From assembly GCA_016845305.1 (NCBI GenBank), contig JAERSW010000070.1:1-64000 (forward strand): a DNA stretch of 64,000 nucleotides. The letters are read 5' to 3'. The number at the start of each line of letters is the position of its first letter. Within the stretch, counting starts at the first letter, position 1. Under the pieces are notes generated by a model. It saw only the letters and a list, made by a program, of their open reading frames with translations. It was not told where the DNA came from and did not search any database. Shown here piece after piece: positions 1-64,000 of this stretch. The position numbers and the translations under genes are program-made. This DNA is from Acidimicrobiales bacterium (GTDB taxonomy: Bacteria; Actinomycetota; Acidimicrobiia; Acidimicrobiales; MedAcidi-G1).

Positions 1-836
1 AGGCCCCAGGCCGTCGCGTTGCGGGTCGTCTCGTTCCCGGCCACGCACAGCAGCACGAAGAACGACGCCAGCTCGTCCTCGGTGAGCCGCTCGCCCTCCA
101 TCTCCGCGTTGACCAGGACGCTGGTCAGGTCCTCGCCGTCGCCGCCACGGCGCAGCTCCGCGGTCTCGTGCATGATGGCCGCCAGCCCGGCCCCGGCGGC
201 GAGGAACGCGGTCAGCGGGTCGGTTCCCTCGGGCACGTACTCGGGGTCCCCCTGGCTGAGCACGATGTTCGACAGCTCGAAGACCTCGTCGCGCCGGTCG
301 GGTTCGATGCCCATCAGGTCGCAGATGATGGCCAGCGGCAGCCGGGCGGCCACGTCGACCACGAAGTCGCAGGCCCCCCCGGCGGCCGCAGCGTCGACGA
401 TGGACGTGGCCATGGCGTCGATCCCGGCATCCAGCTCGTGCATCATCCGCGGCGTGAAACCGGCCGACACCAGGCGACGCAGTCGGGCGTGCCGCGGATC
501 GTCCAGGTTGATCATCGACCCGAAGAACTCGAGGAACTCCGGCGGCAGGTCGGGGACGTTGGTGCCCCGACCCGAACAGAAGTCGGCCGGACGGCGACTC
601 GCCTCGACCACGTCGGTGTGGCGGGTCAGCGCCCAGTAGCCGGGACCCGGCGGCAGGCCCTCGATCTCCCCTTCGGCGAAGAAACGGATGGGGTCGTGTC
701 GGCGCAGCGCGGTGAACGCCTCGTACCGGTCCGCCATCGGCCGGGTCCAGAAGTCGTCCACCGACGAGAGGTCGACGTCGTCGAGCAGTGCGGGCCCGGA
801 GGTCGAGCCGGTCGAGTCGTCCATGGGGTCGCCCAT
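1..836 (-). CDS. Cytochrome P450, C-terminal part beyond the left edge
   Basis: Heme monooxygenase, cut by the window edge after about 278 residues. Visible are the C-helix stretch LDDPRHARLRRLVSAGF (about 111-127) and the I-helix oxygen-activation motif AGNETTRNA (about 266-274). The ExxR and heme-cysteine regions lie outside. The sequence style resembles the actinobacterial CYP124/125/142 group, which hydroxylate terminal carbons of sterol side chains and branched lipids; that substrate is inference. The first ATG (836) is chosen because a TACGGT box lies 8 nt upstream; ATG 824 is the alternative. Divergent from a SnoaL-like gene, next to SDR and CoA-transferase genes that fit lipid degradation. 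Confidence 0.9.
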   Translation of the reverse strand, partial: MGDPMDDSTGSTSGPALLDDVDLSSVDDFWTRPMADRYEAFTALRRHDPIRFFAEGEIEGLPPGPGYWALTRHTDVVEASRRPADFCSGRGTNVPDLPPEFLEFFGSMINLDDPRHARLRRLVSAGFTPRMMHELDAGIDAMATSIVDAAAAGGACDFVVDVAARLPLAIICDLMGIEPDRRDEVFELSNIVLSQGDPEYVPEGTDPLTAFLAAGAGLAAIMHETAELRRGGDGEDLTSVLVNAEMEGERLTEDELASFFVLLCVAGNETTRNATAWG

Positions 837-844
837 GGGTGCGA

Positions 845-850
845 ACCGTA
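845..850 (-). promoter_or_regulatory. Putative -10 box (TACGGT) of the P450 gene
   Basis: Reads TACGGT on the minus strand, 8 nt before ATG 836. It matches the TANNNT box seen before many starts in this window; no clear -35 and no Shine-Dalgarno sequence are visible. Confidence 0.4.
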
Positions 851-900
851 GGGGGCCGGGCGGACCGGAGTCCGATCCGGTGCCGACCGTCGCCCGCCCC

Positions 901-906
901 TAGGTT
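901..906 (+). promoter_or_regulatory. Putative -10 box (TAGGTT), leaderless start
   Basis: TAGGTT lies 7 nt before ATG 914, with no Shine-Dalgarno sequence between them. Transcription would begin at or next to the start codon. Confidence 0.45.
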
Positions 907-913
907 CGACCCC

Positions 914-1360
914 ATGGACGACGCCACCCTCCGGGCCCTCGCCAACCGCATCGCCGTGGAGGACCTGCTGACCCGGTACGCCACGGCGGTGGACCGACGC
1001 GACTGGGACCTCTACCGGACCGTCTTCACCGCCGACGCCGAGGTGGACTACACGTCGGCCGGCGGCATCGCCGGAACGATCGACGAGGTGGTCGAGTTCC
1101 TGTCCGCCTCGCTGCCGATGTTCGAGATGACCCAGCACCTGGTCGCCAACGTGGACGCGTCCTTCGGCGACGGCAACGACGGCTCGGTGGGCGACGTGGC
1201 CACGGTGACGGCCATGTTCAACAACCCCATGCGCCTCGTCGACGGCGACGTCTGGTTCACCGGCGGCTGGTACCACCACGACCTGGTCCGCACCGCCGAC
1301 GGGTGGCGCAGTCGCCGGCTCCGCGAGGAGTCCGCCTGGTTCGACCGCGCACCCTTCTGA
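914..1360 (+). CDS. SnoaL-like / NTF2-fold protein
   Basis: Small single-domain protein of 148 residues with the opening typical of the SnoaL_4 group (ALANRIAVEDLLTRYATAVDRRDWDLYRTVFTADA broken here into its recognisable parts: IAVEDLLTRYA, then DRRDWDLY, then FTADAEVDY). Family members are cone-shaped barrels that act as dehydratases, isomerases or cyclases on polycyclic or aromatic substrates, but many are uncharacterised. The substrate cannot be read from sequence. The neighbouring P450, SDR and CoA-transferase suggest ring or side-chain breakdown of a sterol- or terpenoid-like compound. It is convergent with the SDR at 1411. Confidence 0.75.
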   Translation: MDDATLRALANRIAVEDLLTRYATAVDRRDWDLYRTVFTADAEVDYTSAGGIAGTIDEVVEFLSASLPMFEMTQHLVANVDASFGDGNDGSVGDVATVTAMFNNPMRLVDGDVWFTGGWYHHDLVRTADGWRSRRLREESAWFDRAPF

Positions 1361-1375
1361 CCCGCTTCTGACCCG
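1354..1375. repeat. 11-bp tandem duplication across a stop codon
   Basis: CTTCTGACCCG occurs twice in tandem. The first copy contains the TGA stop of the SnoaL-like gene and the second lies immediately downstream. Confidence 0.8.
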
Positions 1376-1393
1376 GCGCCCGGCCCGGGCGCC
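1375..1393. terminator. Putative bidirectional terminator hairpin
   Basis: GGCGCCCGG C CCGGGCGCC is a perfect 19-bp inverted repeat between two convergent genes. There is no T-run on either side, as is common for terminators in high-GC actinobacteria. Confidence 0.5.
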
Positions 1394-1410
1394 CCGCCGA
1401 TCGGCGCCGG

Positions 1411-2340
1411 TCAGTCCAGCGGCGTGTTCGTCGACGGGTTCCGTCCGGCCTCGATGTCAGCGAATCGCCGGGCCGCCACCTCCGGCGTGACCTCGTGGGT
1501 GAAGACCCAGAACCGGTCGGCCTTCACCGCTTCGACCACCCGGTCGGCCACCACGTCGGTCCCGATGCCCCGCTCGCCGAGGAGTCCGCCGAGCTGTCCC
1601 TGGGTGGCGGCCGAATCGTCGTCGACGTCCACCCAGTCGGGCCGCACCCGGTCCACGTCGAAGATCCCCGTCGACACCAACTCCGGGCACAGGCACGACA
1701 CGCCGACGCCGGTCGGCTCGAGCTCGCGGTAGAGGGCCTCGGACAGGCCGACCACCGCGTGCTTGGTGGCCGCGTACATCCCGAGGAAGTCGGTCGTCAT
1801 CAGGCCGGCCTGGGAGGCCACGTTCACCACGTGTCCGATGCCGGCCTCGACCATCCGGGGCACGAAGGCCGTCACCCCGTGGGCCACGCCGAGGACGTTC
1901 ACCCCGACGGTCCAGCGCCACTCCGACGGCGTGGTGGCCAGCATCGGCCCGGCCGGACCCACCCCGGCGTTGTTGCACAGCAGGTGCACCGCGCCGTGGC
2001 GGTCCCACGCCGCGTCGGCGAGGGCAGCCACGGCGTCCGGGTCGGCCACGTCGCACACCACACCCGACACCCGGTCACCGGCCGCACCCGACTCCCCTCT
2101 GGTCTCCTCACCGGCCAGCAGGTCGGCCAACCGGTCGACCTGGACCGACAGCCGGTCCGGATCGAGGTCGGACAGGACCACCGACATCCCCTCGGCCAGG
2201 AACGCCTCGACCATGGCCAGGCCGATGCCCGACGCCGCCCCCGTCACCACCGCCACCCGACCCGTCAGGTCATCCAGCACGTGCAGTCCCCCTCCGTCGG
2301 TTCCCACGACCGGTCGGACGGGACCGTAGGCCCCGGCCAT
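1411..2340 (-). CDS. SDR family NAD(P)-dependent oxidoreductase
   Basis: Classical short-chain dehydrogenase of up to 309 residues. It shows the dinucleotide motif TGAASGIG near the N-terminus, NNAG in CNNAGVG, the catalytic serine in NVASQAGL and the YxxxK pair in YAATKHAVVGLSEAL. It would oxidise a hydroxyl or reduce a ketone; the substrate is unknown. ATG 2340 gives about 20 extra residues before the fold. GTG 2280 (VLDDLTGRVAVVTG) gives the usual compact N-terminus and may be the real start. Convergent with the SnoaL-like gene and divergent from the CoA-transferase at 2382. Confidence 0.88.
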   Translation of the reverse strand: MAGAYGPVRPVVGTDGGGLHVLDDLTGRVAVVTGAASGIGLAMVEAFLAEGMSVVLSDLDPDRLSVQVDRLADLLAGEETRGESGAAGDRVSGVVCDVADPDAVAALADAAWDRHGAVHLLCNNAGVGPAGPMLATTPSEWRWTVGVNVLGVAHGVTAFVPRMVEAGIGHVVNVASQAGLMTTDFLGMYAATKHAVVGLSEALYRELEPTGVGVSCLCPELVSTGIFDVDRVRPDWVDVDDDSAATQGQLGGLLGERGIGTDVVADRVVEAVKADRFWVFTHEVTPEVAARRFADIEAGRNPSTNTPLD

Positions 2341-2369
2341 CCGGCTCCCCGGGTCGGGACGCCCCCGAC

Positions 2370-2375
2370 TACCGT
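2370..2375 (+). promoter_or_regulatory. Putative -10 box (TACCGT), leaderless start
   Basis: TACCGT lies exactly 6 nt before ATG 2382 and there is no Shine-Dalgarno sequence. It would drive the overlapping CoA-transferase, Nudix and P-type ATPase genes. Confidence 0.45.
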
Positions 2376-2381
2376 CCGGCC

Positions 2382-3569
2382 ATGGCCGGACCGCTCGAAG
2401 GCATCCGCATCGTCGACCTCTCGGTGGCCCTCACCGGGCCGCTGGCCACCGGCATGCTCGTGGACCAGGGCGCGGAGTGCGTCAAGGTCGAGCAGGCCCC
2501 CATCGGCGACGTGGTCCGGTGGCTGGGTCCCAGCGTGGGCGGCATCTCGGCCATGTTCCAGGCGGCCAACCGGGGAAAGCGGTCGGTGGTCCTCGACCTC
2601 CGCCAGGACGAGGGCCGGGCCATCCTCATGGACCTGGTGGCCGAGGCCGACGTGGTGGTCCAGAACTTCCGGCCCGGCGTGGCCGAACGACTCGGGGTGA
2701 CCTACGCCGACGTGACGGCCGTGTGCCCCGACGTGGTCTACGCCGACCTGACCGGCTTCGGTCCCGACGGCCCGTACAGCCACCGACGGGTCTACGACAC
2801 CGTCATCCAGGGCCACTCGGGCCTCGCGGCCAGCCAGACCGGCACCGGCGACGAGCAGCCGAAGTTCCTCAAGCACCTGGTGTGCGACAAGGTGACCGCC
2901 TACACGGCCTGCCAGGCCATCACCGCCGCCCTGTTCGCCCGCCAGCGGGGTGCCGGCGGCCAGCACCTCGAGTTGTCGATGCTGGACGCCTCCATCGCCT
3001 ACCTGTTCGTCGACGGCGCCGACCACGAGGTCATGCTGGACGGCCACCACGCCGGCCCCCAGTCGGTGGCCGCCAACAACACCCCGTTCGCCTTCGACGG
3101 GGGCTTCGCCGCCATCGCCGTCCCCGGCGACACCGAGTTCCACGGCCTGACCCGGGCCCTCGGCGTCGACTCGTCCGACCCCGACCTGGCCACCGTCCCG
3201 GACCGCACCCGCAACCGCGAGAAGACCCAGGCCATCCACCGCCAGGTCCGCGACAGCGCCACCCGGATGTCGATCGCCGAAGGAGAGGCCCGCCTCGAGG
3301 AGAACCAGGTGCCGTTCGGGATCGTGCGGGCCGTGCACGAGGTCCCCGACGATCCGCAGGTGGTGCACAACGAGGTGCTGTCCGAGTTCGAGCACCCGGC
3401 GGCCGGGCGGATCCGCCACCACCGTCCCCCCGCCCGCTTCCACGGCACCCCGATCGACTTCGACGACCCGTGCGCCCCGACGCTGGGCCAGCACACCGAC
3501 GAGGTGGTGGCCGAGACCGGCCGAGGCGACCGCATCGCCGAGCTGCGCGAAGCCGGGGTGGTGGGATGA
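2382..3569 (+). CDS. Type III (CaiB/BaiF) CoA-transferase
   Basis: Moves CoA from an acyl-CoA donor to a free acid. The 395-residue length and the family signatures LEGIRIVDLS, ANRGKRSVVLDLR, VVVQNFRPGVAERLG and VYADLTGFGPDGPY are clear. The conserved aspartate that forms the acyl-anhydride lies in LSMLDASIAY. The C-terminal lobe ends with the usual LGQHTDEVV. Substrates cannot be deduced. It is first in a translationally coupled set: its TGA (3567-3569) overlaps the next start (ATG 3566), followed by a P-type ATPase overlapping in the same way. Confidence 0.92.
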   Translation: MAGPLEGIRIVDLSVALTGPLATGMLVDQGAECVKVEQAPIGDVVRWLGPSVGGISAMFQAANRGKRSVVLDLRQDEGRAILMDLVAEADVVVQNFRPGVAERLGVTYADVTAVCPDVVYADLTGFGPDGPYSHRRVYDTVIQGHSGLAASQTGTGDEQPKFLKHLVCDKVTAYTACQAITAALFARQRGAGGQHLELSMLDASIAYLFVDGADHEVMLDGHHAGPQSVAANNTPFAFDGGFAAIAVPGDTEFHGLTRALGVDSSDPDLATVPDRTRNREKTQAIHRQVRDSATRMSIAEGEARLEENQVPFGIVRAVHEVPDDPQVVHNEVLSEFEHPAAGRIRHHRPPARFHGTPIDFDDPCAPTLGQHTDEVVAETGRGDRIAELREAGVVG

Positions 3570-4369
3570 CCTCGGAGGGCACGCCGGCCCCCCACCGGGA
3601 CCACGCCCGCTACGACGCCTACGCCCGGCACCACGCCGAGCACGGCGACTCGGAGCTCATCCCGGCGGCCACCGTGGTGCTGCTCCGCGACGGTGCCGAC
3701 GGCGTCGAGACCCTGATGCTGCGGAAGAACTCGAAGATCGCCTTCGGGGGCATGTGGGTGTTCCCCGGCGGTCGCATCGACGAGGCCGACACCGTGCTCG
3801 ACGAGGACGGCGGGACCGACGACCTGGCCACCGGGGCGGCCGCCGCGGTGCGGGAGGCCGCCGAGGAGGCCTCGGTCGTCGTCGACCCGGCGACGCTGGT
3901 CTGGTTCGCCCACTGGGTGCCACCCCCGGCCATGCCCAAGCGGTTCGCCACCTTCTTCTTCGCCGCTCCGCTGGACCGGACCGCCGGCGACGTGACCATC
4001 GACGACGGCGAGATCACCGAACACGAGTGGATGCGCCCCGCCGATGCCATGGCCCGGCGCGACGGCGGCGAGATCGAGCTGGCCCCGCCGACGTGGATGA
4101 CGCTGAACCGGCTGTCCGGCTTCGCCTCCGTGGAGGCCGCCCTGGCCGAACTGGACGCCGAGGATCCGCCCTTCTACGAGACCCACATGGCGCGGACCGA
4201 CGCCGGTCCGGTGGCCATGTGGACCGGCGACGCCGGCTACGAGGCCGGTGACCCGTCGATCGCCGGCCCCCGGCACCGCCTGACCATGGTCGAGGACGCC
4301 TACCGCTTCGAGGACACCCGTCACTTCGAGGACACCGGCCGCCCTGTGAGCCCCGGATCGAACCGGTGA
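3566..4369 (+). CDS. Nudix hydrolase, NUDT19/CoA-diphosphatase-like
   Basis: Protein of 267 residues. The fold starts at ELIPAATVVLLRDG, followed by FGGMWVFPGGRIDEAD. The Nudix helix (AAAAVREAAEEASV, carrying the REaxEE residues) is separated from the GG by about 20 residues. That spacing is typical of the NUDT19-type group rather than of MutT. Family members cleave nucleoside-diphosphate compounds, including CoA and acyl-CoA. Lying between a CoA-transferase and a transporter with 4-bp overlaps on both sides, a role in trimming CoA derivatives is plausible but unproven. Confidence 0.85.
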   Translation: MTSEGTPAPHRDHARYDAYARHHAEHGDSELIPAATVVLLRDGADGVETLMLRKNSKIAFGGMWVFPGGRIDEADTVLDEDGGTDDLATGAAAAVREAAEEASVVVDPATLVWFAHWVPPPAMPKRFATFFFAAPLDRTAGDVTIDDGEITEHEWMRPADAMARRDGGEIELAPPTWMTLNRLSGFASVEAALAELDAEDPPFYETHMARTDAGPVAMWTGDAGYEAGDPSIAGPRHRLTMVEDAYRFEDTRHFEDTGRPVSPGSNR

Positions 4370-6765
4370 CCAGCGACGCGACCACCGGGCTGACCACGGC
4401 CGAGGTGGCCGAACGGCGGGCCGACGGCCGGGTCAACGACGTCCCCGACGCCCCGGTCCGGACCACCGGCGAGATCCTGCGGGCCAACGTCCTCACCCCG
4501 GTCAACGCCATCATGGGCTCGCTGCTCGTGCTGATCCTGGTGGCCGGCTTCCCCGGCGACGCCCTGTTCGCCGGGGTGATCGTGTCCAACAGCGTGATCG
4601 GCACCGTGCAGGAACTCCGGGCCCGCCGGACCCTCACCGAGCTCGCGGTCCTGTCGGCGCCCAAGGCCCGGGTGGTCCGCGACGGCGAGGTCCGCGAGGT
4701 CGGGGTGTCGGAGGTGGTGGCCGACGAGCTGCTGGAGGTCCGACCCGGCGACCAGGTGGTGGTCGACGGTTCGGTGGTCGCCGCGGTCGGCCTGGAGGTC
4801 GACGAGTCGCTGCTGACCGGGGAGAGCGACCCGGTCGACAAGGTGGCCGGCGACGAGGTCCTGTCGGGGAGCTTCGCCTCGGCGGGCTCCGGCCGGTACC
4901 GGGCCACGGCGATCGGCGCCGGTTCCTACGCGGCGACGCTGGCCGAGGAGGCCCGCCGCTTCGACCTGGTGGACAGCGAGCTGAGGTCCGGCGTGGACAC
5001 CGTGCTCCGGTGGCTGACCGTGGTCATCCCGCCGGCCGCCGGCCTCCTGCTGCTCCGCCTGCTGGTCACCGAGGACCGGTGGCACGACGCCCTGCGGGGC
5101 ACGGTGGCCGCCGCGGTGGCCATGGTCCCCGACGGCCTGGTCCTGTTGACCAGCCTCTCGTTCATCGTCGGCGTCGTGGCCCTGGCCCGGCGCAGGGCGC
5201 TGGCCCGGGAGCTGGCCTCGGTCGAGCTGCTGGCCCGGGTCGACACCCTGTGCCTGGACAAGACGGGCACCATCACCACCGGCGAGATCGCCTTCGCCGG
5301 ACTGGAGCCGATCGGGGCGACGACGCTGGCCGACGCCGAGGCGGCCGTCGGCGCCCTGGCCGCCGCCGACCCCTCCCCCAACGCCACCCTGGCCGCCATC
5401 TCCGGCGTGCTGGACGACCCGGGCTGGTCGGTGGTCGACGCCGTCCCGTTCTCGTCGGCCCGCAAGTGGGCCTCGGCCACGCTGCGACCTCCGGGCGCCG
5501 ATGGGAGCGCGGGCACGGCCGCCGTCTACCACCTGGGTGCCCCGGACGTGCTGCTCCCCGAGGGCGAGTGGTCCACGGCCCGCGACCGGGTGGCCGAGCT
5601 GGCCGCCGACGGGCGCAGGGTCCTGGTGGCCACCCGCTCGGGCCATGTTCCCGACGCTGATCCCGACGCTGATCCGGACGACCTCCCGAGGGCGCGCCTT
5701 CCCCTCTGCCTCGTCCTGCTGGAGGACACCGTCAAGGCCGAGGCGCCGGAGATCCTCGCCTGGTTCGCCGACCAGGGCCTCGACCTGAAGGTCATCTCCG
5801 GCGACCATCCGGCCACCGTGGCCGCCGTGGCCCGTCGGGCCGGGATCGCCGGCGCCGAGGGCGCCCGGGCCGTCGACGCCCGCGACCTCCCCGACGACCC
5901 CGAGGCGCTGGCCGACGCGTTGGAGGCCGCCTCGGTCTTCGGTCGCGTGACCCCGCACCAGAAGCGGGCCATGGTGGGTGCCCTGCGGTCCCGGGGCCGC
6001 ACGGTGGCCATGACCGGCGACGGCGTCAACGACGTCCTGGCCCTCAAGGACGCCGACATGGGCATCGCCATGGGCTCCGGCAGCTCGGCCTCGCGGGCCG
6101 TTGCCCAGCTGGTGCTGCTCGACGACCGGTTCTCCACGCTGCCCCGGGTGGTGGCCGAGGGCCGGCGGGTCATCAACAACATCGAGCGGGTGGCCAACCT
6201 GTTCCTGACCAAGGCCACCTACGCCGTCCTCCTGACCGCCCTGGTCGGGCTGTTCGGCGTCCCCTTCCCGTTCCACCCCAAGCAGCTCACCCTCATCGGC
6301 TCGGTGTCGATCGGCGTACCCGGCTTCTTCCTGGCCCTGGCCCCCGACCCCTCGCTGGTCCGACCGGGCTTCCTGCTCCGGGTCCTGCGGTGGTCGCTGC
6401 CCGCCGGTGCGGCGGCCGCGGTGGCCACCTTCGCCTGCTACGAGGTGGTCCGACGGTCCGACGCCGCCGGCATGGGCCTCGAGGCGGCCCGGACCACGGC
6501 CACCCTCACCCTGCTGGGCGTCGGCCTGGCCGTCCTGTTGGGCATCAGCCGCCCGTTGCGACCCTGGAAGGTCGGCCTGACGGCGGCGATGGGCGGCCTG
6601 TACGCCATCGCCATGGCCTGGCCGTTCGCCCGCGACTACTTCGAGCTGGTGGTCCCCACCTCGACGGGCTGGGGGGTCGCTGCGGCCTGCACCGCCGTGG
6701 GCGCCCTGGCCGTGGCCCTCGTCCCCCGGTCCACCGGCGACCCACGCGCCGGGAGCGGGCGGTAG
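4366..6765 (+). CDS. P-type cation ATPase, CtpE-like
   Basis: Membrane pump of 799 residues. Actuator motif LTGES is at about 150-154, phosphorylation site DKTGT at D298, and the hinge is MTGDGVNDVLALKDADMGIA. The M4 segment reads AMVPDGLVLLTS, like the MVPEGL motif of mycobacterial CtpE, a calcium-uptake ATPase; no CPx heavy-metal motif or N-terminal metal-binding domain is present. Several hydrophobic segments follow the catalytic core. The start is GTG 4366, overlapping the Nudix stop (GTGA). Calcium as the ion is inferred from CtpE resemblance only. Confidence 0.9.
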   Translation: MTSDATTGLTTAEVAERRADGRVNDVPDAPVRTTGEILRANVLTPVNAIMGSLLVLILVAGFPGDALFAGVIVSNSVIGTVQELRARRTLTELAVLSAPKARVVRDGEVREVGVSEVVADELLEVRPGDQVVVDGSVVAAVGLEVDESLLTGESDPVDKVAGDEVLSGSFASAGSGRYRATAIGAGSYAATLAEEARRFDLVDSELRSGVDTVLRWLTVVIPPAAGLLLLRLLVTEDRWHDALRGTVAAAVAMVPDGLVLLTSLSFIVGVVALARRRALARELASVELLARVDTLCLDKTGTITTGEIAFAGLEPIGATTLADAEAAVGALAAADPSPNATLAAISGVLDDPGWSVVDAVPFSSARKWASATLRPPGADGSAGTAAVYHLGAPDVLLPEGEWSTARDRVAELAADGRRVLVATRSGHVPDADPDADPDDLPRARLPLCLVLLEDTVKAEAPEILAWFADQGLDLKVISGDHPATVAAVARRAGIAGAEGARAVDARDLPDDPEALADALEAASVFGRVTPHQKRAMVGALRSRGRTVAMTGDGVNDVLALKDADMGIAMGSGSSASRAVAQLVLLDDRFSTLPRVVAEGRRVINNIERVANLFLTKATYAVLLTALVGLFGVPFPFHPKQLTLIGSVSIGVPGFFLALAPDPSLVRPGFLLRVLRWSLPAGAAAAVATFACYEVVRRSDAAGMGLEAARTTATLTLLGVGLAVLLGISRPLRPWKVGLTAAMGGLYAIAMAWPFARDYFELVVPTSTGWGVAAACTAVGALAVALVPRSTGDPRAGSGR

Positions 6766-6835
6766 CGTTCCGGGTGCGAGCGGGGTCGACGATGCCCCCG
6801 CCCGATGGCGCACCACCCGCGCCGGGGGAGCAGAC

Positions 6836-8158
6836 GTGAACGACCCCTTCACCGCCAACTCGCCGCTGAACGCCCCGTCGGGGACCCCTCGGGACTCCGG
6901 CCACGCCAGCCTCTTCGCCACGGCGCTGTCCCAGTTCGAGCGGGGGGCGGACCTGGTCGACCTGCCGGACGACCTGCGGTCGATCCTGTCGCAGCCCAAG
7001 AACGAGATCATCGTCAACTTCCCGGTGAAGATGGACGACGGCCGCTACCGGGTGTTCCGCGGCTACCGGATCCAGCACTCCAACCTGCTCGGCCCGTACA
7101 AGGGCGGCGTCCGCTTCCACCCCATGGTCGACCTCGACGAGGTGAAGGCCCTGGCCTCGTGGATGACCTGGAAGTCGGCCCTGTGCGAGGTCCCGTTCGG
7201 CGGGGCCAAGGGCGGCATCTCCTTCGACCCCACGGCGCTCACCACCGGCGAACTGGAGCGGGTGGTCCGGCGGTTCACCCACGCCCTGGGATCCAACATC
7301 GGACCCGACCACGACATCCCGGCCCCCGACCTGGGCAGCAACGCCCAGTCGATGGTCTGGATGATGGACACCTACGCCAACTCCACCGGCGCCGCCGAGC
7401 GGCAGAACGTCAAGCGCATCGTGACCGGCAAGACGCTGGAGACCGGCGGAAGCCCCGGGCGGGAGAAGGCCACCGGCCAGGGCGTGGTGTTCTGCCTCCA
7501 GCACTGGGCCGACGAGGTCGGCTTCGACCTGGCCGGCGCCACGGTCAGCATCCAGGGCTTCGGCAACGTGGGCAGCGCCACCGGGCGGATCCTGCAGGTC
7601 CACGGGGCGAAGGTGGTGGCCGTGGCCGACCACGCCGGCGCCATCACCGACGAGGACGGGATCGACGCCTTCGAGCTGACCGACTGGGTCCGGGAGCACG
7701 GATCGGTGGCCGGATTCCCCGGCGCCATGTGGATCGACCCCGACGACTACTGGGCCGTCCCCGCCGACGTCCTCGTTCCGGCCGCCCTGGAGAACCAGGT
7801 CACCATGGACAACGTGGCCCAGATCCAGGCGAAGGTGGTCGTGGAGGCGGCCAACGGACCCACCACGCCGGACGCCGAGCGGGCGTTGGCCCAGCGGGGC
7901 ACCGAGATCCTGCCCGACATCCTCGTCAACGCCGGCGGCGTGGTCGTCTCGTACTTCGAGTGGCTCCAGAACCGGTCGGCCCAGCGGTGGGACCTCGACG
8001 ACGTGGACCACAAGCTGCGGGACACCCTGTGGCGGGCGTGCGACGCGGTGGTCGACATCCGGGAGGAGCTCGAGGTGGCGTCGCGCCGCGATGCCGCCTA
8101 CGCGGTGGCCCTGCGCCGCCTCCGGGTGGTGTACGAGCAGCGGGGCATCTTCCCGTGA
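6836..8158 (+). CDS. gdhA: Glutamate dehydrogenase (Glu/Leu/Phe/Val family)
   Basis: Catalyses reversible oxidative deamination of glutamate to 2-oxoglutarate and ammonia. The 440-residue chain contains the substrate-binding lysine in LLGPYKGGVRFHP, the catalytic-lysine region VPFGGAKGGI, DIPAPDLGSNAQSM, and the nucleotide-binding GFGNVGS. The GTG start has a GGGGGAG Shine-Dalgarno sequence a few bases upstream. The 70 bases after the ATPase gene show no other feature. The family also includes leucine and phenylalanine dehydrogenases; the length and motifs favour glutamate dehydrogenase. Confidence 0.93.
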   Translation: MNDPFTANSPLNAPSGTPRDSGHASLFATALSQFERGADLVDLPDDLRSILSQPKNEIIVNFPVKMDDGRYRVFRGYRIQHSNLLGPYKGGVRFHPMVDLDEVKALASWMTWKSALCEVPFGGAKGGISFDPTALTTGELERVVRRFTHALGSNIGPDHDIPAPDLGSNAQSMVWMMDTYANSTGAAERQNVKRIVTGKTLETGGSPGREKATGQGVVFCLQHWADEVGFDLAGATVSIQGFGNVGSATGRILQVHGAKVVAVADHAGAITDEDGIDAFELTDWVREHGSVAGFPGAMWIDPDDYWAVPADVLVPAALENQVTMDNVAQIQAKVVVEAANGPTTPDAERALAQRGTEILPDILVNAGGVVVSYFEWLQNRSAQRWDLDDVDHKLRDTLWRACDAVVDIREELEVASRRDAAYAVALRRLRVVYEQRGIFP

Positions 8159-8188
8159 GCCCTCACCGGCTCCGGCCGTGACCCGCAC

Positions 8189-8875
8189 GTGACCGTCACG
8201 CGCCTCGTCGGCTCCGGCCCGTTCGTGGACGCCCTGACCGCCGGCCTGCGGGCCCTCGGACACGACGTGGCCGTGGGCGACGTCGGGAGCCTCGCCGATC
8301 CGCCGGGACCGGTCGACCTGGTGGTCCACGTCCCCGCGGTGCCCGACGGGCCGTGCGACCTGGTCGGGATGACGCCGGACGCGTGGGCGGCGGCCGCGGA
8401 GGCGCCGCTGGACGAGGCGCTGGCCGTGGCCCGGGCCGCCCATCCCCTTCTCGCCGGCCGGCGCACCGGCGGCGGGGCCGTCCCACAGGGGCCGGGGCGC
8501 CTGGCGTGGATCGTGCCCACCACCACGCTGGGCGGCGCGGCGGGCTTCGTGGCCACCGGGGCGGCGTGCGAGGGCATCCGGGCTCTGGCCAAGGGCGCGG
8601 CCAAGCAGTGGGGCGCCGACGGGGTGGTCACCACCGTGGTGGCCGTGGCCCCGGAGGCGTTCTTCTCTGGGAACGATGGCTTCTCTGGGAGCGACGGCTT
8701 CTCTGGGAACGACGGGCCCCGCAGCGAGGGTTCGCTCTCCGGTCCCGCCCTCGGCCGGACCGGCGATCCGGAGGCCGACCTGGCGCCGTTGCTCGACCTG
8801 CTGGCCGACCCCCGGGCAGCGTTCACCACCGGCGGAACGCTGGTCGCCGACGGCGGCACCTGGATGGCTCCGTGA
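8189..8875 (+). CDS. Degenerate SDR-fold protein, probably non-catalytic
   Basis: The 228 residues show an SDR-like layout: a short N-terminal Rossmann part, LAWIVPTTTLGGAAGFV where the catalytic serine strand should be, a helix ACEGIRALAKGAAKQWG, and a C-terminal GGTLVADGGTWM like SDR tails. The YxxxK pair is not found at the expected place and there is no TGxxxGxG. A triplicated hexapeptide FSGNDG/FSGSDG/FSGNDG follows VVAVAPEAF. Its TGA overlaps the GTG of the intact SDR at 8872 (GTGA), so the two are co-translated and may pair. No function is assigned. Confidence 0.7.
   Translation: MTVTRLVGSGPFVDALTAGLRALGHDVAVGDVGSLADPPGPVDLVVHVPAVPDGPCDLVGMTPDAWAAAAEAPLDEALAVARAAHPLLAGRRTGGGAVPQGPGRLAWIVPTTTLGGAAGFVATGAACEGIRALAKGAAKQWGADGVVTTVVAVAPEAFFSGNDGFSGSDGFSGNDGPRSEGSLSGPALGRTGDPEADLAPLLDLLADPRAAFTTGGTLVADGGTWMAP
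8663..8716 (+). repeat. Three 18-bp tandem repeats inside a coding region
   Basis: Three copies of the unit TTCTCTGGGAACGATGGC (8663-8680, 8681-8698, 8699-8716) differ at only a few bases and encode FSGNDG, FSGSDG, FSGNDG in frame. The codon use (TCT, GAT) differs from the surrounding gene, pointing to recent expansion. Confidence 0.95.
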
Positions 8876-9663
8876 GCGTCCCGTCGAGGACCCTGTCGAT
8901 CGGCGGCGACCTGCTGGCCGGGCGGGTGGCGCTGGTGACCGGCGGGGCCTCGGGCATCGGCCTGGGCATGGCCACGGCCATGGCCCGCCACGGCGCCGCC
9001 GTCGTCCTCGCCTGCCGGCGGACCGAGACCGGCGAGCCGGCCGCCGAGGCGCTCCGCACCGACGGCCACGACGCCACCTGTGTCCGCTGCGACGTGACCC
9101 GGTCCGACGACGTGCACGCGGCGGTGACCGCCACGCTGGAACGACACGGCCGACTGGACTGCCTGGTCCACAACGCGGTGGCCGGCCAGACCGCCGGCCC
9201 GTTGCAGCACGCCTCCGACGACGGGTGGCGGATGCTGCTCGCCTCGTCGCTCCGGGCCTCGTTCGACTGCGCCCGGGCCGCGCACGGCGCCCTTCGGGAG
9301 GCCGATGGCTCGTTGGTGCTGCTGACCTCGGCTGCCGGGATGGAGGGCAGTGCGGCGATGCCGCTCTACGGGGCGGTCAAGGCCGCCCAGCGGGGGCTGG
9401 CCAAGGGGCTGGCCGACGAGTGGGGTCCGGACGGGATCCGGGTCAACTGCGTGGCTCCGGTGGCCCGCACCCCGGCGCTGGCCGGCGCCATCGACGCCGA
9501 TCCGTCACTGGGCACGCGGCTGGAGGCACGGACGCCGCTGGGCCGCATCGGCGACCCGGTGGACGACATCGGTCCGATCGCCGTGTTCCTGGCGTCGGAC
9601 CTGTCGCGGCACGTGACCGGACAGACGGTGTCGGTCGACGGCGGTGGGTTCCGGGGCCTCTGA
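8872..9663 (+). CDS. SDR family oxidoreductase
   Basis: Intact short-chain dehydrogenase of 263 residues: TGGASGIGLGMA at the N-terminus, HNAVAG in place of NNAG, catalytic serine in LLTSAAGMEG, YxxxK in LYGAVKAAQRGLAKGLA, and the FabG-like tail FLASDLSRHVTGQTVSVDGG. Likely a 3-oxoacyl reductase or hydroxyacyl dehydrogenase type enzyme; the substrate is unknown. The GTG start overlaps the stop of the degenerate SDR upstream, which suggests a paired or heteromeric arrangement. It ends before a strong hairpin and a convergent whiB. Confidence 0.9.
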   Translation: MSVPSRTLSIGGDLLAGRVALVTGGASGIGLGMATAMARHGAAVVLACRRTETGEPAAEALRTDGHDATCVRCDVTRSDDVHAAVTATLERHGRLDCLVHNAVAGQTAGPLQHASDDGWRMLLASSLRASFDCARAAHGALREADGSLVLLTSAAGMEGSAAMPLYGAVKAAQRGLAKGLADEWGPDGIRVNCVAPVARTPALAGAIDADPSLGTRLEARTPLGRIGDPVDDIGPIAVFLASDLSRHVTGQTVSVDGGGFRGL

Positions 9664-9679
9664 GCGGCTCCGGTGCCGG

Positions 9680-9698
9680 CCGGTCGCTCGGCGACCGG
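9680..9698. terminator. Putative bidirectional terminator hairpin
   Basis: CCGGTCGC TCG GCGACCGG is an 8-bp perfect stem with a 3-nt loop between the convergent SDR and whiB genes. There is no T-run. Confidence 0.55.
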
Positions 9699-9712
9699 TG
9701 CGAGCCGGTGGG

Positions 9713-10051
9713 TCAGCCGACCTCGGCGAGGGCGGCGGCGGCCCGACGGGCGGCCACCTGGCGGCGCCCGATGATCGGGGTGGTGGGGGCGAAGCCGGCC
9801 GTGGCCCGCTCGGCCTCCGACTCGCCACCCCAGAAGCCCAGCTCGCGGTGGTCGCGGGCGTGCTGCTTGCACGTGTCCATGGCCGGACAGGCGGCGCACA
9901 GCTCGGCGGCGCGTGCCTCCCGTCGGACCCGGGCCTCGGGACGCTCCGCGAACGGGGCGAAGAACAGGTCGCTCTTGCCCCGGCACAGGACGTCGTCCAC
10001 CCAGGACATGGTCTGCGAGTCGACGTACAGGTTCGCCGCTGCGTCTGACAT
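9713..10051 (-). CDS. WhiB-family iron-sulfur transcription factor
   Basis: The 112-residue protein has the four cysteines that bind a [4Fe-4S] cluster (one in VLCRGKSDLFF, then LCAACPAMDTC) and the GFWGG turn, followed by a basic tail RRQVAARRAAAA that would contact DNA. WhiB proteins are confined to Actinomycetota and their phages and bind the main sigma factor. Which WhiB subclass this is cannot be decided. Unlike many genes here it has a strong Shine-Dalgarno sequence (GGAGGGAG, 6 nt before ATG 10051), so a leadered transcript is expected, probably starting in the A+T-rich island upstream. Confidence 0.93.
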   Translation of the reverse strand: MSDAAANLYVDSQTMSWVDDVLCRGKSDLFFAPFAERPEARVRREARAAELCAACPAMDTCKQHARDHRELGFWGGESEAERATAGFAPTTPIIGRRQVAARRAAAALAEVG

Positions 10052-10182
10052 GGTCTGCTCCCTCCGGGACGACGACCTGGCCGCCGGTTGCGTCCGGGCC
10101 CCTCGCCCGTCCGGTCGGCCGCCCGTCGTCCCCGTGATCTGACGGACCGTCCGATGGTAGGAACCGGCCCGGACGCGCTCCA

Positions 10183-10235
10183 GTGATTCACGATGATTGT
10201 TAGAGAACCTATCTATCTGTAATGGTGATTATGAG
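10183..10235. promoter_or_regulatory. A+T-rich island, probable promoter region of whiB
   Basis: The gap 10052-10349 holds one stretch far richer in A+T than anything near it. On the minus strand TTACAG (10217-10222) is followed 18 bp later by AATCAT. On the plus strand TTGTTA (10197-10202) is followed 17 bp later by TAATGG. Either could be a promoter, and direction is undecided. The rest of the gap shows no gene. Confidence 0.35.
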
Positions 10236-10349
10236 CCCCAGACCGGATACGTCCCCACGATGACCGTCGGGTAGCAACACAGGCGCCGGACCCGCCGAGG
10301 CACCACGGACGACATGGCACCCGGTTCCACCGGCTGGCAGAGTGCCCGG

Positions 10350-11375
10350 GTGAGCGATGCCGCCTCCTCCCGCCCCTCCCCCGACGGGCCCTTCTTCGAG
10401 GAACTCGCCGTCGGGCAGGTCCTCGACCCGGCACCGGCGGTGACCATCGGTCCCGGTGAGGCCGCCGCCTATCAGGCCATCTGCGGCGACCCCCTGGCCA
10501 CCTCGCTGAGCCGGCCGCTGGCCGAAGCGGTCACCGGCCGGCCGGGAGCACTCGTCAACCCGGCGTTGGTGCTGCACATCTCGATCGGCCAGAGCACGGT
10601 GGCCACCCGCCAGGTCATCGCCAACCTCTTCTACCGGGGCGTGGCACTCCACCGACCCGTCCGCCTCGGCGAGACCCTCCGTAGCACGGTCACCATCCGG
10701 GGCCTGCGCGAGCTCAGCCGCCGGGAGGACCGACCCGCCCGCGGCCTCGTCCTGCTCGGGATCCACACCACCTGCCTCGACGACGGAGCCACGGTGGCCG
10801 ACTACGAGCGGTGCGCCATGCTCCGATTCCGCGATCCGGAGGCCACCACCGGGCACGACGACGACCTCGGCGGCGCCGAGCCCGACATCGACCTCGACGC
10901 CTGGGCCGACCTGGCCCCCGACTGGGACGCGGCGCCGCTCCGACCCGCTCGGCCGGTCGACCCGCCCGACGGCGAGCGCCGCACCGACCCGCTGCGCGAC
11001 ACCGTGACGAGCGCCCCGGAGCTGGCCCGTCTCAGCCAGAACCTCGCCGCCGTGCACCGCGACCGGACCCTCGGACCCGGCGGACGACGCCTCGTCTACG
11101 GCGGCCACACCATCGGCCTGGCCCAGGCGTCGCTCTGCCGCCTGTTTCCCGACACCGGCACGATCCTCGGCTGGCAGTCCTGCGACCACCCGGCCCCCGT
11201 CTTCGAGGACGACGTGCTGTCCTTCCACCACACCGTGCTCGAGGAACGGATGCTGGACGAGCGGCCCTCCGGCTCGGGTCGGCTGCGTGCCGTCCGCGTC
11301 GAGGTCGACGCCGAGCGCGCCGACGGTTCGACGGACGCCGTGCTGGACTGGCGCCTCGTCTCCTGGGGGGCCTGA
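10350..11375 (+). CDS. MaoC-like double-hotdog hydratase, mesaconyl-CoA hydratase-like
   Basis: The fold begins at FFEELAVGQVLDPAP. The second hotdog domain carries RRLVYGGHTIGLAQASL, which aligns by eye with the catalytic segment RIVYGGHIISLARSL recalled from Chloroflexus mesaconyl-C1-CoA hydratase (Mch); overall length (341 residues) also fits. Mch interconverts mesaconyl-C1-CoA and beta-methylmalyl-CoA. The convergent neighbour resembles the partner enzyme Mct, which strengthens the call. GTG 10350 is preferred because it leaves a short N-terminus and has CAGAGT 6 nt upstream; ATG 10314 is the alternative. Confidence 0.7.
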   Translation: MSDAASSRPSPDGPFFEELAVGQVLDPAPAVTIGPGEAAAYQAICGDPLATSLSRPLAEAVTGRPGALVNPALVLHISIGQSTVATRQVIANLFYRGVALHRPVRLGETLRSTVTIRGLRELSRREDRPARGLVLLGIHTTCLDDGATVADYERCAMLRFRDPEATTGHDDDLGGAEPDIDLDAWADLAPDWDAAPLRPARPVDPPDGERRTDPLRDTVTSAPELARLSQNLAAVHRDRTLGPGGRRLVYGGHTIGLAQASLCRLFPDTGTILGWQSCDHPAPVFEDDVLSFHHTVLEERMLDERPSGSGRLRAVRVEVDAERADGSTDAVLDWRLVSWGA

Positions 11376-11396
11376 GCGCCAACCCCTCCGGGACCC

Positions 11397-12620
11397 TCAG
11401 GCCGAGGCCACCGCCACGGCACCCCGGTCCACGAGCGCCCCGAAGGCCGCCGCCGAGATCCCCAGGTCGCCCACCAGGACCTCCTCCGTGTGCTGTCCGA
11501 GCAGCGGCGCGGTCGCTGCGGCGCGGTCGGTACCGGCCGAGGCGAAAGCCAGTGGCGAGCCGGGCACCAGGTGGCGGCCCACGCCCGGCTGGTCCAGTTC
11601 GGCGAACAGCGGGTTGGCCACCGAGCAGCGGGGATCCTCGTCCACCATCTCGGCCACCGTGCGGTACGGGCCCCAGCAGACGCCGTGGGCATCGAGGCCC
11701 GCGGCCACCTCGGCCAGCGTGCGGGCCGCGAACCACGGGGCGAAGACCTCGCACAGGCGGTCGGTGGCCAGGTACCGCTCGCCCTCGTCGGCGAAGTCGA
11801 CGCCCAGCTCGTCGGCCAGGGCGGCCACCTCGTCGGCCGTGCCGGTGGCCGCCTGCAGGCCCCGCCACTGCTTGGGGCTGATGGCCACCACCATGGTCCG
11901 CCGCCCGTCGCCGGTGGTGAAGTCCCGGCCGAACGCCCCGTAGATGGCGTTGCCCACCCGGTCGCGCACCTCGCCGTTGACCTGCGCCTCGGCGAGGTTG
12001 CCGAGCGCACCCACGGTGGCCAGCGCCACGTCGGCCAGGGCGATGGTGATGACCTCGCCGCCGCCGCCGAGCAGGCGCCGGCGATCCGCGGCCAGCAGCC
12101 CCACGGCGGCCATCTGCCCGCACACCAGGTCCCAGGCCGGGACCACGTTGTTGACCGGCCGGGGGTCGTCCGGGTGGCCGGTCATGTCGGGGTAGCCGAC
12201 GGCGCAGTTCACCGTGTAGTCCAGCGCCGTGGTGCCGTCGTGGCTGCCGGTGACCACCACCATGACGAGGTCGTCGCGCCGCTCCCGCAGGCGTTCGGGA
12301 TCCATCCAGCCCGCGGCCGGGAAGTTGGTCAGGAAGTTGCCGGCGTCGACGACCAACTCGGTGAGCAGGTCCTGGACCTCGGGATCGCGGAGGTCGACGG
12401 CCACCGACCGCTTGCCGCGGTTCAGGCCGTTCCAGTAGAGGCTGACCCCGTCCTCGGTGAGCGGCCAGCGACGGTGGTCGATGCCGCCGCCGACCTGATC
12501 GAAGCGGACGACGTCGGCGCCCAACTGGGCCAGGGTCATCCCGCCGGAGGGCGCGGCCACGAAGGCCGTCCCCTCGACGACCCGCAGGCCGTCCAGTGGC
12601 CGCTCCGACCCGCCGGTCAT
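11397..12620 (-). CDS. mct: Mesaconyl-CoA C1-C4 CoA-transferase-like protein
   Basis: Type III CoA-transferase of about 407 residues. Segments LRVVEGTAFVAAPSGGMTL, AQLGADVVRFDQVGGGID, NGLNRGKRSVAVDLR and PAWDLVCGQMAAVGLLAA closely match what I recall of Chloroflexus Mct, which moves CoA from C1 to C4 of mesaconate in the 3-hydroxypropionate bicycle. This is a recollection, not an alignment. ATG 12620 is preferred over GTG 12632 because GGTGGGG precedes it. The Mch-like hydratase is convergent at 11375, and the selenoprotein gene lies directly upstream, close enough for co-transcription. Confidence 0.75.
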   Translation of the reverse strand: MTGGSERPLDGLRVVEGTAFVAAPSGGMTLAQLGADVVRFDQVGGGIDHRRWPLTEDGVSLYWNGLNRGKRSVAVDLRDPEVQDLLTELVVDAGNFLTNFPAAGWMDPERLRERRDDLVMVVVTGSHDGTTALDYTVNCAVGYPDMTGHPDDPRPVNNVVPAWDLVCGQMAAVGLLAADRRRLLGGGGEVITIALADVALATVGALGNLAEAQVNGEVRDRVGNAIYGAFGRDFTTGDGRRTMVVAISPKQWRGLQAATGTADEVAALADELGVDFADEGERYLATDRLCEVFAPWFAARTLAEVAAGLDAHGVCWGPYRTVAEMVDEDPRCSVANPLFAELDQPGVGRHLVPGSPLAFASAGTDRAAATAPLLGQHTEEVLVGDLGISAAAFGALVDRGAVAVASA

Positions 12621-12642
12621 CGGGGACCCCACCGCCGACGGC

Positions 12643-13101
12643 TCAGGCCGCCGACAGCTCCCGGATGTCGTCGAGGACCACCTGGGCGTGGGCCTCGAGG
12701 TCCTCGCCGGCCAGGTCGTAGGCCCGCGCGATGGTCCCCTCGGGATCGATCAGGTAGGTGATGCGACGCGGCCAGGGCTTCTCCTCCTGCTCGGCCCCGT
12801 AGGCCCGGCCCATTTCCTTCGTGGTGTCGGCCAGCAGCCGGTACGGAAAGCCCTGGTCGTCGGCGAAGTGCTTCTGCGCCTCGACGTCGTCGAAGCTGGC
12901 GCCCACGATGACGGCGCCGGCCTCGCTGTAGTCCGGGGTTCGGTCACGGAACCCCCCGCCCTGGATCGTTCAACCGGGGGTCGATGCGATCGGATACCAC
13001 CACAGCGCCACCCAGTGGCCGCGCAGGCTGTCGAGGGTGACGACCTCGCCGTCCTGGTCGGGAACGGCGAAGTCGGGTGCGGGGGTTCCCGGTTCGAGCA
13101 T
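12643..13101 (-). CDS. Peroxiredoxin (AhpC/TSA, BCP-like) with in-frame TGA: probable selenoprotein
   Basis: Read through one TGA, this is a complete 152-residue thiol peroxidase. MLEPGTPAPDFAVPD opens the thioredoxin fold, and WWYPIASTPG runs to position 43. TGA (12972-12970) is codon 44, exactly where TPGC carries the peroxidatic cysteine, and the frame continues TIQGGGFRDRTPDYSEAG and then VGASFDDVEAQKHFADD, FPYRLLADTTKEMGRAYG and PRRITYLIDPEGTIA to a normal C-terminus. No cysteine occurs anywhere in the chain, and the usual resolving position (TPGCTxxxC) is glycine. A SECIS-like hairpin lies at the right distance. AGGAGA, 9 nt before ATG 13101, is the Shine-Dalgarno sequence. A nonsense mutation cannot be excluded without finding selA/B/C/D in the genome. 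Confidence 0.85.
12935..12955 (-). promoter_or_regulatory. SECIS-like hairpin downstream of the in-frame TGA
   Basis: On the minus strand GGGGTTC CGTGACC GAACCCC forms a 7-bp perfect stem with a 7-nt loop. The loop starts 22 nt after the TGA and has G as its second base. Both agree with the published bacterial SECIS model (apical loop about 16-37 nt after UGA, G in the first two loop positions). It lies within the coding sequence, as bacterial SECIS elements do. Confidence 0.7.
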
Positions 13102-13236
13102 CGGTGGCGGTCTCCTGGGTCCGGATCCTGGTGGTCGAGGACGCGGGTCCGCCGGGCCGGTGCCTCTCCGCTCAGGATGGCCGGTGGAGGCCGCCGGGGC
13201 CAACCCCTGCCACCGGAGCTCTCGAAGCGACGGGCC

Positions 13237-14709
13237 TCAGGCCAGCCAGGAGATGGCCTGCACCTCGCTGTAGGCCTCCAGGCCGGCCACGCCGCGGTCC
13301 CGACCGACGCCCGACAGCTTGAAGCCCCCGAACGGGGCATCGGTGTGGAGGAGCACGCTGTTCAGGGCCACGCTCCCCGACCGGATCCGTCCGGCGATCC
13401 GCAGGGCCCGGGCGTTGTCGCCGCTGTACACGTAACTGGCCAGGCCATAGTGCGAGTCGTTGGCCAACGCCACCGCCTCGTCATCGTCGTCGTGGGCCAG
13501 CACCACCACCACGGGGCCGAACGCCTCCTCGCGCACGGCGTGCATGTCGGCCGTGCAGTCGGCCAGCAGGGTCGGCGCCACGAAGTAGCCCGGCAGGTCC
13601 GGGCGCTCGCCGCCGCACACCAGGGTTGCGCCGGCGTCGACCCCGCCCCGGACGAACGCCTCGACGCTGTCGCGCTGCTGCTCGCTGACCAGCGGCCCGA
13701 CCAGGGTGTCGCGTTCGGTGGCGTCGCCCACCTTGAGCATCCCGGCCACCGCGGTGAGGTTGCCCACCAGCTCGTCGACCCTGCTGCGGTGGCAGATGAC
13801 CCGGGTGGGGGCGGTACAGATCTGGCCGCTGTGGAAGCCCCACACGCTGGCGATGGCGCCCACCGCCTTGCCGAGGTCGGCGTCGTCGGTCACCACCATG
13901 GCGCCCTTGCCACCCAGCTCCATGAGGACGCGGGTCATGGTCGGCGCCCCGTCCGACATGATCCGAGCGCCCACCGACGAGGATCCGGTGAAGCTCACCA
14001 TGTGCACGTCGGGCGAGGCGATGAGCGCCGACGGAGCCTCGGTGCCGGCCGAGGTGAGGATGTTCACCACGCCTGGCGGGAAGCCCGCCTCGACCACGGC
14101 CTCGCCGAGGCGGAGCACGGCCAGGGGGTCCTGGGGGGCGGGCTTGATGATGCAGGTGTTGCCCATGGCCAGCGCCGGAGCCAGCTTCCCGGCCACGTTG
14201 ACCAGGGGGAAGTTGTACGAGGTGATACAGGCCACCACGCCGACGGGGCGGCGGTAGACGGCGGCGCCCACCAGGCCGGCCGGACCGAGGGCCGACGCCG
14301 CGGCGGTCGCCGGCATCTCGGCCCGGTCGAGGTTCCGGGGGATGGCGTACTGGGCGTAGCGGTCGGCCAGGTTGGGCCCGACCTGCATGGTCTCGGCCAC
14401 GTTGATGGTGGCGCCCGTCTCGGCCTGGACCAGCGGCGCCCACGTCGGGGCCTGCGCCCGGAGGACGTCGGCGAGGCGCTGGAGCATGGCGCCCCGCTCG
14501 GCCGGTGGGGTGGCCGCCCAGCCGGGCAGCGCCGCATTGGCCGCGGCGATGGCGGCCTCGGCGTCGGCCACCGTGCCGTCGGGAGCGTGGCCCACCACCT
14601 GCGTGGTGTTGGGGTCCACGATCTCGTAGGTCGACGCGGTGGCCGTCCACTCGCCGCCGATCAGGAGGCGCCACTCCTCCTGCGGGTCGATGGTCCTGGC
14701 GTCGCCCAT
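13237..14709 (-). CDS. NAD(P)-dependent aldehyde dehydrogenase
   Basis: Oxidises an aldehyde to the acid. The 490-residue protein has the cofactor region TSYNFPLVNVAGKLAPALAM, the general-base glutamate in LMELGGKGAMVV, the catalytic cysteine in FHSGQICTAPTRV and the C-terminal FGGFKLSGVGRDRG. It resembles the benzaldehyde/vanillin dehydrogenase side of the family, but the substrate is not decided. ATG 14709 is chosen because GGGAGG lies 9 nt upstream. An inverted repeat (14734-14752) lies in the divergent region shared with the amidohydrolase at 14820. The 135 bases down to the peroxiredoxin show no gene. Confidence 0.92.
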   Translation of the reverse strand: MGDARTIDPQEEWRLLIGGEWTATASTYEIVDPNTTQVVGHAPDGTVADAEAAIAAANAALPGWAATPPAERGAMLQRLADVLRAQAPTWAPLVQAETGATINVAETMQVGPNLADRYAQYAIPRNLDRAEMPATAAASALGPAGLVGAAVYRRPVGVVACITSYNFPLVNVAGKLAPALAMGNTCIIKPAPQDPLAVLRLGEAVVEAGFPPGVVNILTSAGTEAPSALIASPDVHMVSFTGSSSVGARIMSDGAPTMTRVLMELGGKGAMVVTDDADLGKAVGAIASVWGFHSGQICTAPTRVICHRSRVDELVGNLTAVAGMLKVGDATERDTLVGPLVSEQQRDSVEAFVRGGVDAGATLVCGGERPDLPGYFVAPTLLADCTADMHAVREEAFGPVVVVLAHDDDDEAVALANDSHYGLASYVYSGDNARALRIAGRIRSGSVALNSVLLHTDAPFGGFKLSGVGRDRGVAGLEAYSEVQAISWLA

Positions 14710-14733
14710 GTGCTGGTGTCCTCCCGGCGGCCC

Positions 14734-14752
14734 ACCTGACGCCCCGTCAGGT
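14734..14752. promoter_or_regulatory. Inverted repeat, putative TetR-type operator
   Basis: ACCTGACG CCC CGTCAGGT has perfect 8-bp arms around a 3-bp centre, extendable as CCCAC/GTGGG with one bulge. It lies between the divergent aldehyde dehydrogenase and amidohydrolase genes. Size and symmetry fit a dimeric repressor site; no regulator gene is adjacent. Confidence 0.55.
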
Positions 14753-14805
14753 CGTGGGCCGATCGTACCGACGGGCCCCGTGCGGTCCCCCACCGGCACG
14801 GTCAC

Positions 14806-14811
14806 TACGGT
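14806..14811 (+). promoter_or_regulatory. Putative -10 box (TACGGT)
   Basis: TACGGT lies 8 nt before ATG 14820, without a Shine-Dalgarno sequence. It is the same spacing as at the P450 gene. Confidence 0.4.
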
Positions 14812-14819
14812 CGGCGCCC

Positions 14820-16526
14820 ATGCACGATCTGGTGGTCCGGGGTGGCTGGGTGGTCGACGGAACGGGCGCCGAGCGCGTCCGGGCCGACGTGGCCGTCGAC
14901 GACGGTCGGATCTCCGCCATCGGTCCCGACGTGGGACCCGGCGCCCGAGACCTGGACGCCGACGGCCGGATGGTGTGCCCGGGCTTCGTCGACGTCCACA
15001 CCCACTACGACGCCCAGGTCTTCTGGGACGGCACCCTCAGCCCGTCGCCGCTGCACGGCGTCACGTCTGTCATCGGCGGCAACTGCGGCTTCACCATCGC
15101 CCCCCTGTCCGACGATCCGGCCGACGGCGAGTACCTGATGCGGATGCTGTCGCGCGTCGAGGGCATGCCCCTGGAGTCGCTGCGCACCGGCGTGCCGTGG
15201 GACTGGCGGACCACCGCCGAGTACCTCGACGCCGTCGACCCCCTGCTGGCCGTCAACGCCGGCTTCAAGGTCGGCCACTCGGCCATCCGCCGGGTGGTGC
15301 TGGGCGACGAGGCCACCGAGCGGGAGGCCACCGACGACGAATTGGCCGCCATGGTCGACCTGCTCCGCGATGGCCTGGCGGTCGGCGCCATGGGCTTCTC
15401 GTCCACGTGGTCGACCACCCACAACGACCTGGAGGGTCGTCCGGTCCCCAGCCGGTGGGCGTCACGGGAGGAGGTCCTGGCCCTGTGTGCCGTGCTCCGC
15501 GACTTCCCCGGTACCAGCCTGGAGATGCTGGCCGCGGCCGGCGGGCCCACCGACGAGGAGTCGAAGGCCCTGCTGTGCGACATGTCGCTGGCCGCCGGCG
15601 GACGCCAGGTCAACTGGAACGTCATGCAGGTCACGGCCAACAACGTCGACGAATGCCTGGCCAAGCTGGACGCCTCGACCTACGCCGCCGAACGTGGGGC
15701 GAAGGTGGTGGCCCTGACCGTCCCCATGGTCATCGCGGCGCGCCTGTCGTTGGCCAGCGGCTTCGTGCTGGACGCCATCCCCGGCTGGCGCGAGGTCATG
15801 TTCATGCCGCACGAGGACAAGAAGCGGGTCCTGGCGGACCCGGAACAGCGTCGCCGCCTCGACGAGCTGGCCCAGGGCGACCATCCGTTCCGACGCCTGG
15901 CCCGGTGGGGCGCCATGACCGTGTTCGACACGGTGGCCCCGGAGAACGATGGCTGCGCCGGTCGCACCGTGGCCGACATCGCGGCGGAGCGGGGCTGCGA
16001 GCCCTTCGACGCCCTGCTCGACGTGGCCCTGGCCGACGACCTGCTCACCTCCTTCGGCTTCCCCGACACGGCGGCCAGCCGGGAGGACTGGGAGGCCCGG
16101 GTCGCCATCTGGCGCGACGGGCGGGCGGTGATCGGCGCCTCGGACGCCGGCGCCCACCTCGACCTGCTGGCCACCTTCAACTACCCCACCCGGGTGCTGG
16201 CCGAGCCGGTGCGCGACCACGGGCTGCTGTCGTTCGAGGAGGCCGTCCACCGCATGACCGCCGTACAGGCCGACCTGTACGGCCTCGTCGACCGGGGCCG
16301 CCTGGCCGAGGGTGCCCACGCCGACGTGATCCTCGTCGACGAAGAGGCCGTGGCCTCCGACCCGATCGCCATGCGGCCCGACCTGCCCGGCGGCGCGGCG
16401 CGGCTCTACGCCGGTGCGTCGGGCATCGACGACGTGCTGGTGGCCGGTGTGCCCGTGGTGGCCGACGGCGCGCTCACCGACCACCGGCCCGGCCGGGTGC
16501 TGCGCAGCGGCACCGACAGCCGCTGA
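14820..16526 (+). CDS. N-acyl-D-amino-acid deacylase-type amidohydrolase
   Basis: A 568-residue metal-dependent hydrolase. It has the N-terminal composite domain (MHDLVVRGGWVVDGTG), the metal-binding VDVHTHYDAQVFWD, the cysteine region IGGNCGFTIAPL typical of D-aminoacylases, and the later aspartate in GASDAGAHLDLL. The group cleaves N-acyl-D-amino acids, and some members act on other amides, so the substrate is tentative. It is divergent from an aldehyde dehydrogenase across a palindrome, and 42 bases upstream of an O-methyltransferase on the same strand. A short tandem duplication of CTGACCC occurs at the stop. Confidence 0.88.
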   Translation: MHDLVVRGGWVVDGTGAERVRADVAVDDGRISAIGPDVGPGARDLDADGRMVCPGFVDVHTHYDAQVFWDGTLSPSPLHGVTSVIGGNCGFTIAPLSDDPADGEYLMRMLSRVEGMPLESLRTGVPWDWRTTAEYLDAVDPLLAVNAGFKVGHSAIRRVVLGDEATEREATDDELAAMVDLLRDGLAVGAMGFSSTWSTTHNDLEGRPVPSRWASREEVLALCAVLRDFPGTSLEMLAAAGGPTDEESKALLCDMSLAAGGRQVNWNVMQVTANNVDECLAKLDASTYAAERGAKVVALTVPMVIAARLSLASGFVLDAIPGWREVMFMPHEDKKRVLADPEQRRRLDELAQGDHPFRRLARWGAMTVFDTVAPENDGCAGRTVADIAAERGCEPFDALLDVALADDLLTSFGFPDTAASREDWEARVAIWRDGRAVIGASDAGAHLDLLATFNYPTRVLAEPVRDHGLLSFEEAVHRMTAVQADLYGLVDRGRLAEGAHADVILVDEEAVASDPIAMRPDLPGGAARLYAGASGIDDVLVAGVPVVADGALTDHRPGRVLRSGTDSR

Positions 16527-16568
16527 CCCACTGACCCCCCACTGTTTGCCCCCGCTGGAGCCCACGCC

Positions 16569-17228
16569 GTGTCCGCACACCGATCCTTCTTCCTCGACGA
16601 GGACCTGCACGACTACGTGCTGGCCCACACCACGCCGGCCGACGAGGTCCGCCGGTCGCTGACCGACGCCACCGCCGCGCTCGGCCCGTGGGCGCGCATG
16701 CAGGTCGCCGACGACCAGGCCGCCCTGCTGTCCACGCTGGTGGCCGCCGTACGCCCCTCCCTGGCCGTCGAGGTCGGCACCTTCACCGGGTCGTCGTCGC
16801 TGGCCATCGCCCGGGCCCTGCCGCTGGGAGGCCGGTTGCTGTGCTGCGACGTGTCCGACGAGTGGACCGCCATCGCCCGCGAGCACTGGGCGGCGGCCGG
16901 CGTGGACGACCGCATCGACCTGGTCATCGCCCCGGCGCGGGAGACCCTGCGGGGGCTCCCGGACGACGCGGTGGTCGACTTCGCCTTCGTGGACGCCGAC
17001 AAGACCGGGTACCTCGCCTACTACGAGGAGCTCGTGCCCCGCCTGTCCCCGCACGGGATCCTGGCCATCGACAATGTCCTGTGGTCGGGCCGGGTGCTGG
17101 ACCCGACGGCGGACGACGACGACACCGAGGCCCTGCGAGTGCTGAACGACCGGATCGTGGCCGACGACCGGGTCGAGGTGGTCATGCTCTCGGTCGGCGA
17201 CGGCCTCACCCTCGTGCGCCGGGTCTGA
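16569..17228 (+). CDS. Class I SAM-dependent O-methyltransferase (CCoAOMT/COMT-like)
   Basis: A 219-residue soluble methyltransferase: motif I is VEVGTFTGSSSLAIARALP, followed by GRLLCCDVSDEW for the ribose contact, FAFVDADKTGYLAYYEEL for the metal and SAM region, and LAIDNVLWSGRV. This pattern belongs to the cation-dependent caffeoyl-CoA/catechol O-methyltransferase family, which methylates vicinal hydroxyls of aromatic compounds. The acceptor is unknown. The GTG start has a weak GGAG about 8 nt upstream. It probably follows the amidohydrolase in one transcript. Confidence 0.9.
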   Translation: MSAHRSFFLDEDLHDYVLAHTTPADEVRRSLTDATAALGPWARMQVADDQAALLSTLVAAVRPSLAVEVGTFTGSSSLAIARALPLGGRLLCCDVSDEWTAIAREHWAAAGVDDRIDLVIAPARETLRGLPDDAVVDFAFVDADKTGYLAYYEELVPRLSPHGILAIDNVLWSGRVLDPTADDDDTEALRVLNDRIVADDRVEVVMLSVGDGLTLVRRV

Positions 17229-17308
17229 ACGTCCTGGCGGCGCGCCCACACCAGCGGCCCTTCCTCCCCACTGGCCCTCCCCACTGGGTCCGGGTCCCCG
17301 ACCGGGAG

Positions 17309-17314
17309 TAGGAT
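17309..17314 (+). promoter_or_regulatory. Putative -10 box (TAGGAT) of the thiolase gene
   Basis: TAGGAT is directly followed by the palindrome at 17316-17335, so a bound repressor would cover the transcription start. Confidence 0.35.
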
Positions 17315-17315
17315 C

Positions 17316-17335
17316 GGGTTACCGGCCGGTAACCC
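17316..17335. promoter_or_regulatory. 20-bp perfect palindrome, putative operator
   Basis: GGGTTACCGG CCGGTAACCC is fully symmetric and ends 37 bases before the thiolase ATG. The core TTACCGGCCGGTAA has the size and style of TetR-family sites, which often control acyl-CoA genes in actinobacteria. The regulator is not in this window next to it. Confidence 0.7.
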
Positions 17336-17372
17336 ACCGGACCACGAGCAGCCCCCACAGGAGTCCCCACTC

Positions 17373-18575
17373 ATGGCCGAAGCCGTCATCGTCGCCACCA
17401 GCCGCACCGCCATCGGACGGGCGGGGAAGGGCGGCCTCGTGGACGCCCGCCCCGACGACCTGTCCGCCTTCGTCATCGACGACGTGCTCGGCAAGGTCCC
17501 CGAACTGCCCCGCGACCAGGTCGAGGACGTCATCTGGGGCACCGCCCAGCCGGGCGGCGAGCAGGGCTACAACCTGGGACGGGTGGCCGGCGTTCTGGCC
17601 GGCCTCGACGCCCCGGGCACGACCGTCAACCGGTACTGCTCGTCGTCGCTGCAGACCATCCGAATGGCCGCCCACGCCATCATGGCCGGCGAGGGCGACG
17701 CCTTCGTCTCCGGCGGCGTGGAGTGCGTGAGCCGCTTCCAGTTCGGCGCCGCCGACACCGGCCCCCACAACCCCCGCTTCGCCGAGGCCGAGGGCCGCAC
17801 CGCCGACCGGACCGGCGAGGGCACCGACGCGTGGGCGGCACCCGCCGGCCTGCCCGACATCCACATCGCCATGGGCCAGACCGCCGAGAACGTGGCCCAG
17901 CACAAGGGCGTGTCCCGCCAGGCCCAGGACGAGTGGGGCGTGCGCTCCCAGAACCGTGCCGAGGCCGCCCAGGCTCGCGGCTTCTTCGAGCGGGAGATCA
18001 CCCCGTACACGCTGCCCGACGGCTCCGTGTTCGCCCAGGACGACGGCATCCGGGCAGGCACCACCTACGAGAAGGTGTCCCAGCTGGCCCCGGTGTTCCG
18101 CCCCGACGGCACGGTGACGGCCGGCAACGCCTGCCCGCTCAACGACGGCGCCGCCGCGGTGGTCGTCATGAGCGCCACCCGGGCCGCCGAGCTGGGCATC
18201 AAGCCGCTGGCCCGGATCGTGGCGTCGGGCGTCTCGGCGCTGAACCCGGAGATCATGGGCCTCGGTCCCATCGAGGCCATCAAGCAGGCCCTGGGCCGGG
18301 CCGGCATGACCCCCGATGACATCGACCTGTTCGAGATCAACGAGGCCTTCGCCGCCCAGGTGCTGCCGTCGGCCGACGAGGTCGGCATCGACCACGACAA
18401 GCTGAACGTGAACGGCGGGGCGATCGCCCTCGGCCACCCGTTCGGCATGACGGGCGCCCGCATCATGACCACGCTGCTCAACGGTCTCGAGGACGCCGAC
18501 AAGGAGTGGGGCGTCGAGTCGATGTGCGTGGGCGGCGGCCAGGGCATGGCCATGGTCGTGCAGCGCCTGAGCTGA
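17373..18575 (+). CDS. Acetyl-CoA C-acyltransferase (thiolase)
   Basis: Degradative-type thiolase of 400 residues that cleaves 3-oxoacyl-CoA with CoA or condenses two acyl-CoAs. It shows the nucleophilic cysteine C89 in VNRYCSSSLQTI, the histidine in NVNGGAIALGHPFGMTGARI and the second cysteine in SMCVGGGQGMAM. AGGAG precedes ATG 17373 with suitable spacing. The palindrome over its promoter suggests ligand-controlled expression. The chain length of the substrate is unknown. It is convergent with aspartate dehydrogenase; a small palindrome CTGACGCTCGTCAG spans the two stop codons. Confidence 0.94.
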   Translation: MAEAVIVATSRTAIGRAGKGGLVDARPDDLSAFVIDDVLGKVPELPRDQVEDVIWGTAQPGGEQGYNLGRVAGVLAGLDAPGTTVNRYCSSSLQTIRMAAHAIMAGEGDAFVSGGVECVSRFQFGAADTGPHNPRFAEAEGRTADRTGEGTDAWAAPAGLPDIHIAMGQTAENVAQHKGVSRQAQDEWGVRSQNRAEAAQARGFFEREITPYTLPDGSVFAQDDGIRAGTTYEKVSQLAPVFRPDGTVTAGNACPLNDGAAAVVVMSATRAAELGIKPLARIVASGVSALNPEIMGLGPIEAIKQALGRAGMTPDDIDLFEINEAFAAQVLPSADEVGIDHDKLNVNGGAIALGHPFGMTGARIMTTLLNGLEDADKEWGVESMCVGGGQGMAMVVQRLS

Positions 18576-18581
18576 CGCTCG

Positions 18582-19427
18582 TCAGACCACCAGCGACCCC
18601 ACACGCGCCCGGAGGCAGCGGGCCAGGTTGAGCGCGGCCATGGCCGAGCTCTTCGGGTTGCCGGGCAGCGGTTCGTTGGCGATCGCCACCTGCAACCGGC
18701 CGAACGCGCCGCTGGCCGTGACCTCGTGGCGGTTGGTGGTCGCCGACGGGTCGGCCACCAGCACCACCCGGGTGGCCTCGGGCCCCACCCCGGCCAGGGC
18801 CGTGGTCATGGCCACATTGGCGTTGGCCGGGAACGTGGTGGCCGCCTCGGCCGCCGAGCCCCGGTAGAACTCGACGGGAGCGTCGAGGCCGTCGAGGTCC
18901 GTCCGCTCCTCGGCCGGGGTGCCCCGCCAGGCGGCCGGCGGCTTGACGATCCGGTGCTCCACGGTGTCCAGGCCCATCAGCCGGGCTGCCGACAGGGCGT
19001 CGACCCCGGCGAGCGCGCCGGGCTGGACCTCGAGGCGGGCACCGTAGCGCTCGGCGAGGCCTCTGAGCTCGGCGAGCAACTCGGGGTCGGCCAGCGCCGA
19101 GGCCGACGAGACGACGAGGTCGGCGCCGATGCCCAGCGCGGCCCGACCCCATGGGGCGACCGCGTCCCGTCCGGCCGCCTCGGCCACGACGTCGGGGGCG
19201 ACCGCCGCCAGCTCGTCCGGCCGGGTGACGAGGTGCGCACCGACCGGCAGGTCGGAACGGGGCGCCGATCCGTCGCTGACGGCAACGGCGACCACCTCGA
19301 TGGGCGCCCCCGCCTGGTCGGCACCCGCCGGCTCGTCCAGCAGGCGACAGGCGGCCCGGGCGATGGCCCCCCAGCCCACGACGGCCACCCGCAGCGGGCC
19401 GCCACCTGCTCGACCGGCGTCGGCCAT
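18582..19427 (-). CDS. nadX: L-aspartate dehydrogenase-like protein
   Basis: A 281-residue NAD(P)-dependent oxidoreductase: the Rossmann motif VAVVGWGAIARA is followed by a DUF108-type catalytic domain with KPPAAWRGTP, FPANANVAMTTALA and NRHEVTASGAFG. NadX oxidises aspartate to iminoaspartate, the substrate of quinolinate synthase, or runs in reverse in catabolic clusters. Its start overlaps the stop of the DapA-like gene by 4 bp (ATGA). It is the last gene of the same-strand run that begins with the kynurenine genes, so either a second supply of quinolinate or a separate catabolic step is possible. Confidence 0.85.
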   Translation of the reverse strand: MADAGRAGGGPLRVAVVGWGAIARAACRLLDEPAGADQAGAPIEVVAVAVSDGSAPRSDLPVGAHLVTRPDELAAVAPDVVAEAAGRDAVAPWGRAALGIGADLVVSSASALADPELLAELRGLAERYGARLEVQPGALAGVDALSAARLMGLDTVEHRIVKPPAAWRGTPAEERTDLDGLDAPVEFYRGSAAEAATTFPANANVAMTTALAGVGPEATRVVLVADPSATTNRHEVTASGAFGRLQVAIANEPLPGNPKSSAMAALNLARCLRARVGSLVV

Positions 19428-20380
19428 CAGAGCCGGAGGCCGCAGGCCTCGAAGGCCTCCCGTGTGGCCCGCTTCTCCTCGTCGGTCAGCTCCAGCAGCG
19501 GCGCCCGCACCCGACCGCCCACCTGGCCCAGCAGCTCCTGCCAGTACTTCTGGTGGGCGTGCGGCTTCTCCGCCGGGCGGGTGGTCCGCAGCGCCTCGCG
19601 CACCGGCTCCAGGCTGGCGCTGATGGCCCGGGCGTCGTCGACCCGGCCCTCGAAGGCGGCCTGCGTGTAGTCGTGCATCCGCCGGTCGGCGGCCGTCTGG
19701 AGCAGGAACGGCGGCGAGGAGCACAGGTAGAGCCGCCAGTCCAGCTCCAGCACGTTGTCCAGCCACTCGACCTCCGACGCGGTGCTGACCTGGATGCGGT
19801 CCGACGCCAGCGCCGTGAGCTCGGCGTACATCTCGCGGGGGACGCTGTACTTGATGGCCACCACGGTCTCGAGGTCGGCCAGCCGGTCGCACAGCGACGG
19901 CGACATCAGGTAGCCGCTGTCGGGATGGCTCCACAGGGCGATGCCGATGTCGACCGCCTCGGAGATCGTCCGGTAGTACCGCAGCACCGTCTCGTCGCGT
20001 TCGGTGGCGAAGTGCAGGACCGGGGCGTGCACGACGATGTAGTCGGCACCCACCGCCTGGGCGTGGCGGGCCAGGTCCAGGACCACGTCCATGTTCTGGT
20101 CGGAGCACGACATGATCGTCCGGCCCCGCCCCCGGCAGGCCTCGACAGCCAGCTCGAACGACCGCTTGCGCTCCTCGACCGACATCGAGAAGAACTCGCC
20201 CTGCTTGCCGCTGACGAAGAGCCCCTCGATGCCGAGGTCCTCGGTCCAGTGGCGGACGTTGGCCCGGAAGCCGTCCTCGTCGATGGCCAGATCCTCGGTG
20301 AACGGCATGAGCGCGGCGGCCCAGATCCCGGTCATGGCCGTCCGGGCGTGCGCCTTGGCCTCGCGGCGCGTGTAGTCCAT
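19427..20380 (-). CDS. DapA-family (class I aldolase/dihydrodipicolinate synthase-like) lyase
   Basis: A 317-residue TIM-barrel. LMPFTEDLAIDEDGFRANV opens the fold. The Schiff-base lysine is in VVAIKYSVP. The usual DapA GTTGE loop is replaced by VSGKQGEFFSMS, so it is unlikely to be true lysine-pathway DapA. Related proteins are aldolases, hydratase-aldolases or dehydratases acting on 2-oxo acids. It is translationally coupled to the aspartate dehydrogenase, and 27 bases separate it from the aldehyde dehydrogenase upstream. A role in processing a 2-oxo acid from tryptophan breakdown is conceivable but unproven. Confidence 0.82.
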   Translation of the reverse strand: MDYTRREAKAHARTAMTGIWAAALMPFTEDLAIDEDGFRANVRHWTEDLGIEGLFVSGKQGEFFSMSVEERKRSFELAVEACRGRGRTIMSCSDQNMDVVLDLARHAQAVGADYIVVHAPVLHFATERDETVLRYYRTISEAVDIGIALWSHPDSGYLMSPSLCDRLADLETVVAIKYSVPREMYAELTALASDRIQVSTASEVEWLDNVLELDWRLYLCSSPPFLLQTAADRRMHDYTQAAFEGRVDDARAISASLEPVREALRTTRPAEKPHAHQKYWQELLGQVGGRVRAPLLELTDEEKRATREAFEACGLRL

Positions 20381-20407
20381 CGTGGCGTCCCTCCGTGGTG
20401 GCGGCCG

Positions 20408-21850
20408 TCAGCCGATCTCGGTGCGGTGGATGACGTTCTTGACCACCAGGTAGTGCAGCAGGCCCTCGGTCCCGCCCTCGCGGCCGTAGCCACTGGACTT
20501 CACCCCGCCGAACGGCGTCTCGGGCAGCGAGGCCTCCAGGGTGTTGATGGACAGGTTCCCGGCCTCCACCCCGTCGACGAGGCGTTCGGCGTAGTCGGCC
20601 CGGTTGGTGAACCCGTAGGAGGCCAGCCCGTAGGGCACCGAATTGGCCCGGGCGATGGCCTCGTCCAGGGAGGCCACCGGGTTGACGACGGCCACGGGCC
20701 CGAACGGCTCCTCGTGCATGATCCGGGCCTCGTCGGGCACGTCGGCCAGCACCGTCGGCTCCAGGAAGTAGCCGGTGTCGCCGATCCGGTTGCCACCCGT
20801 GGTGAGGCGGCCACCCACCGCCACCGCGTCGGCCACCAGGTCGACCACGTCGGCGAGGCGGCGGTCGTTGGCCACCGGACCCATGTCGGTGCCGCCGTCG
20901 AGGCCGTTGCCGACCGCGAGCTCGGCGACGCCGCCGGTCAGCACCTCCAGGAACCGTTCGTGGACGTCGCGGTGCACGTAGAAGCGGGTGGGCGAGGTGC
21001 ACACCTGGCCGGCGTTGCGCATGGCCCGGACGGCCGAGGCGGACGCCGCGGCGTCCACGTCGGTGTCCTCGCACACGATGACCGGGGCGTGGCCGCCCAG
21101 CTCCATCATCACCGGGGTCATGTGGTCCGAGGCCAGGCCGGTGAGGTGCCGGCCCACCGACGTGGAGCCTGTGAAGGCCATCAGGCGGATGGCCTCGTCC
21201 GCGATCAGGCGCCGGGAGATCTCGTCCGGGACGCCGAAGACCAGGTTCAGCACCCCCGGGGGGAGGCCGGCGTCGTGGAAGGCCCGGGCGAGGTGCAGGG
21301 CACCGGCGGGCGTCTCCTCGGCGGCCTTGAGCACGATGGAGCAGCCCGACGCCAGCGCACCCGCCACCTTGCGGGCCGGCTGGCTGAACGGGAAGTTCCA
21401 CGGCGAGAAGGCCGCCACCGGGCCAATGGGCTGGTGGTGCACGGTGATGCGCACGCCGGGGCCGCTGGGGATGACCCGCCCGTAGGTGCGGACGGCCTCG
21501 CCGGCATCCCACTCGAAGAACTCGGCCCCGCGGACCACCTCGGCCCGGGCCTCGTCCAGCGGCTTGCCGTGCTCGAGGGTGATCGACCGGGCGATCTCCT
21601 CCTGGCGGTCCCGCATCAGGTCGGCCGCGTGGCAGATCACCTCGGCCCGCTCCGACGGCGGCGTCACCCGCCACGCCTCGAAGCCCCGCACGGCGGCCTT
21701 CACCGCGTCGTCCAGGTCGCCGGGTCCGGCCACCGGGACGCGGCCGATCACCTCCTCGGTGGCCGGGTCGACGACCGGCAGGTCGCGGTCGGCCGCCCGC
21801 CAGGCGCCGTCGACGTACAGCTGGAGGTCCGGATAGTCGGTGGTGGTCAT
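20408..21850 (-). CDS. Aldehyde dehydrogenase, succinate-semialdehyde/aminomuconate-type
   Basis: A 480-residue enzyme with cofactor region FSPWNFPFSQPARKVAGALA, glutamate in MMELGGHAPVIV, nucleophilic cysteine in MRNAGQVCTSPTRFYV and C-terminal PFGGVKSSGYGREGG. By sequence it looks like the succinate-semialdehyde dehydrogenase group. By position, 76 bases after tryptophan dioxygenase on the same strand, it could act on 2-aminomuconate semialdehyde in the tryptophan pathway. The true start is ATG 21850; the open frame further upstream is not protein-like. Confidence 0.9.
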   Translation of the reverse strand: MTTTDYPDLQLYVDGAWRAADRDLPVVDPATEEVIGRVPVAGPGDLDDAVKAAVRGFEAWRVTPPSERAEVICHAADLMRDRQEEIARSITLEHGKPLDEARAEVVRGAEFFEWDAGEAVRTYGRVIPSGPGVRITVHHQPIGPVAAFSPWNFPFSQPARKVAGALASGCSIVLKAAEETPAGALHLARAFHDAGLPPGVLNLVFGVPDEISRRLIADEAIRLMAFTGSTSVGRHLTGLASDHMTPVMMELGGHAPVIVCEDTDVDAAASASAVRAMRNAGQVCTSPTRFYVHRDVHERFLEVLTGGVAELAVGNGLDGGTDMGPVANDRRLADVVDLVADAVAVGGRLTTGGNRIGDTGYFLEPTVLADVPDEARIMHEEPFGPVAVVNPVASLDEAIARANSVPYGLASYGFTNRADYAERLVDGVEAGNLSINTLEASLPETPFGGVKSSGYGREGGTEGLLHYLVVKNVIHRTEIG

Positions 21851-21874
21851 CGGATGTCTCGTCTCCCGTGTCGA

Positions 21875-21902
21875 GGGTCGGGGTCGAAGGGTCGGGGTCG
21901 AA
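21875..21902. repeat. Two 14-bp tandem repeats in an intergenic gap
   Basis: GGGTCGGGGTCGAA occurs twice in tandem in the 76-bp gap between the tryptophan dioxygenase and aldehyde dehydrogenase genes. Confidence 0.85.
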
Positions 21903-21926
21903 CGGTCGGAAGGTCCATGGGCCGGG

Positions 21927-22763
21927 TCAGAAGGCGGTCCGGATGGCCCACAGGTCGGGGAAGGACGGCTGGAAGAGGGTGGTGGCCAGGTAGGCGGCAC
22001 CGTCGGAGCCACCGGTCCCGGGCTTGGTGCCGATGGTCCGGCGGACCATCATCACGTGCCGGTACCGCCACTCCTGGAGGCCCTCGTCGAGGTCGGTGAG
22101 GGTCTCGCCGAGGCCGGCGAACCGTGGATCGGCGTACGAGGCCACGATGGCCGCCTGGACGTCCTCGTCCTCGGCGATCGGTTCGCGGACGTTGCGCTGG
22201 AGGGTGCTGTCCGGGAGGTCGAAGCCGGCCCGGGACAGCAGGTGCACGTAGGCGTCCCAGAGGGAGGGGGCCCCGTGGCGGCGCCGCAGGCGCTCCGCCT
22301 CGTCGCCGTCGAACCAGTCGAGGAGGACCCGGTCCCGGGTGCCGAGCAGGAACTCCAGCTCGCGGAACTGCGCCGACTGGAACCCGCTGGCCGCGGCCAG
22401 GAAGGAGCGGAACCCGGCGAATTCGGCCGGGGTCATGGTCTCCAGCACGTCGACCTGGCCGACCAGGGTCTTCAGCACCTTGAGGACCCTCTTGAGCCGG
22501 TGGCGGGCCGCGTCGACCTCGTCGCCGTCCAGCAGGGCGACGATGGAGTCCAGCTCGTGCAGGAGCTGCTTGAACCACAGCTCGTACACCTGGTGGATGA
22601 CGATGAACAGGGTCTCGTCGTGTTCCGGCTCGCCGGTGGTCGGGTCGACCGACCGGCAGGTCTGCAGGGACAGCAGCTCGGGCACCCGCAGGTAGGACCC
22701 GTAGGTCAGGTCCGCGTCACCCGTGGGCCGACCGGCGGACTCGTCGTGCGAAGGGGTGGTCAT
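21927..22763 (-). CDS. kynA: Tryptophan 2,3-dioxygenase
   Basis: Heme enzyme that opens the indole ring of L-tryptophan to N-formylkynurenine, the first step of the kynurenine route. The 278 residues contain the proximal and substrate-contact regions TLFIVIHQVYELWFKQLLHE and FRSFLAAASGFQSAQFRELE, and WRYRHVMMVRRTIGTKPGTGG near the end, all diagnostic of the family. ATG 22763 overlaps the stop of the monooxygenase gene upstream (ATGA). It is the fifth gene of the marR operon. Confidence 0.96.
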   Translation of the reverse strand: MTTPSHDESAGRPTGDADLTYGSYLRVPELLSLQTCRSVDPTTGEPEHDETLFIVIHQVYELWFKQLLHELDSIVALLDGDEVDAARHRLKRVLKVLKTLVGQVDVLETMTPAEFAGFRSFLAAASGFQSAQFRELEFLLGTRDRVLLDWFDGDEAERLRRRHGAPSLWDAYVHLLSRAGFDLPDSTLQRNVREPIAEDEDVQAAIVASYADPRFAGLGETLTDLDEGLQEWRYRHVMMVRRTIGTKPGTGGSDGAAYLATTLFQPSFPDLWAIRTAF

Positions 22764-24109
22764 GCGAGCGAGAGGGCGTCGGGCCGGGCCAGGGGGTCCA
22801 GCTCGGGCAGCGGGGGCAGGTCGGCCACCAGGGCATCCAGGTCGAGGGTCGGGTCGGCCACGCCCCGGCACAGGATCTCGTGCTGGGCCGCGGCGCGGTC
22901 GCGGGCCTCGGCGTAGGGCATGGTCGAGAACATGACCATGTTGTACCGGGGGCTCAGGTGGGCGGGATGGCGCCGTTCCAGGTCGAGGGCCAGCCCGCGA
23001 CGGGCCACGTGGTCGGCGTCGACCACCCCGGCCCGCATCTCCACGTAGTTGTCCAGCGCCATGTCCGCGATGGCCTCGGCGTCCGGCTTGCGCTCGGCCT
23101 CGTAGGCGGCGAAGGCGGTCGCCGGGTCGTCGGGGTGGTCCCGGAGGTTCCGGTCGAGGGCCCGGACGGACTCCATGGCCAGGTTCATGCCCTGGCCGTG
23201 GAAGGGCACGATGGCGTGGGCGGCATCGCCCACGAGCGCCACCCGGCCCTCGTGGCTCCAGCCGGTGGCCCGCATGGTGGCCAACGACCCGGTGGGGTTG
23301 GCCAGGAACTGGTCGGCCACGTCGGGGACCAGCGCCGCGAAGTCGGCGAACTCGGCGGCGAAGAAGCGACGGACGTTGGCGACGTCGGCCAACCCGTCGA
23401 AGGTGGCCCAGGGCGCGAAGAGGGTGGCGGTGAAGTCGCCCCCCGGGTTGGCCAGGGCGATCAGCATGAACCCGCCCCGGGGCCAGACGTGCAGGGCGTT
23501 CGGGTCGAGCCGATGGCCGCCGCCCGCGGCCGGAGGCACCGTCAGCTCCTTGTAGCCGTGGTCGAGGCGATCGGTGATGGCCCGACAGGTCCCGTGGTCG
23601 ACCAGGGCGGCCCGCACCCTCGACCCGGCGCCGTCGGCCCCGAACAGCGTCCCGAACGGGGCGGTGCGGCCATCGGCGAAGGAGAGCTCCGACCGGTCGA
23701 GGTCCACCCCCTTCAACTCGGCCGAGAACTCGACCCGGACCCGCCCGGTGGCCTCTGCGGCGTCCAGCAGGAGGCCGTTCAGGTCGGCCCGGGAGATGGA
23801 GTGGATGACCTCGTGGGGCCGGCTGCCGTAGGGCTGCAGGGTCGGTTCGCTCCCATCGGCGGCGTGCACCATCCGGCCCCGCATGGGGATGGTGATGGCG
23901 TCGACGCGGTCGATGAGGCCCACGTCGACCAGCGGCACGATGCCCCGGGTGGCCAGGGCCAGGTTGATGGACCGACCGGCCACCACCTCGGTGGTCCGCA
24001 GGTCGGGCCGACCCTCGTAGAGGACGACCTCGTGGCCCCGGCGGGCCAGGAAGACCGAGAGCAGCGTCCCGGCCTGGCCGGCGCCCACGATGGCGATCGG
24101 GCCCTTCAC
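22760..24109 (-). CDS. kmo: Kynurenine 3-monooxygenase
   Basis: FAD- and NADPH-dependent hydroxylase converting kynurenine to 3-hydroxykynurenine. It has the dinucleotide motif IAIVGAGQAGTLLSVFLARRGHEV, split here into VGAGQAG and the following helix. KMO-specific GRSINLALATRG and the second FAD motif VALVGDAAHAIVPFHGQGMN are also present. GTG 24109 (MKGPIAIVG) is preferred because GAGGG lies about 8 nt before it and it gives a compact N-terminus; GTG 24133 would add eight residues. About 449 residues. It lies between kynureninase and tryptophan dioxygenase in the operon. Confidence 0.94.
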   Translation of the reverse strand: MKGPIAIVGAGQAGTLLSVFLARRGHEVVLYEGRPDLRTTEVVAGRSINLALATRGIVPLVDVGLIDRVDAITIPMRGRMVHAADGSEPTLQPYGSRPHEVIHSISRADLNGLLLDAAEATGRVRVEFSAELKGVDLDRSELSFADGRTAPFGTLFGADGAGSRVRAALVDHGTCRAITDRLDHGYKELTVPPAAGGGHRLDPNALHVWPRGGFMLIALANPGGDFTATLFAPWATFDGLADVANVRRFFAAEFADFAALVPDVADQFLANPTGSLATMRATGWSHEGRVALVGDAAHAIVPFHGQGMNLAMESVRALDRNLRDHPDDPATAFAAYEAERKPDAEAIADMALDNYVEMRAGVVDADHVARRGLALDLERRHPAHLSPRYNMVMFSTMPYAEARDRAAAQHEILCRGVADPTLDLDALVADLPPLPELDPLARPDALSLA

Positions 24110-24137
24110 CGGCTCACCCTCGGCTCCGGGCACGCCC

Positions 24138-25409
24138 TCATCGGGTCACCATGTCGAGCACCTCGACGAGGCGATCGAGGTCGGCGAAGGAGTTGTAGAG
24201 CGGCACCGGAGCGGCCCGGATGGCGTCGGGCTCGCGCCAGTCGCACCACACCCGCGCCTCCTGCAGGGCCTCGAAGACCCGCCGACCATCACCGGCCACG
24301 ATCCGCAGGGCCGACTGGCAGCCCCGCTCGGCCAGCACCGTCGGGGCCAGGTTCTCCACCCGGCCGGCCAGCACCTCGTCGAGGCGTCGGTCCAGGTGGT
24401 CGATCATCAGCTCGGCCTTGCGGCGCAGCGGGCCCATGCCGCCGGCCCGTCCGAAGACGTCCAGGGAGGCCCGCAGGGCGGCCATGGGCAGGATCGGCGC
24501 GTTGGACAGCTGCCACGACTCGGCCGTGGGGATGGCGTCGAAGGTGGTGGCCATGGCGAACCGGGTGGTCGGGTCGGTGCCCCACCAGCCATGCAGCTTG
24601 GGCAGGTCCGGATCGGCCACGTGGTCCCGGTGGACGTAGGCCGCGCCCACCCCGCCCGGCCCGCCGTTCAGGTACTTGTACGAGCACCACACGGCGAAGT
24701 CGACCCCCCAGTCGTGGAGGGCCAGCTCGACGTTGCCCACCGCGTGGGCCAGGTCGAGGCCGACGACCGCCCCCGCCTCGTGGCCCGCCGCGGCGATCTC
24801 GGCCATGGGGAGCACCTGGCCGGTGTAGTACTGCACGCCGGGCAGCAGCACGAGCGCCAGCTCGTCGCCGAGCTCGGCGATGGCGGCCAGCACGTCCTCG
24901 CGACGCAGCAGCTCCTCACCGTCCCGGGGGGCCACGGTGACCAGCGAGGCGGCCGGGTCGTACCCCCGCTGACGGATCTGGGACTCGACGGCGAAGTGGT
25001 CCGACGGGAAGGCACGGTCCTCGATCAGCACCTTGTGGCGCCGGGGCGTGGGCCGGTAGAAGCTGACCAGCAGCAGGTGGAGGTTGACGGTCAGCGCGTT
25101 CATGGCCACCACCTCGTCGGGGTGGGCCCCGACGAGGTCGGCCAGGGGGCCGGACAGCAGCTCGTGGTAGCCCTTCCAGCCCAGCGGTCCGTCGAAGTGG
25201 GCCTCGCCGCCGAGGGTGGCCCACCGGTCCATCTCGTGGGCGACGTGGGCGCGAGCCGCCCGGGGCAGGGCGCCGAGGGAGTTGCCGACCAGGTAGGTGC
25301 CTTCGGGAAGCTCGAACTCGTCGCGGAAGCCGGCCAGGGGGTCGGCCGCGTCCAGCTCCGCGGCCGTCATCGTCGCAGAGGCCGGTCCGGCCTCGGCGGT
25401 CCGGCTCAC
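24138..25409 (-). CDS. kynU: Kynureninase
   Basis: PLP enzyme cleaving 3-hydroxykynurenine (or kynurenine) to 3-hydroxyanthranilate (or anthranilate) and alanine. The 423 residues contain EGTYLVGNSLGALPRA near the N-terminus, the PLP aspartate in VVGLDLAHAVGNVE and the Schiff-base lysine in WCSYKYLNGGPGGVGA. GTG 25409 overlaps the TGA of the dioxygenase gene (GTGA); ATG 25370 is a possible internal start. With the monooxygenase directly downstream, 3-hydroxykynurenine is the likely substrate. Confidence 0.95.
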   Translation of the reverse strand: MSRTAEAGPASATMTAAELDAADPLAGFRDEFELPEGTYLVGNSLGALPRAARAHVAHEMDRWATLGGEAHFDGPLGWKGYHELLSGPLADLVGAHPDEVVAMNALTVNLHLLLVSFYRPTPRRHKVLIEDRAFPSDHFAVESQIRQRGYDPAASLVTVAPRDGEELLRREDVLAAIAELGDELALVLLPGVQYYTGQVLPMAEIAAAGHEAGAVVGLDLAHAVGNVELALHDWGVDFAVWCSYKYLNGGPGGVGAAYVHRDHVADPDLPKLHGWWGTDPTTRFAMATTFDAIPTAESWQLSNAPILPMAALRASLDVFGRAGGMGPLRRKAELMIDHLDRRLDEVLAGRVENLAPTVLAERGCQSALRIVAGDGRRVFEALQEARVWCDWREPDAIRAAPVPLYNSFADLDRLVEVLDMVTR

Positions 25410-25975
25410 AGGCGCGCCCCGGTGCCGGGGTGCACGGCCCCGCAGTTCGGACAGGTCCGGGCGTCGACGTCGGCGTCGAAGGCGGCGAACAGGGGCGGGA
25501 GGTCGCGGTCGATGGCCTGGACCTGGATCTCCACCCGATGGACGAGGTGCGCACACTCGAAGCACGCCCACTCGAAGCCGTCGACCTCGCCGAGGGGTCG
25601 CTGGTACTCCACGACCAGGCCGACCGAATCCGGGTCGGGGCGCTGGGGCGAGTGCCGGACGCCGGCCGGCAGCAGGTAGACCTCGCCCTCCCGGATGGGC
25701 ATGTGGAACGGCTCCTCGCCCGACCCGGGCCAGATGACCAGGTCCATGTCGCCCCGGATCTGGTGGAAGAACTCCTCCCGAGGGTCGTCGTGGAAGTCGT
25801 TCCGCTGGTTCCCGCCGCCCACCACCATCACGATCATGTCGGCCTGCCGGAAGACCTGCTTGTTGGCCACGGGAGGGACCAGCTCGTGGCGGTGGGCGTC
25901 GATCCAGGCGTCCAGGCGGAAGGGTCGGCGGTCCCGCGGGTCCGGATCCCAGTCGGTGGGGACGCGTTCGTTCAT
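25406..25975 (-). CDS. nbaC: 3-hydroxyanthranilate 3,4-dioxygenase
   Basis: Cupin dioxygenase opening 3-hydroxyanthranilate to aminocarboxymuconate semialdehyde, which closes spontaneously to quinolinate. The 189 residues have the iron-ligand segments NDFHDDPREEFFHQIRGDM and LLPAGVRHSPQRPD. The C-terminal rubredoxin-like metal site (CFEC, then CPNC) is typical of bacterial enzymes. ATG 25975 overlaps the marR stop (ATGA). Its product can feed NAD synthesis or be degraded further. Confidence 0.95.
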   Translation of the reverse strand: MNERVPTDWDPDPRDRRPFRLDAWIDAHRHELVPPVANKQVFRQADMIVMVVGGGNQRNDFHDDPREEFFHQIRGDMDLVIWPGSGEEPFHMPIREGEVYLLPAGVRHSPQRPDPDSVGLVVEYQRPLGEVDGFEWACFECAHLVHRVEIQVQAIDRDLPPLFAAFDADVDARTCPNCGAVHPGTGARL

Positions 25976-26445
25976 GCCGGCTCCCCCACCAGGCGGGCAT
26001 CCAGCGCGTCCGTGAGCTCCCGGAGTCGCCCGACCAGCTCGTCGAGTCCTCCTTCGTCGAGTGCGAAGGCACCGGCCAGCGCCTCGGCCTCCAGGCGGGT
26101 GGCCTCGGACACCAGCGTGGCCGTCAGGGCGGCGCCGTCCGACGTGAGCGCGACCAGACGCTCGCGGCGGTCGGCGCCGACGGTCCGGGTGACGAGGCCA
26201 CGGTCCTCGAGGCGTCGCAGGGCGTGGGTGACGGTGGGCTGGGGGCTCAGCGCGGCTTCGGCGAGGTCGGCCACCCGCATCTCGCCCGACTCGGCCAGCA
26301 CGGCGATCACCCGCCACTCGGAGCGGGCCACGCCGGTGCGGTTCAGCACGTCGTAGAAGGGCGCCGACAGGGTCTGGTCGGCGCGGCGGAGCAGGTACGG
26401 GAGGTAGCCGTCCAGGAAGCCGGACCGTTCGGAGGCCGTCGCCAT
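25972..26445 (-). CDS. MarR-family regulator, first gene of the kynurenine operon
   Basis: A 157-residue winged-helix repressor: VARSEWRVIAVLAESGEMRVADLA leads into the recognition helix PQPTVTHALRRLEDRGLV and the wing GADRRERLVALTSDG. ATG 26445 is chosen because a strong promoter (TTGACA, 17 bp, TAATGT) ends 7 nt before it, implying a leaderless mRNA. Position at the head of hao-kynU-kmo-kynA and a 26-bp dyad across its own promoter suggest it controls tryptophan breakdown in response to kynurenine or a related metabolite; that ligand is inference. Confidence 0.93.
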   Translation of the reverse strand: MATASERSGFLDGYLPYLLRRADQTLSAPFYDVLNRTGVARSEWRVIAVLAESGEMRVADLAEAALSPQPTVTHALRRLEDRGLVTRTVGADRRERLVALTSDGAALTATLVSEATRLEAEALAGAFALDEGGLDELVGRLRELTDALDARLVGEPA

Positions 26446-26449
26446 GCGC

Positions 26450-26478
26450 TCGACATTAGATTCAGACGAATGTATTGT
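26450..26478 (+). promoter_or_regulatory. Promoter of kynurenine formamidase
   Basis: TCGACA (26450-26455), 17-bp spacer, TATTGT (26473-26478), then 8 nt to GTG 26487. This implies a leaderless or nearly leaderless transcript. It overlaps the opposite-strand marR promoter almost base for base. Confidence 0.6.
26453..26478. promoter_or_regulatory. 26-bp dyad, putative MarR operator
   Basis: ACATTAGATTC AGAC GAATGTATTGT has 9 of 11 symmetric positions in each arm around a 4-bp centre. The two outer arms coincide with the -10 boxes of the two divergent promoters, so one bound dimer would block both directions. Confidence 0.6.
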
Positions 26479-26481
26479 CAA
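26453..26481 (-). promoter_or_regulatory. Promoter of the marR-kynurenine operon
   Basis: On the minus strand: perfect TTGACA (26476-26481), 17-bp spacer, TAATGT (26453-26458), then 7 nt to ATG 26445. It is the best sigma-70-type promoter in the window and predicts a leaderless mRNA. Confidence 0.75.
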
Positions 26482-26486
26482 TCGGC

Positions 26487-27434
26487 GTGGGGCCCGAGGA
26501 GCAGCAACCGCGGTGGCGTTCGATGGACGATGGGGAGCGGGAACGCCAGTACTCCCCCAGCTCCCGCCTACCCGACGGCGACTACCGGCCCTTCGTGGAG
26601 GCCTACCGGACCCGCAGCGCCGAGGCCTTCCAACGGGCCGTGTCCGATGGCGCCACCGTCACCGTGCTCCGGCCCGGCCCTGACCTGAATGGCGACGACC
26701 TGCCCGCCGTCCACCTGGTCCACCCCGGCGACGCCGACGGGCCGACACCGGTGCTGGCCTTCGTCCACGGCGGCTACTGGCAGGAACTGTCGGCCGCCGA
26801 GTCCCTGTTCCCGGCGACGGCCTGCCTGGCCCGCGGCTGGGCCTACGCGGCCGTCGACCACACGCTGGCCCCCCACGCCGACCTCGACGACATCGTCGAC
26901 GAGTGCCGCCGCGCGGTGGCCGTCCTCGTCGAACGGGCGCCGGACCTCGGGCTCGACGCCGATCGGATCGTCCTGGCCGGCCACTCGGCCGGGGCGCACC
27001 TGGCGGCCAGCACCGCCCTCGGGTTCGCCGACGACCGCACCGGGACGGCGCGGCGCCTCGCCGGGCTGGCCCTCGTCTCGGGGATCTACGAGCTCGAGCC
27101 GCTGATCGGCACCACGGTCGACGACCGCCTCGGCCTCGACGTCACCACCGCCCGCCGCAACAGCCCGCTCCTGGCCGAGGCCGCACAGGCGGACGGAGGT
27201 GGCCTCCCCCCGACGCTCGTCGTCCACGCCGCGGACGACACCGACGAGTTCCGGGCCCAGTCGGCGGCCTACGCCGACCACCTGGCGGCGGCGGGAACGG
27301 CCGTCACCACGCTGGAGGTCGCCGAACGGCACCACTTCGACGTGGTCCTGGACCTCGCCGAAGCGGGAACGCTGCTGGGTGATGCGGTCGACCGCCTGGT
27401 GCGGTCGACCGGGCGGGGCGAAGGACGCCCCTGA
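26487..27434 (+). CDS. Kynurenine formamidase (alpha/beta-hydrolase type)
   Basis: Hydrolyses N-formylkynurenine to kynurenine. The 315-residue alpha/beta hydrolase carries the family signature LAFVHGGYWQELSA (HGGYW oxyanion motif), nucleophile GHSAGAHLAAS, and a C-terminal histidine in AERHHFDVV. The early segment RQYSPSSRLPD is also usual for this family. GTG 26487 is favoured by the promoter position; ATG 26523 (MDDGERERQYSP) is the alternative. Divergent from the operon holding the other four enzymes, it completes the path from tryptophan to 3-hydroxyanthranilate and beyond. Confidence 0.9.
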   Translation: MGPEEQQPRWRSMDDGERERQYSPSSRLPDGDYRPFVEAYRTRSAEAFQRAVSDGATVTVLRPGPDLNGDDLPAVHLVHPGDADGPTPVLAFVHGGYWQELSAAESLFPATACLARGWAYAAVDHTLAPHADLDDIVDECRRAVAVLVERAPDLGLDADRIVLAGHSAGAHLAASTALGFADDRTGTARRLAGLALVSGIYELEPLIGTTVDDRLGLDVTTARRNSPLLAEAAQADGGGLPPTLVVHAADDTDEFRAQSAAYADHLAAAGTAVTTLEVAERHHFDVVLDLAEAGTLLGDAVDRLVRSTGRGEGRP

Positions 27435-27440
27435 GGGCCG

Positions 27441-28472
27441 TCAGCCCTGGCCGCCCGAGGCCTCCTGGACCGACACCTTGCCGGCGCTGATCCACGGCAT
27501 CATCGACCGCAGCTCCGTCCCGACCTTCTCGATGCGGTGCTCGTGGCCCTCGGCCTCCAGGCGACGGAAGTTCTCCCGTCCCCCGTGGGCCTCGGCCACC
27601 CACTCCTCGGCGAACTTGCCGGTCTGGATCTCGGCGAGGATCTGCTTCATGGTGGCCCGCACGTGGTCGTCGACCACCCGGGGACCACGGGACAGGTCGC
27701 CGTACTCGGCGGTGTCCGACACCGAGTAGCGCATGCCGCCGATGCCCTGCTCGTACATGAGGTCCACGATCAGCTTCAGCTCGTGGAGGCACTCGAAGTA
27801 GGCGATCTCCGGCTGGTAGCCGGCGTCGACCAGCGTGTCGAAGCCGCTGCGGACCAGCTCGGTCATGCCGCCGCACAGCACCACCTGCTCGCCGAACAGG
27901 TCGGTCTCGCACTCCTCGGTGAAGGTGGTCTCGATCACGCCGGCCCGGGCACCGCCCACGCCGTCCGCGTAGGCCAGGGCCAGGTCCTTGGCGCCGCCGG
28001 TGGCGTCCTGCTCGATGGCGATCAGGCACGGCACGCCGCCGCCCTCGGCGTAGGTGCGGCGCACCAGGTGGCCGGGACCCTTGGGGGCGATCATGATCAC
28101 GTCGACGTCGGCCGGCGGGGCGATCAGGTCGAAGCGGATGTTGAAGCCGTGGGCGAAGGCCAGGGCGTCGCCGGCCTGGAGGTTCGGGGCCACGTGCTCC
28201 TCGTACACCGACGCCTGGTCGGTGTCGGGCAGCAGGATCATGATGACGTCGGCCCACGCCGAGGCATCGCACAGCGACCGCACCACGAGGCCGGCCTCGG
28301 TGGCCTTGGCCGCCGACGACGAGCCGTCGCGCAGGCCGACGCACACGTCGACGCCCGACTCCTTGAGGTTCAGCGCGTGGGCGTGGCCCTGGGAGCCGTA
28401 GCCCAGGATGGCCACCTTGCGCGAGGCGATCGCGCTGCGGTCGACGTCCTTCTCGTAGTAGATGTTCGCCAT
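27441..28472 (-). CDS. ilvC: Ketol-acid reductoisomerase
   Basis: Second enzyme of valine/isoleucine synthesis: isomerises and reduces acetolactate with NADPH and Mg2+. The 343-residue class I enzyme has [21 protein letters not shown] (cofactor site, given in parts: [17 protein letters not shown]), the metal-binding [16 protein letters not shown] and [19 protein letters not shown] 28472 has AGGAGAG upstream. It is the last gene of ilvB-ilvN-ilvC, with an 85-bp gap after ilvN that holds only short CGGCCGGT-like repeats. Confidence 0.97.
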
Positions 28473-28557
28473 CGGTCTCTCCTGGCTGGGTCGTGGCCGG
28501 TCGGCCGGTCGGTTTCGGTGGTCGGGGTCCGGGTGCGCCGGGCGCGTCCCGGGCGGG

Positions 28558-29070
28558 TCAGTCGAGGGCGTCGTCCAGACTGGCCAGGGCCACCCGTCCG
28601 GTGCGCTGCAGCTCCACGATGCCGTAGGGGCGCAGCAGGTCCTCGAAGTCGTCGACCCGCGACGGGGGGCCGACGAGGGACAGCATCATCCGGTCGGTGC
28701 CCAGGCTGAGCACCTTGCCGCCGGCCCGGTCGAGGTGCTCGACGATCTCGTCGCGGGTGTCCGGCTCGGCGATCACCGTCACGATCATCAGCTCGCGCTC
28801 CACCGAGTGGCCGGGGTGCAGCTCGCGGATCTCGACCACGTTGACCAGCTTGTCCAGTTGCTTGACGACCTGGTCCAGCGGCGCCGACTCCAGGTCGACG
28901 ACCACGGTGATGCGGCTGAATTCCTCGTCGTCGGTCGGGGCGACGGCCAGCGACTCGATGTTGAACGCCCGGCGGGCGAACAGGCCGGCGACGCGGGCCA
29001 GCACGCCGGACTTGTTCTCGACGGTGACGACCAGCGTGTGGTACCGGAACTCCGGCTCGTGGACGTTCAC
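28558..29070 (-). CDS. ilvN: Acetolactate synthase small (regulatory) subunit
   Basis: A 170-residue regulatory subunit that confers valine feedback inhibition. The N-terminal ACT domain reads [20 protein letters not shown], then [13 protein letters not shown] and ITVVVD. The second domain contains [17 protein letters not shown] and the C-terminal [22 protein letters not shown] 29070 overlaps the stop of ilvB (GTGA), so the two subunits are translated in step. Confidence 0.96.
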
Positions 29071-30809
29071 CGGGGCTGGTCCTGCTGGAACTCGGGCACG
29101 ACCAGCTCGGAGTTGGTCTTGCCCGACGGGACCATCGGGAACACCTTCTCGGCGGCGGCGACCCGGAAGTCGATGACCACGGGCCGGTCGTCGACCTCGT
29201 TGGCCCGGGCGATGGCGTCGTCGACCTCGTCGGGGTCGTCGACGCGCATGGCGAAGCACCCCATCGACTCGGCCCACATCTTGTAGTCGGGGACCTCCTT
29301 GGACAGGAAGACCTCGGAGTACCGCTCGTCGTAGAACATCTCCTGCCACTGGCGGACCATGCCCAGGTACGAGTTGTTGAGCAGCGCCACCTTGATGGGG
29401 ATCTCCTCGACGGTGGCGGTGACCAGCTCCTGGGCGGTCATCTGGAAGCAGCCGTCGCCGTCGACGGCCCACACCATCCGGTCCGGGTGCGCCACCTTGG
29501 CGCCGATGGCGGCCGGGATCGAGAAGCCCATGGTGCCGAGGCCACCGGAGTTGATCCACGTGTAGGGGTGGTCGAACGTCCAGTACTGGCTGGCCCACAT
29601 CTGGTGCTGGCCGACGCCGGAGGCGACGATGGTGTCGTCCGGCGTGGCGTCGCGCAGCTGCTCGATGACGTACTGCGGCTTGAGGGCGTCGCCGGGGACC
29701 CACGGCTCGTAGGCCAGCGGGAACCGCTCCTGCCAGCCGCTGATCCGCGACTTCCAGGCCGAACGGTCGACGTCGCCGGTGCCCCCGTCGGACAGTTCGG
29801 CCACGAGGGCCTCGATGGCCACGCGCACGTCGCCCTGCACGGCCACGTCGGGCCGGCGCACCTTGCCCAGCTCGGCCGGGTCGATGTCGACGTGGACGAT
29901 CCTGGCGTCGGGGGCGAACCCGTCGAGCCGCCCGGTGACCCGGTCGTCGAAGCGGGCGCCGAGGGCGACCAGCAGGTCGGCCTCCTGCATGGCGGTGACG
30001 GCCGTGTAGTTGCCGTGCATGCCCGGCATGCCGAGGCACAGCTCGTGGCTGTCGGGGAAGGCGCCGCGGGCCATCAGCGTGGTGACCACGCCGATGCCGG
30101 TCAGCTCGGCCAGCTCGCGCAGCGCCTCGGCGGCCCGGGCCTTGAGGATCCCGCCGCCCACGTAGAGCACGGGGCGTTCGGCGTCGCGCACCAGCTTGGC
30201 GGCGGCCCGGATGGCCTCCGGGTCGACGTCGACCTGCGGCCGGTAGCCCGGCAGGTCCATGGCGACGTCGTCCTCCCAGGTCATCGCCGAGCGCGGGTTG
30301 GTGGGGTCGACGATGTCCTTGGGGATGTCCACCAGGACCGGTCCCGGGCGACCCGTGGTGGCGATGTGGAACGCCTCCTTGATGGTCCGGGGGATGTCCT
30401 GGGCGTCGGTGACGAGGAAGTTGTGCTTGGTGATCGACTGGGTGATCCCCGTCGTGTCGCACTCCTGGAAGGCGTCGGTGCCGATGGCCGCGTACGGGAC
30501 CTGGCCGGTGATGACCACCATGGGCACCGAGTCGAGGTAGGCGTCGCACAGCGGGGTGACGATGTTGGTGGCCGCCGGGCCGCTGGTCACCATGGCCACG
30601 CCGGGGCGGCCGGTGGCGTGGGCGTAGCCCTCGGCCATGTGGCCGGCGCCCTGCTCGTGCCGCACGAGGATGTGGCGGATCGACGAGTCGATGATCGGGT
30701 CGTAGACGGGGAGGATGGCGCCGCCGGGCAGGCCGAACATGACGTCCACGCCCTCCTCCTCGAGGGCGCGGATCAGGGCTCGGCCGCCGTCCATTGGTTC
30801 TGTGGCCAT
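29067..30809 (-). CDS. ilvB: Acetolactate synthase large subunit
   Basis: TPP-, FAD- and Mg-dependent enzyme condensing pyruvate to acetolactate. The 580 residues show VDVMFGLPGGAILPVYDPI, the catalytic glutamate in LVRHEQGAGHMAEGYA, the FAD-domain segment DLLVALGARFDDRVTGRLD and the TPP motif GDGCFQMTAQEL through ALLNN. ATG 30809 (MATEPMDGG) begins the protein; the frame further upstream belongs to the leader. It is controlled by the leader peptide and terminator at 30865-30994. Confidence 0.97.
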   Translation of the reverse strand: MATEPMDGGRALIRALEEEGVDVMFGLPGGAILPVYDPIIDSSIRHILVRHEQGAGHMAEGYAHATGRPGVAMVTSGPAATNIVTPLCDAYLDSVPMVVITGQVPYAAIGTDAFQECDTTGITQSITKHNFLVTDAQDIPRTIKEAFHIATTGRPGPVLVDIPKDIVDPTNPRSAMTWEDDVAMDLPGYRPQVDVDPEAIRAAAKLVRDAERPVLYVGGGILKARAAEALRELAELTGIGVVTTLMARGAFPDSHELCLGMPGMHGNYTAVTAMQEADLLVALGARFDDRVTGRLDGFAPDARIVHVDIDPAELGKVRRPDVAVQGDVRVAIEALVAELSDGGTGDVDRSAWKSRISGWQERFPLAYEPWVPGDALKPQYVIEQLRDATPDDTIVASGVGQHQMWASQYWTFDHPYTWINSGGLGTMGFSIPAAIGAKVAHPDRMVWAVDGDGCFQMTAQELVTATVEEIPIKVALLNNSYLGMVRQWQEMFYDERYSEVFLSKEVPDYKMWAESMGCFAMRVDDPDEVDDAIARANEVDDRPVVIDFRVAAAEKVFPMVPSGKTNSELVVPEFQQDQPR

Positions 30810-30864
30810 GGCTCGTTGGTGCTCGTGTCTCGGGGAGGTCGGGTGGGATCGGGGAAGCGGGGTG

Positions 30865-30897
30865 AAAAAGGCGACGACCTCCCGGTTCGGGAGGTCG
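30865..30897 (-). terminator. Attenuator terminator in the ilvB leader
   Basis: On the minus strand CGACCTCCCG AAC CGGGAGGTCG (10-bp perfect stem, 30875-30897) is followed by TCGCCTTTTT. This is the only hairpin plus T-run terminator I see in the window, and it lies 56 bases before ilvB, after a short leader peptide. Confidence 0.8.
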
Positions 30898-30943
30898 GGG
30901 CACGCAACCGTGGGGTCCCGCCGGGTGCGGGCGGGGCGCGTGC
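30898..30943 (-). promoter_or_regulatory. Alternative leader hairpins between the leader peptide and attenuator
   Basis: GGCACGC pairs with a downstream GCGTGCC (7 bp, ending at the base of the terminator stem), and CCCGCC pairs with GGCGGG inside it. These can compete with or precede the terminator, as in classical attenuation. Confidence 0.5.
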
Positions 30944-30994
30944 CTACGGCGTTACCAGTACCTCGGAGGCGACGGAGGTGGGAACGGCGTACAT
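30944..30994 (-). CDS. ilvBNC leader peptide
   Basis: A 16-residue ORF, MYAVPTSVASEVLVTP then TAG. Five of 16 residues are valine or leucine, with Val-Leu-Val just before the end. Ribosome stalling at these codons when charged valyl- or leucyl-tRNA is scarce would favour the alternative hairpin and read-through into ilvB. It has no Shine-Dalgarno sequence and appears leaderless. The gene is recognised by position, composition and the downstream attenuator, not by homology. Confidence 0.75.
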   Translation of the reverse strand: MYAVPTSVASEVLVTP

Positions 30995-31002
30995 CGCCCG
31001 CA

Positions 31003-31032
31003 ATTCTGCCGTGCGACCGCCCCCGACCGCAA
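31003..31032 (-). promoter_or_regulatory. Putative promoter of the ilv leader
   Basis: On the minus strand TTGCGG (31027-31032), 18-bp spacer, CAGAAT (31003-31008), then 8 nt to the leader-peptide ATG (30994). Confidence 0.5.
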
Positions 31033-31097
31033 CCTGCCGCCCGCACCACCCTGACCGGTGGCCAGCCGTGGGAGCATGCGCCCATGGACGAGGGGGC

Positions 31098-31616
31098 ATG
31101 AGGTCGGGCGTCCAGCCGGGGTCGTTCGACCCGCCCACGCTGGCCCACCTGGCCATGGCCTTCGCCGCCGTGCGCCACCATGACCTCGACCGGGTGGTGT
31201 GGACCGTGTCACGCCAACCGCTCGGCAAGGACGCGGGACGGACCACCGTCGACGAGCGACTCGACGTGCTGCGGACCGTCGCCGCCGACCACCGGTGGCT
31301 GGAGGTCGCCGTCAGCGACGCCCGTCTGGTCGCGGACCTGGCCGACGGGCACGACGTCGTGGTCATGGGCGCCGACAAGTGGCACCAGCTCCACGATCCG
31401 GCCTTCTACGCCGACGAGGCCGCCATGGCCGACGCCCTGGCCCGCCTCCCGACGTGCGCGGTGGCCCCCCGACTGGGCCTGGGCGTCCCCGACGAGGTTC
31501 GCCTCGACGTCCCCGGGTGGGTGGCCCGCCAGTCGTCGACCGACGCCGTGGAGGGCGCCTCGTGGACGGCGCTGTCGGCGGCCCGGACCAGCGGCCTCTG
31601 GCCGGCGCTCGGCTGA
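31098..31616 (+). CDS. NadD/CoaD-like nucleotidyltransferase, divergent
   Basis: A 172-residue HxGH-class nucleotidyltransferase fold. GSFDPPTLAHLAMAFAAV carries the nucleotide-binding start, with TLAH where most members have TxGH or HxGH. VVVMGADKWHQLHD resembles the NadD/NMN-adenylyltransferase G(A/T)D region. The final ISSTxxR motif is only partly kept (QSSTDAVEG). It is shorter than typical NadD, so the substrate is open. It is close to, but not in, the kynurenine/NAD genes. GAGGGGG just upstream may serve as Shine-Dalgarno sequence. Confidence 0.72.
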   Translation: MRSGVQPGSFDPPTLAHLAMAFAAVRHHDLDRVVWTVSRQPLGKDAGRTTVDERLDVLRTVAADHRWLEVAVSDARLVADLADGHDVVVMGADKWHQLHDPAFYADEAAMADALARLPTCAVAPRLGLGVPDEVRLDVPGWVARQSSTDAVEGASWTALSAARTSGLWPALG

Positions 31617-31630
31617 CCGGCTGACCGGCT
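31611..31630. repeat. 8-bp tandem duplication across a stop codon
   Basis: GGCTGACC GGCTGACC GGCT: the first copy contains the TGA of the NadD-like gene. Confidence 0.8.
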
Positions 31631-31633
31631 CCC

Positions 31634-31664
31634 AGATCAGGCCTGGGTGACGGCGCCCTTCTCG
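31634..31664. repeat. 31-bp direct repeat, distal copy (att-like)
   Basis: Identical over 31 bases to 32662-32692, the 3' end of ilvD. It supplies the last codons and stop of the nuclease gene. The identity ends sharply on both sides. Confidence 0.9.
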
Positions 31665-32575
31665 AGTTCGAAGTGGACCCGGTACCGGTAGAAGTCGATG
31701 GCTGGCGCCACCTCGAGGGCACGCCGCAGCCGCTTGGAGTCCTCGAGGGCAATGATGGCCCCTCGCACCTGCTGGTCCTCGGTCGCCAGCTCGGCCTTCA
31801 CGAATCCCATGTAGCGCTGGATCTGACCGACGACCACATCCGACGCGCGACCGCGCTTCAACTCGACCACGAGCAACGTGGACCCGTCCTTGCTCACCGC
31901 CAGGAGATCCATGGGTCCGGTGTCGGTCGGGAACTGTTGACCGATGACCTCGCCGTCCTCCACATAGAGGTCGTACTCACTGGCGAGAGCGGTCTTCGAC
32001 CAGTTCGCCACCAGGAAGTCCTCCAGGTGGGCTTCGAGCGCGAATGCCGACGGATCCTCGACGGTGTCGTCGTCCACCGAGAGCACAGGTCCACTCCCAC
32101 CGGCCAGCGGCGCGATCTCCCCCGCATGCTTCGAGATCGACACCAGGGACTGCGGCCCACGTAGGGAACGCCAGAGGTCCTCGCTGAAGTGGTCCTTCTC
32201 GAAGGACTCGGTCTCCCACTGGACCTGCCGTCGATGCGGCAGGACCTCCCCTTCCGCATAGGTATAGCCACCGGTCACCTTGCCGAGGTGGAAGCGACCA
32301 TTGCCATCAGGGGCGAGGAGGACGTCGTCCTCTGCCATCCCCTGCCCGAGGCTCCAGAGTGCACCGCAGGCGAGGCCGGCCGCGACCCGACTCTTTCCCG
32401 GGTTCCTCTCCAACCAGAGGTCCAGATGGCCAGCGTTGAACTGCCGCCAATCCGCGCCGAACCGACCGGTCAGGTCGATGTGGACCCGATAGTCGAGGCC
32501 CACGAAACCGCCGCTCAGACAGGCCTGCGCATGAGCGCCCTCCCTGCCGAGCCTGATCCGCCAGTACTCAGTCAC
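31637..32575 (-). CDS. PD-(D/E)xK nuclease, NucS-like C-terminal domain
   Basis: A 312-residue protein. The N-terminal 120 residues (TEYWRIRLGREG, GRFHLGKVTGGYTYAEGE) form a small beta-rich domain like those that precede nuclease domains in restriction-type proteins. The C-terminal half has LEDFLVANW (about 184-192) and a PD-(D/E)xK core: D223 in GPMDLLAV, E238 and K240 in VVELKRG, Q251 in GQIQRYMGF. The last residues EKGAVTQA are identical to the ilvD C-terminus because they are encoded by the direct repeat. GTG 32575 has a strong GGAGGA Shine-Dalgarno sequence, unlike nearby genes. A defence role is possible but not shown. Confidence 0.8.
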   Translation of the reverse strand: MTEYWRIRLGREGAHAQACLSGGFVGLDYRVHIDLTGRFGADWRQFNAGHLDLWLERNPGKSRVAAGLACGALWSLGQGMAEDDVLLAPDGNGRFHLGKVTGGYTYAEGEVLPHRRQVQWETESFEKDHFSEDLWRSLRGPQSLVSISKHAGEIAPLAGGSGPVLSVDDDTVEDPSAFALEAHLEDFLVANWSKTALASEYDLYVEDGEVIGQQFPTDTGPMDLLAVSKDGSTLLVVELKRGRASDVVVGQIQRYMGFVKAELATEDQQVRGAIIALEDSKRLRRALEVAPAIDFYRYRVHFELEKGAVTQA

Positions 32576-32597
32576 CAGTCACTTCCTCCATTTGACA

Positions 32598-32616
32598 CCC
32601 GAGAAGGAACCTCGGG
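32598..32616. terminator. Small hairpin inside the cassette boundary region
   Basis: CCCGAG AAGGAAC CTCGGG, a 6-bp stem with a 7-nt loop, lies between the nuclease start and the proximal repeat. There is no T-run; it could end ilvD transcription or be incidental. Confidence 0.3.
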
Positions 32617-32661
32617 CAGATGAGCGAGAGCAGAGATCGAGTGGCCCGGTGGCCGGCAGGG

Positions 32662-32692
32662 AGATCAGGCCTGGGTGACGGCGCCCTTCTCG
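32662..32692. repeat. 31-bp direct repeat, proximal copy in ilvD
   Basis: Covers the last codons and stop of ilvD (EKGAVTQA) plus a few bases beyond. It is identical to 31634-31664. Confidence 0.9.
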
Positions 32693-34359
32693 GCTCCCTG
32701 GGCCAGGGCGGCGTACTTGGCCAGGAAGCCGGAGGTGTAGCGGGGCTCGAACGGCTTCAGGTTGGCCCGACGCTCGGCCAGCGTGGCCTCGTCGACCAGC
32801 AGGTCGATGGTGTGGCCGACCACGTCGATGGCGATCCGGTCGCCCTCCTCGACCAGCCCGATGGGTCCACCGTCGACGGCCTCGGGGGCCACGTGGCCGA
32901 TGCAGAAGCCGTGGGTCCCGCCGGAGAATCGGCCGTCGGTGACCAGCGCGGCGTCGCCGCCCCGGCCCGCGCCCTTCATGGCGCCGGTGATGGCCAGCAT
33001 CTCGCGCATCCCGGGACCACCCTTGGGGCCCTCGTGGCGGATGACGACCACGTCGCCGGCCTCGATCCGGTCGCCGAGCACGGCGGCCATGGCCGCGTCC
33101 TCGCCGTCGAAGACGCGTGCCCGACCCTCGAAGCGGTCGAAGTCGATGCCGGCCACCTTCACCACCGCCCCCTTGGGGGCCAGCGAACCGCGCAGCACGG
33201 CCAGGCCGCCCAACTCGTGGATCGGGTCGTCGAAGGCGTGGACCACGTCGCCGTCGGGCGGAGGCACGTCCAGCAGGGCCAGGTTCTCGCCCATCGTCCG
33301 TCCGGTGACGGTGATCTCGTCGAGGTGCAGCAGGCCCTCGTCGGCCAGCATCTGCAGGACCACCGGCACGCCACCGATCCGGTCGATGTCGACCATGTGG
33401 TACCGGCCGTGGGGCTTGGTGTCGGCCAGGTGCGGCACCTTGGCCGCCACCCGGTTGAAGTCCTCCAGCTCCAGGTCGACCTCGGCCTCGAAGGCCATGG
33501 CCAGCAGGTGGAGCACGGCGTTGGTGGAGCCGCCGAGGGCCATGACCGCGGCGATGGCGTTCTCGAAGGCCCCCTTGGTCATGATGTGGCGTGGCCGGAT
33601 GCCCTCGCGCAGCAGGTTCATGACGGCCACGCCGCTGGCGTAGGCCACGTCGGCCCGCCGGTTGTCGATGGCCGCCGCCGACGCCGAGCCGGGCAGCGAC
33701 ATGCCGATGGCCTCGCCGATCGACGCCATGGTGTTGGCGGTGAACATGCCGCCACAGCTGCCGATGGTCGGGCAGGCCTCCCGCTCGATGGTCAGGAGCT
33801 CGTCGTCGTCGATGCCGCCCACGGCGTGGGCGCCGACCGCCTCGAACACGCTGACCACGTCCAGGGCCCGACCGTCGGGATGGCGGCCCGGCATGATCGA
33901 GCCGCCGTAGACGAACACCGACGGCAGGTTGATGCGGGCCGAGGCCATCATCATCCCGGGCAGCGACTTGTCGCAGCCGGCGAAGCTGACGAAGGCGTCG
34001 AGGCGCTCGGCGTGCATGACCGCCTCCACCGAGTCGGCGATGATCTCGCGGCTCACCAGGCTGGCCCGCATGCCCTCGTGGCCCATCGAGATGCCGTCGG
34101 ACACGGCGATGGTGTTGAACTCGATGGGGAAGCCGCCGGCCTCGGCGACGCCCTCCTTGCAGCGCTTGGCGAGGGCGCCCAGCGGCATGTTGCATGGGGT
34201 GACCTCGTTCCACGACGACGCCACGCCCACCTGGGACTTGCCGAAGTCGTCCTCGGTCATGCCGATGGCCCGGAGCATGGCCCTCGCCGGGGCCTTGGCC
34301 GGCCCCTCGGTCACGTCGTGGCTGCGGGGCTTCATCCCCCCGTGGGTCAGGTCCGTCAT
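32665..34359 (-). CDS. ilvD: Dihydroxy-acid dehydratase
   Basis: Iron-sulfur dehydratase, third step of valine/isoleucine synthesis. The 564 residues contain cluster cysteines in [23 protein letters not shown] and [16 protein letters not shown], and the C-terminal [22 protein letters not shown] in parts ([21 protein letters not shown]). ATG 34359 has TAGCCT 7 nt upstream and no Shine-Dalgarno sequence. The 3' end is duplicated beyond the nuclease cassette. Separated from ilvBNC by that cassette and the NadD-like gene. Confidence 0.97.
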
Positions 34360-34366
34360 GGCCCGC

Positions 34367-34372
34367 AGGCTA
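34367..34372 (-). promoter_or_regulatory. Putative -10 box (TAGCCT) of ilvD, leaderless
   Basis: TAGCCT on the minus strand, 7 nt before ATG 34359; no Shine-Dalgarno sequence. Confidence 0.45.
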
Positions 34373-34437
34373 CGCCCCGCCAACCGGGGCACGACCAGCC
34401 GCCGCGGGCGGACCCGGATCGCTCCCGAGGCCCGACA

Positions 34438-34443
34438 TAGTCT
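34438..34443 (+). promoter_or_regulatory. Putative -10 box (TAGTCT), leaderless
   Basis: TAGTCT, exactly 6 nt before ATG 34450; no Shine-Dalgarno sequence. Confidence 0.45.
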
Positions 34444-34449
34444 CGGCCG

Positions 34450-35781
34450 ATGCCCCTGCAGGTCCCACGCCCCCGCCTGTCCGACGACGGGCGGGAGATC
34501 CTGCGCCTGGCCGTGCCGGCACTCGGCGCCCTCATCGCCGAACCGCTGTACGTGCTGGCCGACACCGCCGTGGTCGGCCACCTCGGCACCGGCCCCCTCG
34601 GCGGCCTCGGCGTGGCGTCGGCCGCCCTGCTGTTCGGCTACGGGCTGTGCATCTTCCTGGCCTACGGGACGACGGCCTCGGTGGCCCGCCTGACCGGGGC
34701 CGGCGAGCACCGGCGGGCCGCCGACCAGGCCGTCCAGGGCCTGTGGCTGGCCCTCGCCCTGGGCGTCGCCATGGCGGCCGTCGGCATCCCGCTGTCGGGC
34801 TCCATCGTCCGTTCGCTCGGCGCCGACGGCGACGTGGCCGAGCACGCCACCACCTACCTGGAGGTCAGCCTGCTCGGTGCCCCCGGGATGCTGCTGATGC
34901 TGGCCGGGGTCGGCTACCTCCGCGGCCTCAAGGACACGGTGCGGCCGCTGCAGGTGGCCGTCGGCACCGCGGTCCTGAACCTGGTGCTCGAGCTGGTCCT
35001 GATCGTCGGCCTGGACCTGGGCATCGGCGCCTCGGCGGCGGCCACCGTCGTCGCCCAGTGGACCGGTGCCGCCTTCTACCTGGCCTGGGTGGGTGGCGAC
35101 GTGCGACGACGCCACGCCTCGCTGCGACCCCGTCCGGTGGCCATCGGCCGGATGCTGACCGTCAGCGGCCAGCTGCTGGTCCGCAATCTGTCGTTGACCG
35201 GCATGTTCCTGGTCGGCACCTCGGTGGCCACCCGCATCGGACGGGTCGACGTGGCCGCCCACCAGATCGCCTTCCAGGTCTGGGTGGCCGCGGCGCTGGC
35301 CATGGACGCCGTGGCCATCGCCGCCCAGGCCATGGTCGGCGAACGCCTCGGAGCCGGCGACGCCGAGGCGGCACGGCGCATCGGGCGGCGGGTCATCGCC
35401 TGGTCGGTCGCCATGGGCCTCGTGCTGGCACCGGTCCTGGTGCTGGCCCGGACCGGCATCGTCGGGGTGTTCTCCGACGACCCCGCGGTGGTGGCGCTCG
35501 CCGCCTTCCTGATGCTCCACGTCGGCCTGATGTCGCCGGTCGGCGGCATCGCCTTCGCCCTCGACGGGATCCTCATCGGCGCCGGCGACCAGGCCTTCAT
35601 GGCCCGGGCCATGGCCGTGACCTCGGTGGTCACCGTCGCCGCCATGGTCGTCGGGCGCATGGCCGACCTGGGGATCGGCTGGCTGTGGGGCGCCATCTGG
35701 CTGGCCACCGTGCTGCGGTCCGGGATCTTCCTCGTCCGCTTCGCCGGTCGCCGCTGGCAGGTGGTGGGCGCCGAGCGCTGA
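34450..35781 (+). CDS. MATE-family efflux transporter (DinF-like)
   Basis: A 443-residue membrane protein with about twelve hydrophobic segments in two similar halves. The opening [32 protein letters not shown] (recognisable as [18 protein letters not shown] then DTAVVGHLG) is the MATE signature. The second-half repeat follows at [20 protein letters not shown] and [14 protein letters not shown]. Such proteins export organic cations or drugs in exchange for Na+ or H+. The substrate is unknown. Divergent from ilvD, convergent with gatB. Confidence 0.93.
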
Positions 35782-35795
35782 GGGTCGCGGCCGGT

Positions 35796-37238
35796 TCAGC
35801 CGGCGGCGCGGCGGGCCAGGACCTCGTTGACGGCCCGACCGTCGGCTTGTCCGCCGGTGGCCTTCATGACCTGCCCGACGAAGAAGCCCGACTTCTTCTT
35901 GCGTTCCTTCTCATCGCCGGAGGTGAACGCCGCCCAGTCGTCGGGGTTCTCGGCGATGATCCCGTCCACGATGGCCTCCAGCTCGCCGGAGTCCATGGCC
36001 TCGAAGCCCAGCGAGGCAGCCACCGCCGCCGGGTCGCCACCGTCGGCGACGAGCGCGGCCAGCACCGTCTTGGCCTGGGTGGCGGTCAGGTCCCCGCCGA
36101 CCTCCATGGCCATCAGGGCGGCGAACGCCGCCGCGTCGAGCGCGCCGACGCCGTCGGCCAGGTTGTTCTCCACGTGGACCAGCACGCGGGCGGCATCGGC
36201 GCCGGCCGCGATGGCGTCCACGGCCAGGTCGTCCATGCCCCGTTCGACGGTCAGCGCGGCGGCCGACGTGTCCACGCCGGCGACCTCGGCCAGCCGGTGG
36301 CGACGTTCGCGGGGCAGCATCGGCAGGGCGTCGCGGACGGCGCCGATCCACTCGTCGGACGGTTCGACGGGCACCAGGTCCGGCTCGGGGAAGTACCGGT
36401 AGTCGTAGGCCTCTTCCTTGGACCGGAGCTTGTGGGTCCGGCCCTCGTCCTCGTTCCAGTGGCGGGTCTGCTGCTCGACCCGCTCGCCCGAGGTGACCAG
36501 GTCGACCTGGCGGCGGGCCTCGTACGCGATGGCCCGACCGAGCGATCGCAGCGAGTTGATGTTCTTGATCTCGCAGCGGGTGCCGAACTCGGCCTGGCCG
36601 ACGGGGCGGACCGACACGTTGCAGTCCACCCGCATCGAGCCCTCCTCCATCTTCCCGTCCGAGGCGCCGATGGACACCAGGATCGACCGGAGCTCGCTGA
36701 CGTAGGCCCGTGCGTCCTCGGCCGACCGCAGATCGGGGGCGCCGACGATCTCGATGAGCGGCACGCCGGCCCGGTTGTAGTCGACCAGCGAGTGGCCGGC
36801 CTCGTGGATGCGCCCGCCGCCGCCCACGTGCGTGCTCTTGCCGGTGTCCTCCTCGAGGTGCGCCCGCTCGATGCCGACGCGGCGTCCGTCGGGCAGCTCC
36901 AGCCAGCCCTCCTCGTTGATGGGCAGGTCGTACTGGGAGATCTGGAAGTCCTTCGGCATGTCCGGGTAGAAGTAGTTCTTCCGGGCGAACACCGACGGCT
37001 GGACCCGGCAGTGCAGGGCCAGGCCGACCCGGATGGCCAGCTCCACGGCCTGCTCGTTGAGCACCGGCAGCGAGCCGGGGAGGCCGAGCGACACCGGGTC
37101 GACGTTGGTGTTGGGCTCGCCGCCGAAGCGGTTGGGGGCGCCGCTGAACAGCTTGGTGGCCGTGGCCAGCTCGGCGTGGACCTCGAGGCCGATGACGGTC
37201 TCCCAGCCGGGGACGATCTCGGGTGCCTGCTCGCTCAC
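35796..37238 (-). CDS. gatB: Asp/Glu-tRNA(Asn/Gln) amidotransferase subunit B
   Basis: Part of the GatCAB complex that converts misacylated Glu-tRNA(Gln) and Asp-tRNA(Asn) to the amidated forms. The 480 residues include [61 protein letters not shown] and [19 protein letters not shown], followed by the C-terminal helical and YqeY-like tRNA-binding domain. The start overlaps the gatA stop by 4 bp. Confidence 0.98.
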
Positions 37239-38728
37239 GAGGCACCTCCCGTCGGGGCCCCACCCACGAGTGCCCCACCCACGAGTGGATGCCCGGCGGG
37301 AGCGGCAGCCTCGAGGACCGCGGCGGCCCGGAACATGGTGGCCTCGCCGGTGGCCGGGGCCAGGACCTGCACGCCGACCGGCATGCCGTCGTCACCGAGG
37401 CCGAAGGGCACCGACATGGCGGGATGCCCGGCCAGGTTGGACGGGATGGTGCACACGTCGTTGAGGTACATGGTCATCGGGTCGGCCGTCTTGGCCCCGA
37501 TGGGGAACGCCGTGGTCGGCGCCGTCGGGCTGAGCAGGAGGTCGAAGTCCTCGTAGGCCCGGGCGAAGTCGCGGACGATGAGCGTGCGGACCTTCTGCGA
37601 CTTGCCGTAGTAGGCGTCGTAGTAGCCGGCCGACAGGGCGTAGGTGCCGAGCATGATCCGGCGCTTCACCTCGTCGCCGAAGCCCGCGGTGCGCGTCGCC
37701 GTGTTCATGTCGCCGGCGTTGGGGGCGTCGACCCGCAGCCCGAAGCGGACGCCGTCGTACCGGGCCAGGTTGGACGACGCCTCGGCCGGGGCGATCACGT
37801 AGTAGGCCGACAGGCCGTACACCGTCGACGGGACCGAGGTGGTCTCGACGGTGGCGCCGGCGGCCTCCAGCGCCGCCGCGGCCTCGCCGAGGCGGACCCG
37901 GACGTCGCCGGCGATGCCCTCGAGGCCGTCGCCGGAGAGCTCCTCGATGATCCCGATGCGCATGCCCTCGACGCCCCGGTCGAGCACCGAGGTGAGATCG
38001 GGGGCCGGATCGGGGATGGAGGTGGAGTCACGGGGGTCGTGGCCGCCGATGGCCTCCAGCAGAAGCGCCGAGTCGGCCACGGTGCGGGAGAACGGGCCGA
38101 TCTGGTCGAGGCTGGAGGCGAAGGCCACCAGGCCGTAGCGGGACACCGCCCCGTAGGTGGGCTTGACGCCGACCACGCCGCACAGGGCGGCCGGCTGGCG
38201 GATCGAACCGCCGGTATCGCTGCCCAACGACAGGGGGACGAAGCCGGCGGCCACCGCGGCGGCCGAACCGCCCGACGAACCGCCGGGCACCTTCGTGGGG
38301 TCCAGCGGGTTGCGGGTCACGCCGAAGGCCGAGTTCTCCGTCGAGCTGCCCATGGCGAATTCGTCCAGGTTGGTCTTGCCCACGGCCACGGCGCCTGCCG
38401 CAGTCAGGCGCTCGACCACGGTGGCGTCATAGGGGGGCCGCCAGCCGTCGAGGATCCGCGACGAGCAGGTGGTGGGCACCCCCCGGGTGCACATATTGTC
38501 CTTGAGGGCGACGGGGACGCCGGCCAGCGGGCCGGGGTCGGTGCCGGCGGCCACGGCGGCGTCCACGGCGTCGGCGGCGGCCCGGGCCTCGTCGGCCAGC
38601 ACCAGGTTGAAGGCGTGGACCTCGTCCTCGCGGGCGTCCACGGCGGCGAGGTGCTCCTCGAGGACCTCGCGGGCCGAGCGCTCCCCGGAACGGACCGCCG
38701 CCGCGATCTCGACGGCCGACGGGCTCAC
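37235..38728 (-). CDS. gatA: Asp/Glu-tRNA(Asn/Gln) amidotransferase subunit A
   Basis: Amidase-signature subunit that releases ammonia from glutamine. The 497 residues show the Ser-cisSer-Lys triad: lysine in [11 protein letters not shown], serines in [15 protein letters not shown] and [15 protein letters not shown]. The C-terminal tail ([18 protein letters not shown]) is low-complexity and arises from a 15-bp tandem duplication. Overlaps gatC upstream and gatB downstream by 4 bp each. Confidence 0.98.
37258..37287. repeat. 15-bp tandem duplication in the gatA 3' end
   Basis: CCCCACCCACGAGTG twice in tandem, in frame, extending the gatA tail. Confidence 0.9.
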
Positions 38729-39027
38729 GGGGCCTCCCCCAGCACCGGCGGGACGCGGAACTGCTCGGCCTCGACCGAGGGGGCGGCGGCCAGCACCTCG
38801 GCCCGGTCGCTGGTCTCGCCGACGACGTCGGGGCGCAGCACGTTGCGGAGCGGCAGCGGGTGGGCGGTCGGGGGGACGTCGTCGAGGTCGAGGGCGTCGA
38901 GGTCGGCGGCGTGGTCCAGCACGGCGGCCAACTGCCCGGTGAAGGCGTCCAGCTCGTCGTCGGCCAGCGTCAGGCGGGCCAGGTCGGCCACGTGGGCCAC
39001 GTCGTCTCGGGTGATGCGATCGGTCAT
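38725..39027 (-). CDS. gatC: Asp/Glu-tRNA(Asn/Gln) amidotransferase subunit C
   Basis: A 100-residue helical clamp that stabilises GatA with GatB. The N-terminal [22 protein letters not shown], seen as [17 protein letters not shown], and the extended tail [20 protein letters not shown] are typical. First gene of gatC-gatA-gatB; no strong Shine-Dalgarno sequence is seen. The presence of GatCAB implies that asparaginyl- and/or glutaminyl-tRNA are made indirectly. Confidence 0.97.
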
Positions 39028-39110
39028 CAGGGGGGTCCCGGGGAGTCCTCGTCGGCGTCCGGCGGGCGCCGGACCGACGTTGCAGGCTACGGCTCAGTCA
39101 GCGACGCCGG

Positions 39111-41096
39111 TCAAGGGGTGCCGACCACGAGGGTGACGATGGCCGACGGGAGGCTGCGGCGTCCGGCCGCCGGATCCTGGCCGGTCACCACCCACGCCGA
39201 ACGGTCGAGGTCGGCCTGGTCGGCGGGAAGGCCCTCGACCACCACGTCGCGGAAGCCCGCTGCGGCCAGGCGGCTCTCGGCCACCACCAGGCTGAGGCCC
39301 TCCATGGTGGGCACGGCCCGTTCCACGGCACCGAGCGACACCACGACGCGGACGTCGTCGCCCACCTCGATCCGGGTCCCGGCCGGGGGATCGATCCTCG
39401 ACACGCGGCCGGCGGCCACCCACTCGTCGTGTTCCTCGCCCATCGTCGGGGCGAGGCGCAGGGCGATCAACTCGGCGACCACGTCGGCCGGCATCATCTC
39501 GACGAGGCCGTCGGGCACCAGGCGGGGCAGCGGGCCGTCGGACACCAGCAGGTCGACCGCCGAACCCTGGGGGACGGTGGCCTCGGCGGTCAGGACCTCC
39601 ATGACCAGGCCGAAGGCCACGTCCTCGCTGCGCTCCCGGGTGACGGTGCCGAGCACGAGACCGGCGTCGACCAGGTGTCGCTCCGCCTCGGGCTCGCTGG
39701 CCCCCACCAGCCCCTCGGGGACCGGGAGGCGGGCCGGGCCGAGCGACACGACGAGGACGACCGGTTCGCCGGCCGCCAGGCGGGTCCCGGCCACGGGCTG
39801 CATGGACAGCACCTGGCCCTCCACGGTGTCGTCCCGGCGGTCGTAGCGCTCCTCGACGGTCCAGCCCAGCTCGACGAGCAGAGACCGGGCGCTGTCGCCG
39901 GCGGTGTTCACGAGCGACGGGACGGCCCGGGTGGTCGGACGGTTGGCGTCCCACAGGGCCAGGCCGCCCACCACGGCGACGGCGGCCAGCACGGCGGCGG
40001 CCAGCGTGCCCACCCAGCGACGGCGACGGCGCACCGGGAGGTGGAGGTCGGCCGGTGCCTCCCCGGGGCGGATCGGCGAGTGGCCCGCGACCGGCGAGTG
40101 GGCGGCGATCGGAGAATGGAACTGCGTGGGTGGGCCGGCGTCGGCGAAGACCGACGGGGCGGAGTGCTCGGCCTCGCCGGGCATCGGGGCGGCACCCACC
40201 TCGCCGGGGCCGACCAGGGGCAGCGGCTCGGGACGGGCCATGCGCCCGGCGACGTCGAGCAGCATCCGGCCCAGCTCGCGGGCGGTGGGCCGGTTCCCGA
40301 CGTCGGCGGTGCCCGCATGGGCCACCACGGGCACCAGCGGACCGAGGGCGTCGGGGATGGGGACGTCGCGCCCCACCCGGGCGGCCAGCGTGTCCGAGAT
40401 GGTGTCGGCCACGAAGGGGAGGTGGCCGGTCACGCCCTCGACCATGCAGAGGGCCAGCGCGTAGACGTCGGAACGGCCGTCCAGCGGCAGCCCCTGGGCC
40501 TGCTCCGGCGAGGCGTACCGGGCGGTGCCGATGACCCCGCCACCACCGAACAGCTCCCGGCTGGAGGTCCCGGTGAGGGCCTCGGCCAGACCGAAGTCGG
40601 CGATGCGGAGGCGGGCGTCCTGGCCGAACAGGAGGTTGGCCGGCTTGACGTCCCGGTGGACGATCCCCTGACGGTGGGCGTGGTCGAGCGCCCGGCAGGC
40701 CTCGAGCGCCACGGTCAGCATCTGCGAGGGGCTCAGCGTCCGGCCCGACGAGAGGATGCTGCGCAGGCTGCCACCGCCCAGGTACTCGGTGACCAGGTAG
40801 GCCTGGCCGTCGACGCCCCAGTCGTAGATGGCCACCACGTGGGGGTCGGCCAGCGAGGCCACCAGACGGGCCTCGGTGCGGAAGCGCTCCACGAACGCCT
40901 CGTCGCCGACCAGCGAGGAGTGCAGGACCTTGACCGCCACCTGTCGGCCCAACGACAGGTCGTCGGCGAGGTAGACCGTGCCCGAACCGCCGGTGCCGAT
41001 GACGTTGCCGAGGCGGTACCGACCGCCCAGCATCCGCCCGGGCGCGGGCATGGCAGGAGGGCTGGAGGGGGCCCCGTCGGAGAATCCGTCGGTCAC
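39111..41096 (-). CDS. Serine/threonine protein kinase with PASTA repeats (PknB-like)
   Basis: A 661-residue membrane-bound sensor kinase. The cytoplasmic kinase domain spans about 27-285: GTGGSGTVYLA loop, K56 in VAVKVLH, HRDVKPANLL with D149, DFG at 167-169 and RYASPEQA. A linker with HSPIAAHSPVAGHSPI precedes one membrane segment at about 361-382. Roughly four extracellular PASTA domains end the protein and would bind peptidoglycan or lipid II fragments. Role in cell-wall growth control is known for the family. GTG 41096 has TAGCCT 6 nt upstream (leaderless). Confidence 0.95.
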   Translation of the reverse strand: MTDGFSDGAPSSPPAMPAPGRMLGGRYRLGNVIGTGGSGTVYLADDLSLGRQVAVKVLHSSLVGDEAFVERFRTEARLVASLADPHVVAIYDWGVDGQAYLVTEYLGGGSLRSILSSGRTLSPSQMLTVALEACRALDHAHRQGIVHRDVKPANLLFGQDARLRIADFGLAEALTGTSSRELFGGGGVIGTARYASPEQAQGLPLDGRSDVYALALCMVEGVTGHLPFVADTISDTLAARVGRDVPIPDALGPLVPVVAHAGTADVGNRPTARELGRMLLDVAGRMARPEPLPLVGPGEVGAAPMPGEAEHSAPSVFADAGPPTQFHSPIAAHSPVAGHSPIRPGEAPADLHLPVRRRRRWVGTLAAAVLAAVAVVGGLALWDANRPTTRAVPSLVNTAGDSARSLLVELGWTVEERYDRRDDTVEGQVLSMQPVAGTRLAAGEPVVLVVSLGPARLPVPEGLVGASEPEAERHLVDAGLVLGTVTRERSEDVAFGLVMEVLTAEATVPQGSAVDLLVSDGPLPRLVPDGLVEMMPADVVAELIALRLAPTMGEEHDEWVAAGRVSRIDPPAGTRIEVGDDVRVVVSLGAVERAVPTMEGLSLVVAESRLAAAGFRDVVVEGLPADQADLDRSAWVVTGQDPAAGRRSLPSAIVTLVVGTP

Positions 41097-41102
41097 CCCT
41101 CG

Positions 41103-41108
41103 AGGCTA
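41103..41108 (-). promoter_or_regulatory. Putative -10 box (TAGCCT) of the kinase gene, leaderless
   Basis: TAGCCT on the minus strand, 6 nt before GTG 41096; no Shine-Dalgarno sequence. Confidence 0.45.
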
Positions 41109-41127
41109 CCCGTGCGGACCCGGTGGA

Positions 41128-41133
41128 TAGCCT
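41128..41133 (+). promoter_or_regulatory. Putative -10 box (TAGCCT), leaderless
   Basis: TAGCCT, 6 nt before GTG 41140. It is back to back with the kinase promoter in a 43-bp divergent gap. Confidence 0.45.
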
Positions 41134-41139
41134 GCGCCC

Positions 41140-41553
41140 GTGACCCGACGCCGTGCCCTCGTCATCAGCGTGCTCATGGGCCTGGGGGTCGGGATCCTGC
41201 TCCTGGCAGCCATCCTGCCCAGCGAGGACGCCGGCGACGTGGCCGTGGACACCAACCCGGCGGTCTCCGAGTTGCTGCCGCCGCGGGGCGACACCGCCCT
41301 GCCCCAGGCCAACGTGGGGGCCATCCTGGCCGCCGGCTGGGCGGGCGAGATCCTGCACATCGGGGGGACGCCCATCCCGCTCGACCAGCAGCGGGTCGAA
41401 CCGGCGCTCAACTCGGTGGTCTTCCGCCCCGACGAGGGCCTGGCGCTGGAGCGGCTCCCCTCCCAGGAGGTCTGCGCCACGGTGCGCTACTGGTCGGTCC
41501 GCAACCCGGACCGCACCTCGACCATCGACTGGTGCTTCCGGGTCGACGGCTGA
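41140..41553 (+). CDS. Small single-pass membrane or exported protein, unknown function
   Basis: A 137-residue protein not recognised. Basic start TRRRALV, one hydrophobic segment (about residues 7-26, VISVLMGLGVGILLLAAILP), then a soluble domain outside the membrane with two cysteines (QEVCATVRYW and IDWCFRVDG) near the C-terminus that could form a disulfide. It lies between the PASTA kinase (divergent) and ligA (convergent). The hydrophobic segment is followed by acidic residues, so it is more likely an anchor than a cleaved signal peptide. Confidence 0.7.
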   Translation: MTRRRALVISVLMGLGVGILLLAAILPSEDAGDVAVDTNPAVSELLPPRGDTALPQANVGAILAAGWAGEILHIGGTPIPLDQQRVEPALNSVVFRPDEGLALERLPSQEVCATVRYWSVRNPDRTSTIDWCFRVDG

Positions 41554-41557
41554 GCGG

Positions 41558-41582
41558 GGCCGGCTGACCCGGCCAGCCGGCC
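41558..41582. terminator. Putative bidirectional terminator hairpin
   Basis: GGCCGGCT GACCCGGCC AGCCGGCC: 8-bp perfect stem between convergent genes (41140-41553 and ligA). No T-run. Confidence 0.5.
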
Positions 41583-41592
41583 GGGACGACCG

Positions 41593-43632
<2,040 letters not shown>

Positions 43633-43665
43633 CCGAGGGCCGGTGACGGCCTCCCGAGCGGCCTC

Positions 43666-43671
43666 TAGCGT
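43666..43671 (+). promoter_or_regulatory. Putative -10 box (TAGCGT), leaderless
   Basis: TAGCGT, exactly 6 nt before GTG 43678. This spacing decides between GTG 43672 and GTG 43678 in favour of the second. Confidence 0.45.
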
Positions 43672-43677
43672 GTGACG

Positions 43678-44604
43678 GTGCCGCGCGTCCCCCTGCCGTC
43701 GATCCTCGGTGCCCGGGACGGCGACCCCGGGCGGGGCGCCGAGCGGCGCGACGTCGCCGGCCTGCGGGCCGTCTGGGTGCTGCTCCCCCTCCTGGCCGGA
43801 CCGGTCCTCGCCGACGCCCTCCACGACCTGGACGCCACCCCGCGGACGACCGCATCGGCCGCGCTGTGGGTCCTGTGGGCGGTCGGCCTGACCGCCACGA
43901 TGGTCCCCCTCCCGGTGACGCTGACCGCCCTGCGCCTCGGCGGTCCGGCCGTCGCCGTGCTCGCGGCGTGGGCCGCGGCGACCACCGACGACGCCGTCCA
44001 TGCCGTCTTCGGGCTGGCGGCCGGCGTCCTCGTGGTGCTGGCCGCCTTCGCCGCCCCGGTGGCCGACCGCTTCGTGGACGGCGCCTCCTACGGCGACGAG
44101 CGCCGATTCCTGCTGCGGGCCCCCGGCCCCGTCGCCCTGGTCCTGGGTCCGCTGGCCACCGTGGCCGCCCTGGCCGGCGCGGCCATCGGCCCGGTCCTGC
44201 TCCTCGACACCCGATGGGTGGCCGGGGTCGTGGCCACCGTGGTGGGGCTGGCCGCCGCGGCGGTGGCCGTCCGGTCCCTCCACCGCCTGGCCCGCCGGTG
44301 GATCGTGCTCGTCCCGGCCGGCTTCGTCCTCCACGACCACCTGGCCCTGGCCGAGCCGACGCTGCTGCAACGGGCCGGCCTGGCGCGGATCAGCGCCGCA
44401 CCGGCCGACAGCGACGCCCTCGACCTCACCCAGGGAGCCCGCGGCCTGGCGCTGGCGGTGCGGTGCCGCACGCCCCACGACGTGCTGCCCGCCGGGACCC
44501 GCGGTACCACCGAGGTCACCGCCGTCGAGGCGTTCCTGTGCTCGCCGGCCCGACCCGACGTGGTGCTGGCCGAGGCCACCCGGCGTCGCCTCCCGACGGG
44601 CTGA
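43678..44604 (+). CDS. Multi-pass membrane protein of unknown function
   Basis: About 308 residues, not recognised. Several hydrophobic segments occupy residues about 30-200 (for example AVWVLLPLLAGPVLADALHD, LWVLWAVGLTATMVPLPVTL, VLGPLATVAALAGAAIGPVL). A soluble C-terminal domain follows, with PAGFVLHDHLALAEPTLLQR, similar in feel to actinobacterial membrane proteins that end in a PH-like domain. Divergent from ligA and convergent with mnmA. GTG 43678 chosen from the promoter spacing. Confidence 0.8.
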   Translation: MPRVPLPSILGARDGDPGRGAERRDVAGLRAVWVLLPLLAGPVLADALHDLDATPRTTASAALWVLWAVGLTATMVPLPVTLTALRLGGPAVAVLAAWAAATTDDAVHAVFGLAAGVLVVLAAFAAPVADRFVDGASYGDERRFLLRAPGPVALVLGPLATVAALAGAAIGPVLLLDTRWVAGVVATVVGLAAAAVAVRSLHRLARRWIVLVPAGFVLHDHLALAEPTLLQRAGLARISAAPADSDALDLTQGARGLALAVRCRTPHDVLPAGTRGTTEVTAVEAFLCSPARPDVVLAEATRRRLPTG

Positions 44605-44606
44605 AG

Positions 44607-44638
44607 CCAGCGACTGAGACCAGCGACTGAGACCAGCG
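44607..44638. repeat. 13-bp tandem repeat after a stop codon
   Basis: CCAGCGACTGAGA occurs twice, plus a partial third copy, directly downstream of the TGA at 44602-44604. Confidence 0.85.
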
Positions 44639-44646
44639 GCTCCCGG

Positions 44647-45729
44647 TCAGGTGGCCGTCGCCCCGCCGACCACCTCGTCGCCCTCGTAGAACACCACGGC
44701 CTGGCCCGGAGCCACCCGACGGCGTGGTCGGTCCCAGCGGACCACGGTCCGTCCCCCGTCGTCGGCGACGCCAACACCACCGTCACCCGGGTCGACCGTC
44801 GCCGGGTCGGCCGAACCGTGGGCGCTGGTCTGGACGGCCAACGGGGTCCTGGCCGGCACCGGTCCGGCCGTCCACGCCACGGACGACACCGGCGTGGCCT
44901 CGACCAGCAGGTCGTCGGCCGAACCCACGGTCACGGTCGCCGACTCGACGTCGACGTCCAGCGCGTAGCGGGGCGCGCCCCCACCGGCCAGGGCCATCCC
45001 CTTGCGCTGGCCGACGGTGACCAGCTCGACGGCCGCCACCGAACCCACCTCGGCCCCGGTGCCGTCCACCACCCGTCCCGGGGTCAGGGGGATGCGGCTG
45101 CGGAGGAAGTCGTCGCGCCCCCGTTCCCGGGTGATGAAGCACACGTCCTGGCTGTCGGGCTTGTCCGCTGTCCGGAGCCCCAGTTCGGCGGCGCGTCGAC
45201 GCACCTCGTCCTTGGACAGGTCGCCGATGGGCAGCAGCAGGCCGGCCAGCTGCTCCTGGTCGAGCATGTGCAGGACGTAGGACTGGTCCTTGGCGGCGTC
45301 CACCGCCCGGGCGATCCGTCGGGTGCCGTCGGGCCGCCGGACGATCCGGGCGTGGTGGCCGGTGGCGATGGTGGCGAACCCGAGGGCGGCCGCCCGGTGC
45401 CGCAGCCGGCTGAACTTGACGTGCCGGTTGCACTCGACGCACGGGTTCGGCGTCCGCCCCGCCGCGTGGTCGGCCACGTAGGGGGCCACGACGTCGCGGT
45501 CGAAGTCGTCGCCGAGGTTGAAGACGTGGTGCTCGATGCCCAGGGCGTCGGCCACCCGTCGGGCGTCGTCCACGTCGGACACCGCACAGCAGCCGGAGTC
45601 GGACTCGCCGCCCCACAGCCGAAGGGTCACCCCGACCACCTCGTGGCCGGCGTCGCGCAGCATCGCCGCGGCCACCGACGAGTCCACTCCCCCCGACATG
45701 GCGACCATCACGGGGGCCACGCTCGTCAT
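44647..45729 (-). CDS. mnmA: tRNA-specific 2-thiouridylase
   Basis: Inserts sulfur at U34 of Lys, Glu and Gln tRNAs. The 360 residues contain the ATP PP-loop AMSGGVDSSVAAAML, catalytic cysteine pair in NPCVECNRHVKF and DSQDVCFI, and LTPGRVVDGTGAEVG with VGQRKGM. The start overlaps the cysteine desulfurase stop (ATGA), which delivers the sulfur. Confidence 0.97.
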   Translation of the reverse strand: MTSVAPVMVAMSGGVDSSVAAAMLRDAGHEVVGVTLRLWGGESDSGCCAVSDVDDARRVADALGIEHHVFNLGDDFDRDVVAPYVADHAAGRTPNPCVECNRHVKFSRLRHRAAALGFATIATGHHARIVRRPDGTRRIARAVDAAKDQSYVLHMLDQEQLAGLLLPIGDLSKDEVRRRAAELGLRTADKPDSQDVCFITRERGRDDFLRSRIPLTPGRVVDGTGAEVGSVAAVELVTVGQRKGMALAGGGAPRYALDVDVESATVTVGSADDLLVEATPVSSVAWTAGPVPARTPLAVQTSAHGSADPATVDPGDGGVGVADDGGRTVVRWDRPRRRVAPGQAVVFYEGDEVVGGATAT

Positions 45730-46928
45730 CCCGACTGCAGCGCCCGGGAGAACTCCCGGAGGCGCTCCACGGCCGGCGGCAGGACGGCCAGGACGTGGTC
45801 CACGTCGGCGTCGGTGCTGGCGTGGCCCAACGACAGGCGCAGCGAACCCCCTGCGGTGACCCGGTCCACGCCCATGGCGGCCAGGACGTGCGACGGCTCC
45901 TGGGCGCCGCTCGCGCACGACGACGCCGCGCTGGCCGCCACGCCGTCGCGTTCCAGCAGGAACAGCAGCTCCTCGCTCTGGATGCCGGAGACGCACAGGT
46001 GGGCGATGGCCGGGGTGCGGGCGATCCCGGCGGGCACCGTCCGGCGGACACCCTCGACGGCGGCCAGCAGGCCCTCCTCGAGGCGGTCGCGCAGGCCGCC
46101 CACCCGGGCCGATGCGGCCCGGCGTTCGGCGACCACCAGGCGGGCGGCCTCGCCCAGCCCGACGATGGCGGGCACGTTCTGGGTGCCGCTGCGCCGCTCG
46201 CGCTCCTGACCGCCGCCCCGCAGCACCGGCGACAGGGGGACGCCGGCACGGACCACCAGCGCCCCGGCACCCTTCGGGCCACCGAACTTGTGGCCGGTCA
46301 GGCTGACCATCCCCGCTCCGGCCGCCACCGTCGGGAGGTCCACCCAGGCGGCGGCCTGGACGGCGTCGGTGTGCACCACGGCCCGGTCGCCGACCGGAGA
46401 CGCGGCCACGACCTCGGCCACCGCCGCCACGTCGGTGACCGCTCCCGTCTCGTTGTTGGCCGCCATGGTCGACACGAGCCGGATCCCGTCGACCGCGGCC
46501 AGCGTCTCGGCCAGCGCGTCGAGGTCGATGCGGCCGCCCTCGTCGCAACCCACGACCGGCCCGCCCGACTGCCGGACCGGCTCCAGCACCGCCGGGTGCT
46601 CCGCCGCGCTGCAGGCCGGGAGGCCGCCGGTGGCCCGCACCACGCCGTCCACGGCCAGGTTGTCGGCCTCGGTCCCGCCGGAGGTGAACACCACCTCGCC
46701 CGGCTCGCAGCCCACCAGGGCGGCCACGTGGTCCCGGGCGTCGTCGACGGCCCGGCGGGCCGCCCGTGCCGCGGCGTGCGACCCCGATGGGTTGGCCGGG
46801 TGCTCGGCCAGCCACGGCAGCATCGCCTCGACCACCTCGGGTCGAACCGGCGTGCTGGCCGCGTGGTCCAGGTAGGCCCGGAGCGCGGCGCCGGCATCCG
46901 GGGACGGGTCCATGCCCAGAGGCTCCAT
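45726..46928 (-). CDS. Cysteine desulfurase (NifS/IscS family)
   Basis: PLP enzyme that takes sulfur from cysteine. The 400 residues show YLDHAASTPVRPEVVEAM, EVVFTSGGTEADNLAV, the PLP lysine in SLTGHKFGGPKGAGAL and the active cysteine in AASSCASGAQEPSHVL. Overlap with mnmA and family position match the iscS-trmU pair of mycobacteria. ATG 46928 has TAGCCT 6 nt upstream (leaderless); ATG 46913 is a possible internal start. Such enzymes can also release selenium, of possible interest for the selenoprotein here. Confidence 0.96.
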   Translation of the reverse strand: MEPLGMDPSPDAGAALRAYLDHAASTPVRPEVVEAMLPWLAEHPANPSGSHAAARAARRAVDDARDHVAALVGCEPGEVVFTSGGTEADNLAVDGVVRATGGLPACSAAEHPAVLEPVRQSGGPVVGCDEGGRIDLDALAETLAAVDGIRLVSTMAANNETGAVTDVAAVAEVVAASPVGDRAVVHTDAVQAAAWVDLPTVAAGAGMVSLTGHKFGGPKGAGALVVRAGVPLSPVLRGGGQERERRSGTQNVPAIVGLGEAARLVVAERRAASARVGGLRDRLEEGLLAAVEGVRRTVPAGIARTPAIAHLCVSGIQSEELLFLLERDGVAASAASSCASGAQEPSHVLAAMGVDRVTAGGSLRLSLGHASTDADVDHVLAVLPPAVERLREFSRALQSG

Positions 46929-46934
46929 GTCTAG

Positions 46935-46940
46935 AGGCTA
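46935..46940 (-). promoter_or_regulatory. Putative -10 box (TAGCCT) of the desulfurase-mnmA operon, leaderless
   Basis: TAGCCT on the minus strand, 6 nt before ATG 46928. Confidence 0.45.
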
Positions 46941-47002
46941 GGAGCGAACCGGTTGGGCGTCCCCGGCCGCGGCGACCAGACTCGCCCCGTGGAGGAAACC
47001 CC

Positions 47003-47788
47003 GTGAAGGGCTACGACAGCGCCACCTACGGGGAGCGGTACGCCCCGGTGTACGACGACTGGTACGGCGACGACGCCACGTCGGCGGTGACCCCGACCGG
47101 TTCGGCCGACGAGGTGGCCGACCACCTGGCCGGCCTCGTCGGCCCGGGCGGCACCGTCCTGGAGTTGGGGGTGGGCACCGGGCGCCTGGCCCTGCCCCTG
47201 GTCGACCGGGGCCTGGAGGTCACCGGGCTGGACGCCTCGCCGTCGATGCTGGAGCGGCTCCGGGCCAAGGCGGGTGCCGAGCGGCTCACCCTCGTCGAAG
47301 GCGACATGGCCGATCCGGCCGCCGTCGTGACGCGGCCCGACGGGGGCTTCGACGCGGTCCTGGTCGGCTTCAACACGTTCTTCAACCTGACCACCGCCGA
47401 CGCCCAGGCGTCGTGCCTGCGCGGCGTCGCCCACCTCCTCGGCGACCGCGGCCACCTCGTCCTCGAGGCGTTCGTGCCGGACCCCGGCGCACACGACCCG
47501 TCGGGAGCGGGGACGGTCACCGTCCGCAGCATCGAGCTGGACCGGGTCGTCCTCGACGTGGTGGCCATCGACCCCGACGCCCAGGCCATCACCGGCCAGC
47601 GGATCGAGATGACCGCCGACGGGAACCGGCTGCTCCCCTACGTGCTGCGCTACGCCACGCCCGGGCAGTTGGACGCCATGGCCGCCGAGGCCGGGCTGGT
47701 CCTCGTCGACCGCCGTCAGGACTGGGCCGGCACCCCGTTCACCGAGGCGTCGACCAGCCACGTGTCGACGTGGCGACCCACCTCCTGA
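47003..47788 (+). CDS. Class I SAM-dependent methyltransferase
   Basis: A 261-residue methyltransferase with YDSATYGERYAPVYDDWYG, motif I VLELGVGTGRLALPLVDRG, GLDASPSMLERLRAKAG, VEGDMADP and FDAVLVGFNTFFNLTT. The group includes small-molecule methyltransferases of secondary metabolism; the substrate is unknown. GTG 47003 has a good Shine-Dalgarno sequence (GGAGGAAA). It stands alone between divergent and convergent neighbours. Confidence 0.88.
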   Translation: MKGYDSATYGERYAPVYDDWYGDDATSAVTPTGSADEVADHLAGLVGPGGTVLELGVGTGRLALPLVDRGLEVTGLDASPSMLERLRAKAGAERLTLVEGDMADPAAVVTRPDGGFDAVLVGFNTFFNLTTADAQASCLRGVAHLLGDRGHLVLEAFVPDPGAHDPSGAGTVTVRSIELDRVVLDVVAIDPDAQAITGQRIEMTADGNRLLPYVLRYATPGQLDAMAAEAGLVLVDRRQDWAGTPFTEASTSHVSTWRPTS

Positions 47789-47840
47789 TCCACGCCGGGC
47801 GCCGGGCGACCCGCGGTGGGGGCACTACTCCGTGGCGGGT

Positions 47841-47868
47841 GTCAGGTCGTCGGCGTCAGGTCGTCAGC
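47841..47868. repeat. 14-bp tandem duplication at a gene end
   Basis: GTCAGGTCGTCGGC followed by GTCAGGTCGTCAGC covers the stop and last codons of the Rv2466c-like gene. Confidence 0.8.
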
Positions 47869-48567
47869 CAGGCCCGTCAGGACCGGCAGGTCCAGCCCCG
47901 GCCGGTCGCTGCGCTTGAGCTCCGAGAACGTGCCGTATCGGCACAGGGTGAGCGCGGCGTCGAACAGCTCCAGGCACTCCTCGTCGGTCTCGGGCACGGC
48001 CGAGATGACCGGTCCGAAGATCGACGGGCCGTCGGGAGGCCCGAAGGTGAGGATCGGCGTGCCGACGTCGCGTCCCGTCCGGGCCACCGCGGCCTCCGTC
48101 TCGGCCCGCAGCACGGCGTCGTGCGACGGGTCGTCGGCGGCCGCCGCGTACGCCGGGTCGAGGCCGGCGAGGACCAGCACCTCGGCGAGGTGGTCGGCCG
48201 TGGCCACCGAGGCCCGGGGGTCGGTCCCCTTCTCGACGACCCGGTGCCAGATGGTGGCCCCGAACGCCCGGTACAGCCCGTCCATGGCGGCCCGTCCCTC
48301 GGCGGCCCGGACCGCCACGGCCACCCGCAGCATGCGACGGCCCCGGTCGTGCGACTCCCGGTAGCCCTCGGGGAACTCGGCGTCGTAGTCGCGCTCCTCG
48401 TTGAGGATCGACAGGTTGATGAACCGCCAGTCGACGGTCAGGCCCCGCAGCTCGGCCACCCGGCGGAGCCACCGCGACGTCTGCCAGGCGAACGGGCAGA
48501 TCGGGTCCCAGAAGAACTCCAGGTCGGCCGGGGCGTCGGTGGATGGCGGGGTGGCGTCCGGGGTCAT
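47842..48567 (-). CDS. DsbA-family oxidoreductase, Rv2466c/mycothiol-reductase-like
   Basis: A 241-residue thioredoxin-fold protein with an inserted helical domain. FFWDPICPFAWQTSRWLRRV, FINLSILNEERD, VGTPILTFG and IFGPVISAVPET parallel Rv2466c of M. tuberculosis (FDPLCPWCWITSRW, LAILNENRD), a mycothiol-dependent nitroreductase/mycoredoxin. The CPWC motif is CPFA here, so only the first cysteine remains, pointing to a monothiol mechanism. ATG 48567. It lies 26 bases after a rhomboid gene on the same strand. Confidence 0.83.
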   Translation of the reverse strand: MTPDATPPSTDAPADLEFFWDPICPFAWQTSRWLRRVAELRGLTVDWRFINLSILNEERDYDAEFPEGYRESHDRGRRMLRVAVAVRAAEGRAAMDGLYRAFGATIWHRVVEKGTDPRASVATADHLAEVLVLAGLDPAYAAAADDPSHDAVLRAETEAAVARTGRDVGTPILTFGPPDGPSIFGPVISAVPETDEECLELFDAALTLCRYGTFSELKRSDRPGLDLPVLTGLADDLTPTT

Positions 48568-48593
48568 GCCCGGATGGTGGCCCAGCGGACCGG

Positions 48594-49550
48594 TCAGCCC
48601 AGCACCGGGTCCCACCAGCGACCCGCCGCCCACACCGCCCCCACGGCGAAGGCCAGTCCGAGGACGTAGGGAACCGCGGTGCCCACGGCCCTCGGTGCCC
48701 GGCGGGCCTCGGCCACGTCGACCAGCCAGGCCATCAACGCCCCACCGGCCAGGCCGCCCAGGTGCCCGCCGATGCTGATGCCGGGACGTCCGAAGGTGAA
48801 CACCACGTTGACCAGGATCAGGCCGCCCAGCCCGCTCCCCCACAGTCCGGCCCCGCCGCGGTGGCGGAGCTGGTGGATGGCCGCCGCGCCCATCAGGCCG
48901 TAGACGGCGCCCGAGGCACCCACCGTCAGCGCCTGGGGGTCGCGGAGCATCACGCCGAGCGAGCCGGCCAGCAGCGAGGCCAGGTAGAGGCCGGTGAAGC
49001 GGGCCGTGCCGTGCAGCGGCTCCAGCTGTCGTCCCAGCATCCACAGCAGGACCACGTTGACCAGCAGGTGGAGCAGCCCCAGGTGCAGGAAGCCGCCGGT
49101 CAGCAGGCGGCTCCACTCGCCCTCGGCCACCCCGATGAACTCGCGCCCCGACCTCCCGATGCCCAGCAGGCCGTGGTCGACCAGGACCCGGCCGCCACCC
49201 GAGGCGAACCGGTCGTACAGGCGGCCACCCCCGCCGGCGGCCACGCCGACCACGAAGGCGGCCACGTTGAGCACGGCCAGCAGCACGGTGGCCGGCGGCC
49301 CCTGGAGGCCCCCGACGACGCCGACCGTCCGGACGGGCCGGGGGCGCGGCCCGCCGTACCGGACGCCCGGGGCCCGGCTCCGGGACGCACCGGACACGCA
49401 GTCCGGGCAGTGGAAGCCGACCGAGGCGGTGTGCATGCACAGGGCGCAGATCCGGCGGTCGCAGCGCTGGCAGCGGACGCCGGCCCGGTTCTCCGGGTGC
49501 CGGTGGCAGGCCTCGGACCCGGGGAGGTCCCCGGCGGAACGTTCCGTCAC
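48594..49550 (-). CDS. Rhomboid-family intramembrane serine protease
   Basis: A 318-residue membrane protease. The N-terminal zinc-binding segment (CHRHPENRAGVRCQRCDRRIC with a following CPDC) resembles a B-box and is common in actinobacterial rhomboids. The membrane core has GGFLHLGLLHLLVNVVLLW, the nucleophile S in LTVGASGAVYGLMGA and the histidine in SIGGHLGGLAGGALM. Substrates are unknown. GTG 49550, 4 bases after the cupin stop; probably co-transcribed with it. Confidence 0.93.
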   Translation of the reverse strand: MTERSAGDLPGSEACHRHPENRAGVRCQRCDRRICALCMHTASVGFHCPDCVSGASRSRAPGVRYGGPRPRPVRTVGVVGGLQGPPATVLLAVLNVAAFVVGVAAGGGGRLYDRFASGGGRVLVDHGLLGIGRSGREFIGVAEGEWSRLLTGGFLHLGLLHLLVNVVLLWMLGRQLEPLHGTARFTGLYLASLLAGSLGVMLRDPQALTVGASGAVYGLMGAAAIHQLRHRGGAGLWGSGLGGLILVNVVFTFGRPGISIGGHLGGLAGGALMAWLVDVAEARRAPRAVGTAVPYVLGLAFAVGAVWAAGRWWDPVLG

Positions 49551-49554
49551 GACC

Positions 49555-50199
49555 TCAGTGCCGGACGATGACCGGGATGCTGTCGGCGTCCGACACCCAG
49601 GCGAAGAGCATGAGCAGGGGTTCGTCGCGGGTGACGGTGGCGTGCCGGGTCCCCGACGGGTGGTGGATGACCGCGCCCGGCTCGTCGACCCGCCACTCGT
49701 CGCCCTTCTGCCAGTCGGCGGTCCCGGCGGTCACCCAGAACACCTCCTCCGACTTGTGGACGTGCGACGGGTAGTCGCAGCCCGGCCCCTGGAGCACGAG
49801 GCCCACGAACACCTCGTCGCTCAGGTACGGCGCGGAGACGGCACCGGCCGAGATGGCGTCCTCGGCGGCGCCGATGATCGGGGCGTAGGCGTAGTTGGCG
49901 CGCATGGCGTCCATGTCGGGCTCGCCGGCGTACTCGGGGTACGGGATGGCCCAGCCGACCAGGTCGACGACGGCGCGGATCAGGTCGCCGGGCGTCCCGA
50001 CGGCGGCGTCCAGGGCGGCGGCGAGGTTGGTGTCGACCACCGGCTGGCTGGGCTGGTCGGGGTGGTCGGCGACGGGCACGACGCGTCCCAGGGCGTCGGA
50101 CAGCAGGCCCATGGGACGGGCCAGCTTCGCGTCGCGGACGCCCTCGGCATCGGCGAAGGCCCGCAGGTCGTCGAGGAACCGGGTGGTCGGAGCGGTCAT
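49555..50199 (-). CDS. Cupin protein related to DMSP lyases (DddL/DddQ-like)
   Basis: A 214-residue protein with a helical N-terminal half and a C-terminal cupin: FVGLVLQGPGCDYPSHVHKSEEVFWV carries the HxH and E metal ligands (motif YPSHVHKSEEV), followed by GTADWQKGDEW and PGAVIHHPSGTRHATVT. This is the layout of the DMSP-lyase cupins, which cleave dimethylsulfoniopropionate to DMS and acrylate. The aromatic after the glutamate is F where I recall Tyr in the characterised enzymes, so activity is uncertain. ATG 50199 overlaps the enoyl-CoA hydratase stop (ATGA). Confidence 0.7.
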   Translation of the reverse strand: MTAPTTRFLDDLRAFADAEGVRDAKLARPMGLLSDALGRVVPVADHPDQPSQPVVDTNLAAALDAAVGTPGDLIRAVVDLVGWAIPYPEYAGEPDMDAMRANYAYAPIIGAAEDAISAGAVSAPYLSDEVFVGLVLQGPGCDYPSHVHKSEEVFWVTAGTADWQKGDEWRVDEPGAVIHHPSGTRHATVTRDEPLLMLFAWVSDADSIPVIVRH

Positions 50200-50987
50200 G
50201 TCCCGGTGAAGGTGGCCTTCCCCGGTCCGTGCTCGAAGAACGAGGCCACGCCGTGGCGGGCGTCGTCGGTCTCGAACACCTCGAGGAAGAGGTCCAGCTC
50301 CAGGTCGATGCCGTCGGACAGTGCCAGGTCGACGCCCTCGTCGATGGCCCGCTTGGCGGCCCGGATGGCCACCCGCGGTCCGGCGGCGTAGCCGGCGGCC
50401 AGCTCGCAGGCCCGGTCCAGCAACTGGTCGTCGGGGACCACCTCGTCGGCCAGGCCGAGTTCGAGGGCCTCGGCGGCCGCGACCTGACGACCCTCCCAGA
50501 TGAGGCGCTTGGCGGTCGGACGACCCACCAGGCGGGTCAGGCGCTGGGTGGCGCCGCCACCGGGGATGATGCCGAGGAGCACCTCGGGCTGGCCGTACGC
50601 CGAGCCCTCGCCGAGGATCCGCAGGTCGCAGCACCAGGCCAGCTCGGCGCCGCCGCCGAGTGCCAGGCCGTTGACCGCGGCGATGGTCGGACAGGGGATC
50701 CTCTCCAGGGCGCCGAAGGCGTCCCGGAAGGCGTCGGCCTGCCCGGGTCGGAGCTCCGGGTCGGCGAAGACGGCCAGCTCGGCGCCTGCGGCGAACATGC
50801 GACCCGCCCCGGTCAGCACCACGGCACCGGGCGGGTCGTCGTCGCAGGTGCGGGCGAAGGCCTCCAGCTCGCGCAGCAGGCCGGTGTCCAGGGCGTTGAC
50901 CTTGGGACGGTCGAGGGTGGCCACCACGACGCCGTCGTCGCGATGCTCCACTCGGAGGGTGGACGGGGGATCAGCGGCGTCGGTCAC
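50196..50987 (-). CDS. Enoyl-CoA hydratase/isomerase family protein
   Basis: A 263-residue crotonase-fold protein: oxyanion-hole segments AGRMFAAGAELAVFAD and AVNGLALGGGAELAWCCDL, and the glutamate region SAYGQPEVLLGIIPGGGATQRL. Hydrates trans-2-enoyl-CoA. Tight coupling to the DMSP-lyase-like cupin makes acryloyl-CoA a candidate substrate, as in AcuH of DMSP-degrading bacteria; this is inference. GTG 50987 has TACCCT 6 nt upstream (leaderless). Confidence 0.92.
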   Translation of the reverse strand: MTDAADPPSTLRVEHRDDGVVVATLDRPKVNALDTGLLRELEAFARTCDDDPPGAVVLTGAGRMFAAGAELAVFADPELRPGQADAFRDAFGALERIPCPTIAAVNGLALGGGAELAWCCDLRILGEGSAYGQPEVLLGIIPGGGATQRLTRLVGRPTAKRLIWEGRQVAAAEALELGLADEVVPDDQLLDRACELAAGYAAGPRVAIRAAKRAIDEGVDLALSDGIDLELDLFLEVFETDDARHGVASFFEHGPGKATFTGT

Positions 50988-50993
50988 CGCAGG

Positions 50994-50999
50994 AGGGTA
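50994..50999 (-). promoter_or_regulatory. Putative -10 box (TACCCT), leaderless
   Basis: TACCCT on the minus strand, 6 nt before GTG 50987. Confidence 0.4.
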
Positions 51000-51044
51000 C
51001 CCACCGGCCCGCCTCCCGTCGGAAGCGGCGCCTGTTCCCGACGG

Positions 51045-51413
51045 TCAGAGGCTGACCGCGGTCTCCCCGGTCGCGTCCCCGTCGGAGCCGACCAGCGGCG
51101 AGCCGTCGGGCGGCGGGGCGCCGATCGGCCCGTCCGGGGCGTCCGTCTCGCCGACGTTGCGCACCGAGGTCACGCCCTCGACGCGGTCCCGGAGGATCCG
51201 TTCGATGCCCGCCTTCAGCGTCTGGTCGGATGCCGGGCAGGTGACGCAGGCGCCGACCAGCTCGACGGTGACCTCGCCGGTGGCCTCGTCGACGTCATGG
51301 AGGACGATGTCGCCCTCGTCGGCCTGGATGGCCGGGCGGATGACCTCGACCACCTTCTCGACGCGGGCCCGCAGGCCGTCGGTCGGGGCGTCGGCGGAGA
51401 CGTCGAGGGACAT
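51045..51413 (-). CDS. NifU-like C-terminal domain protein
   Basis: A 122-residue iron-sulfur scaffold or carrier: VEKVVEVIRPAIQADEGDIVLHDVD in parts (IRPAIQADEGDIVL), then the CxxC pair in LVGACVTCPASDQTLKAGIERIL. The C-terminal 35 residues are acidic, low-complexity and unconserved-looking. It would transfer Fe-S clusters to apoproteins; many Fe-S enzymes are encoded nearby (IlvD, WhiB, the CoxS-like subunit). Confidence 0.9.
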   Translation of the reverse strand: MSLDVSADAPTDGLRARVEKVVEVIRPAIQADEGDIVLHDVDEATGEVTVELVGACVTCPASDQTLKAGIERILRDRVEGVTSVRNVGETDAPDGPIGAPPPDGSPLVGSDGDATGETAVSL

Positions 51414-51480
51414 GCCGCCAGTCTCGCAGCAGCCGGACCGCCTGCCACCGTCGGATCCGTCCCGACGCCGGCCGGCCAGT

Positions 51481-51528
51481 CCGGGGTGGACCGGTCAGCC
51501 CGGGGTGGACCGGTCAGTCCAGGGTGGA
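51481..51528. repeat. 19-bp tandem repeat at a gene end
   Basis: CCGGGGTGGACCGGTCAGC and CCGGGGTGGACCGGTCAGT in tandem, then a partial third copy running into the 3' end of the decarboxylase gene, whose stop (51514-51516) lies in the second copy. Confidence 0.9.
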
Positions 51529-52866
51529 GAGGATCAGCTCCACGTCGTCACGGGTCGTCCGGGGGTTGACGAAGCAGAACCGCAGCGCGGGCTCGTCGTC
51601 GACCTTGGTGGGGGTGACGAAGGCCAGGCCCCGACGCAGGAGGCGATCCGACCACTCGTCGTGGGCCGCGGCGTCCCAGCCCCGACGTCGGAAGGCCACC
51701 ACCGACAGCCCGGTGGGCTCGATCAGCTCGAGCGAGGGGTGTCCGGCGACCATGTCGCGGGTGGTCGCCGCCAACTCGAGGCCGGCCCGGACCGCCTCCC
51801 GGTAGGCGCCGAGCCCGTGGGTGGCCAGGGAGAACCACAGGGGGATGCCCCGGGACCGTCGGGTCAGGTGGTGGGCCAGGTCGCTGGGGTTCCGCTCGCC
51901 GGCGAGGACGTCCAGGTAGCCGGCCTTCTGGGCGTGGGCGGCCACCGCGACGTCGGGGTCCCGGTACAGCAGGGCGCAGCTGTCGAAGGGGGCGAACAGC
52001 CACTTGTGGGGGTCCACGATGAAGCTGTCGGCCCGCCCGCAGCCGGCGAACAGGTGTCGCTGCTCGGGGACCAGCGCCGCGGCGCCGCCATAGGCCCCGT
52101 CCACGTGCAGCCACAGGCCGGCCTCGGCGCACACGTCGGCCACCCCGTCGACGTCGTCGACGATGCCGAGGTTGGTCGTCCCCGCGGTGGCCACCACGGC
52201 GAAGACCGCGGCACGGTCGACGTCGGACAGGGGCGCCAGCGCGGCCCGCAGCGCGTCGGCGGTCAGCCGGCGGTCGGGTCCGGTGGCCACGGGGAGGACG
52301 TCGACGTCCATCACGTCGGCGGCCGACCGCACCGACGAGTGCGCCTCGACCGAGGCGGCCACCATCCAACGGCCGGACGGACGGCCCCGGTCGCGGAGGG
52401 CCACGTCGCGGGCCGCCACGAGGGCCGAGAGGTTCCCGGCGGTCCCGCCGCTCACGAACACCCCGCCGGCCGTCGCCGGCATGTCGATCTCGTCGGCCAG
52501 GACCCGCAGCGCCTCGTTCTCGGCGTGCACCGCGCCCGCGCCCTCCAACCAGCTCCCGCCGTAGATGGAGCTGGCGCCGACCACGAGGTCGGCCAGGACC
52601 GCCGCCTCGGTGGGAGCCGCCGGGACGAAGGCCAGGAAGCGCGGATGGTCGACCGAGATGGTGGCCGGAGCGAGGACGTCGCCGAAGATCCGGAGGGCCT
52701 CCTGACCGCCGAGCCCCTCCTCGGTGATGGTCCGACCCGCGGTCCGGGCCAACTCGTCGGACGGGCGGGAACGATCCAGCGGCGGCGGATCCATGCGGAT
52801 CCTGGCCAGGGCGTAGTCGATCACCGAGCGGGCCAGGCCGTCGGTCTCGGTGTTGTAGGTGTGCAT
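51514..52866 (-). CDS. PLP-dependent amino-acid decarboxylase (group II)
   Basis: A 450-residue fold-type I enzyme: HPRFLAFVPAAPTEAAVLAD, VFVSGGTAGNLSALVAARD, AGTTNLGIVDDVDGVADV, LHVDGAYGGAAALV, and the PLP lysine in IVDPHKWLFAPFDSCALLY. The group covers glutamate, aromatic amino acid and diaminobutyrate decarboxylases. The substrate is not evident, though the aromatic/tyrosine-like subgroup is the closest by eye. ATG 52866. The 159-bp divergent gap to the next gene shows no other gene. Confidence 0.92.
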   Translation of the reverse strand: MHTYNTETDGLARSVIDYALARIRMDPPPLDRSRPSDELARTAGRTITEEGLGGQEALRIFGDVLAPATISVDHPRFLAFVPAAPTEAAVLADLVVGASSIYGGSWLEGAGAVHAENEALRVLADEIDMPATAGGVFVSGGTAGNLSALVAARDVALRDRGRPSGRWMVAASVEAHSSVRSAADVMDVDVLPVATGPDRRLTADALRAALAPLSDVDRAAVFAVVATAGTTNLGIVDDVDGVADVCAEAGLWLHVDGAYGGAAALVPEQRHLFAGCGRADSFIVDPHKWLFAPFDSCALLYRDPDVAVAAHAQKAGYLDVLAGERNPSDLAHHLTRRSRGIPLWFSLATHGLGAYREAVRAGLELAATTRDMVAGHPSLELIEPTGLSVVAFRRRGWDAAAHDEWSDRLLRRGLAFVTPTKVDDEPALRFCFVNPRTTRDDVELILSTLD

Positions 52867-53013
52867 CGCTCGACTCCCGTCCGGCGCAGCCGCGTTCCCG
52901 GTCGACCACCGGTCCGGTCGGCGGGACTCCTCCCCGCTCCGGTGCGCGACCCACTCGCAGTACAGCAGGAATCCGCCCGGGACGGCGTCGGATCCCCGCC
53001 CGTCGCCCCCTCC

Positions 53014-53019
53014 TAGGCT
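53014..53019 (+). promoter_or_regulatory. Putative -10 box (TAGGCT), leaderless
   Basis: TAGGCT, 6 nt before GTG 53026; no Shine-Dalgarno sequence. Confidence 0.45.
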
Positions 53020-53025
53020 TGCCGG

Positions 53026-53211
53026 GTGGCCCCCGCACCGATCCCGGCGATCGTGCTCGCCCACCAGGGCGGGTGGGACGAGATCCTGATGGTGGCCGGG
53101 CCGCTGGGCGTCGTCGCCTGGTTGCTGTGGGTGGCCGACCGGCGGGCCCGACGCCTCGACGGCACGGACAGCGGGACGGACCCGGTTCAGGCCTCGTCGG
53201 ACGACGAGTAG
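53026..53211 (+). CDS. Small single-pass membrane protein
   Basis: A 61-residue protein: short N-terminus ending in LAHQGGWDEI, one membrane helix (about LMVAGPLGVVAWLLWVA), a basic stop-transfer RRARR and an acidic tail. The LAHQGGWDEI plus helix pattern is one I associate with small conserved actinobacterial proteins; function unknown. Its last 25 bases overlap the 3' end of murA on the opposite strand. Confidence 0.65.
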   Translation: MAPAPIPAIVLAHQGGWDEILMVAGPLGVVAWLLWVADRRARRLDGTDSGTDPVQASSDDE

Positions 53212-54473
53212 GCCACGTCCGCGCCGAGGGCGGCCAGGTTCCCCACCAGGTCCTGGTAGCCGCGGGCCACGTGGTGGGCGTCGGACACCAGCGTCTCCCC
53301 GTCGGCGGCCAGGCCGGCCACCACCAGCGCGGCGCCGGCCCGGATGTCCGGGGCCCGCACCGGCGCCCCCGACAGCGCCTCGACGCCACGGACCACGGCG
53401 TGGTGGCCCTCGACGCGGATGTCGGCGCCCATCCGCACCAGTTCCGGGATGTAGCGGAACCGGCCGGCGAACACGTTCTCGGTGAGGATCCCCACCCCGT
53501 CGGCCACCGAGAGCAGGGCGACCAGTAGCGGCTTGTAGTCCGTGGCCACCCCGGGATACGGCAGGGTCGACACGTCGACCGCGGTGAGCCGTCCGGGGGC
53601 GGTGGCCCACAGGCCGTCGCCACCGTCGTCGACCCGCAGGCCCATGTCGCCCAGCTTCTCGATCAGCATCTCCATGTGATCGGCCCGCGCACCGTCGACC
53701 CGGATGGCGCCTCCGGCCATGCCCACCGCTGCCAGGTAGGTGGCCGCCTCGATCCGGTCGGGCACCACCGCGTGGTCCACCGGCCGGAGCCGTTCCACGC
53801 CCTCGACGGTGATCGTGGCGCTCCCGGCGCCGGACACCTCGGCGCCCATGCCGGCCAGGAAGGCGGCCAGATCGGCGATCTCCGGCTCCCGGGCCGCGTT
53901 GTCGATGACGGTGGTCCCCTTGGCCAGGACGGCCGCCATGAGCAGGTTCTCGGTGGCCCCGACGCTCGGGTACTCGAGCAGCACCCGGGTGCCCAGGAGG
54001 CGCTCGGCCCGTCCCTCGATCACCCCGTGGCTGGTGGTGAAGGTGGCGCCCAGTTCCTCCAGCGCCCGCAGGTGCATGTCGATGGGCCGGTGGCCGAAGT
54101 CGTCCCCGCCGGGGACCGACACGCGTGCCTCGCCGAAGCGGGCCAGCAGCGGGCCGAGGACCACGATCGAGGCCCGCATCCGTTCGACCAGCTCGTAGGG
54201 CGCCTCGGGGTCCATGGCCTCGGGGACGTCGACCGTGAGCACCCCGGCCGCCTCGTCCTCCCACCCGGCGGTGGCACCCATGCGCCCCAGGAGCTCGGCC
54301 ATGGTGTCCACGTCGGCGATGCGGGGCACGTTGCGCAGCACATGGCGTCCCGGGGCCAGCACGGTGGCGGCCATGAGCTTGAGGGCCGAGTTCTTGGCCC
54401 CGGCGACGGCGACCGTGCCCTCCAGGGGACCGGAACGACCGACCCGGATCACCGCGTCGTCGCCGGCTCCCAC
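53187..54473 (-). CDS. murA: UDP-N-acetylglucosamine 1-carboxyvinyltransferase
   Basis: First committed enzyme of peptidoglycan synthesis. The 428 residues include AGAKNSALKLMAATVLAPG, RMRASIVVLGPLLARFG, IEAATYLAAVGMAGG and LPYPGVATDYKPLLVAL. The active-site loop reads VSVPGGDDFGHRPIDMHL: Asp at about 124 replaces the cysteine targeted by fosfomycin, as in mycobacterial MurA, so intrinsic resistance at target level is expected. GTG 54473 start; its 3' end overlaps a small gene on the other strand. Confidence 0.96.
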   Translation of the reverse strand: MGAGDDAVIRVGRSGPLEGTVAVAGAKNSALKLMAATVLAPGRHVLRNVPRIADVDTMAELLGRMGATAGWEDEAAGVLTVDVPEAMDPEAPYELVERMRASIVVLGPLLARFGEARVSVPGGDDFGHRPIDMHLRALEELGATFTTSHGVIEGRAERLLGTRVLLEYPSVGATENLLMAAVLAKGTTVIDNAAREPEIADLAAFLAGMGAEVSGAGSATITVEGVERLRPVDHAVVPDRIEAATYLAAVGMAGGAIRVDGARADHMEMLIEKLGDMGLRVDDGGDGLWATAPGRLTAVDVSTLPYPGVATDYKPLLVALLSVADGVGILTENVFAGRFRYIPELVRMGADIRVEGHHAVVRGVEALSGAPVRAPDIRAGAALVVAGLAADGETLVSDAHHVARGYQDLVGNLAALGADVAYSSSDEA

Positions 54474-54502
54474 CCCTCAAGTATGCCCACCCCCTCACTA
54501 GG

Positions 54503-56110
54503 GTGACCGTCACCCCGTCGGGACGCCGGTCGGGCCCGGACCCGGGGAGGCCCGCCATCAGCACCAGCCGGGTGGTCGTGGTCCACGAGGTCGACGCCGC
54601 CGGTCTCGACGAGCTCCGGACGCCCCGGGACGACCTGGTCCGGGAACGCCCCGGCGACGGCTCCGACCACTTCGTCGGCGACCACGGACCCTTCGAGCTC
54701 TGGGAGCGTCGCCTCCACGCCACCTCCGACGACGGAACCGGGCGTGCCACCGTCACCGAGGAGATCTCGTACCGGGCGGCGGTGGGCCGGTGGCGCCCGC
54801 TGTTCGCCCTCCCGTTGCGCTGGGCGGTGCGACACCGGAAGGTCCCGTGGTGGGCGCCACCCGACCGCCTCGACGTCCGGGCCTGCCGGATCCTGGCCCT
54901 GCTGGCCTGCGTCCAGGTGGTCGACGGCTACCTCGGCACGGTCATCACCCAGACCATCGCCTTCGCCAGCGACGAGTTCGGGCGCAGCGACACTGCCCAG
55001 GGGGTGACGCTGGCCGCCGTGCGCCTCGGCATCGTGGTGGCCCTCGCCGTGGTGTTCCTGGCCGACCGCCGGGGCCGTCGGAACCTGCTGGTGGTCACGG
55101 CGGTGGCCGCGACGGCCACCACGGCGATCGGGGCCCTGTCGCCCGGCCTGTGGTTCCTGGGCGGTTCACAGCTGGTGGCCCGTGGCCTGACCACCGGCCT
55201 GGGGATCCTCATCGGGGTGTTCGCCGCCGAGGAGCTGCCCCGGGGCTCACGGGCCTACGGGGTGAGCGTGCTGGCCCTGGCCGCCGCCCTCGGTGCGGGG
55301 ATGGCCGTGTGGGTCCTGCCGGTGGCCGACCTGGACCCCGCCGCGTGGCGCATCGTGTACCTGGTGCCGCTGCTGGCCATTCCGGGGCTGGTGGCGGTGG
55401 GTCGCCGGCTGCCCGAGTCGGTCCGGTTCGCCGCCAACGTCGGGCCCGGGACCGCTCCGGCCGGGTCGGACCCCGGGCGTCGGCGGCTCGAACGGCGACG
55501 CCTGCTGCTCCTGGCGGCCGGGGCGTTCCTGCTGCTGGTGTTCGCCGCTCCGGCCAGCCAGTTCCAGAACGACTTCCTGAAGGACGACCGGGGCTTCTCC
55601 GCCGCGGGGATCTCGCTCTTCACCGTGCTGACCACCACCCCGGCCGGGATCGGGGTGTTCGTGGCCGGCCGCCTGGCCGACACCCGGGGACGACGGATGG
55701 TCGGCGCCACCGGCCTGCTGGCCGGCACGGCACTGGTCGTCGTCGGCTACCACGCCTCCGGTCCGGCCATGTGGACCGCCACGCTGTTCGGCGGCCTCTT
55801 CGGGTCGCTGACCGTGGCCCTCGGCGTCTACGGACCCGAGCTGTTCTCGACGGCCAACCGGGCCCGGGCCAACGGCCTGATCGTGACCCTGGGGGTGGCG
55901 GGCAGCGCCACCGGCCTACTGCTGGTCGGCGCCCTCAGCGACCACTTCGGGGCGTACGGGCCGGCGTTCCTGGTCGTCGGCATCGGCCCGCTGCTGGCCG
56001 CCGTGCTGGTGCTGCGCTGGTTCCCGGAGACGGCCCGCGTCGAACTGGAGACGCTCAACCCGGGCGACGCGTCGCCGTCGGAGCGGCCTGCCGGACCTCT
56101 GGCTCCCTGA
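54503..56110 (+). CDS. MFS transporter with an N-terminal soluble extension
   Basis: A 535-residue transporter. About 110 residues precede the first membrane helix (STSRVVVVHEVDAAGLDELR, VTEEISYRAAVGRWRPLFALPL) and look like part of a SRPBCC/polyketide-cyclase-type fold. The membrane part has DEFGRSDTAQGVTLAAVRLG, the A-like motif FLADRRGRRNLLVV and its second-half repeat RLADTRGRRMVGATG. The ligand is unknown. GTG 54503 is the annotated start; later GTG codons around VVVVHEVD are possible. Confidence 0.85.
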   Translation: MTVTPSGRRSGPDPGRPAISTSRVVVVHEVDAAGLDELRTPRDDLVRERPGDGSDHFVGDHGPFELWERRLHATSDDGTGRATVTEEISYRAAVGRWRPLFALPLRWAVRHRKVPWWAPPDRLDVRACRILALLACVQVVDGYLGTVITQTIAFASDEFGRSDTAQGVTLAAVRLGIVVALAVVFLADRRGRRNLLVVTAVAATATTAIGALSPGLWFLGGSQLVARGLTTGLGILIGVFAAEELPRGSRAYGVSVLALAAALGAGMAVWVLPVADLDPAAWRIVYLVPLLAIPGLVAVGRRLPESVRFAANVGPGTAPAGSDPGRRRLERRRLLLLAAGAFLLLVFAAPASQFQNDFLKDDRGFSAAGISLFTVLTTTPAGIGVFVAGRLADTRGRRMVGATGLLAGTALVVVGYHASGPAMWTATLFGGLFGSLTVALGVYGPELFSTANRARANGLIVTLGVAGSATGLLLVGALSDHFGAYGPAFLVVGIGPLLAAVLVLRWFPETARVELETLNPGDASPSERPAGPLAP

Positions 56111-56132
56111 CCTCAGCCACCTGACCTCAGCC
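56106..56132. repeat. 13-bp tandem duplication spanning two convergent stop codons
   Basis: CCTGACCTCAGCC occurs twice, separated by one base. The first copy holds the TGA of the MFS gene and the second holds the stop of the convergent MoaD-like gene. Confidence 0.85.
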
Positions 56133-56372
56133 CCCGGCGAGGGGCGCCACGAAGTAGACGTCGGCGTCCGGCTCGACGGCCAGGTACTCCGGCTCGGCGT
56201 GGATCAGCCCGTCCACGGCCGCCGACGCGCCCTTGGTGAGCATCTCGCCGATGCCCGGGAAGCGCCGGTCCAGCTCGGCGATCATGGCCCCCACCGTGGC
56301 CCCCTCCACCTCGATGACCGCCTCCCCGTCGGTGAACCGACGCAGCGGGGTCATCAGGTGGGCCCGGGGCAC
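56127..56372 (-). CDS. MoaD/ThiS-family sulfur carrier protein
   Basis: An 81-residue ubiquitin-like protein: HLMTPLRRFTDGEAVIEV, VGAMIAELDRRFPGIGEMLT, VDADVYFVAPLAGG-like ending with the diglycine needed for adenylation and thiocarboxylation. It follows the molybdenum-enzyme large subunit by 10 bases on the same strand, so it may serve molybdopterin or cofactor sulfuration for that enzyme. GTG 56372 is used; ATG 56354 would remove the first strand. Confidence 0.88.
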   Translation of the reverse strand: MPRAHLMTPLRRFTDGEAVIEVEGATVGAMIAELDRRFPGIGEMLTKGASAAVDGLIHAEPEYLAVEPDADVYFVAPLAGG

Positions 56373-56382
56373 GGCGGTCGAC

Positions 56383-58605
56383 TCAGCGGTCGTCGAGGGC
56401 GGCCAGCACCTTGGGCGGCGACATGGGCAGCGACGTCAGCCGCACGCCGCTGGCCCGGCTCACCGCGTTGGCGATGGTCCCCATGGGCGGGACGATCCCC
56501 GTCTCGCCGACGCCCCGCACCCCGTAGGGATGGGCGGGGTTGGGCACCTCGACGATGATCGTCTCGATCATCGGCAGGTCGGAGGCCACCGGCACCCGGT
56601 AGTCCAGGAAGCTGGCGTTGAGCATGGTGCCGTCGTCGGCGTACACGTACTCCTCGTTCAGCGCCCAGCCGATGCCCTGGGCGGTGCCGCCCTGCATCTG
56701 GCCCTCGACGTAGCTGGGATGGATGGCCGTCCCGGCGTCCTGGGCGGTGGTGTACCGCAGGACCTCGACCCGGCCCGTCTCCTCGTCGACGGACACGTCG
56801 CAGCAGTGGACGGCGAACGACGGTCCGGCACCGCCGGCGTTCAGCGAGGCGGTGACCGTCAAGGGTCCACCGGTGCTCTTGGCCTTGGCCGTGATGTCGG
56901 CCAGCGGCAGCGGATCGTGGCCGTCGACCACCGCGGCGCCGTCCACCCAGGCCACGGCGTCGACCTCGACGCCCCGGATGGTGGCCGCCCGGGCCTTCAG
57001 CTCCCCGACCAGGTCCCGGCAGGCGTTGACCACGGCCATGCCAGTGGCGAAGGTGGCCCGGCTGCCCTCGGTGACGTCGGTGAAGCCCACCGACTCGGTA
57101 TCTGCCACCACCGGGGTGATCCGGTGCACGTCGAGGCCCAGCTCCTCGGCGGCCATCAGGGCCATCGAGGCCCGGCTGCCGCCGATGTCGGGGCTGCCGG
57201 TGATGACCGTGGCCGTGCCGTCCTCGTTGAGGTTGACCGTGGCGCTCGACTGCTCGCCGATGTTGAACCAGAACCCGGTGCCGATGCCCCGGGCCGCCCC
57301 GTCGGGGACCGGCGACTGGTAGTGCTCGGAGTCGCGGATGGCCTCGAGGCACTCCACGAAGCCGATCCGGGGGTGGGGGCCACCCATCGACGTGAGGTCG
57401 CCCTCGACCACGGCGTTCTTCAGCCGCAGCTCGATGGGGTCCGTGTCGAGTGCCTGGGCGATCTCGTCGATCACCGACTCGATGGCGAACGCCGCCTGGG
57501 GGGCCGACGGGGCCCGGTAGGCCGCGGAGCGGGGCGTGTTGGTCAGCGCCCCGACGAACTCCATCTTCAGGTTGGGGAACTTGTAGGAAGCCACCGACAT
57601 GGCGCCCACGAAGCCGGCCATGTCGCCGGTGCAGCCCACGGCGTACCCGATCCAGCCGTCGATGGCCGTCAGCTCGCCGTCGTTGGTCGCCGCGATGCGG
57701 ATCCGCGACTTGGAGGCCGGCGCCGGACCGGTGGCCCGCAGCACCTCGTCGCGGGTCATGACGATCTTGACCGGCCGGCCGCTCTTCTCCGACAGGCGGG
57801 CCGCCACCGGCTCGAGGTAGATGGTGGTCTTGCCGCCGAAGCCGCCGCCGATCTCGGCCGGGATCACCTTGATGCGGGCCGTGTCCCAACCGAGCACCGC
57901 CGCGGCCTGCGACCGGACCCGGAAGTGGCCCTGCGACGAGGCCCAGACCTCGGCCTTGCCGTCGGCACCGACGTCGACCACGCAGGCGTGCGGCTCGATG
58001 TAGCCCTGGTGCACCCAGGCGGTGTCGAACTCCCGCTCGACGACCACGTCGGCGGCCTCGAAGGCGGCGTCCACGTCCCCGCGCTCCAGCGGGGTGACGG
58101 TGGCCAGGTTGGACGGGTCGTCGCTGCCGCTGAAGGCCGTCCGGTTGTCGGCGTTGGCCAGCGGGGCCCCGTCGGCGATCGACTCGTCGAGGGACAGCAC
58201 CACGGGGAGTAGCTCGTACTCCACCTCGATGGCCGCCGCCGCGGCCTCGGCCTCGGCCCGGGTGGAGGCGGCCACCGCGGCCACCACGTGGCCCACGTAC
58301 ATCGCCACGTCCCGGGCCATGAGGTTGACCGCCGTGTCCCGCTCGGGATGGCCGATGGGGAGGTCGGGGAAGTCGGCGCCGGTGACCACGGCCTTCACCC
58401 CGGACATCGCCTCGGCCGCCGAGGTGTCGACCGACAGGATGCGGGCGTGGCCGTGGGGCGAGCGCAGGAACGCCCCGTGGAGCTGTCCCGGGGAGTTGCG
58501 GTCGGCGGCGAAGCGGGCCTTGCCCACCACCTTGTCGTAGCCGTCGTGGCGGATGGGACGGGTGCCCACCCACTTGTAGTCCGGGCGGTTCTCGGTGACG
58601 GTCAT
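56383..58605 (-). CDS. Xanthine dehydrogenase/CO dehydrogenase-type molybdenum subunit
   Basis: A 740-residue large subunit binding the Mo-pterin cofactor. Features: IGGGFGGKTTIYLEPVAARL, TNTPRSAAYRAPSAPQAAF, GSPDIGGSRASMALMAAEEL, QGIGWALNEEYV and the base glutamate in GVGETGIVPPMG. The active-site loop AYRAPSAPQ is neither the AYxCSFR of form I CO dehydrogenase nor AYRGAGR of form II, so the substrate is probably an N-heterocycle or aldehyde rather than CO. ATG 58605 overlaps the 2Fe-2S subunit stop. Confidence 0.92.
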   Translation of the reverse strand: MTVTENRPDYKWVGTRPIRHDGYDKVVGKARFAADRNSPGQLHGAFLRSPHGHARILSVDTSAAEAMSGVKAVVTGADFPDLPIGHPERDTAVNLMARDVAMYVGHVVAAVAASTRAEAEAAAAAIEVEYELLPVVLSLDESIADGAPLANADNRTAFSGSDDPSNLATVTPLERGDVDAAFEAADVVVEREFDTAWVHQGYIEPHACVVDVGADGKAEVWASSQGHFRVRSQAAAVLGWDTARIKVIPAEIGGGFGGKTTIYLEPVAARLSEKSGRPVKIVMTRDEVLRATGPAPASKSRIRIAATNDGELTAIDGWIGYAVGCTGDMAGFVGAMSVASYKFPNLKMEFVGALTNTPRSAAYRAPSAPQAAFAIESVIDEIAQALDTDPIELRLKNAVVEGDLTSMGGPHPRIGFVECLEAIRDSEHYQSPVPDGAARGIGTGFWFNIGEQSSATVNLNEDGTATVITGSPDIGGSRASMALMAAEELGLDVHRITPVVADTESVGFTDVTEGSRATFATGMAVVNACRDLVGELKARAATIRGVEVDAVAWVDGAAVVDGHDPLPLADITAKAKSTGGPLTVTASLNAGGAGPSFAVHCCDVSVDEETGRVEVLRYTTAQDAGTAIHPSYVEGQMQGGTAQGIGWALNEEYVYADDGTMLNASFLDYRVPVASDLPMIETIIVEVPNPAHPYGVRGVGETGIVPPMGTIANAVSRASGVRLTSLPMSPPKVLAALDDR

Positions 58606-59105
58606 CGGGATGCTCCCCTCAGCTGCACCGCAGCCTCCTGGACGGAACGGACGATCTTGTCGTAGCCCGTGCACCGGCAGAGGTTGCCGGCCAGGGCGTA
58701 GCGGATCTCGGTCTCGGTCGGGTCGGGGTTCTCGTCCAGCAGGGCCTTGGCCGAGACGAGGAACCCGGGCGTGCAGACGCCGCACTGCAGGGCGGCGCCC
58801 TCCAGGAAGGTCTGCTGCAGCGGGTGGAGGTGGTCGCCCTCGGCGATGCCCTCCACGGTGACGATCTCGCAGCCCTCGGCCTCGGGGGCGAACATCAGGC
58901 ACGAGCAGTTGATGCGCCCGTCGACCAGGATGGTGCAGGCGCCGCAGTCGCCGGTGCCGCAGCCCTCCTTGGCCCCGGTGAGGTCGAGCTCGTCGCGCAG
59001 GGCGTCCAGCAGGGAGGTGCCGTCGTCGGCCAGGAAGTCGACCTGGTCACCGTTGACGGTGCACGAGACGTGCGTCCGGGATCGGCGGGTGGCGTCGTTG
59101 CTCAT
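58602..59105 (-). CDS. 2Fe-2S subunit of the molybdenum hydroxylase (CoxS-like)
   Basis: A 167-residue electron-transfer subunit with two [2Fe-2S] clusters. The plant-type ferredoxin domain has GAKEGCGTGDCGACTILVDG and NCSCL; the C-terminal helical domain has ALQCGVCTPGFLVSAKALL and GNLCRCTGYDKIV. It overlaps the large subunit by 4 bp and follows the FAD subunit by 3 bases, giving the order FAD, Fe-S, Mo. Confidence 0.96.
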   Translation of the reverse strand: MSNDATRRSRTHVSCTVNGDQVDFLADDGTSLLDALRDELDLTGAKEGCGTGDCGACTILVDGRINCSCLMFAPEAEGCEIVTVEGIAEGDHLHPLQQTFLEGAALQCGVCTPGFLVSAKALLDENPDPTETEIRYALAGNLCRCTGYDKIVRSVQEAAVQLRGASR

Positions 59106-59108
59106 GGT

Positions 59109-59981
59109 TCAGGCTCCGTTCCGTGCACGTTCGACCGCGATGGCGGCGGCCCGACGGGCCAGGACGCCGGCGACGCGGCGCCGGTAGGCGATGGTGCCCC
59201 GCTTGTCGTCGATGGGGTCACACGCCGCCTCGGCCGCCTCGGCCAGGGCGGTCGCCGCGGCGTCGTCGAGGGCGCCGTCGGCCACCGAGGTGCCGACCAG
59301 GGCGGCGGCGGCGTCGGGCACCACCACCGCGGTGGGGGCCACGGCACCGAGGACCACCGTCGCGTCGCTGATCGCGTCGCCGTCCACGGTGACCCGCACC
59401 GCGGCGCCGACGATGGCGATGTCCATCTCGGTCCGGGGGATCATCCGCAGGTAGGCGTCGCCGGTGCCGGCCGGCGGGTCGGCGAAGGTGAACTCGACGA
59501 TGAACTCGCCGTCGGCCAGCGACGTGCGCCCCGGCCCGGTGGCCACCTCGGCGGCCGGCACGGTCCGGGTGCCGTCCGCGGTGGCGATGACGGCCTGGCC
59601 GTCGTTGGCGATAAGCGCCGGGACCGAGTCGGCGGCGGGCGAGGCGTTGGCCAGGTTGCCGCCCAGGCTGGACCGGTTCTGGATCTGGTCCGAGCCGATC
59701 AGGCCGGCGCCCTCCGACAGGCCGGGGAAGGCCGCGGTGAACGCCTCGTTCCGGGTGAGCTCGGCGGTGGGCGTCGCCGCACCGATCGTCCACCGGCCGT
59801 CCTCGTGGGTCACGGCGGTCAGCCGGTCGATCCCCTTGAGGTCGACCAGCAGCGACGGCGCCGGCCGACCGGCCCGCATCTGCGGCACCAGGTCGGTGGC
59901 CCCCGCGAACACCTGGGCGCCGGTGTCGTCGGCCAGCAGTGCCTGGGCCTCCTCCACCGTCGCCGGAGCGGCGTATCTCAT
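59109..59981 (-). CDS. FAD-binding subunit of the molybdenum hydroxylase (CoxM-like)
   Basis: A 290-residue flavoprotein. N-terminal MRYAAPATVEEAQALLAD, the FAD motif VFAGATDLVPQMRAG, and IGSDQIQNRSSLGGNLANASPAAD, visible as IQNRSSLGGNLANASPA, then the CO-dehydrogenase-flavoprotein C-terminal domain. ATG 59981 is preceded by GAGGGAG. The 91-bp region upstream holds a modest A+T-rich stretch (TAGTACAAAA on the minus strand) that may be the promoter. Confidence 0.95.
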   Translation of the reverse strand: MRYAAPATVEEAQALLADDTGAQVFAGATDLVPQMRAGRPAPSLLVDLKGIDRLTAVTHEDGRWTIGAATPTAELTRNEAFTAAFPGLSEGAGLIGSDQIQNRSSLGGNLANASPAADSVPALIANDGQAVIATADGTRTVPAAEVATGPGRTSLADGEFIVEFTFADPPAGTGDAYLRMIPRTEMDIAIVGAAVRVTVDGDAISDATVVLGAVAPTAVVVPDAAAALVGTSVADGALDDAAATALAEAAEAACDPIDDKRGTIAYRRRVAGVLARRAAAIAVERARNGA

Positions 59982-60072
59982 CTGGCGTCTCCCTCTTCGC
60001 AGGCCCCCGTCGGGACCGCTGATGATCCCCGTTTTGTACTAGAGAACCGGGCGTCTGCGACAACCCCTGACG

Positions 60073-60657
60073 TCAACCGTGGAGGCCGGCCAGCCAGTCG
60101 GCCACCGCGTCGCACACCGCCTCGTCGGCGCCCCGTAGGTCGTGGCGCCTGCCGGGCACGCGGACCACGGTGACCGGCCCGGGGATGGCCCCCAGGTGGG
60201 CGTCGAACTCCTCCGGGGAGCCGAACTCGTCGCGGTCGCCGGACACGAACAGGCAGGGCACGTGCAGGTCGCCGAAGTGGTCGACGCGGAGGTTGTCGGG
60301 CTTCTTCGGCGGGTGCAACGGGTAGCAGACGAGCACCAGGCCGGCGGCCGGGAGTCCGTCGGCGACGGCCATCGAGCACATGCGACCGCCCATGCTGCGG
60401 CCACCCAGCACCAGGCGGTCCGGCTCGACCCCCCGCTCGTCGGCCATCCGGGCCACGCCGGCGCGGACCTCCTCGAGGAGCACGGGCGCACGGTCGGGGA
60501 AGCGGCGCCCGGCGGTCCGGTAGCCGAAGTCCATGCGCTCGACCGGCAGCGGGGCCAGGCGTTCCTCGACGGCGACGAGGCCGGCGTGGTTCCGGTCGCT
60601 CCCGGCTCCGGGCGTCAGCAGCACGCCGGACACGGGGGCGGGCGACGGCTCGGGCAC
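60073..60657 (-). CDS. Alpha/beta-hydrolase, KANL3/Tex30-type
   Basis: A 194-residue hydrolase fold: VLLTPGAGSDRNHAGLVAVE, MDFGYRTAGRRFPDRAP, nucleophile serine in LVLGGRSMGGRMCSMAVAD, LVLVCYPLHPPKKPDNLR, VPCLFVSGDRDEFGSP and the histidine in VPGRRHDLRG. This exact set marks the bacterial KANL3/Tex30-like family, whose substrates are unknown. GTG 60657 gives a short natural N-terminus. Divergent from the desaturase. Confidence 0.87.
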   Translation of the reverse strand: MPEPSPAPVSGVLLTPGAGSDRNHAGLVAVEERLAPLPVERMDFGYRTAGRRFPDRAPVLLEEVRAGVARMADERGVEPDRLVLGGRSMGGRMCSMAVADGLPAAGLVLVCYPLHPPKKPDNLRVDHFGDLHVPCLFVSGDRDEFGSPEEFDAHLGAIPGPVTVVRVPGRRHDLRGADEAVCDAVADWLAGLHG

Positions 60658-60705
60658 CGGCCGAGGGTAGGCCGCCGCGACCGGGACCCGGAGACGGGCC
60701 GTCGG

Positions 60706-60711
60706 TACGAT
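60706..60711 (+). promoter_or_regulatory. Putative -10 box (TACGAT), leaderless
   Basis: TACGAT, 6 nt before ATG 60718; no Shine-Dalgarno sequence. Confidence 0.5.
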
Positions 60712-60717
60712 GGGGCC

Positions 60718-61755
60718 ATGGACGGGCCCGCGCCGGATCAGGCACCAGAACAGGCACCGGAACAGGCGCAGGCAGAGGCCCGGCACGCCGAGGCCCTGGC
60801 GACGATGACCGGCGGCATGGCGCCCACGCCGGCGCCGTTCGCCGGCAGCGACCGCCTCCACCCCGACGGCCGTCCGAGGGGCGAGTTCCGCGACTCGTTG
60901 CGGAAGGTCGACGACGTCCGCAACGGCCTCGCCGCGGCCGTCAGCGTGGCCACGCCGGCTGCCGTGGTGGCCGCCGCGCTGGCGCTGTCGCACCCGGTGG
61001 CCTGGGTGCTGGCGTTCCTCGTCATGCCGGTGGCCCAGAACCGACTGTTCATCCTCCACCACGAGGCCGCCCACCGGACCCTGTTCTCGAACCGCCTGCT
61101 CAACGACGTGGTCGGCATCAACCTCGTCGGGTGGCTGACGTTCGGCACCGGCGGGCACGGCTACCGGATCGGCCACATCGGCCACCACCGCGACGAGTTC
61201 GGCCCGAAGGAACCCGACTTCCTCCTCTACTCGCAGTACCCGATCACGGCCCGCTCCATGCGTCGCAAGCACCGCCGCGACCTGACCGGGGTGTCCGCGT
61301 ACCGGATCGTGCGGCCCCGCTTCCAGCGCCTCGGCGAGGTCCGCCACCGCCGCCTCACCTACCGGTTCCTGGCCGGCCAGGCCCTGGTGCTGGCCGCCTT
61401 CTGGGCGGGCGGGCACCCGTGGCTGTACCTGTGGCTGTGGGTGTTGCCGTGGGCGACGCTCTACCAGGGCCTCAACCGGATCCGGGCCATCGCCGAGCAC
61501 GCCGGCATGACCCGCTCCGGCGACCGGCGCCGCACCACCCACCACGTCCGCCAGAGCCTCGTGGCCCGCGCCCTGATGGTGCCGTTCGGCGTGGGCTACC
61601 ACCTCGCCCACCACGTCGACATGACGGTGCCGTACCGGAACCTGGGGCGCCTGCACGACGCCCTGGTCGAGGACGGCTACGTGGGCGACCTGGAGTGGCC
61701 GACCTACCGGTCGCTCTGGCGGGCGCTGCGGTCGGCCGAACCGGCCACCGCCTGA
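60718..61755 (+). CDS. Membrane fatty-acid desaturase
   Basis: A 345-residue diiron membrane enzyme. The histidine boxes are HHEAAHRTLF (about 114-123), HIGHHRDEFG (about 153-162) and YHLAHHVDMTVPYRN (about 300). Two hydrophobic hairpins lie between them. Inserts a double bond into an acyl chain or modifies a related lipid; regiochemistry is unknown. The N-terminal 40 residues are low-complexity (PDQAPEQAPEQAQAEA). Followed by a hairpin and a convergent gene. Confidence 0.88.
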   Translation: MDGPAPDQAPEQAPEQAQAEARHAEALATMTGGMAPTPAPFAGSDRLHPDGRPRGEFRDSLRKVDDVRNGLAAAVSVATPAAVVAAALALSHPVAWVLAFLVMPVAQNRLFILHHEAAHRTLFSNRLLNDVVGINLVGWLTFGTGGHGYRIGHIGHHRDEFGPKEPDFLLYSQYPITARSMRRKHRRDLTGVSAYRIVRPRFQRLGEVRHRRLTYRFLAGQALVLAAFWAGGHPWLYLWLWVLPWATLYQGLNRIRAIAEHAGMTRSGDRRRTTHHVRQSLVARALMVPFGVGYHLAHHVDMTVPYRNLGRLHDALVEDGYVGDLEWPTYRSLWRALRSAEPATA

Positions 61756-61770
61756 CGACGGCGACCCATC

Positions 61771-61789
61771 GCCGGGCGCCGAGCCCGGC
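61771..61789. terminator. Putative bidirectional terminator hairpin
   Basis: GCCGGGC GCCGA GCCCGGC: 7-bp stem, 5-nt loop, between convergent genes; no T-run. Confidence 0.5.
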
Positions 61790-61792
61790 CCG

Positions 61793-62083
61793 CTAGCCGA
61801 TCTCGACGACCCCGTGGACGTCGAGGTCCCGGTAGGTGGTCCCGTCGGGGGCCGCGGCGGAGGCCTCCTGGGTGATCTCGTGGTCGTCGTTCTGCTTGGC
61901 GGCCTCCCACGAGGCGAACTCGGCGATCGAGACGACCACCCCGGGCTTGTTCCGATCAGAGCAGACGGTGACCCGTTCCACCGTGACGGTGTCGTCGCCC
62001 TTCGCCATCTCGGCGTAGCCCTGCACGTCGGCCAGCGCCGCCGTGATGTCGCCCTCTTCCTCGATGATCTGGATGAACCGCAT
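61793..62083 (-). CDS. Small dimeric alpha/beta-barrel protein, unknown function
   Basis: A 96-residue protein: MRFIQIIEEEGDITAALADV, then TVTVERVTVCSDRNKPGVVV and SIAEFASWEAAKQNDDHEIT. The pattern resembles antibiotic-biosynthesis-monooxygenase or related dimeric barrel proteins (beta strand, helix, two strands with a phenylalanine and SWE-like region). No catalytic residue can be named. The upstream 114 bases contain a C5-GT-G8 tract but no gene. Confidence 0.7.
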   Translation of the reverse strand: MRFIQIIEEEGDITAALADVQGYAEMAKGDDTVTVERVTVCSDRNKPGVVVSIAEFASWEAAKQNDDHEITQEASAAAPDGTTYRDLDVHGVVEIG

Positions 62084-62197
62084 GGTCCCGCCCTTCCCGC
62101 CTGCTCGGCGACTCGGATGGCGAACGGGACGGTCCCGACCGCCACGGCGATCCTCCCCCGTGGGGGGGGTACCCGCAAGTGGCCCGCCGGGCGACAC

Positions 62198-64000
62198 CTA
62201 GGAGCGGGGCCGCAGGTTGTCGGGGTCGTAGACGGCGTGGGCGTGGCGTTCGGCCGGACACGGCGTGCCCAGCACGTCGACGCTGATCGAGTCCCACCGC
62301 TCCGCGACGGCGCCCTCCACGAAGCCGAGCACCACCCGCCGACCGGTCCGGAAGCCCATGGCCGCCGACGTCGCGTAGCCCCGCACCTCGCCGTCCACCC
62401 GGATGGGCGCCGACGGTGCCGGGTCGGCCGGCCGGCCCGGCAGGGCGCCGTGGGCCCCGTCGTCGAGGGTCAGCACCACGTAGGCCCATCCCGGCGGCGG
62501 ACCGCCACCGTCGGGCCGGAGCCGCTCCACGGCGTCGCGCCCCACGAAGTCGACGTCGCCCTTGGCCGTCCCGGCCCGCGTCCCCGACAACGCCACGAAG
62601 CGCGCCAGGCCCGCCTCGAACGGCGTGTACTCGGGGCCGAACTCGCTCCCCCACCCGTGGTACCCCTTCTCGACCCGCATCGAGTTCAACGCGTACGAGC
62701 CGAAGTCCCGCCGCCCCAGGTCGGCGCCGGCCTCGCACAGCGCCGCGTCCAACGCCGGCAGGTCGTCCTCGTCGACGTGGAGCTCCCACCCCAGCTCGCC
62801 CACGAACGAGACCCGCAGCGCCGTGGCGGCCACGCCGGCGACGGTCACCTCGCGCACCGACATCCACGGCGCCGCCGTCGCCGACAGGTTGTCGCCGCTG
62901 AGCCGCTCCAGCAGCTCGCGGCTCCGGGGGCCCATCACCATGAGCGCCCCGGTGCGCTGAGTCCCGTGCGCCACCGACACCCGCTCGCCGGGCCGGGCCA
63001 GGTCGGCGAGGCCGTCGAGGTCGCGCTCGCGTGCCGCGGTGGGGCCCAGTAGCAGCCACCGGTCGTCGGCCAGGCGGGCCATCGTGGCCTCGGTCCACAC
63101 CCGGCCGTCGGGGCGGAGCCGGTAGCCGAGCCGGACCCGACCGGGCCCGGGTAGCGGCGTGCAGAACGCCCGGTCCAGCAGCGCGGCGGCGTCCGGCCCC
63201 GTCACCTCGTAGCGGGTGAAGCCGCCGTGGTCCATCACGCCGACGGCGTCGCGCACCGCCTCGCACTCGCCGCGCACCGCCTCGTGCCAGGCCTCGTCGC
63301 GGTACGACGGGACGCCGTGGTCCGACTCCGGTCGGTCGCTCGGCCCGTCCGCGAACCAGAAGGCCCGCTCCCAGCCGGCCACCTGCCCGATGCGGGCACC
63401 CCGGGCGGCCAGGGCGTCGGCCAGCGGCGTCCGCTGCACCGGCCGGCCGCCGGACCAGACCCGGTGCGGGAACGGCTCGGCGTACTGGTGCTCGTACAGC
63501 TCGCACACCCGGGCCTCGGCGTAGTCGGCCGTCGCCCAGTCGCCGAAGCGGCGCGGGTCCCAGGCGAACACGTCCCACTCGGTCGCACCGCCGGTCACCA
63601 GCTCGGCCAGCACCTTGCCCACCGCCGCGGCCTGGGTGACGCCCACCTGCACGCACGCCGCCTGCAGGAACCCGGGGATCCCGGCGACGGGCCCGACCAG
63701 CGGGTTGGCGTCCGGCGAGTAGGCGATGGGCCCGTTCACGAAGCGGGCCACCCCGACCTCGCCCAGCACCTCGACGTGGGCCATGGCCCGTTCAGCCGAC
63801 GCGGCGATGCCCTCCTCGGCCGGCGGGAACAGGCGGCTGTCGAACGACGCCGGGAGGGCGTCGCGCCACACGGGGCGCCCCTCGTGGCCGTAGTCGCCGA
63901 ACAGCAGGGCGTCCTGCTCGCGGCGCAGGTAGTAGCAGAGCTCGGGGTCGCGGATCAGCGGGAACGGCTCGTCGACGTCGTCCAGCGCGGGGACCGGCCC
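62198..64000 (-). CDS. FAD-dependent dehydrogenase fused to a GcvT domain (sarcosine/dimethylglycine dehydrogenase-like), N-terminus beyond the right edge
   Basis: The last 600 residues are present. The end of the FAD-oxidoreductase domain includes RFVNGPIAYSPDANPLVGP and VGVTQAAAVGKVLAELVTGG. After a linker the GcvT (aminomethyltransferase) fold begins: VGVMDHGGFTRYEVTGPDA, MGPRSRELLERLSGD, RVSFVGELGWELHV, and RVEKGYHGWGSEFGPEYTPFEAGL. Such enzymes demethylate dimethylglycine or sarcosine and pass the one-carbon unit to tetrahydrofolate. The methylated amine substrate is not determined. The frame is open to the window edge. Confidence 0.93.
   Translation of the reverse strand, partial: GPVPALDDVDEPFPLIRDPELCYYLRREQDALLFGDYGHEGRPVWRDALPASFDSRLFPPAEEGIAASAERAMAHVEVLGEVGVARFVNGPIAYSPDANPLVGPVAGIPGFLQAACVQVGVTQAAAVGKVLAELVTGGATEWDVFAWDPRRFGDWATADYAEARVCELYEHQYAEPFPHRVWSGGRPVQRTPLADALAARGARIGQVAGWERAFWFADGPSDRPESDHGVPSYRDEAWHEAVRGECEAVRDAVGVMDHGGFTRYEVTGPDAAALLDRAFCTPLPGPGRVRLGYRLRPDGRVWTEATMARLADDRWLLLGPTAARERDLDGLADLARPGERVSVAHGTQRTGALMVMGPRSRELLERLSGDNLSATAAPWMSVREVTVAGVAATALRVSFVGELGWELHVDEDDLPALDAALCEAGADLGRRDFGSYALNSMRVEKGYHGWGSEFGPEYTPFEAGLARFVALSGTRAGTAKGDVDFVGRDAVERLRPDGGGPPPGWAYVVLTLDDGAHGALPGRPADPAPSAPIRVDGEVRGYATSAAMGFRTGRRVVLGFVEGAVAERWDSISVDVLGTPCPAERHAHAVYDPDNLRPRS

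Follow-up and report, generated by a model that had tools for sequence, protein, structure and literature searches.

The minus-strand gene at 12646..13101 of the window (the whole 64,000-nucleotide stretch of DNA analysed) almost certainly encodes a selenocysteine (Sec) peroxiredoxin (Prx) of the BCP/PrxQ subfamily, with UGA at codon 44 predicted to be decoded as Sec via SelB, tRNA-Sec and a 3′ hairpin. We regard the selenoprotein as real because the genome contains the full Sec machinery and the same gene occurs in relatives across the order. The reading frame (minus strand, 13101 down to 12643) consists of an ATG start, 43 codons, TGA, 108 codons and a terminal TGA, giving 152 codons when codon 44 is read as Sec. 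Its single in-frame TGA (Sec44, 12970..12972, read as 12972..12970) is located at the peroxidatic site of the PxxxTxxC motif, here P37-xxx-T41-xx-U44. The read-through product is MLEPGTPAPDFAVPDQDG...WWYPIASTPG-U-TIQGGGFRDR...RRITYLIDPEG.... A Shine-Dalgarno sequence, AGGAG, was read directly at 13112..13116, 10 nucleotides before the ATG, and the true stop codon is the TGA at 12643..12645, where relatives end with TGA, TAG or TAA. The Pfam family AhpC-TSA (PF00578) covers residues 4-125 of the read-through product (114 bits, cut-off 26). An earlier note on this DNA had described, with the strand unstated, a peroxiredoxin frame with a single TGA at codon 44, a normal Shine-Dalgarno sequence and stop, and peroxiredoxin-like sequence on both sides of the TGA, and had read the TGA as Sec. 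This description is borne out at each of these points, and the Sec reading is now supported by the Sec machinery, by homologues with TGA, by purifying selection and by the hairpin.

The closest relatives of known structure, by sequence, are bacterioferritin comigratory proteins (BCP peroxidases), and the window gene is the sole BCP-type match in its own genome at E values up to 0.001. Cys-type BCP/PrxQ proteins (NF006960 and NF053650; PDB 5iph and 3gkn) share with the window Prx the family, the PxxxTxxC motif and an arginine before a T/S-Y/F-L-I strand, but position 44 is Cys in them and a resolving Cys usually follows at +5, whereas the window Prx has Sec44 and Gly at +5. The window Prx scores below the cut-offs of the curated BCP/PrxQ equivalogs (88.1 of 140 for NF006960 and 85.3 of 260 for NF053650) and is BCP-like, outside the curated Cys equivalog. 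It also scores below the cut-off of the PrxU model NF040737 (41.5 of 270), which at 233 positions is longer than the window Prx.

The genome of origin (2.92 Mb in 136 contigs, 98% complete) was searched for selA, selB, selC (tRNA-Sec) and selD, the check that the earlier note had proposed, and all four are present. One tRNA-Sec scores above the Rfam cut-off (67.5 bits versus 47) and is also called as tRNA-SeC by ARAGORN. SelB (269 bits) directly follows SelA (379 bits) on the same contig as the tRNA-Sec, and SelD (353 bits) is located away from it, on contig C121. The SelD frame itself contains a TGA, within GAGUGCK, at a position where SelD is known to carry Sec. The formate dehydrogenase subunit FdhA has a TGA within SCNRTUHAPSV, which we take to be its usual Sec site. 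Given SelA, SelB, SelD and tRNA-Sec together with a Sec-type SelD and FdhA, decoding of UGA as Sec is therefore expected to be active, and the genome is expected from its sequence to encode at least three selenoproteins, namely Prx, SelD and FdhA. A sequence GGUCU lies about 21 nucleotides downstream of the FdhA UGA (contig C110), and further Fdh-alpha pieces with TGA were matched at C110:24861 and C61:2435. A search of the genome with our SECIS model, which is too sequence-specific for the SECIS of SelD or FdhA, returned the Prx gene only, and an Rfam search of the three loci tested returned nothing beyond tRNA-Sec.

It is also evident that the TGA is kept in homologues. Among the 298 genomes of the order, 54 (the genome of origin included) have a homologue with an in-frame TGA at an identity of at least 41%. 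When genome contigs were scanned, matches came from 14 Actinomycetota records (nearly all of them MAGs labelled Acidimicrobiales, Acidimicrobiaceae or Acidimicrobiia) and from one Myxococcales MAG, with TGA in all of them, and other families of the phylum supplied six additional TGA-bearing homologues. When the sequences were read (identity above 39%), the codon in question proved to be TGA in 68 distinct homologues. In those without TGA, it is TGC or TGT in 19 and TCA in one, a paralogue in which Ser takes the place of Sec and the active-site motif is degenerate. The nonsynonymous rate is lower than the synonymous rate (dN < dS) both before and after the TGA in 12 of 12 comparisons against the window gene. 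Several of these comparisons show a drop in dS from the 5′ to the 3′ side of the TGA, the effect expected of an RNA element that overlaps the coding sequence.

Such an element is apparent in the form of a covarying hairpin that begins 15 nucleotides past the UGA, a feature beyond the scope of the earlier note. In the window, the SECIS-like hairpin occupies 12936..12954 on the minus strand, with UGA+18..23 paired to +31..36 (U of UGA = 0) around the loop CGUGACC, and the hairpin model matches at 12928-12972 with 62.6 bits. Among 33 diverse sequences, the six-pair stem with the loop CGUGAyC is paired in 99% of cells, and three pairs have changed on both sides (16 cells versus 0.9 in shuffles); slid versions of the hairpin are paired at most 60%. 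Forms with a 5- or 6-nucleotide loop retain the conserved CGUGA. Nearly all Sec forms (67 of 68) use CGT for the Arg in the loop, whereas CGT accounts for 41 of 444 Arg codons (9%) elsewhere in the same genes; these sequences are related and not independent trials, and the shift runs against the codon bias of these genes. The corresponding Arg codon is CGT in none of the 19 Cys homologues, which use CGC, CGG or CGA. The Prx gene thus has what characterizes a bacterial SECIS, a hairpin directly downstream of the UGA with G/GU in its apical loop. In one genome (G126) the Sec codon is TGC and the hairpin is absent, and its gene clusters phylogenetically with TGA-bearing genes from its own family; judged from these sequences, it is probably a natural Sec-to-Cys reversal.

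The same data bear on other explanations of the TGA. The sequence comes from a MAG assembly and TGC becomes TGA by one change, so that a pseudogene or a sequencing or assembly error might be suspected. However, dozens of separately assembled genomes share the TGA, synteny is conserved in named Acidimicrobiales MAGs, dN is lower than dS on both sides, and both the Sec machinery and the SECIS are present; the orthologues refute this explanation, and we consider its probability negligible. The earlier note had named TGC at 12970-12972 in close relatives, or further inactivating mutations, as signs against the Sec reading. Close relatives keep TGA there, and no further inactivating mutations are seen in the gene. 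It is highly improbable, too, that UGA is read without Sec machinery, by near-cognate read-through or because UGA has been reassigned throughout the genome to another residue such as Trp or Gly. SelA and SelB went undetected in four genomes that have the TGA gene, which could speak for such a reading, but tRNA-Sec is present in all four, UGA is a normal terminator of the same Prx gene, the recoded position is exactly that of the catalytic Cys, and a covarying SECIS is present. A mechanical open reading frame at 12643-12906 would allow UGA44 to be a real stop followed by a separate 87-amino-acid product starting from GTG at 12906. That product would be missing the active site and a large part of the fold, and the stretch from UGA to GTG is conserved both as protein and as a hairpin; we consider this explanation as improbable as read-through without Sec machinery.

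A different question is whether the selenoprotein acts as a peroxidase. The conserved synteny with an aldehyde dehydrogenase gene and a CoA-transferase family III gene could point to another role, such as that of a substrate-specific reductase tied to these neighbours. We consider this unlikely, since the Prx active-site set P/T/U/R is retained and the closest solved relatives are BCP peroxidases. In the window Prx this set comprises P37, T41, U44 and R113; among the 68 Sec forms, P is conserved in 65, T in 68 and R, by motif, in 68. The window Prx has no Cys at all and thus lacks the resolving Cys at +5 that marks atypical 2-Cys PrxQ. Similarly, 49 of the 68 Sec forms are cysteine-free, and the +5 Cys is missing in 67 of the 68 Sec forms and present in 15 of the 19 Cys forms. 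From sequence we infer Sec incorporation at residue 44 and peroxidase activity. SelB and tRNA-Sec would decode UGA44 as Sec, under the direction of the hairpin that follows closely within the coding sequence, and Sec44 would be activated by Pro37, Thr41 and Arg113. The selenolate of Sec44 would then react with ROOH (H2O2 or organic hydroperoxides) to give a selenenic acid, which an external thiol would reduce in a 1-Sec cycle. Since the window Prx has no Cys, its selenenic acid would have to be resolved by an outside thiol, and the enzyme should act as a 1-Sec peroxidase that needs an external reductant.

In a quick tree with many open forks, members of the 1-Sec Prx group come from many families of the order and from some other families of the phylum. 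Two further TGA-bearing BCP groups branch separately amid Cys forms, which suggests that Cys and Sec have been exchanged repeatedly. The two members of one group (L070 and L071, family f56) retain the +5 Cys (TPGUTRQAC), with TGA at the same position; the three members of the other (L072, L073 and L075, families f17 and f18) are of BCP type and also have TGA at that position. The Sec-Prx of the Myxococcales MAG, which has the hairpin, lies inside the actinobacterial clade on a long branch, and its presence in a Myxococcota MAG reflects either gene transfer or mis-binning.

The earlier note had held that selenoproteins are rarely reported in this kind of actinobacterium. For the order, this impression of rarity does not hold: Sec machinery is common, with SelA above cut-off in 175 of the 298 genomes. 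SelA is found in 50 of the 54 TGA-Prx genomes versus 135 of the 244 others (P = 3×10−8, Fisher's exact test, kinship ignored). The assemblies of the remaining four (G197, G063, G242 and G261) yielded no SelA and no true SelB. All four have tRNA-Sec and the hairpin and are fragmented MAGs, of which G242 (96% complete) and G261 (94%) belong to one genus. A selAB cluster beside the tRNA-Sec was considered for G242 and G261, but the translated selAB region of the genome of origin matched nothing on those contigs, and the best matches to the selB profile there are open frames of about 406 amino acids, the size of EF-Tu. We provisionally take the missing SelA and SelB to be gaps in fragmented MAGs. 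It is conceivable, at rather low probability, that the adoption of Sec by a large BCP clade of Acidimicrobiia and other Actinomycetota was followed by loss of the resolving Cys, its members becoming 1-Sec and mostly Cys-free, with the gene in G242 and G261 perhaps decoded without recognisable SelA and SelB.

Sec peroxiredoxins of COG1225 (BCP-type) with a TxxU motif have been reported from the Sargasso Sea in 2005 (43 sequences; PMC1088965) and from the GOS data in 2008 (253 sequences; PMC2398784). By word search, the main text of these two papers does not name Actinobacteria. As far as their descriptions go, these proteins resemble the window Prx in COG/Pfam, TxxU position and marine setting; genome context, hosts, the SECIS and the Cys loss are added here. 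Prx is included in a 2026 list of prokaryotic selenoproteins (PMC13188914). As cited there, PrxU of Eubacterium acidaminophilum (Sohling et al. 2001) is a peroxiredoxin whose peroxidatic residue is Sec, as in the window Prx; model NF040737 is linked to that protein by its name. Our search of open-licence literature found no paper on Acidimicrobiia selenoproteins and few passing co-mentions or none. TxxU COG1225 Sec peroxiredoxins from the sea are thus already known and the window Prx extends that kind; what is new is its distribution across the order within Acidimicrobiia, the SECIS that its members have in common and their loss of the resolving Cys. Marine and other Acidimicrobiia frequently encode Sec machinery, and in many of them the Sec enzyme serves as their BCP-type peroxiredoxin. 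Ordinary gene calling would halt at codon 43, and the Sec-Prx gene is therefore prone to misannotation. Sec forms alongside their nearby Cys counterparts offer a clean comparison for two questions, namely what advantage Sec gives a peroxidase and why the resolving Cys disappeared.

The gene order of aldehyde dehydrogenase (13237..14805, upstream of Prx), Prx and CoA-transferase family III (11397..12632, downstream), all on the minus strand in the window, recurs in close relatives, followed by a MaoC-like gene in convergent orientation. The CoA-transferase III gene starts 10 nucleotides past the Prx stop, a spacing that makes co-transcription of the two genes probable; this neighbourhood is no direct clue to the Prx reductant. 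In a plasmid search, all matches were under 60% identity. The best fit of the CoA-transferase III is 2-methylfumaryl-CoA isomerase (Mct), at 490.7 bits and below the cut-off of 725. A 353-amino-acid MaoC/hydratase-like protein is encoded at 10314-11375 on the plus strand, facing the CoA-transferase III gene, and the pair resembles Mct/Mch of the 3-hydroxypropionate bicycle.

Follow-up and report, generated by a model that had tools for sequence, protein, structure and literature searches.

The palindromic bio operator of E. coli, the site of BirA, covers two overlapping divergent promoters, as does the element described here; BirA is not a MarR protein, and its transcripts have leaders, unlike those predicted at the present locus. 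The HucR/uricase system of Deinococcus radiodurans places a MarR gene divergently from a catabolic gene with a single operator between the two, and the ligand is expected to release both directions (PMC5487221). Genes of the kynurenine pathway in Pseudomonas and Burkholderia are controlled by KynR, for which L-kynurenine is a listed effector (PMC4349456). The MarR protein MarR_73 of the Variovorax iad auxin locus controls the breakdown of a tryptophan-derived aromatic compound; it has been solved with indole-3-acetate, salicylate and benzoate (PDB 7KFO), and residues Tyr15, Ser28, His32, Trp45 and Arg46 hold the indole ring and carboxylate (PMC9613470). Bidirectional promoters combine pseudo-symmetric DNA, divergent transcription and sterically exclusive polymerases; a single -10 element serves their two directions, and the divergent starts are separated by 7-25 bp (PMC12825309, PMC10268837).

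The locus considered here lies in a 64,000-nucleotide stretch of DNA from an Acidimicrobiales bacterium, referred to as the window, and carries the divergent genes marR and kynB. By analogy, its layout can be regarded as a compact version of the HucR/uricase plan, and the genome of this organism contains one predicted operator site, between marR and kynB, as in a HucR-type divergent switch. In contrast to HucR, marR here heads a multi-gene catabolic operon, the operator dyad is also the dyad of the promoter pair, both transcripts are predicted to be leaderless, and another class of ligand is expected. Whereas KynR is an Lrp/AsnC protein, the regulator here belongs to the MarR family and would be a non-homologous solution of the same task; no MarR regulator of the kynurenine pathway was found in the literature searched. 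The bidirectional promoters differ in that the two directions here have separate -10 boxes, with predicted (unmapped) starts 39-42 bp apart. Judged from sequence, what sets the locus apart is the use of one dyad for the operator and both promoters, the two predicted leaderless messages and a MarR protein instead of KynR; such an arrangement is not surprising in principle.

We assign a probability of roughly 0.8 to the reading that the 41 bp between the two start codons act as one two-fold symmetric element, at which a MarR dimer would repress two mirror-image promoters until released by an aromatic intermediate, both mRNAs being leaderless. A dimer of the MarR-family repressor would occupy TANATTCNNNNGAATNTA, in the spacer common to both promoters, and block RNA polymerase both leftward, into marR-hao-kynU-kmo-tdo-aldh, and rightward, into kynB. 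Release of the dimer is probably brought about by binding of an aromatic intermediate of the pathway, such as kynurenine, anthranilate or a hydroxylated relative of these, and enzymes and repressor would thereby be induced together. Transcription is predicted to begin on the start codon or no more than about 2 nt from it (26446/26445 leftward, 26485-26487 rightward), and mRNAs starting there would leave no room for regulation through a 5' leader. The geometry, the operon order, the conservation of operator and start-codon spacing, and the uniqueness of the site in the genome are read from sequence; binding, repression, the ligand, the actual starts and the effect of polymerase competition are inferred. 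For an actinobacterial order whose members are mostly uncultured, the proposal predicts which regulator, operator and regulon govern kynurenine degradation. The locus is also a natural test case of how a second promoter can arise from a palindromic operator, since a single tree holds relatives that have or lack the divergent gene and that have or lack a leader. Being short and well defined, the 32 bp common to both promoters would lend themselves to measurements of polymerase competition and two-way repression.

Pathway genes and the regulator protein

The marR gene (25972..26445, minus strand) heads the kyn operon and is predicted to be leaderless. Its product belongs to the MarR family by PF12802 (46.8 bits, cut-off 27) and PF01047 (42.6 bits, cut-off 24.6), and its AlphaFold2 model (pLDDT 89) matches MarR structures in the PDB; the model confirmed the fold only and does not decide the mechanism. 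The protein is not of the KynR type, as profile searches returned MarR and generic wHTH families and no AsnC family, and it scores 60.9 bits against the HpaR equivalog TIGR02337, for which the cut-off is 121.2.

Five further genes follow on the minus strand. The hao gene (25406..25975) encodes 3-hydroxyanthranilate 3,4-dioxygenase (NF009763/TIGR03037, above cut-off) and shares an ATGA overlap with marR, and kynU (24138..25409) encodes kynureninase (TIGR01814, 387 bits) and has a GTGA overlap with hao. The product of kmo (22760..24133) is probably kynurenine 3-monooxygenase by PF01494 and operon context, with no equivalog match above cut-off in the profile search. Next are tdo (21927..22763), which encodes tryptophan 2,3-dioxygenase (PF03301, 222 bits) and overlaps kmo by ATGA, and aldh (20408..21850), an open reading frame in the same operon for a putative aldehyde dehydrogenase, probably aminomuconate-semialdehyde dehydrogenase. 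An aldh orthologue comes after hao in two related loci (L012 and L042). Given this gene order and the start/stop overlaps at several junctions, the leftward promoter is taken to drive the whole pathway operon, beyond marR. On the plus strand, kynB (26487..27434, GTG start, predicted leaderless) encodes an alpha/beta-hydrolase (PF07859), a probable kynurenine formamidase by its match to PDB 4e11 (3e-17), which we take to be the Drosophila kynurenine formamidase. The predicted product of kynB would provide the step missing from the leftward operon.

The closest solved relatives of the MarR protein are SPO1453 and Variovorax MarR_73, both aromatic-acid binders, and the likeness to MarR_73 extends over sequence, fold and most of the aromatic-carboxylate pocket. 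The pocket residues align with Y14, S27, Y31, W44 and R45, none of which varies among 28 orthologs; four of the five are identical, and His32 of MarR_73 is replaced by Tyr31. This nearly shared pocket supports, by similarity only, a kynurenine- or anthranilate-like ligand. The ligand of MarR_73 itself is indole-3-acetate, and the comparison with it covered the protein.

The control region and its predicted operator

The control region between the start codons comprises 41 bp (26446-26486) and contains two sigma70-type promoters within the identical 32 bp, 26450-26481. On the minus strand, a -35 element TTGACA (26476..26481, 6/6 consensus match) and a -10 element TAATGT (26453..26458, with TANNNT at this place in orthologs) are separated by 17 bp and end 7 nt before the marR ATG at 26445. 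On the plus strand, TCGACA (26450..26455, 5/6 match) and TATTGT (26473..26478) are likewise 17 bp apart and end 8 nt before the kynB GTG at 26487. A first-pass annotation of this DNA had described both promoters, their complete overlap and the 41-bp region in these terms, and its reading is exact base for base. The -10 boxes are not strong, TAATGT and TATTGT having three and four of six matches. Reflection about the dyad centre at 26465.5, a direct reading of the sequence, maps -35 onto -35 and -10 onto -10, each in exact register, and the -35 of each promoter overlaps the -10 of the opposite one. Within the paired promoters 11 of 16 base pairs are symmetric, and an extended imperfect dyad of 28 bp (26452..26479, 10/14 pairs) takes in most of both. 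Neither reading of the sequence nor a local promoter scan revealed promoter candidates in the 41 bp other than the mirrored pair. In the -35 element TTGACA, the positions T, T and G are kept in 28, 28 and 30, respectively, of 34 distinct orthologous loci. The earlier claim that polymerases on the two promoters exclude each other is sterically expected; it was overstated, because published overlapping bidirectional promoters in E. coli compete only when transcription is substantially activated (PMC12825309), and the relevance of exclusion here would depend on promoter strength.

Statistics for promoters and leaderless starts are based on 221 kb of genome stretches (the window and L058-L065; G+C 73%), together with whole-genome pattern searches. 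A scan of both strands for promoters with at least 9/12 matches and spacers of 16-18 bp returned only three sites in the 221 kb; two of the three are the marR/kynB promoters, which form the sole antiparallel pair of such quality. The number of antiparallel pairs expected from the local promoter scan was 0, and first-order Markov sequence totalling 1.77 Mb (8 x 221 kb) contained none with an overlap of at least 20 bp. When the 41 bp were shuffled, a 10/14 dyad arose in 0.6% of trials (p ~0.006). By itself the dyad would be modest evidence, and it takes its significance from conservation in relatives.

Orthologs of marR were gathered from Acidimicrobiia genomes, and removal of duplicates left 34 distinct upstream regions. 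All 34 contain ATT(C/G/T)-N4-GAAT, with ATT and TGAAT invariant, and in 33 of them a TA is located downstream. The site coincides with the promoter spacer, between -35 and -10, in 32 loci and lies slightly upstream in two (L034, L046). In the window the putative core operator is the 18-bp TAGATTCAGACGAATGTA (TANATTCNNNNGAATNTA), at 26457..26474. When a 15-base pattern, ATTCNNNTGAATNTA, was searched in 18 whole genomes, every match was found at marR, no more than about 60 bp away; there were no matches in the four of these genomes that lack marR, and the reversed control pattern had none in all 18. The operator motif was not found at four marR paralogs (36-48% identity), and the recognition-helix segment LSPQPTVTH is nearly invariant among the orthologs. 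On this comparative evidence the predicted repressor site is well founded, which supports two suggestions of the first-pass annotation, namely a MarR operator at the promoter and a single operator lying over both promoters. The 26-bp dyad it had drawn with the -10 boxes as arms does not hold as such: the inner 18 bp are conserved, and the outer arms are promoter sequence, mostly asymmetric in relatives. A dyad of 26-28 bp was rejected as the conserved operator, since its outer columns are not kept as symmetric sequence in relatives.

A tandem operator occurs in 11 of the 34 loci (L011, L012, L013, L021, L031, L033, L036, L040, L041, L044 and L045), where another ATT(C/G)-N4-GAAT site precedes the first by 21-24 bp and so comes directly before the -35 element; the window is without it.

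Predicted leaderless starts and the probable origin of the kynB promoter

The signature of TA-led leaderless genes in actinobacteria is a TANNNT that precedes the start codon by about 12 bp (PMC3160421), and its first T lies 13 nt upstream of the start in marR and 14 nt in kynB. All 34 distinct marR orthologs have TANNNT 4-9 nt before an in-frame ATG or GTG, as against none of the four paralogs. A histogram of TANNNT-to-start gaps, compiled over the 221 kb with approximately 125 predicted genes (the gene filter did not list marR), peaks at 6-9 nt, with 23 hits in these four positions and 24 in the other 36. The histogram replaced a search of the genome with the consensus TTGAC-18-TANNNT-5..9-RTG, which gave four matches against 0 in controls and was too small a sample. 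The conservation in orthologs and the commonness of this spacing in the genome uphold the earlier prediction of a leaderless marR. More generally, the lineage seems to make frequent use of leaderless initiation, with TANNNT 6-9 nt before 23 candidate starts among the approximately 125 genes.

The corresponding claim for kynB stands in so far as the promoter and start register are common to the sister species; it is not a conserved design, as other congeners differ. In the sister species (L002/L022), TCGACA and TATTGT are identical and followed by the same 8 nt to the start codon, which is ATG in that species, and a phylogenetic tree groups the window species with it. Only these two combine a mirrored promoter of 9/12 with a kynB start 8 nt behind. 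Most other congeners have a poor mirrored promoter, of 5-7/12, and a distance of 32-64 nt from its -10 to the kynB start; some of those with a distant start have an SD-like sequence, and none precedes the GTG at 26487 in the window. Among the genomes seen, kynB adjoins marR only in the genus of the window; the tree label "divergent kynB" for L007 is unproven, as its contig ends 65 nt upstream. This restricted occurrence of the 9/12 promoter and the 8-nt register points to an ancestral marR half and a derived kynB half. We lean, with some reservation, towards a history in which loss of the kynB leader beside an ancestral one-directional MarR operator, in one lineage, turned the palindrome into a second promoter, giving a C2-symmetric element with one dyad for the operator and two complete overlapping promoters, both transcripts leaderless.

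Two loci outside this pair, L003 and L036, have near-symmetric arms and a mirrored promoter of 8/12 although no divergent gene lies in register, so operator symmetry may in part account for the rightward promoter. Taken further, the leftward promoter alone would be real, and kynB would be read from elsewhere, from inside marR, which would give a longer transcript. The ancestral operator, which occurs without kynB as a neighbour, and the poor mirrored promoters of several congeners with a divergent kynB are in keeping with that explanation. We consider it unlikely, as a mirrored promoter of 9/12 is confined to the pair of species with a kynB start 8 nt after the -10, leaderless spacing is common in the genome, and a GTG lacking an SD-like sequence stands behind 41 bp that hold no other promoter candidate. 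Separately, the L003 marR promoter carries a nearly perfect 30-bp palindrome, TGACATTAGATTCTTATGAATCTAATGTCA, and again lacks an in-register divergent gene.

A second alternative places the kynB start at the internal ATG 26523, omitting the N-terminal peptide GPEEQQPRWRSM; kynB would then have a leader of 36-40 nt, and only marR would be leaderless. An in-frame ATG does occupy the same place in the window and its relatives, and in both the window and the sister species it is preceded, at 6 nt, by GGTGG. However, a conserved W-x-S-M stretch precedes this Met in all relatives, each of which has an earlier ATG or GTG, which argues for a kynB start at GTG 26487 or at TTG 26475 (inside the -10), and the ATG of the sister species lies exactly 8 nt after the identical -10. 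The internal start is accordingly a shade more doubtful still than a by-product promoter. Although some MarR proteins activate (PMC9613470), it is highly improbable that MarR is an activator here or that another regulator uses the site, given its repressing position between -35 and -10 in nearly all loci and its occurrence only together with this marR.

The mirrored promoter pair under a single MarR operator therefore remains the preferred reading. In this family ilvC abuts the kyn locus; in the window (27441-28472) it lies on the far side of kynB and is convergent with it. In L004/L023 and L006/L019, ilvC lies directly upstream of marR and kynB is absent there, a neighbourhood that suggests gain or loss of kynB at the marR junction.

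Follow-up and report, generated by a model that had tools for sequence, protein, structure and literature searches.

The window analysed here, a 64,000-nucleotide stretch of the genome of an Acidimicrobiales bacterium, carries an identical 31-nt direct repeat at 31634-31664 and 32662-32692, its copies lying 1028 bp apart around one nuclease gene. The nuclease gene (31637..32575, minus strand) begins with GTG and encodes 312 aa. On the same strand lies an intact ilvD (32665..34359), encoding a dihydroxy-acid dehydratase of 564 aa, while a convergent cytidylyltransferase-like (NadD-like) gene occupies 31098..31616 on the plus strand; in relatives, the 3' end of the latter adjoins ilvD. The 86 nt between the ilvD copy of the repeat and the nuclease start (32576..32661, minus strand) include a GGAGGA ribosome-binding-like site, recognised by eye. 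This leader matched nothing in 60 relatives or elsewhere in its own genome, and promoter and terminator scans of 31550-32760, as well as RNA folding of the leader, returned nothing (folding z 0.24). Elsewhere in the window, the minus-strand gene ilvB has a possible attenuator ahead of it (30870-31010), where a valine-rich reading frame ending MYAVPTSVASEVLVTP precedes a terminator-like hairpin with a T run (30897-30875; 0.2 expected in shuffles).

The repeated end of ilvD

The repeat spans from one base 5' of a GAG codon to three bases beyond a TGA stop. On the minus strand, its proximal copy (32662..32692) comprises the 3' end of ilvD and the next three bases, and its distal copy (31634..31664) encodes the residues EKGAVTQA and the stop of the nuclease (31637-31663). 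The nuclease thereby shares its final eight residues with IlvD and uses an ilvD-derived stop, because its reading frame enters the distal copy in the phase of ilvD. The sequence-only reading of this DNA had claimed such an in-phase fusion, which the ends of the two open reading frames and the 31-nt repeat bear out; the shared DNA it described is real, but the extent it gave, 31637-31664, was slightly short. In the other two phases the tail past the junction would have run to 99 or 150 residues, its coding sequence lying antisense to the gene next door.

Both the repeat and the fusion are direct observations. The pair is the longest exact direct repeat of the window (the runner-up measures 19 nt), and base composition leads one to expect about 1.5e-7 exact direct repeats of at least 31 nt per window. 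Immediately outside the copies the sequences are dissimilar, with 3/12 and 7/12 bases matching, and no third copy was found in the 2.9-Mb draft genome with up to three mismatches allowed. We also sought other repeat-flanked inserts in the window and about 252 kb of the same genome (overlaps included), among the four longest pairs listed per stretch; no pair that was inspected looked like an insertion. These were a second 31-nt pair on contig C27 (L161, about 14900-17700), within tandem copies of a ~900-base unit that are 75-77% alike, and a 35-nt exact pair 198 nt apart on the window's own contig, C70 (L154, 5973-6216), which is a short local repeat; the list also held a pair of 20 nt.

A probable insertion unit and its empty site

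One copy of the repeat and the 997 bp between the copies make up an inferred insertion unit of 1028 bp (31634..32661). At 65.3% G+C, the 997 bp are among the lowest of the window, where equal-sized stretches have a median of 73.6%. The nuclease is the sole gene recognised between the repeats, and no integrase or recombinase was found in the 1028 bp. Among the 16 other genomes of the genus, all of which possess ilvD, the site is empty in each of the 15 that can be assessed: the end of ilvD is followed by sequence aligning with the NadD-like 3' end. Subtracting 1028 bp from the window yields the arrangement of these 15 loci. Both the deviating composition and the relatives' empty site are thus matters of observation. 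The count leaves out locus L031 of the closest relative, G005 (92%), whose contig ends ahead of the site. Because this contig breaks off 115 nt short of the ilvD stop codon, and because the downstream flank of the locus was searched for and not found, G005 is uninformative on the site; strains may vary at this ilvD position. As the repeat copies are identical and the site is empty in relatives, the insertion is apparently recent.

No full-length counterpart of the nuclease was found in the 60 relatives, and partial matches in 47 of them (E 1e-7 to 1e-3) fall, with one exception, on the NucS-like half. At E 1e-8, seven of 395 genomes of the class, the window's own included, have a match, the best of the others being 48% identical over residues 1-304. 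The closest relative found, among the best 80 of 359 genome relatives, is 56% identical and belongs to an alphaproteobacterial bin. Searches for the donor did not find it. Phages searched by protein gave no donor, and by junction DNA gave eight records at E 0.9, which is chance level; plasmids gave 24 records by protein, every one below 60% identity, and by DNA one 73% stretch at 29% coverage; viral contigs gave two loci at 48% by protein, neither of them a donor, and none by the 31-nt repeat.

Domains and likely function of the nuclease

The predicted fold comprises an EVE/YTH-like PUA-type domain (model residues 1-164) and a NucS-like PD-(D/E)XK domain (residues about 171-302). The AlphaFold model, for which 49 of 81 homologues entered the alignment, has a mean pLDDT of 84.8 and a pTM of 0.51. 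Its residues 1-160 match 2p5d (Z 10.2, rmsd 2.8, 112 aligned) and residues 2-160 match 6yex (Z 10.0, rmsd 3.1, 121 aligned); the N-terminal part also matches 2hd9 and the EVE-HNH enzyme VcaM4I (Z about 10), as well as YTH domains (Z about 8 to 9.5). We take 2p5d and 2hd9 to be EVE proteins. Residues 171-302 match EndoMS (5gke; Z 13.7, rmsd 3.7, 115 aligned), and Pfam places NucS_C in the C-terminal part. The C-terminal domain alone is common to NucS/EndoMS and this nuclease, which falls far short of the equivalog cut-offs of that family (scores of 42.8 and 26.8 bits where 216 and 252 are required). D223, E238 and K240, presumably the catalytic motif, are invariant in the 50 aligned sequences.

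The PADLOC profile PDC-S02 is matched at full length (1-306 of 312 aa, profile 1-307 of 308, E 3.6e-131), from which the window nuclease differs by its eight IlvD-identical end residues. One paper, in the passages found, lists PDC-S02 as a system and says no more of it. EVE domains have been discussed, in the excerpts seen of PMC7641849, as specificity modules of modification-dependent restriction. VcaM4I (PMC7897488) shares with our protein a reader fold of the PUA superfamily joined to a nuclease domain; that domain is HNH in VcaM4I, whereas in the window enzyme, known by its predicted fold, it is NucS-like PD-(D/E)XK. A homologue on an Acinetobacter plasmid (L059, 4980-5915) lies between hsdS and Abi/hsdR genes in a type I restriction-modification cluster. 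Because of the EVE/YTH-like and NucS-like folds, the PDC-S02 match and this homologue, the protein is likely a candidate modification-dependent, antiphage restriction enzyme, and the pairing of an EVE/YTH-like reader with a NucS-like nuclease suggests a plausible type IV-like restriction architecture for PDC-S02.

The borrowed tail, as modelled, is outside the fold. Beyond residue 297 the model shows neither helix nor strand, pLDDT falls to 62 (301-310) and 48 (311-312), and the best NucS structure matches end at 301-302.

Origin of the fused C-terminus

The native end of the family can be read directly from its homologues. The set consists of the best 80 of 359 confirmed genome relatives plus two viral loci; of these 82, L131 was left out of all C-terminus counts owing to an early frame break, leaving 81 with a readable C-terminus. 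After a conserved F-x-L, three residues follow in 55/81, four or fewer in 67/81 and eight or more in 6/81. That the native end would lie before EKGAVTQA had been proposed as a check on the fusion, and indeed 67 of the 81 homologues terminate 2-4 residues past F-x-L. The same reading would have been undone by homologues away from ilvD ending in EKGAVTQA; neither VTQ nor GAV occurs in any of the 81 tails, and EKGAVTQA is ruled out as the native end of the family. Three proteins outside the 81 (L024, L059 and L061) likewise have C-termini without this tail. Since homologues mostly end soon after F-x-L, the window nuclease is lengthened by about five residues. The tail need not be foreign throughout: EKG resembles the native family end and may coincide with the one that was lost, in which case the foreign part may be no more than AVTQA. 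Tails of eight residues are uncommon yet within natural variation, and length by itself proves nothing, because six of the 81 homologues have natural tails of at least eight residues.

Whether the element is built so that its cargo is completed by the target, or the fusion arose by chance, was posed as an alternative by the sequence-only reading. If such completion were by design, homologues should carry flanking repeats or target-like tails. At 79 testable homologue loci (500 bases each side; L082 and L140 were omitted, their flanks being too short), the longest flanking repeat measured 16 nt, at one locus (L063), while 1 of 268 shifted control pairs exceeded that length (22 nt). In none of the 81 homologues did the last 36 nt of the gene recur over more than 13 nt in the same locus. 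Within the DNA fetched, none of 89 homologue loci had ilvD nearby, and the expected counterpart, other cassettes fused in phase at ilvD, did not appear; seven of these loci (L024-L027, L059-L061), some just 2-4 kb long, were used in this check only. By a strict pattern, which matched 11 of 395 class genomes, the ilvD end is present twice in the window's own genome only. The fusion is thus real and its design unsupported: with 0/79 flanking repeats above 16 nt and 0/89 loci with ilvD nearby, cargo completed by its target is a single case, and a family-wide design is rejected on the lack of long flanking repeats and of recurring gene ends. A related notion, which we regard as very improbable, is that the nuclease moves as a minimal element of one gene, with gene end and attachment site being one sequence at which recombination occurs, so that target gene and nuclease are both completed whenever it inserts behind a matching gene end. 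One phase in three, combined with presumed selection against tails of 99 or 150 residues, is enough to explain what we observe, and the fusion most likely arose as a side effect of one insertion and not by design.

We consider it probable that the 3' end of ilvD received a foreign nuclease gene, with duplication of 31 bp of the target, and that the junction fell in phase by chance. A single foreign gene, probably that of a modification-dependent restriction enzyme, would have entered the end of ilvD; the 31-bp duplication would have left ilvD its own end in the proximal copy, while the nuclease, linked to the second copy at a point near its native end and in the frame of ilvD, would have gained the last eight codons and stop of ilvD. 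Chance would have set the phase, and selection would have favoured a tail that was short and harmless. That one event made the duplication, and that chance and selection set the phase, is what we infer from these observations. The closest description of the mechanism, by analogy, may be the insertion with long target duplication reported for restriction-modification genes (Nobusato 2000; Furuta 2010, as cited in the parts of PMC3874152, PMC3031569 and PMC1643837 available). Judging from those parts, the likeness lies in a restriction-type gene, a conserved locus, direct repeats of the target and an insert lacking a recombinase gene. The differences are that the duplication here is 31 bp, in one case, as against a variable length on the order of 100 bp in what was seen of PMC3874152, and that the window has a single nuclease gene whose reading frame is completed by the duplicated target. 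As there is one case, and 79 homologue loci lack such repeats, the nuclease family is not shown to move by long target duplication.

The repeat might instead be the att core of a site-specific integration at the ilvD 3' end, the nuclease being cargo, or what is left of a larger element, with a gene that ended in attP and an integrase that worked in trans or has disappeared. Site-specific integration usually leaves a perfect repeat that rebuilds the 3' end of the target gene, and just such a repeat accompanies the intact ilvD here. Integration in trans could draw on recombinases encoded elsewhere in the genome (L167, L168, L169 and L170): three tyrosine recombinases with scores below the cut-offs for Xer, plus a serine recombinase close to the end of a contig. 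Phage repressor genes containing attP lose a C-terminal tag on integration, according to the sections of PMC9635641 that were found, and both there and here a C-terminus depends on the integration site; relative to that phage immunity as those sections present it, the window's insert lacks an integrase and gives no sign of a switch. We nevertheless judge integration of this kind rather unlikely, given a 1028-bp insert without an integrase, no second ilvD-end copy in the other class genomes under the strict pattern, and the absence of the sequence from viral contigs by exact or degenerate search. A narrow literature search, which carries little weight, found no report of islands at the ilvD end or of att sites at gene ends.

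Capture through microhomology, in which a nuclease end already reading about GAG AAG G was joined to ilvD by replication or repair so that both sides had some of the 31 bp in common from the start, would agree with the homologues, where K stands at the second position after F-x-L in 67/81, EK occurs in 6/81 and x-K-G-stop in 8/81. A search of the draft genome for Ku found none, which makes Ku-dependent end joining less likely, although the same search was positive in only one of 14 named control genomes. This route is doubtful, as no donor emerged from the searches and the remaining ilvD end, about 22 bp, would still need a second copy. These assessments are not exclusive, and microhomology may have played a part within the favoured insertion itself. 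The source genome is a draft of 136 contigs which, with the deviating composition and the contig break in G005 short of the ilvD stop, might point to an assembly artefact; but a misjoin alone would not make an in-phase 31-nt copy of ilvD at the native end of the nuclease, and the contig, at 135 kb, extends to both sides of the insert. An artefact is accordingly highly improbable.

Insertion with duplication of the target, which we favour, would mean that this locus cleanly records the arrival of a defence-type nuclease gene at a conserved biosynthetic site, with the empty state known from relatives and no visible transposition genes. It also advises caution, in that the final residues of horizontally acquired proteins may come from the insertion site. 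If recombination turned out to act at the 31 bp, the locus would reveal a mobile unit of very small size.
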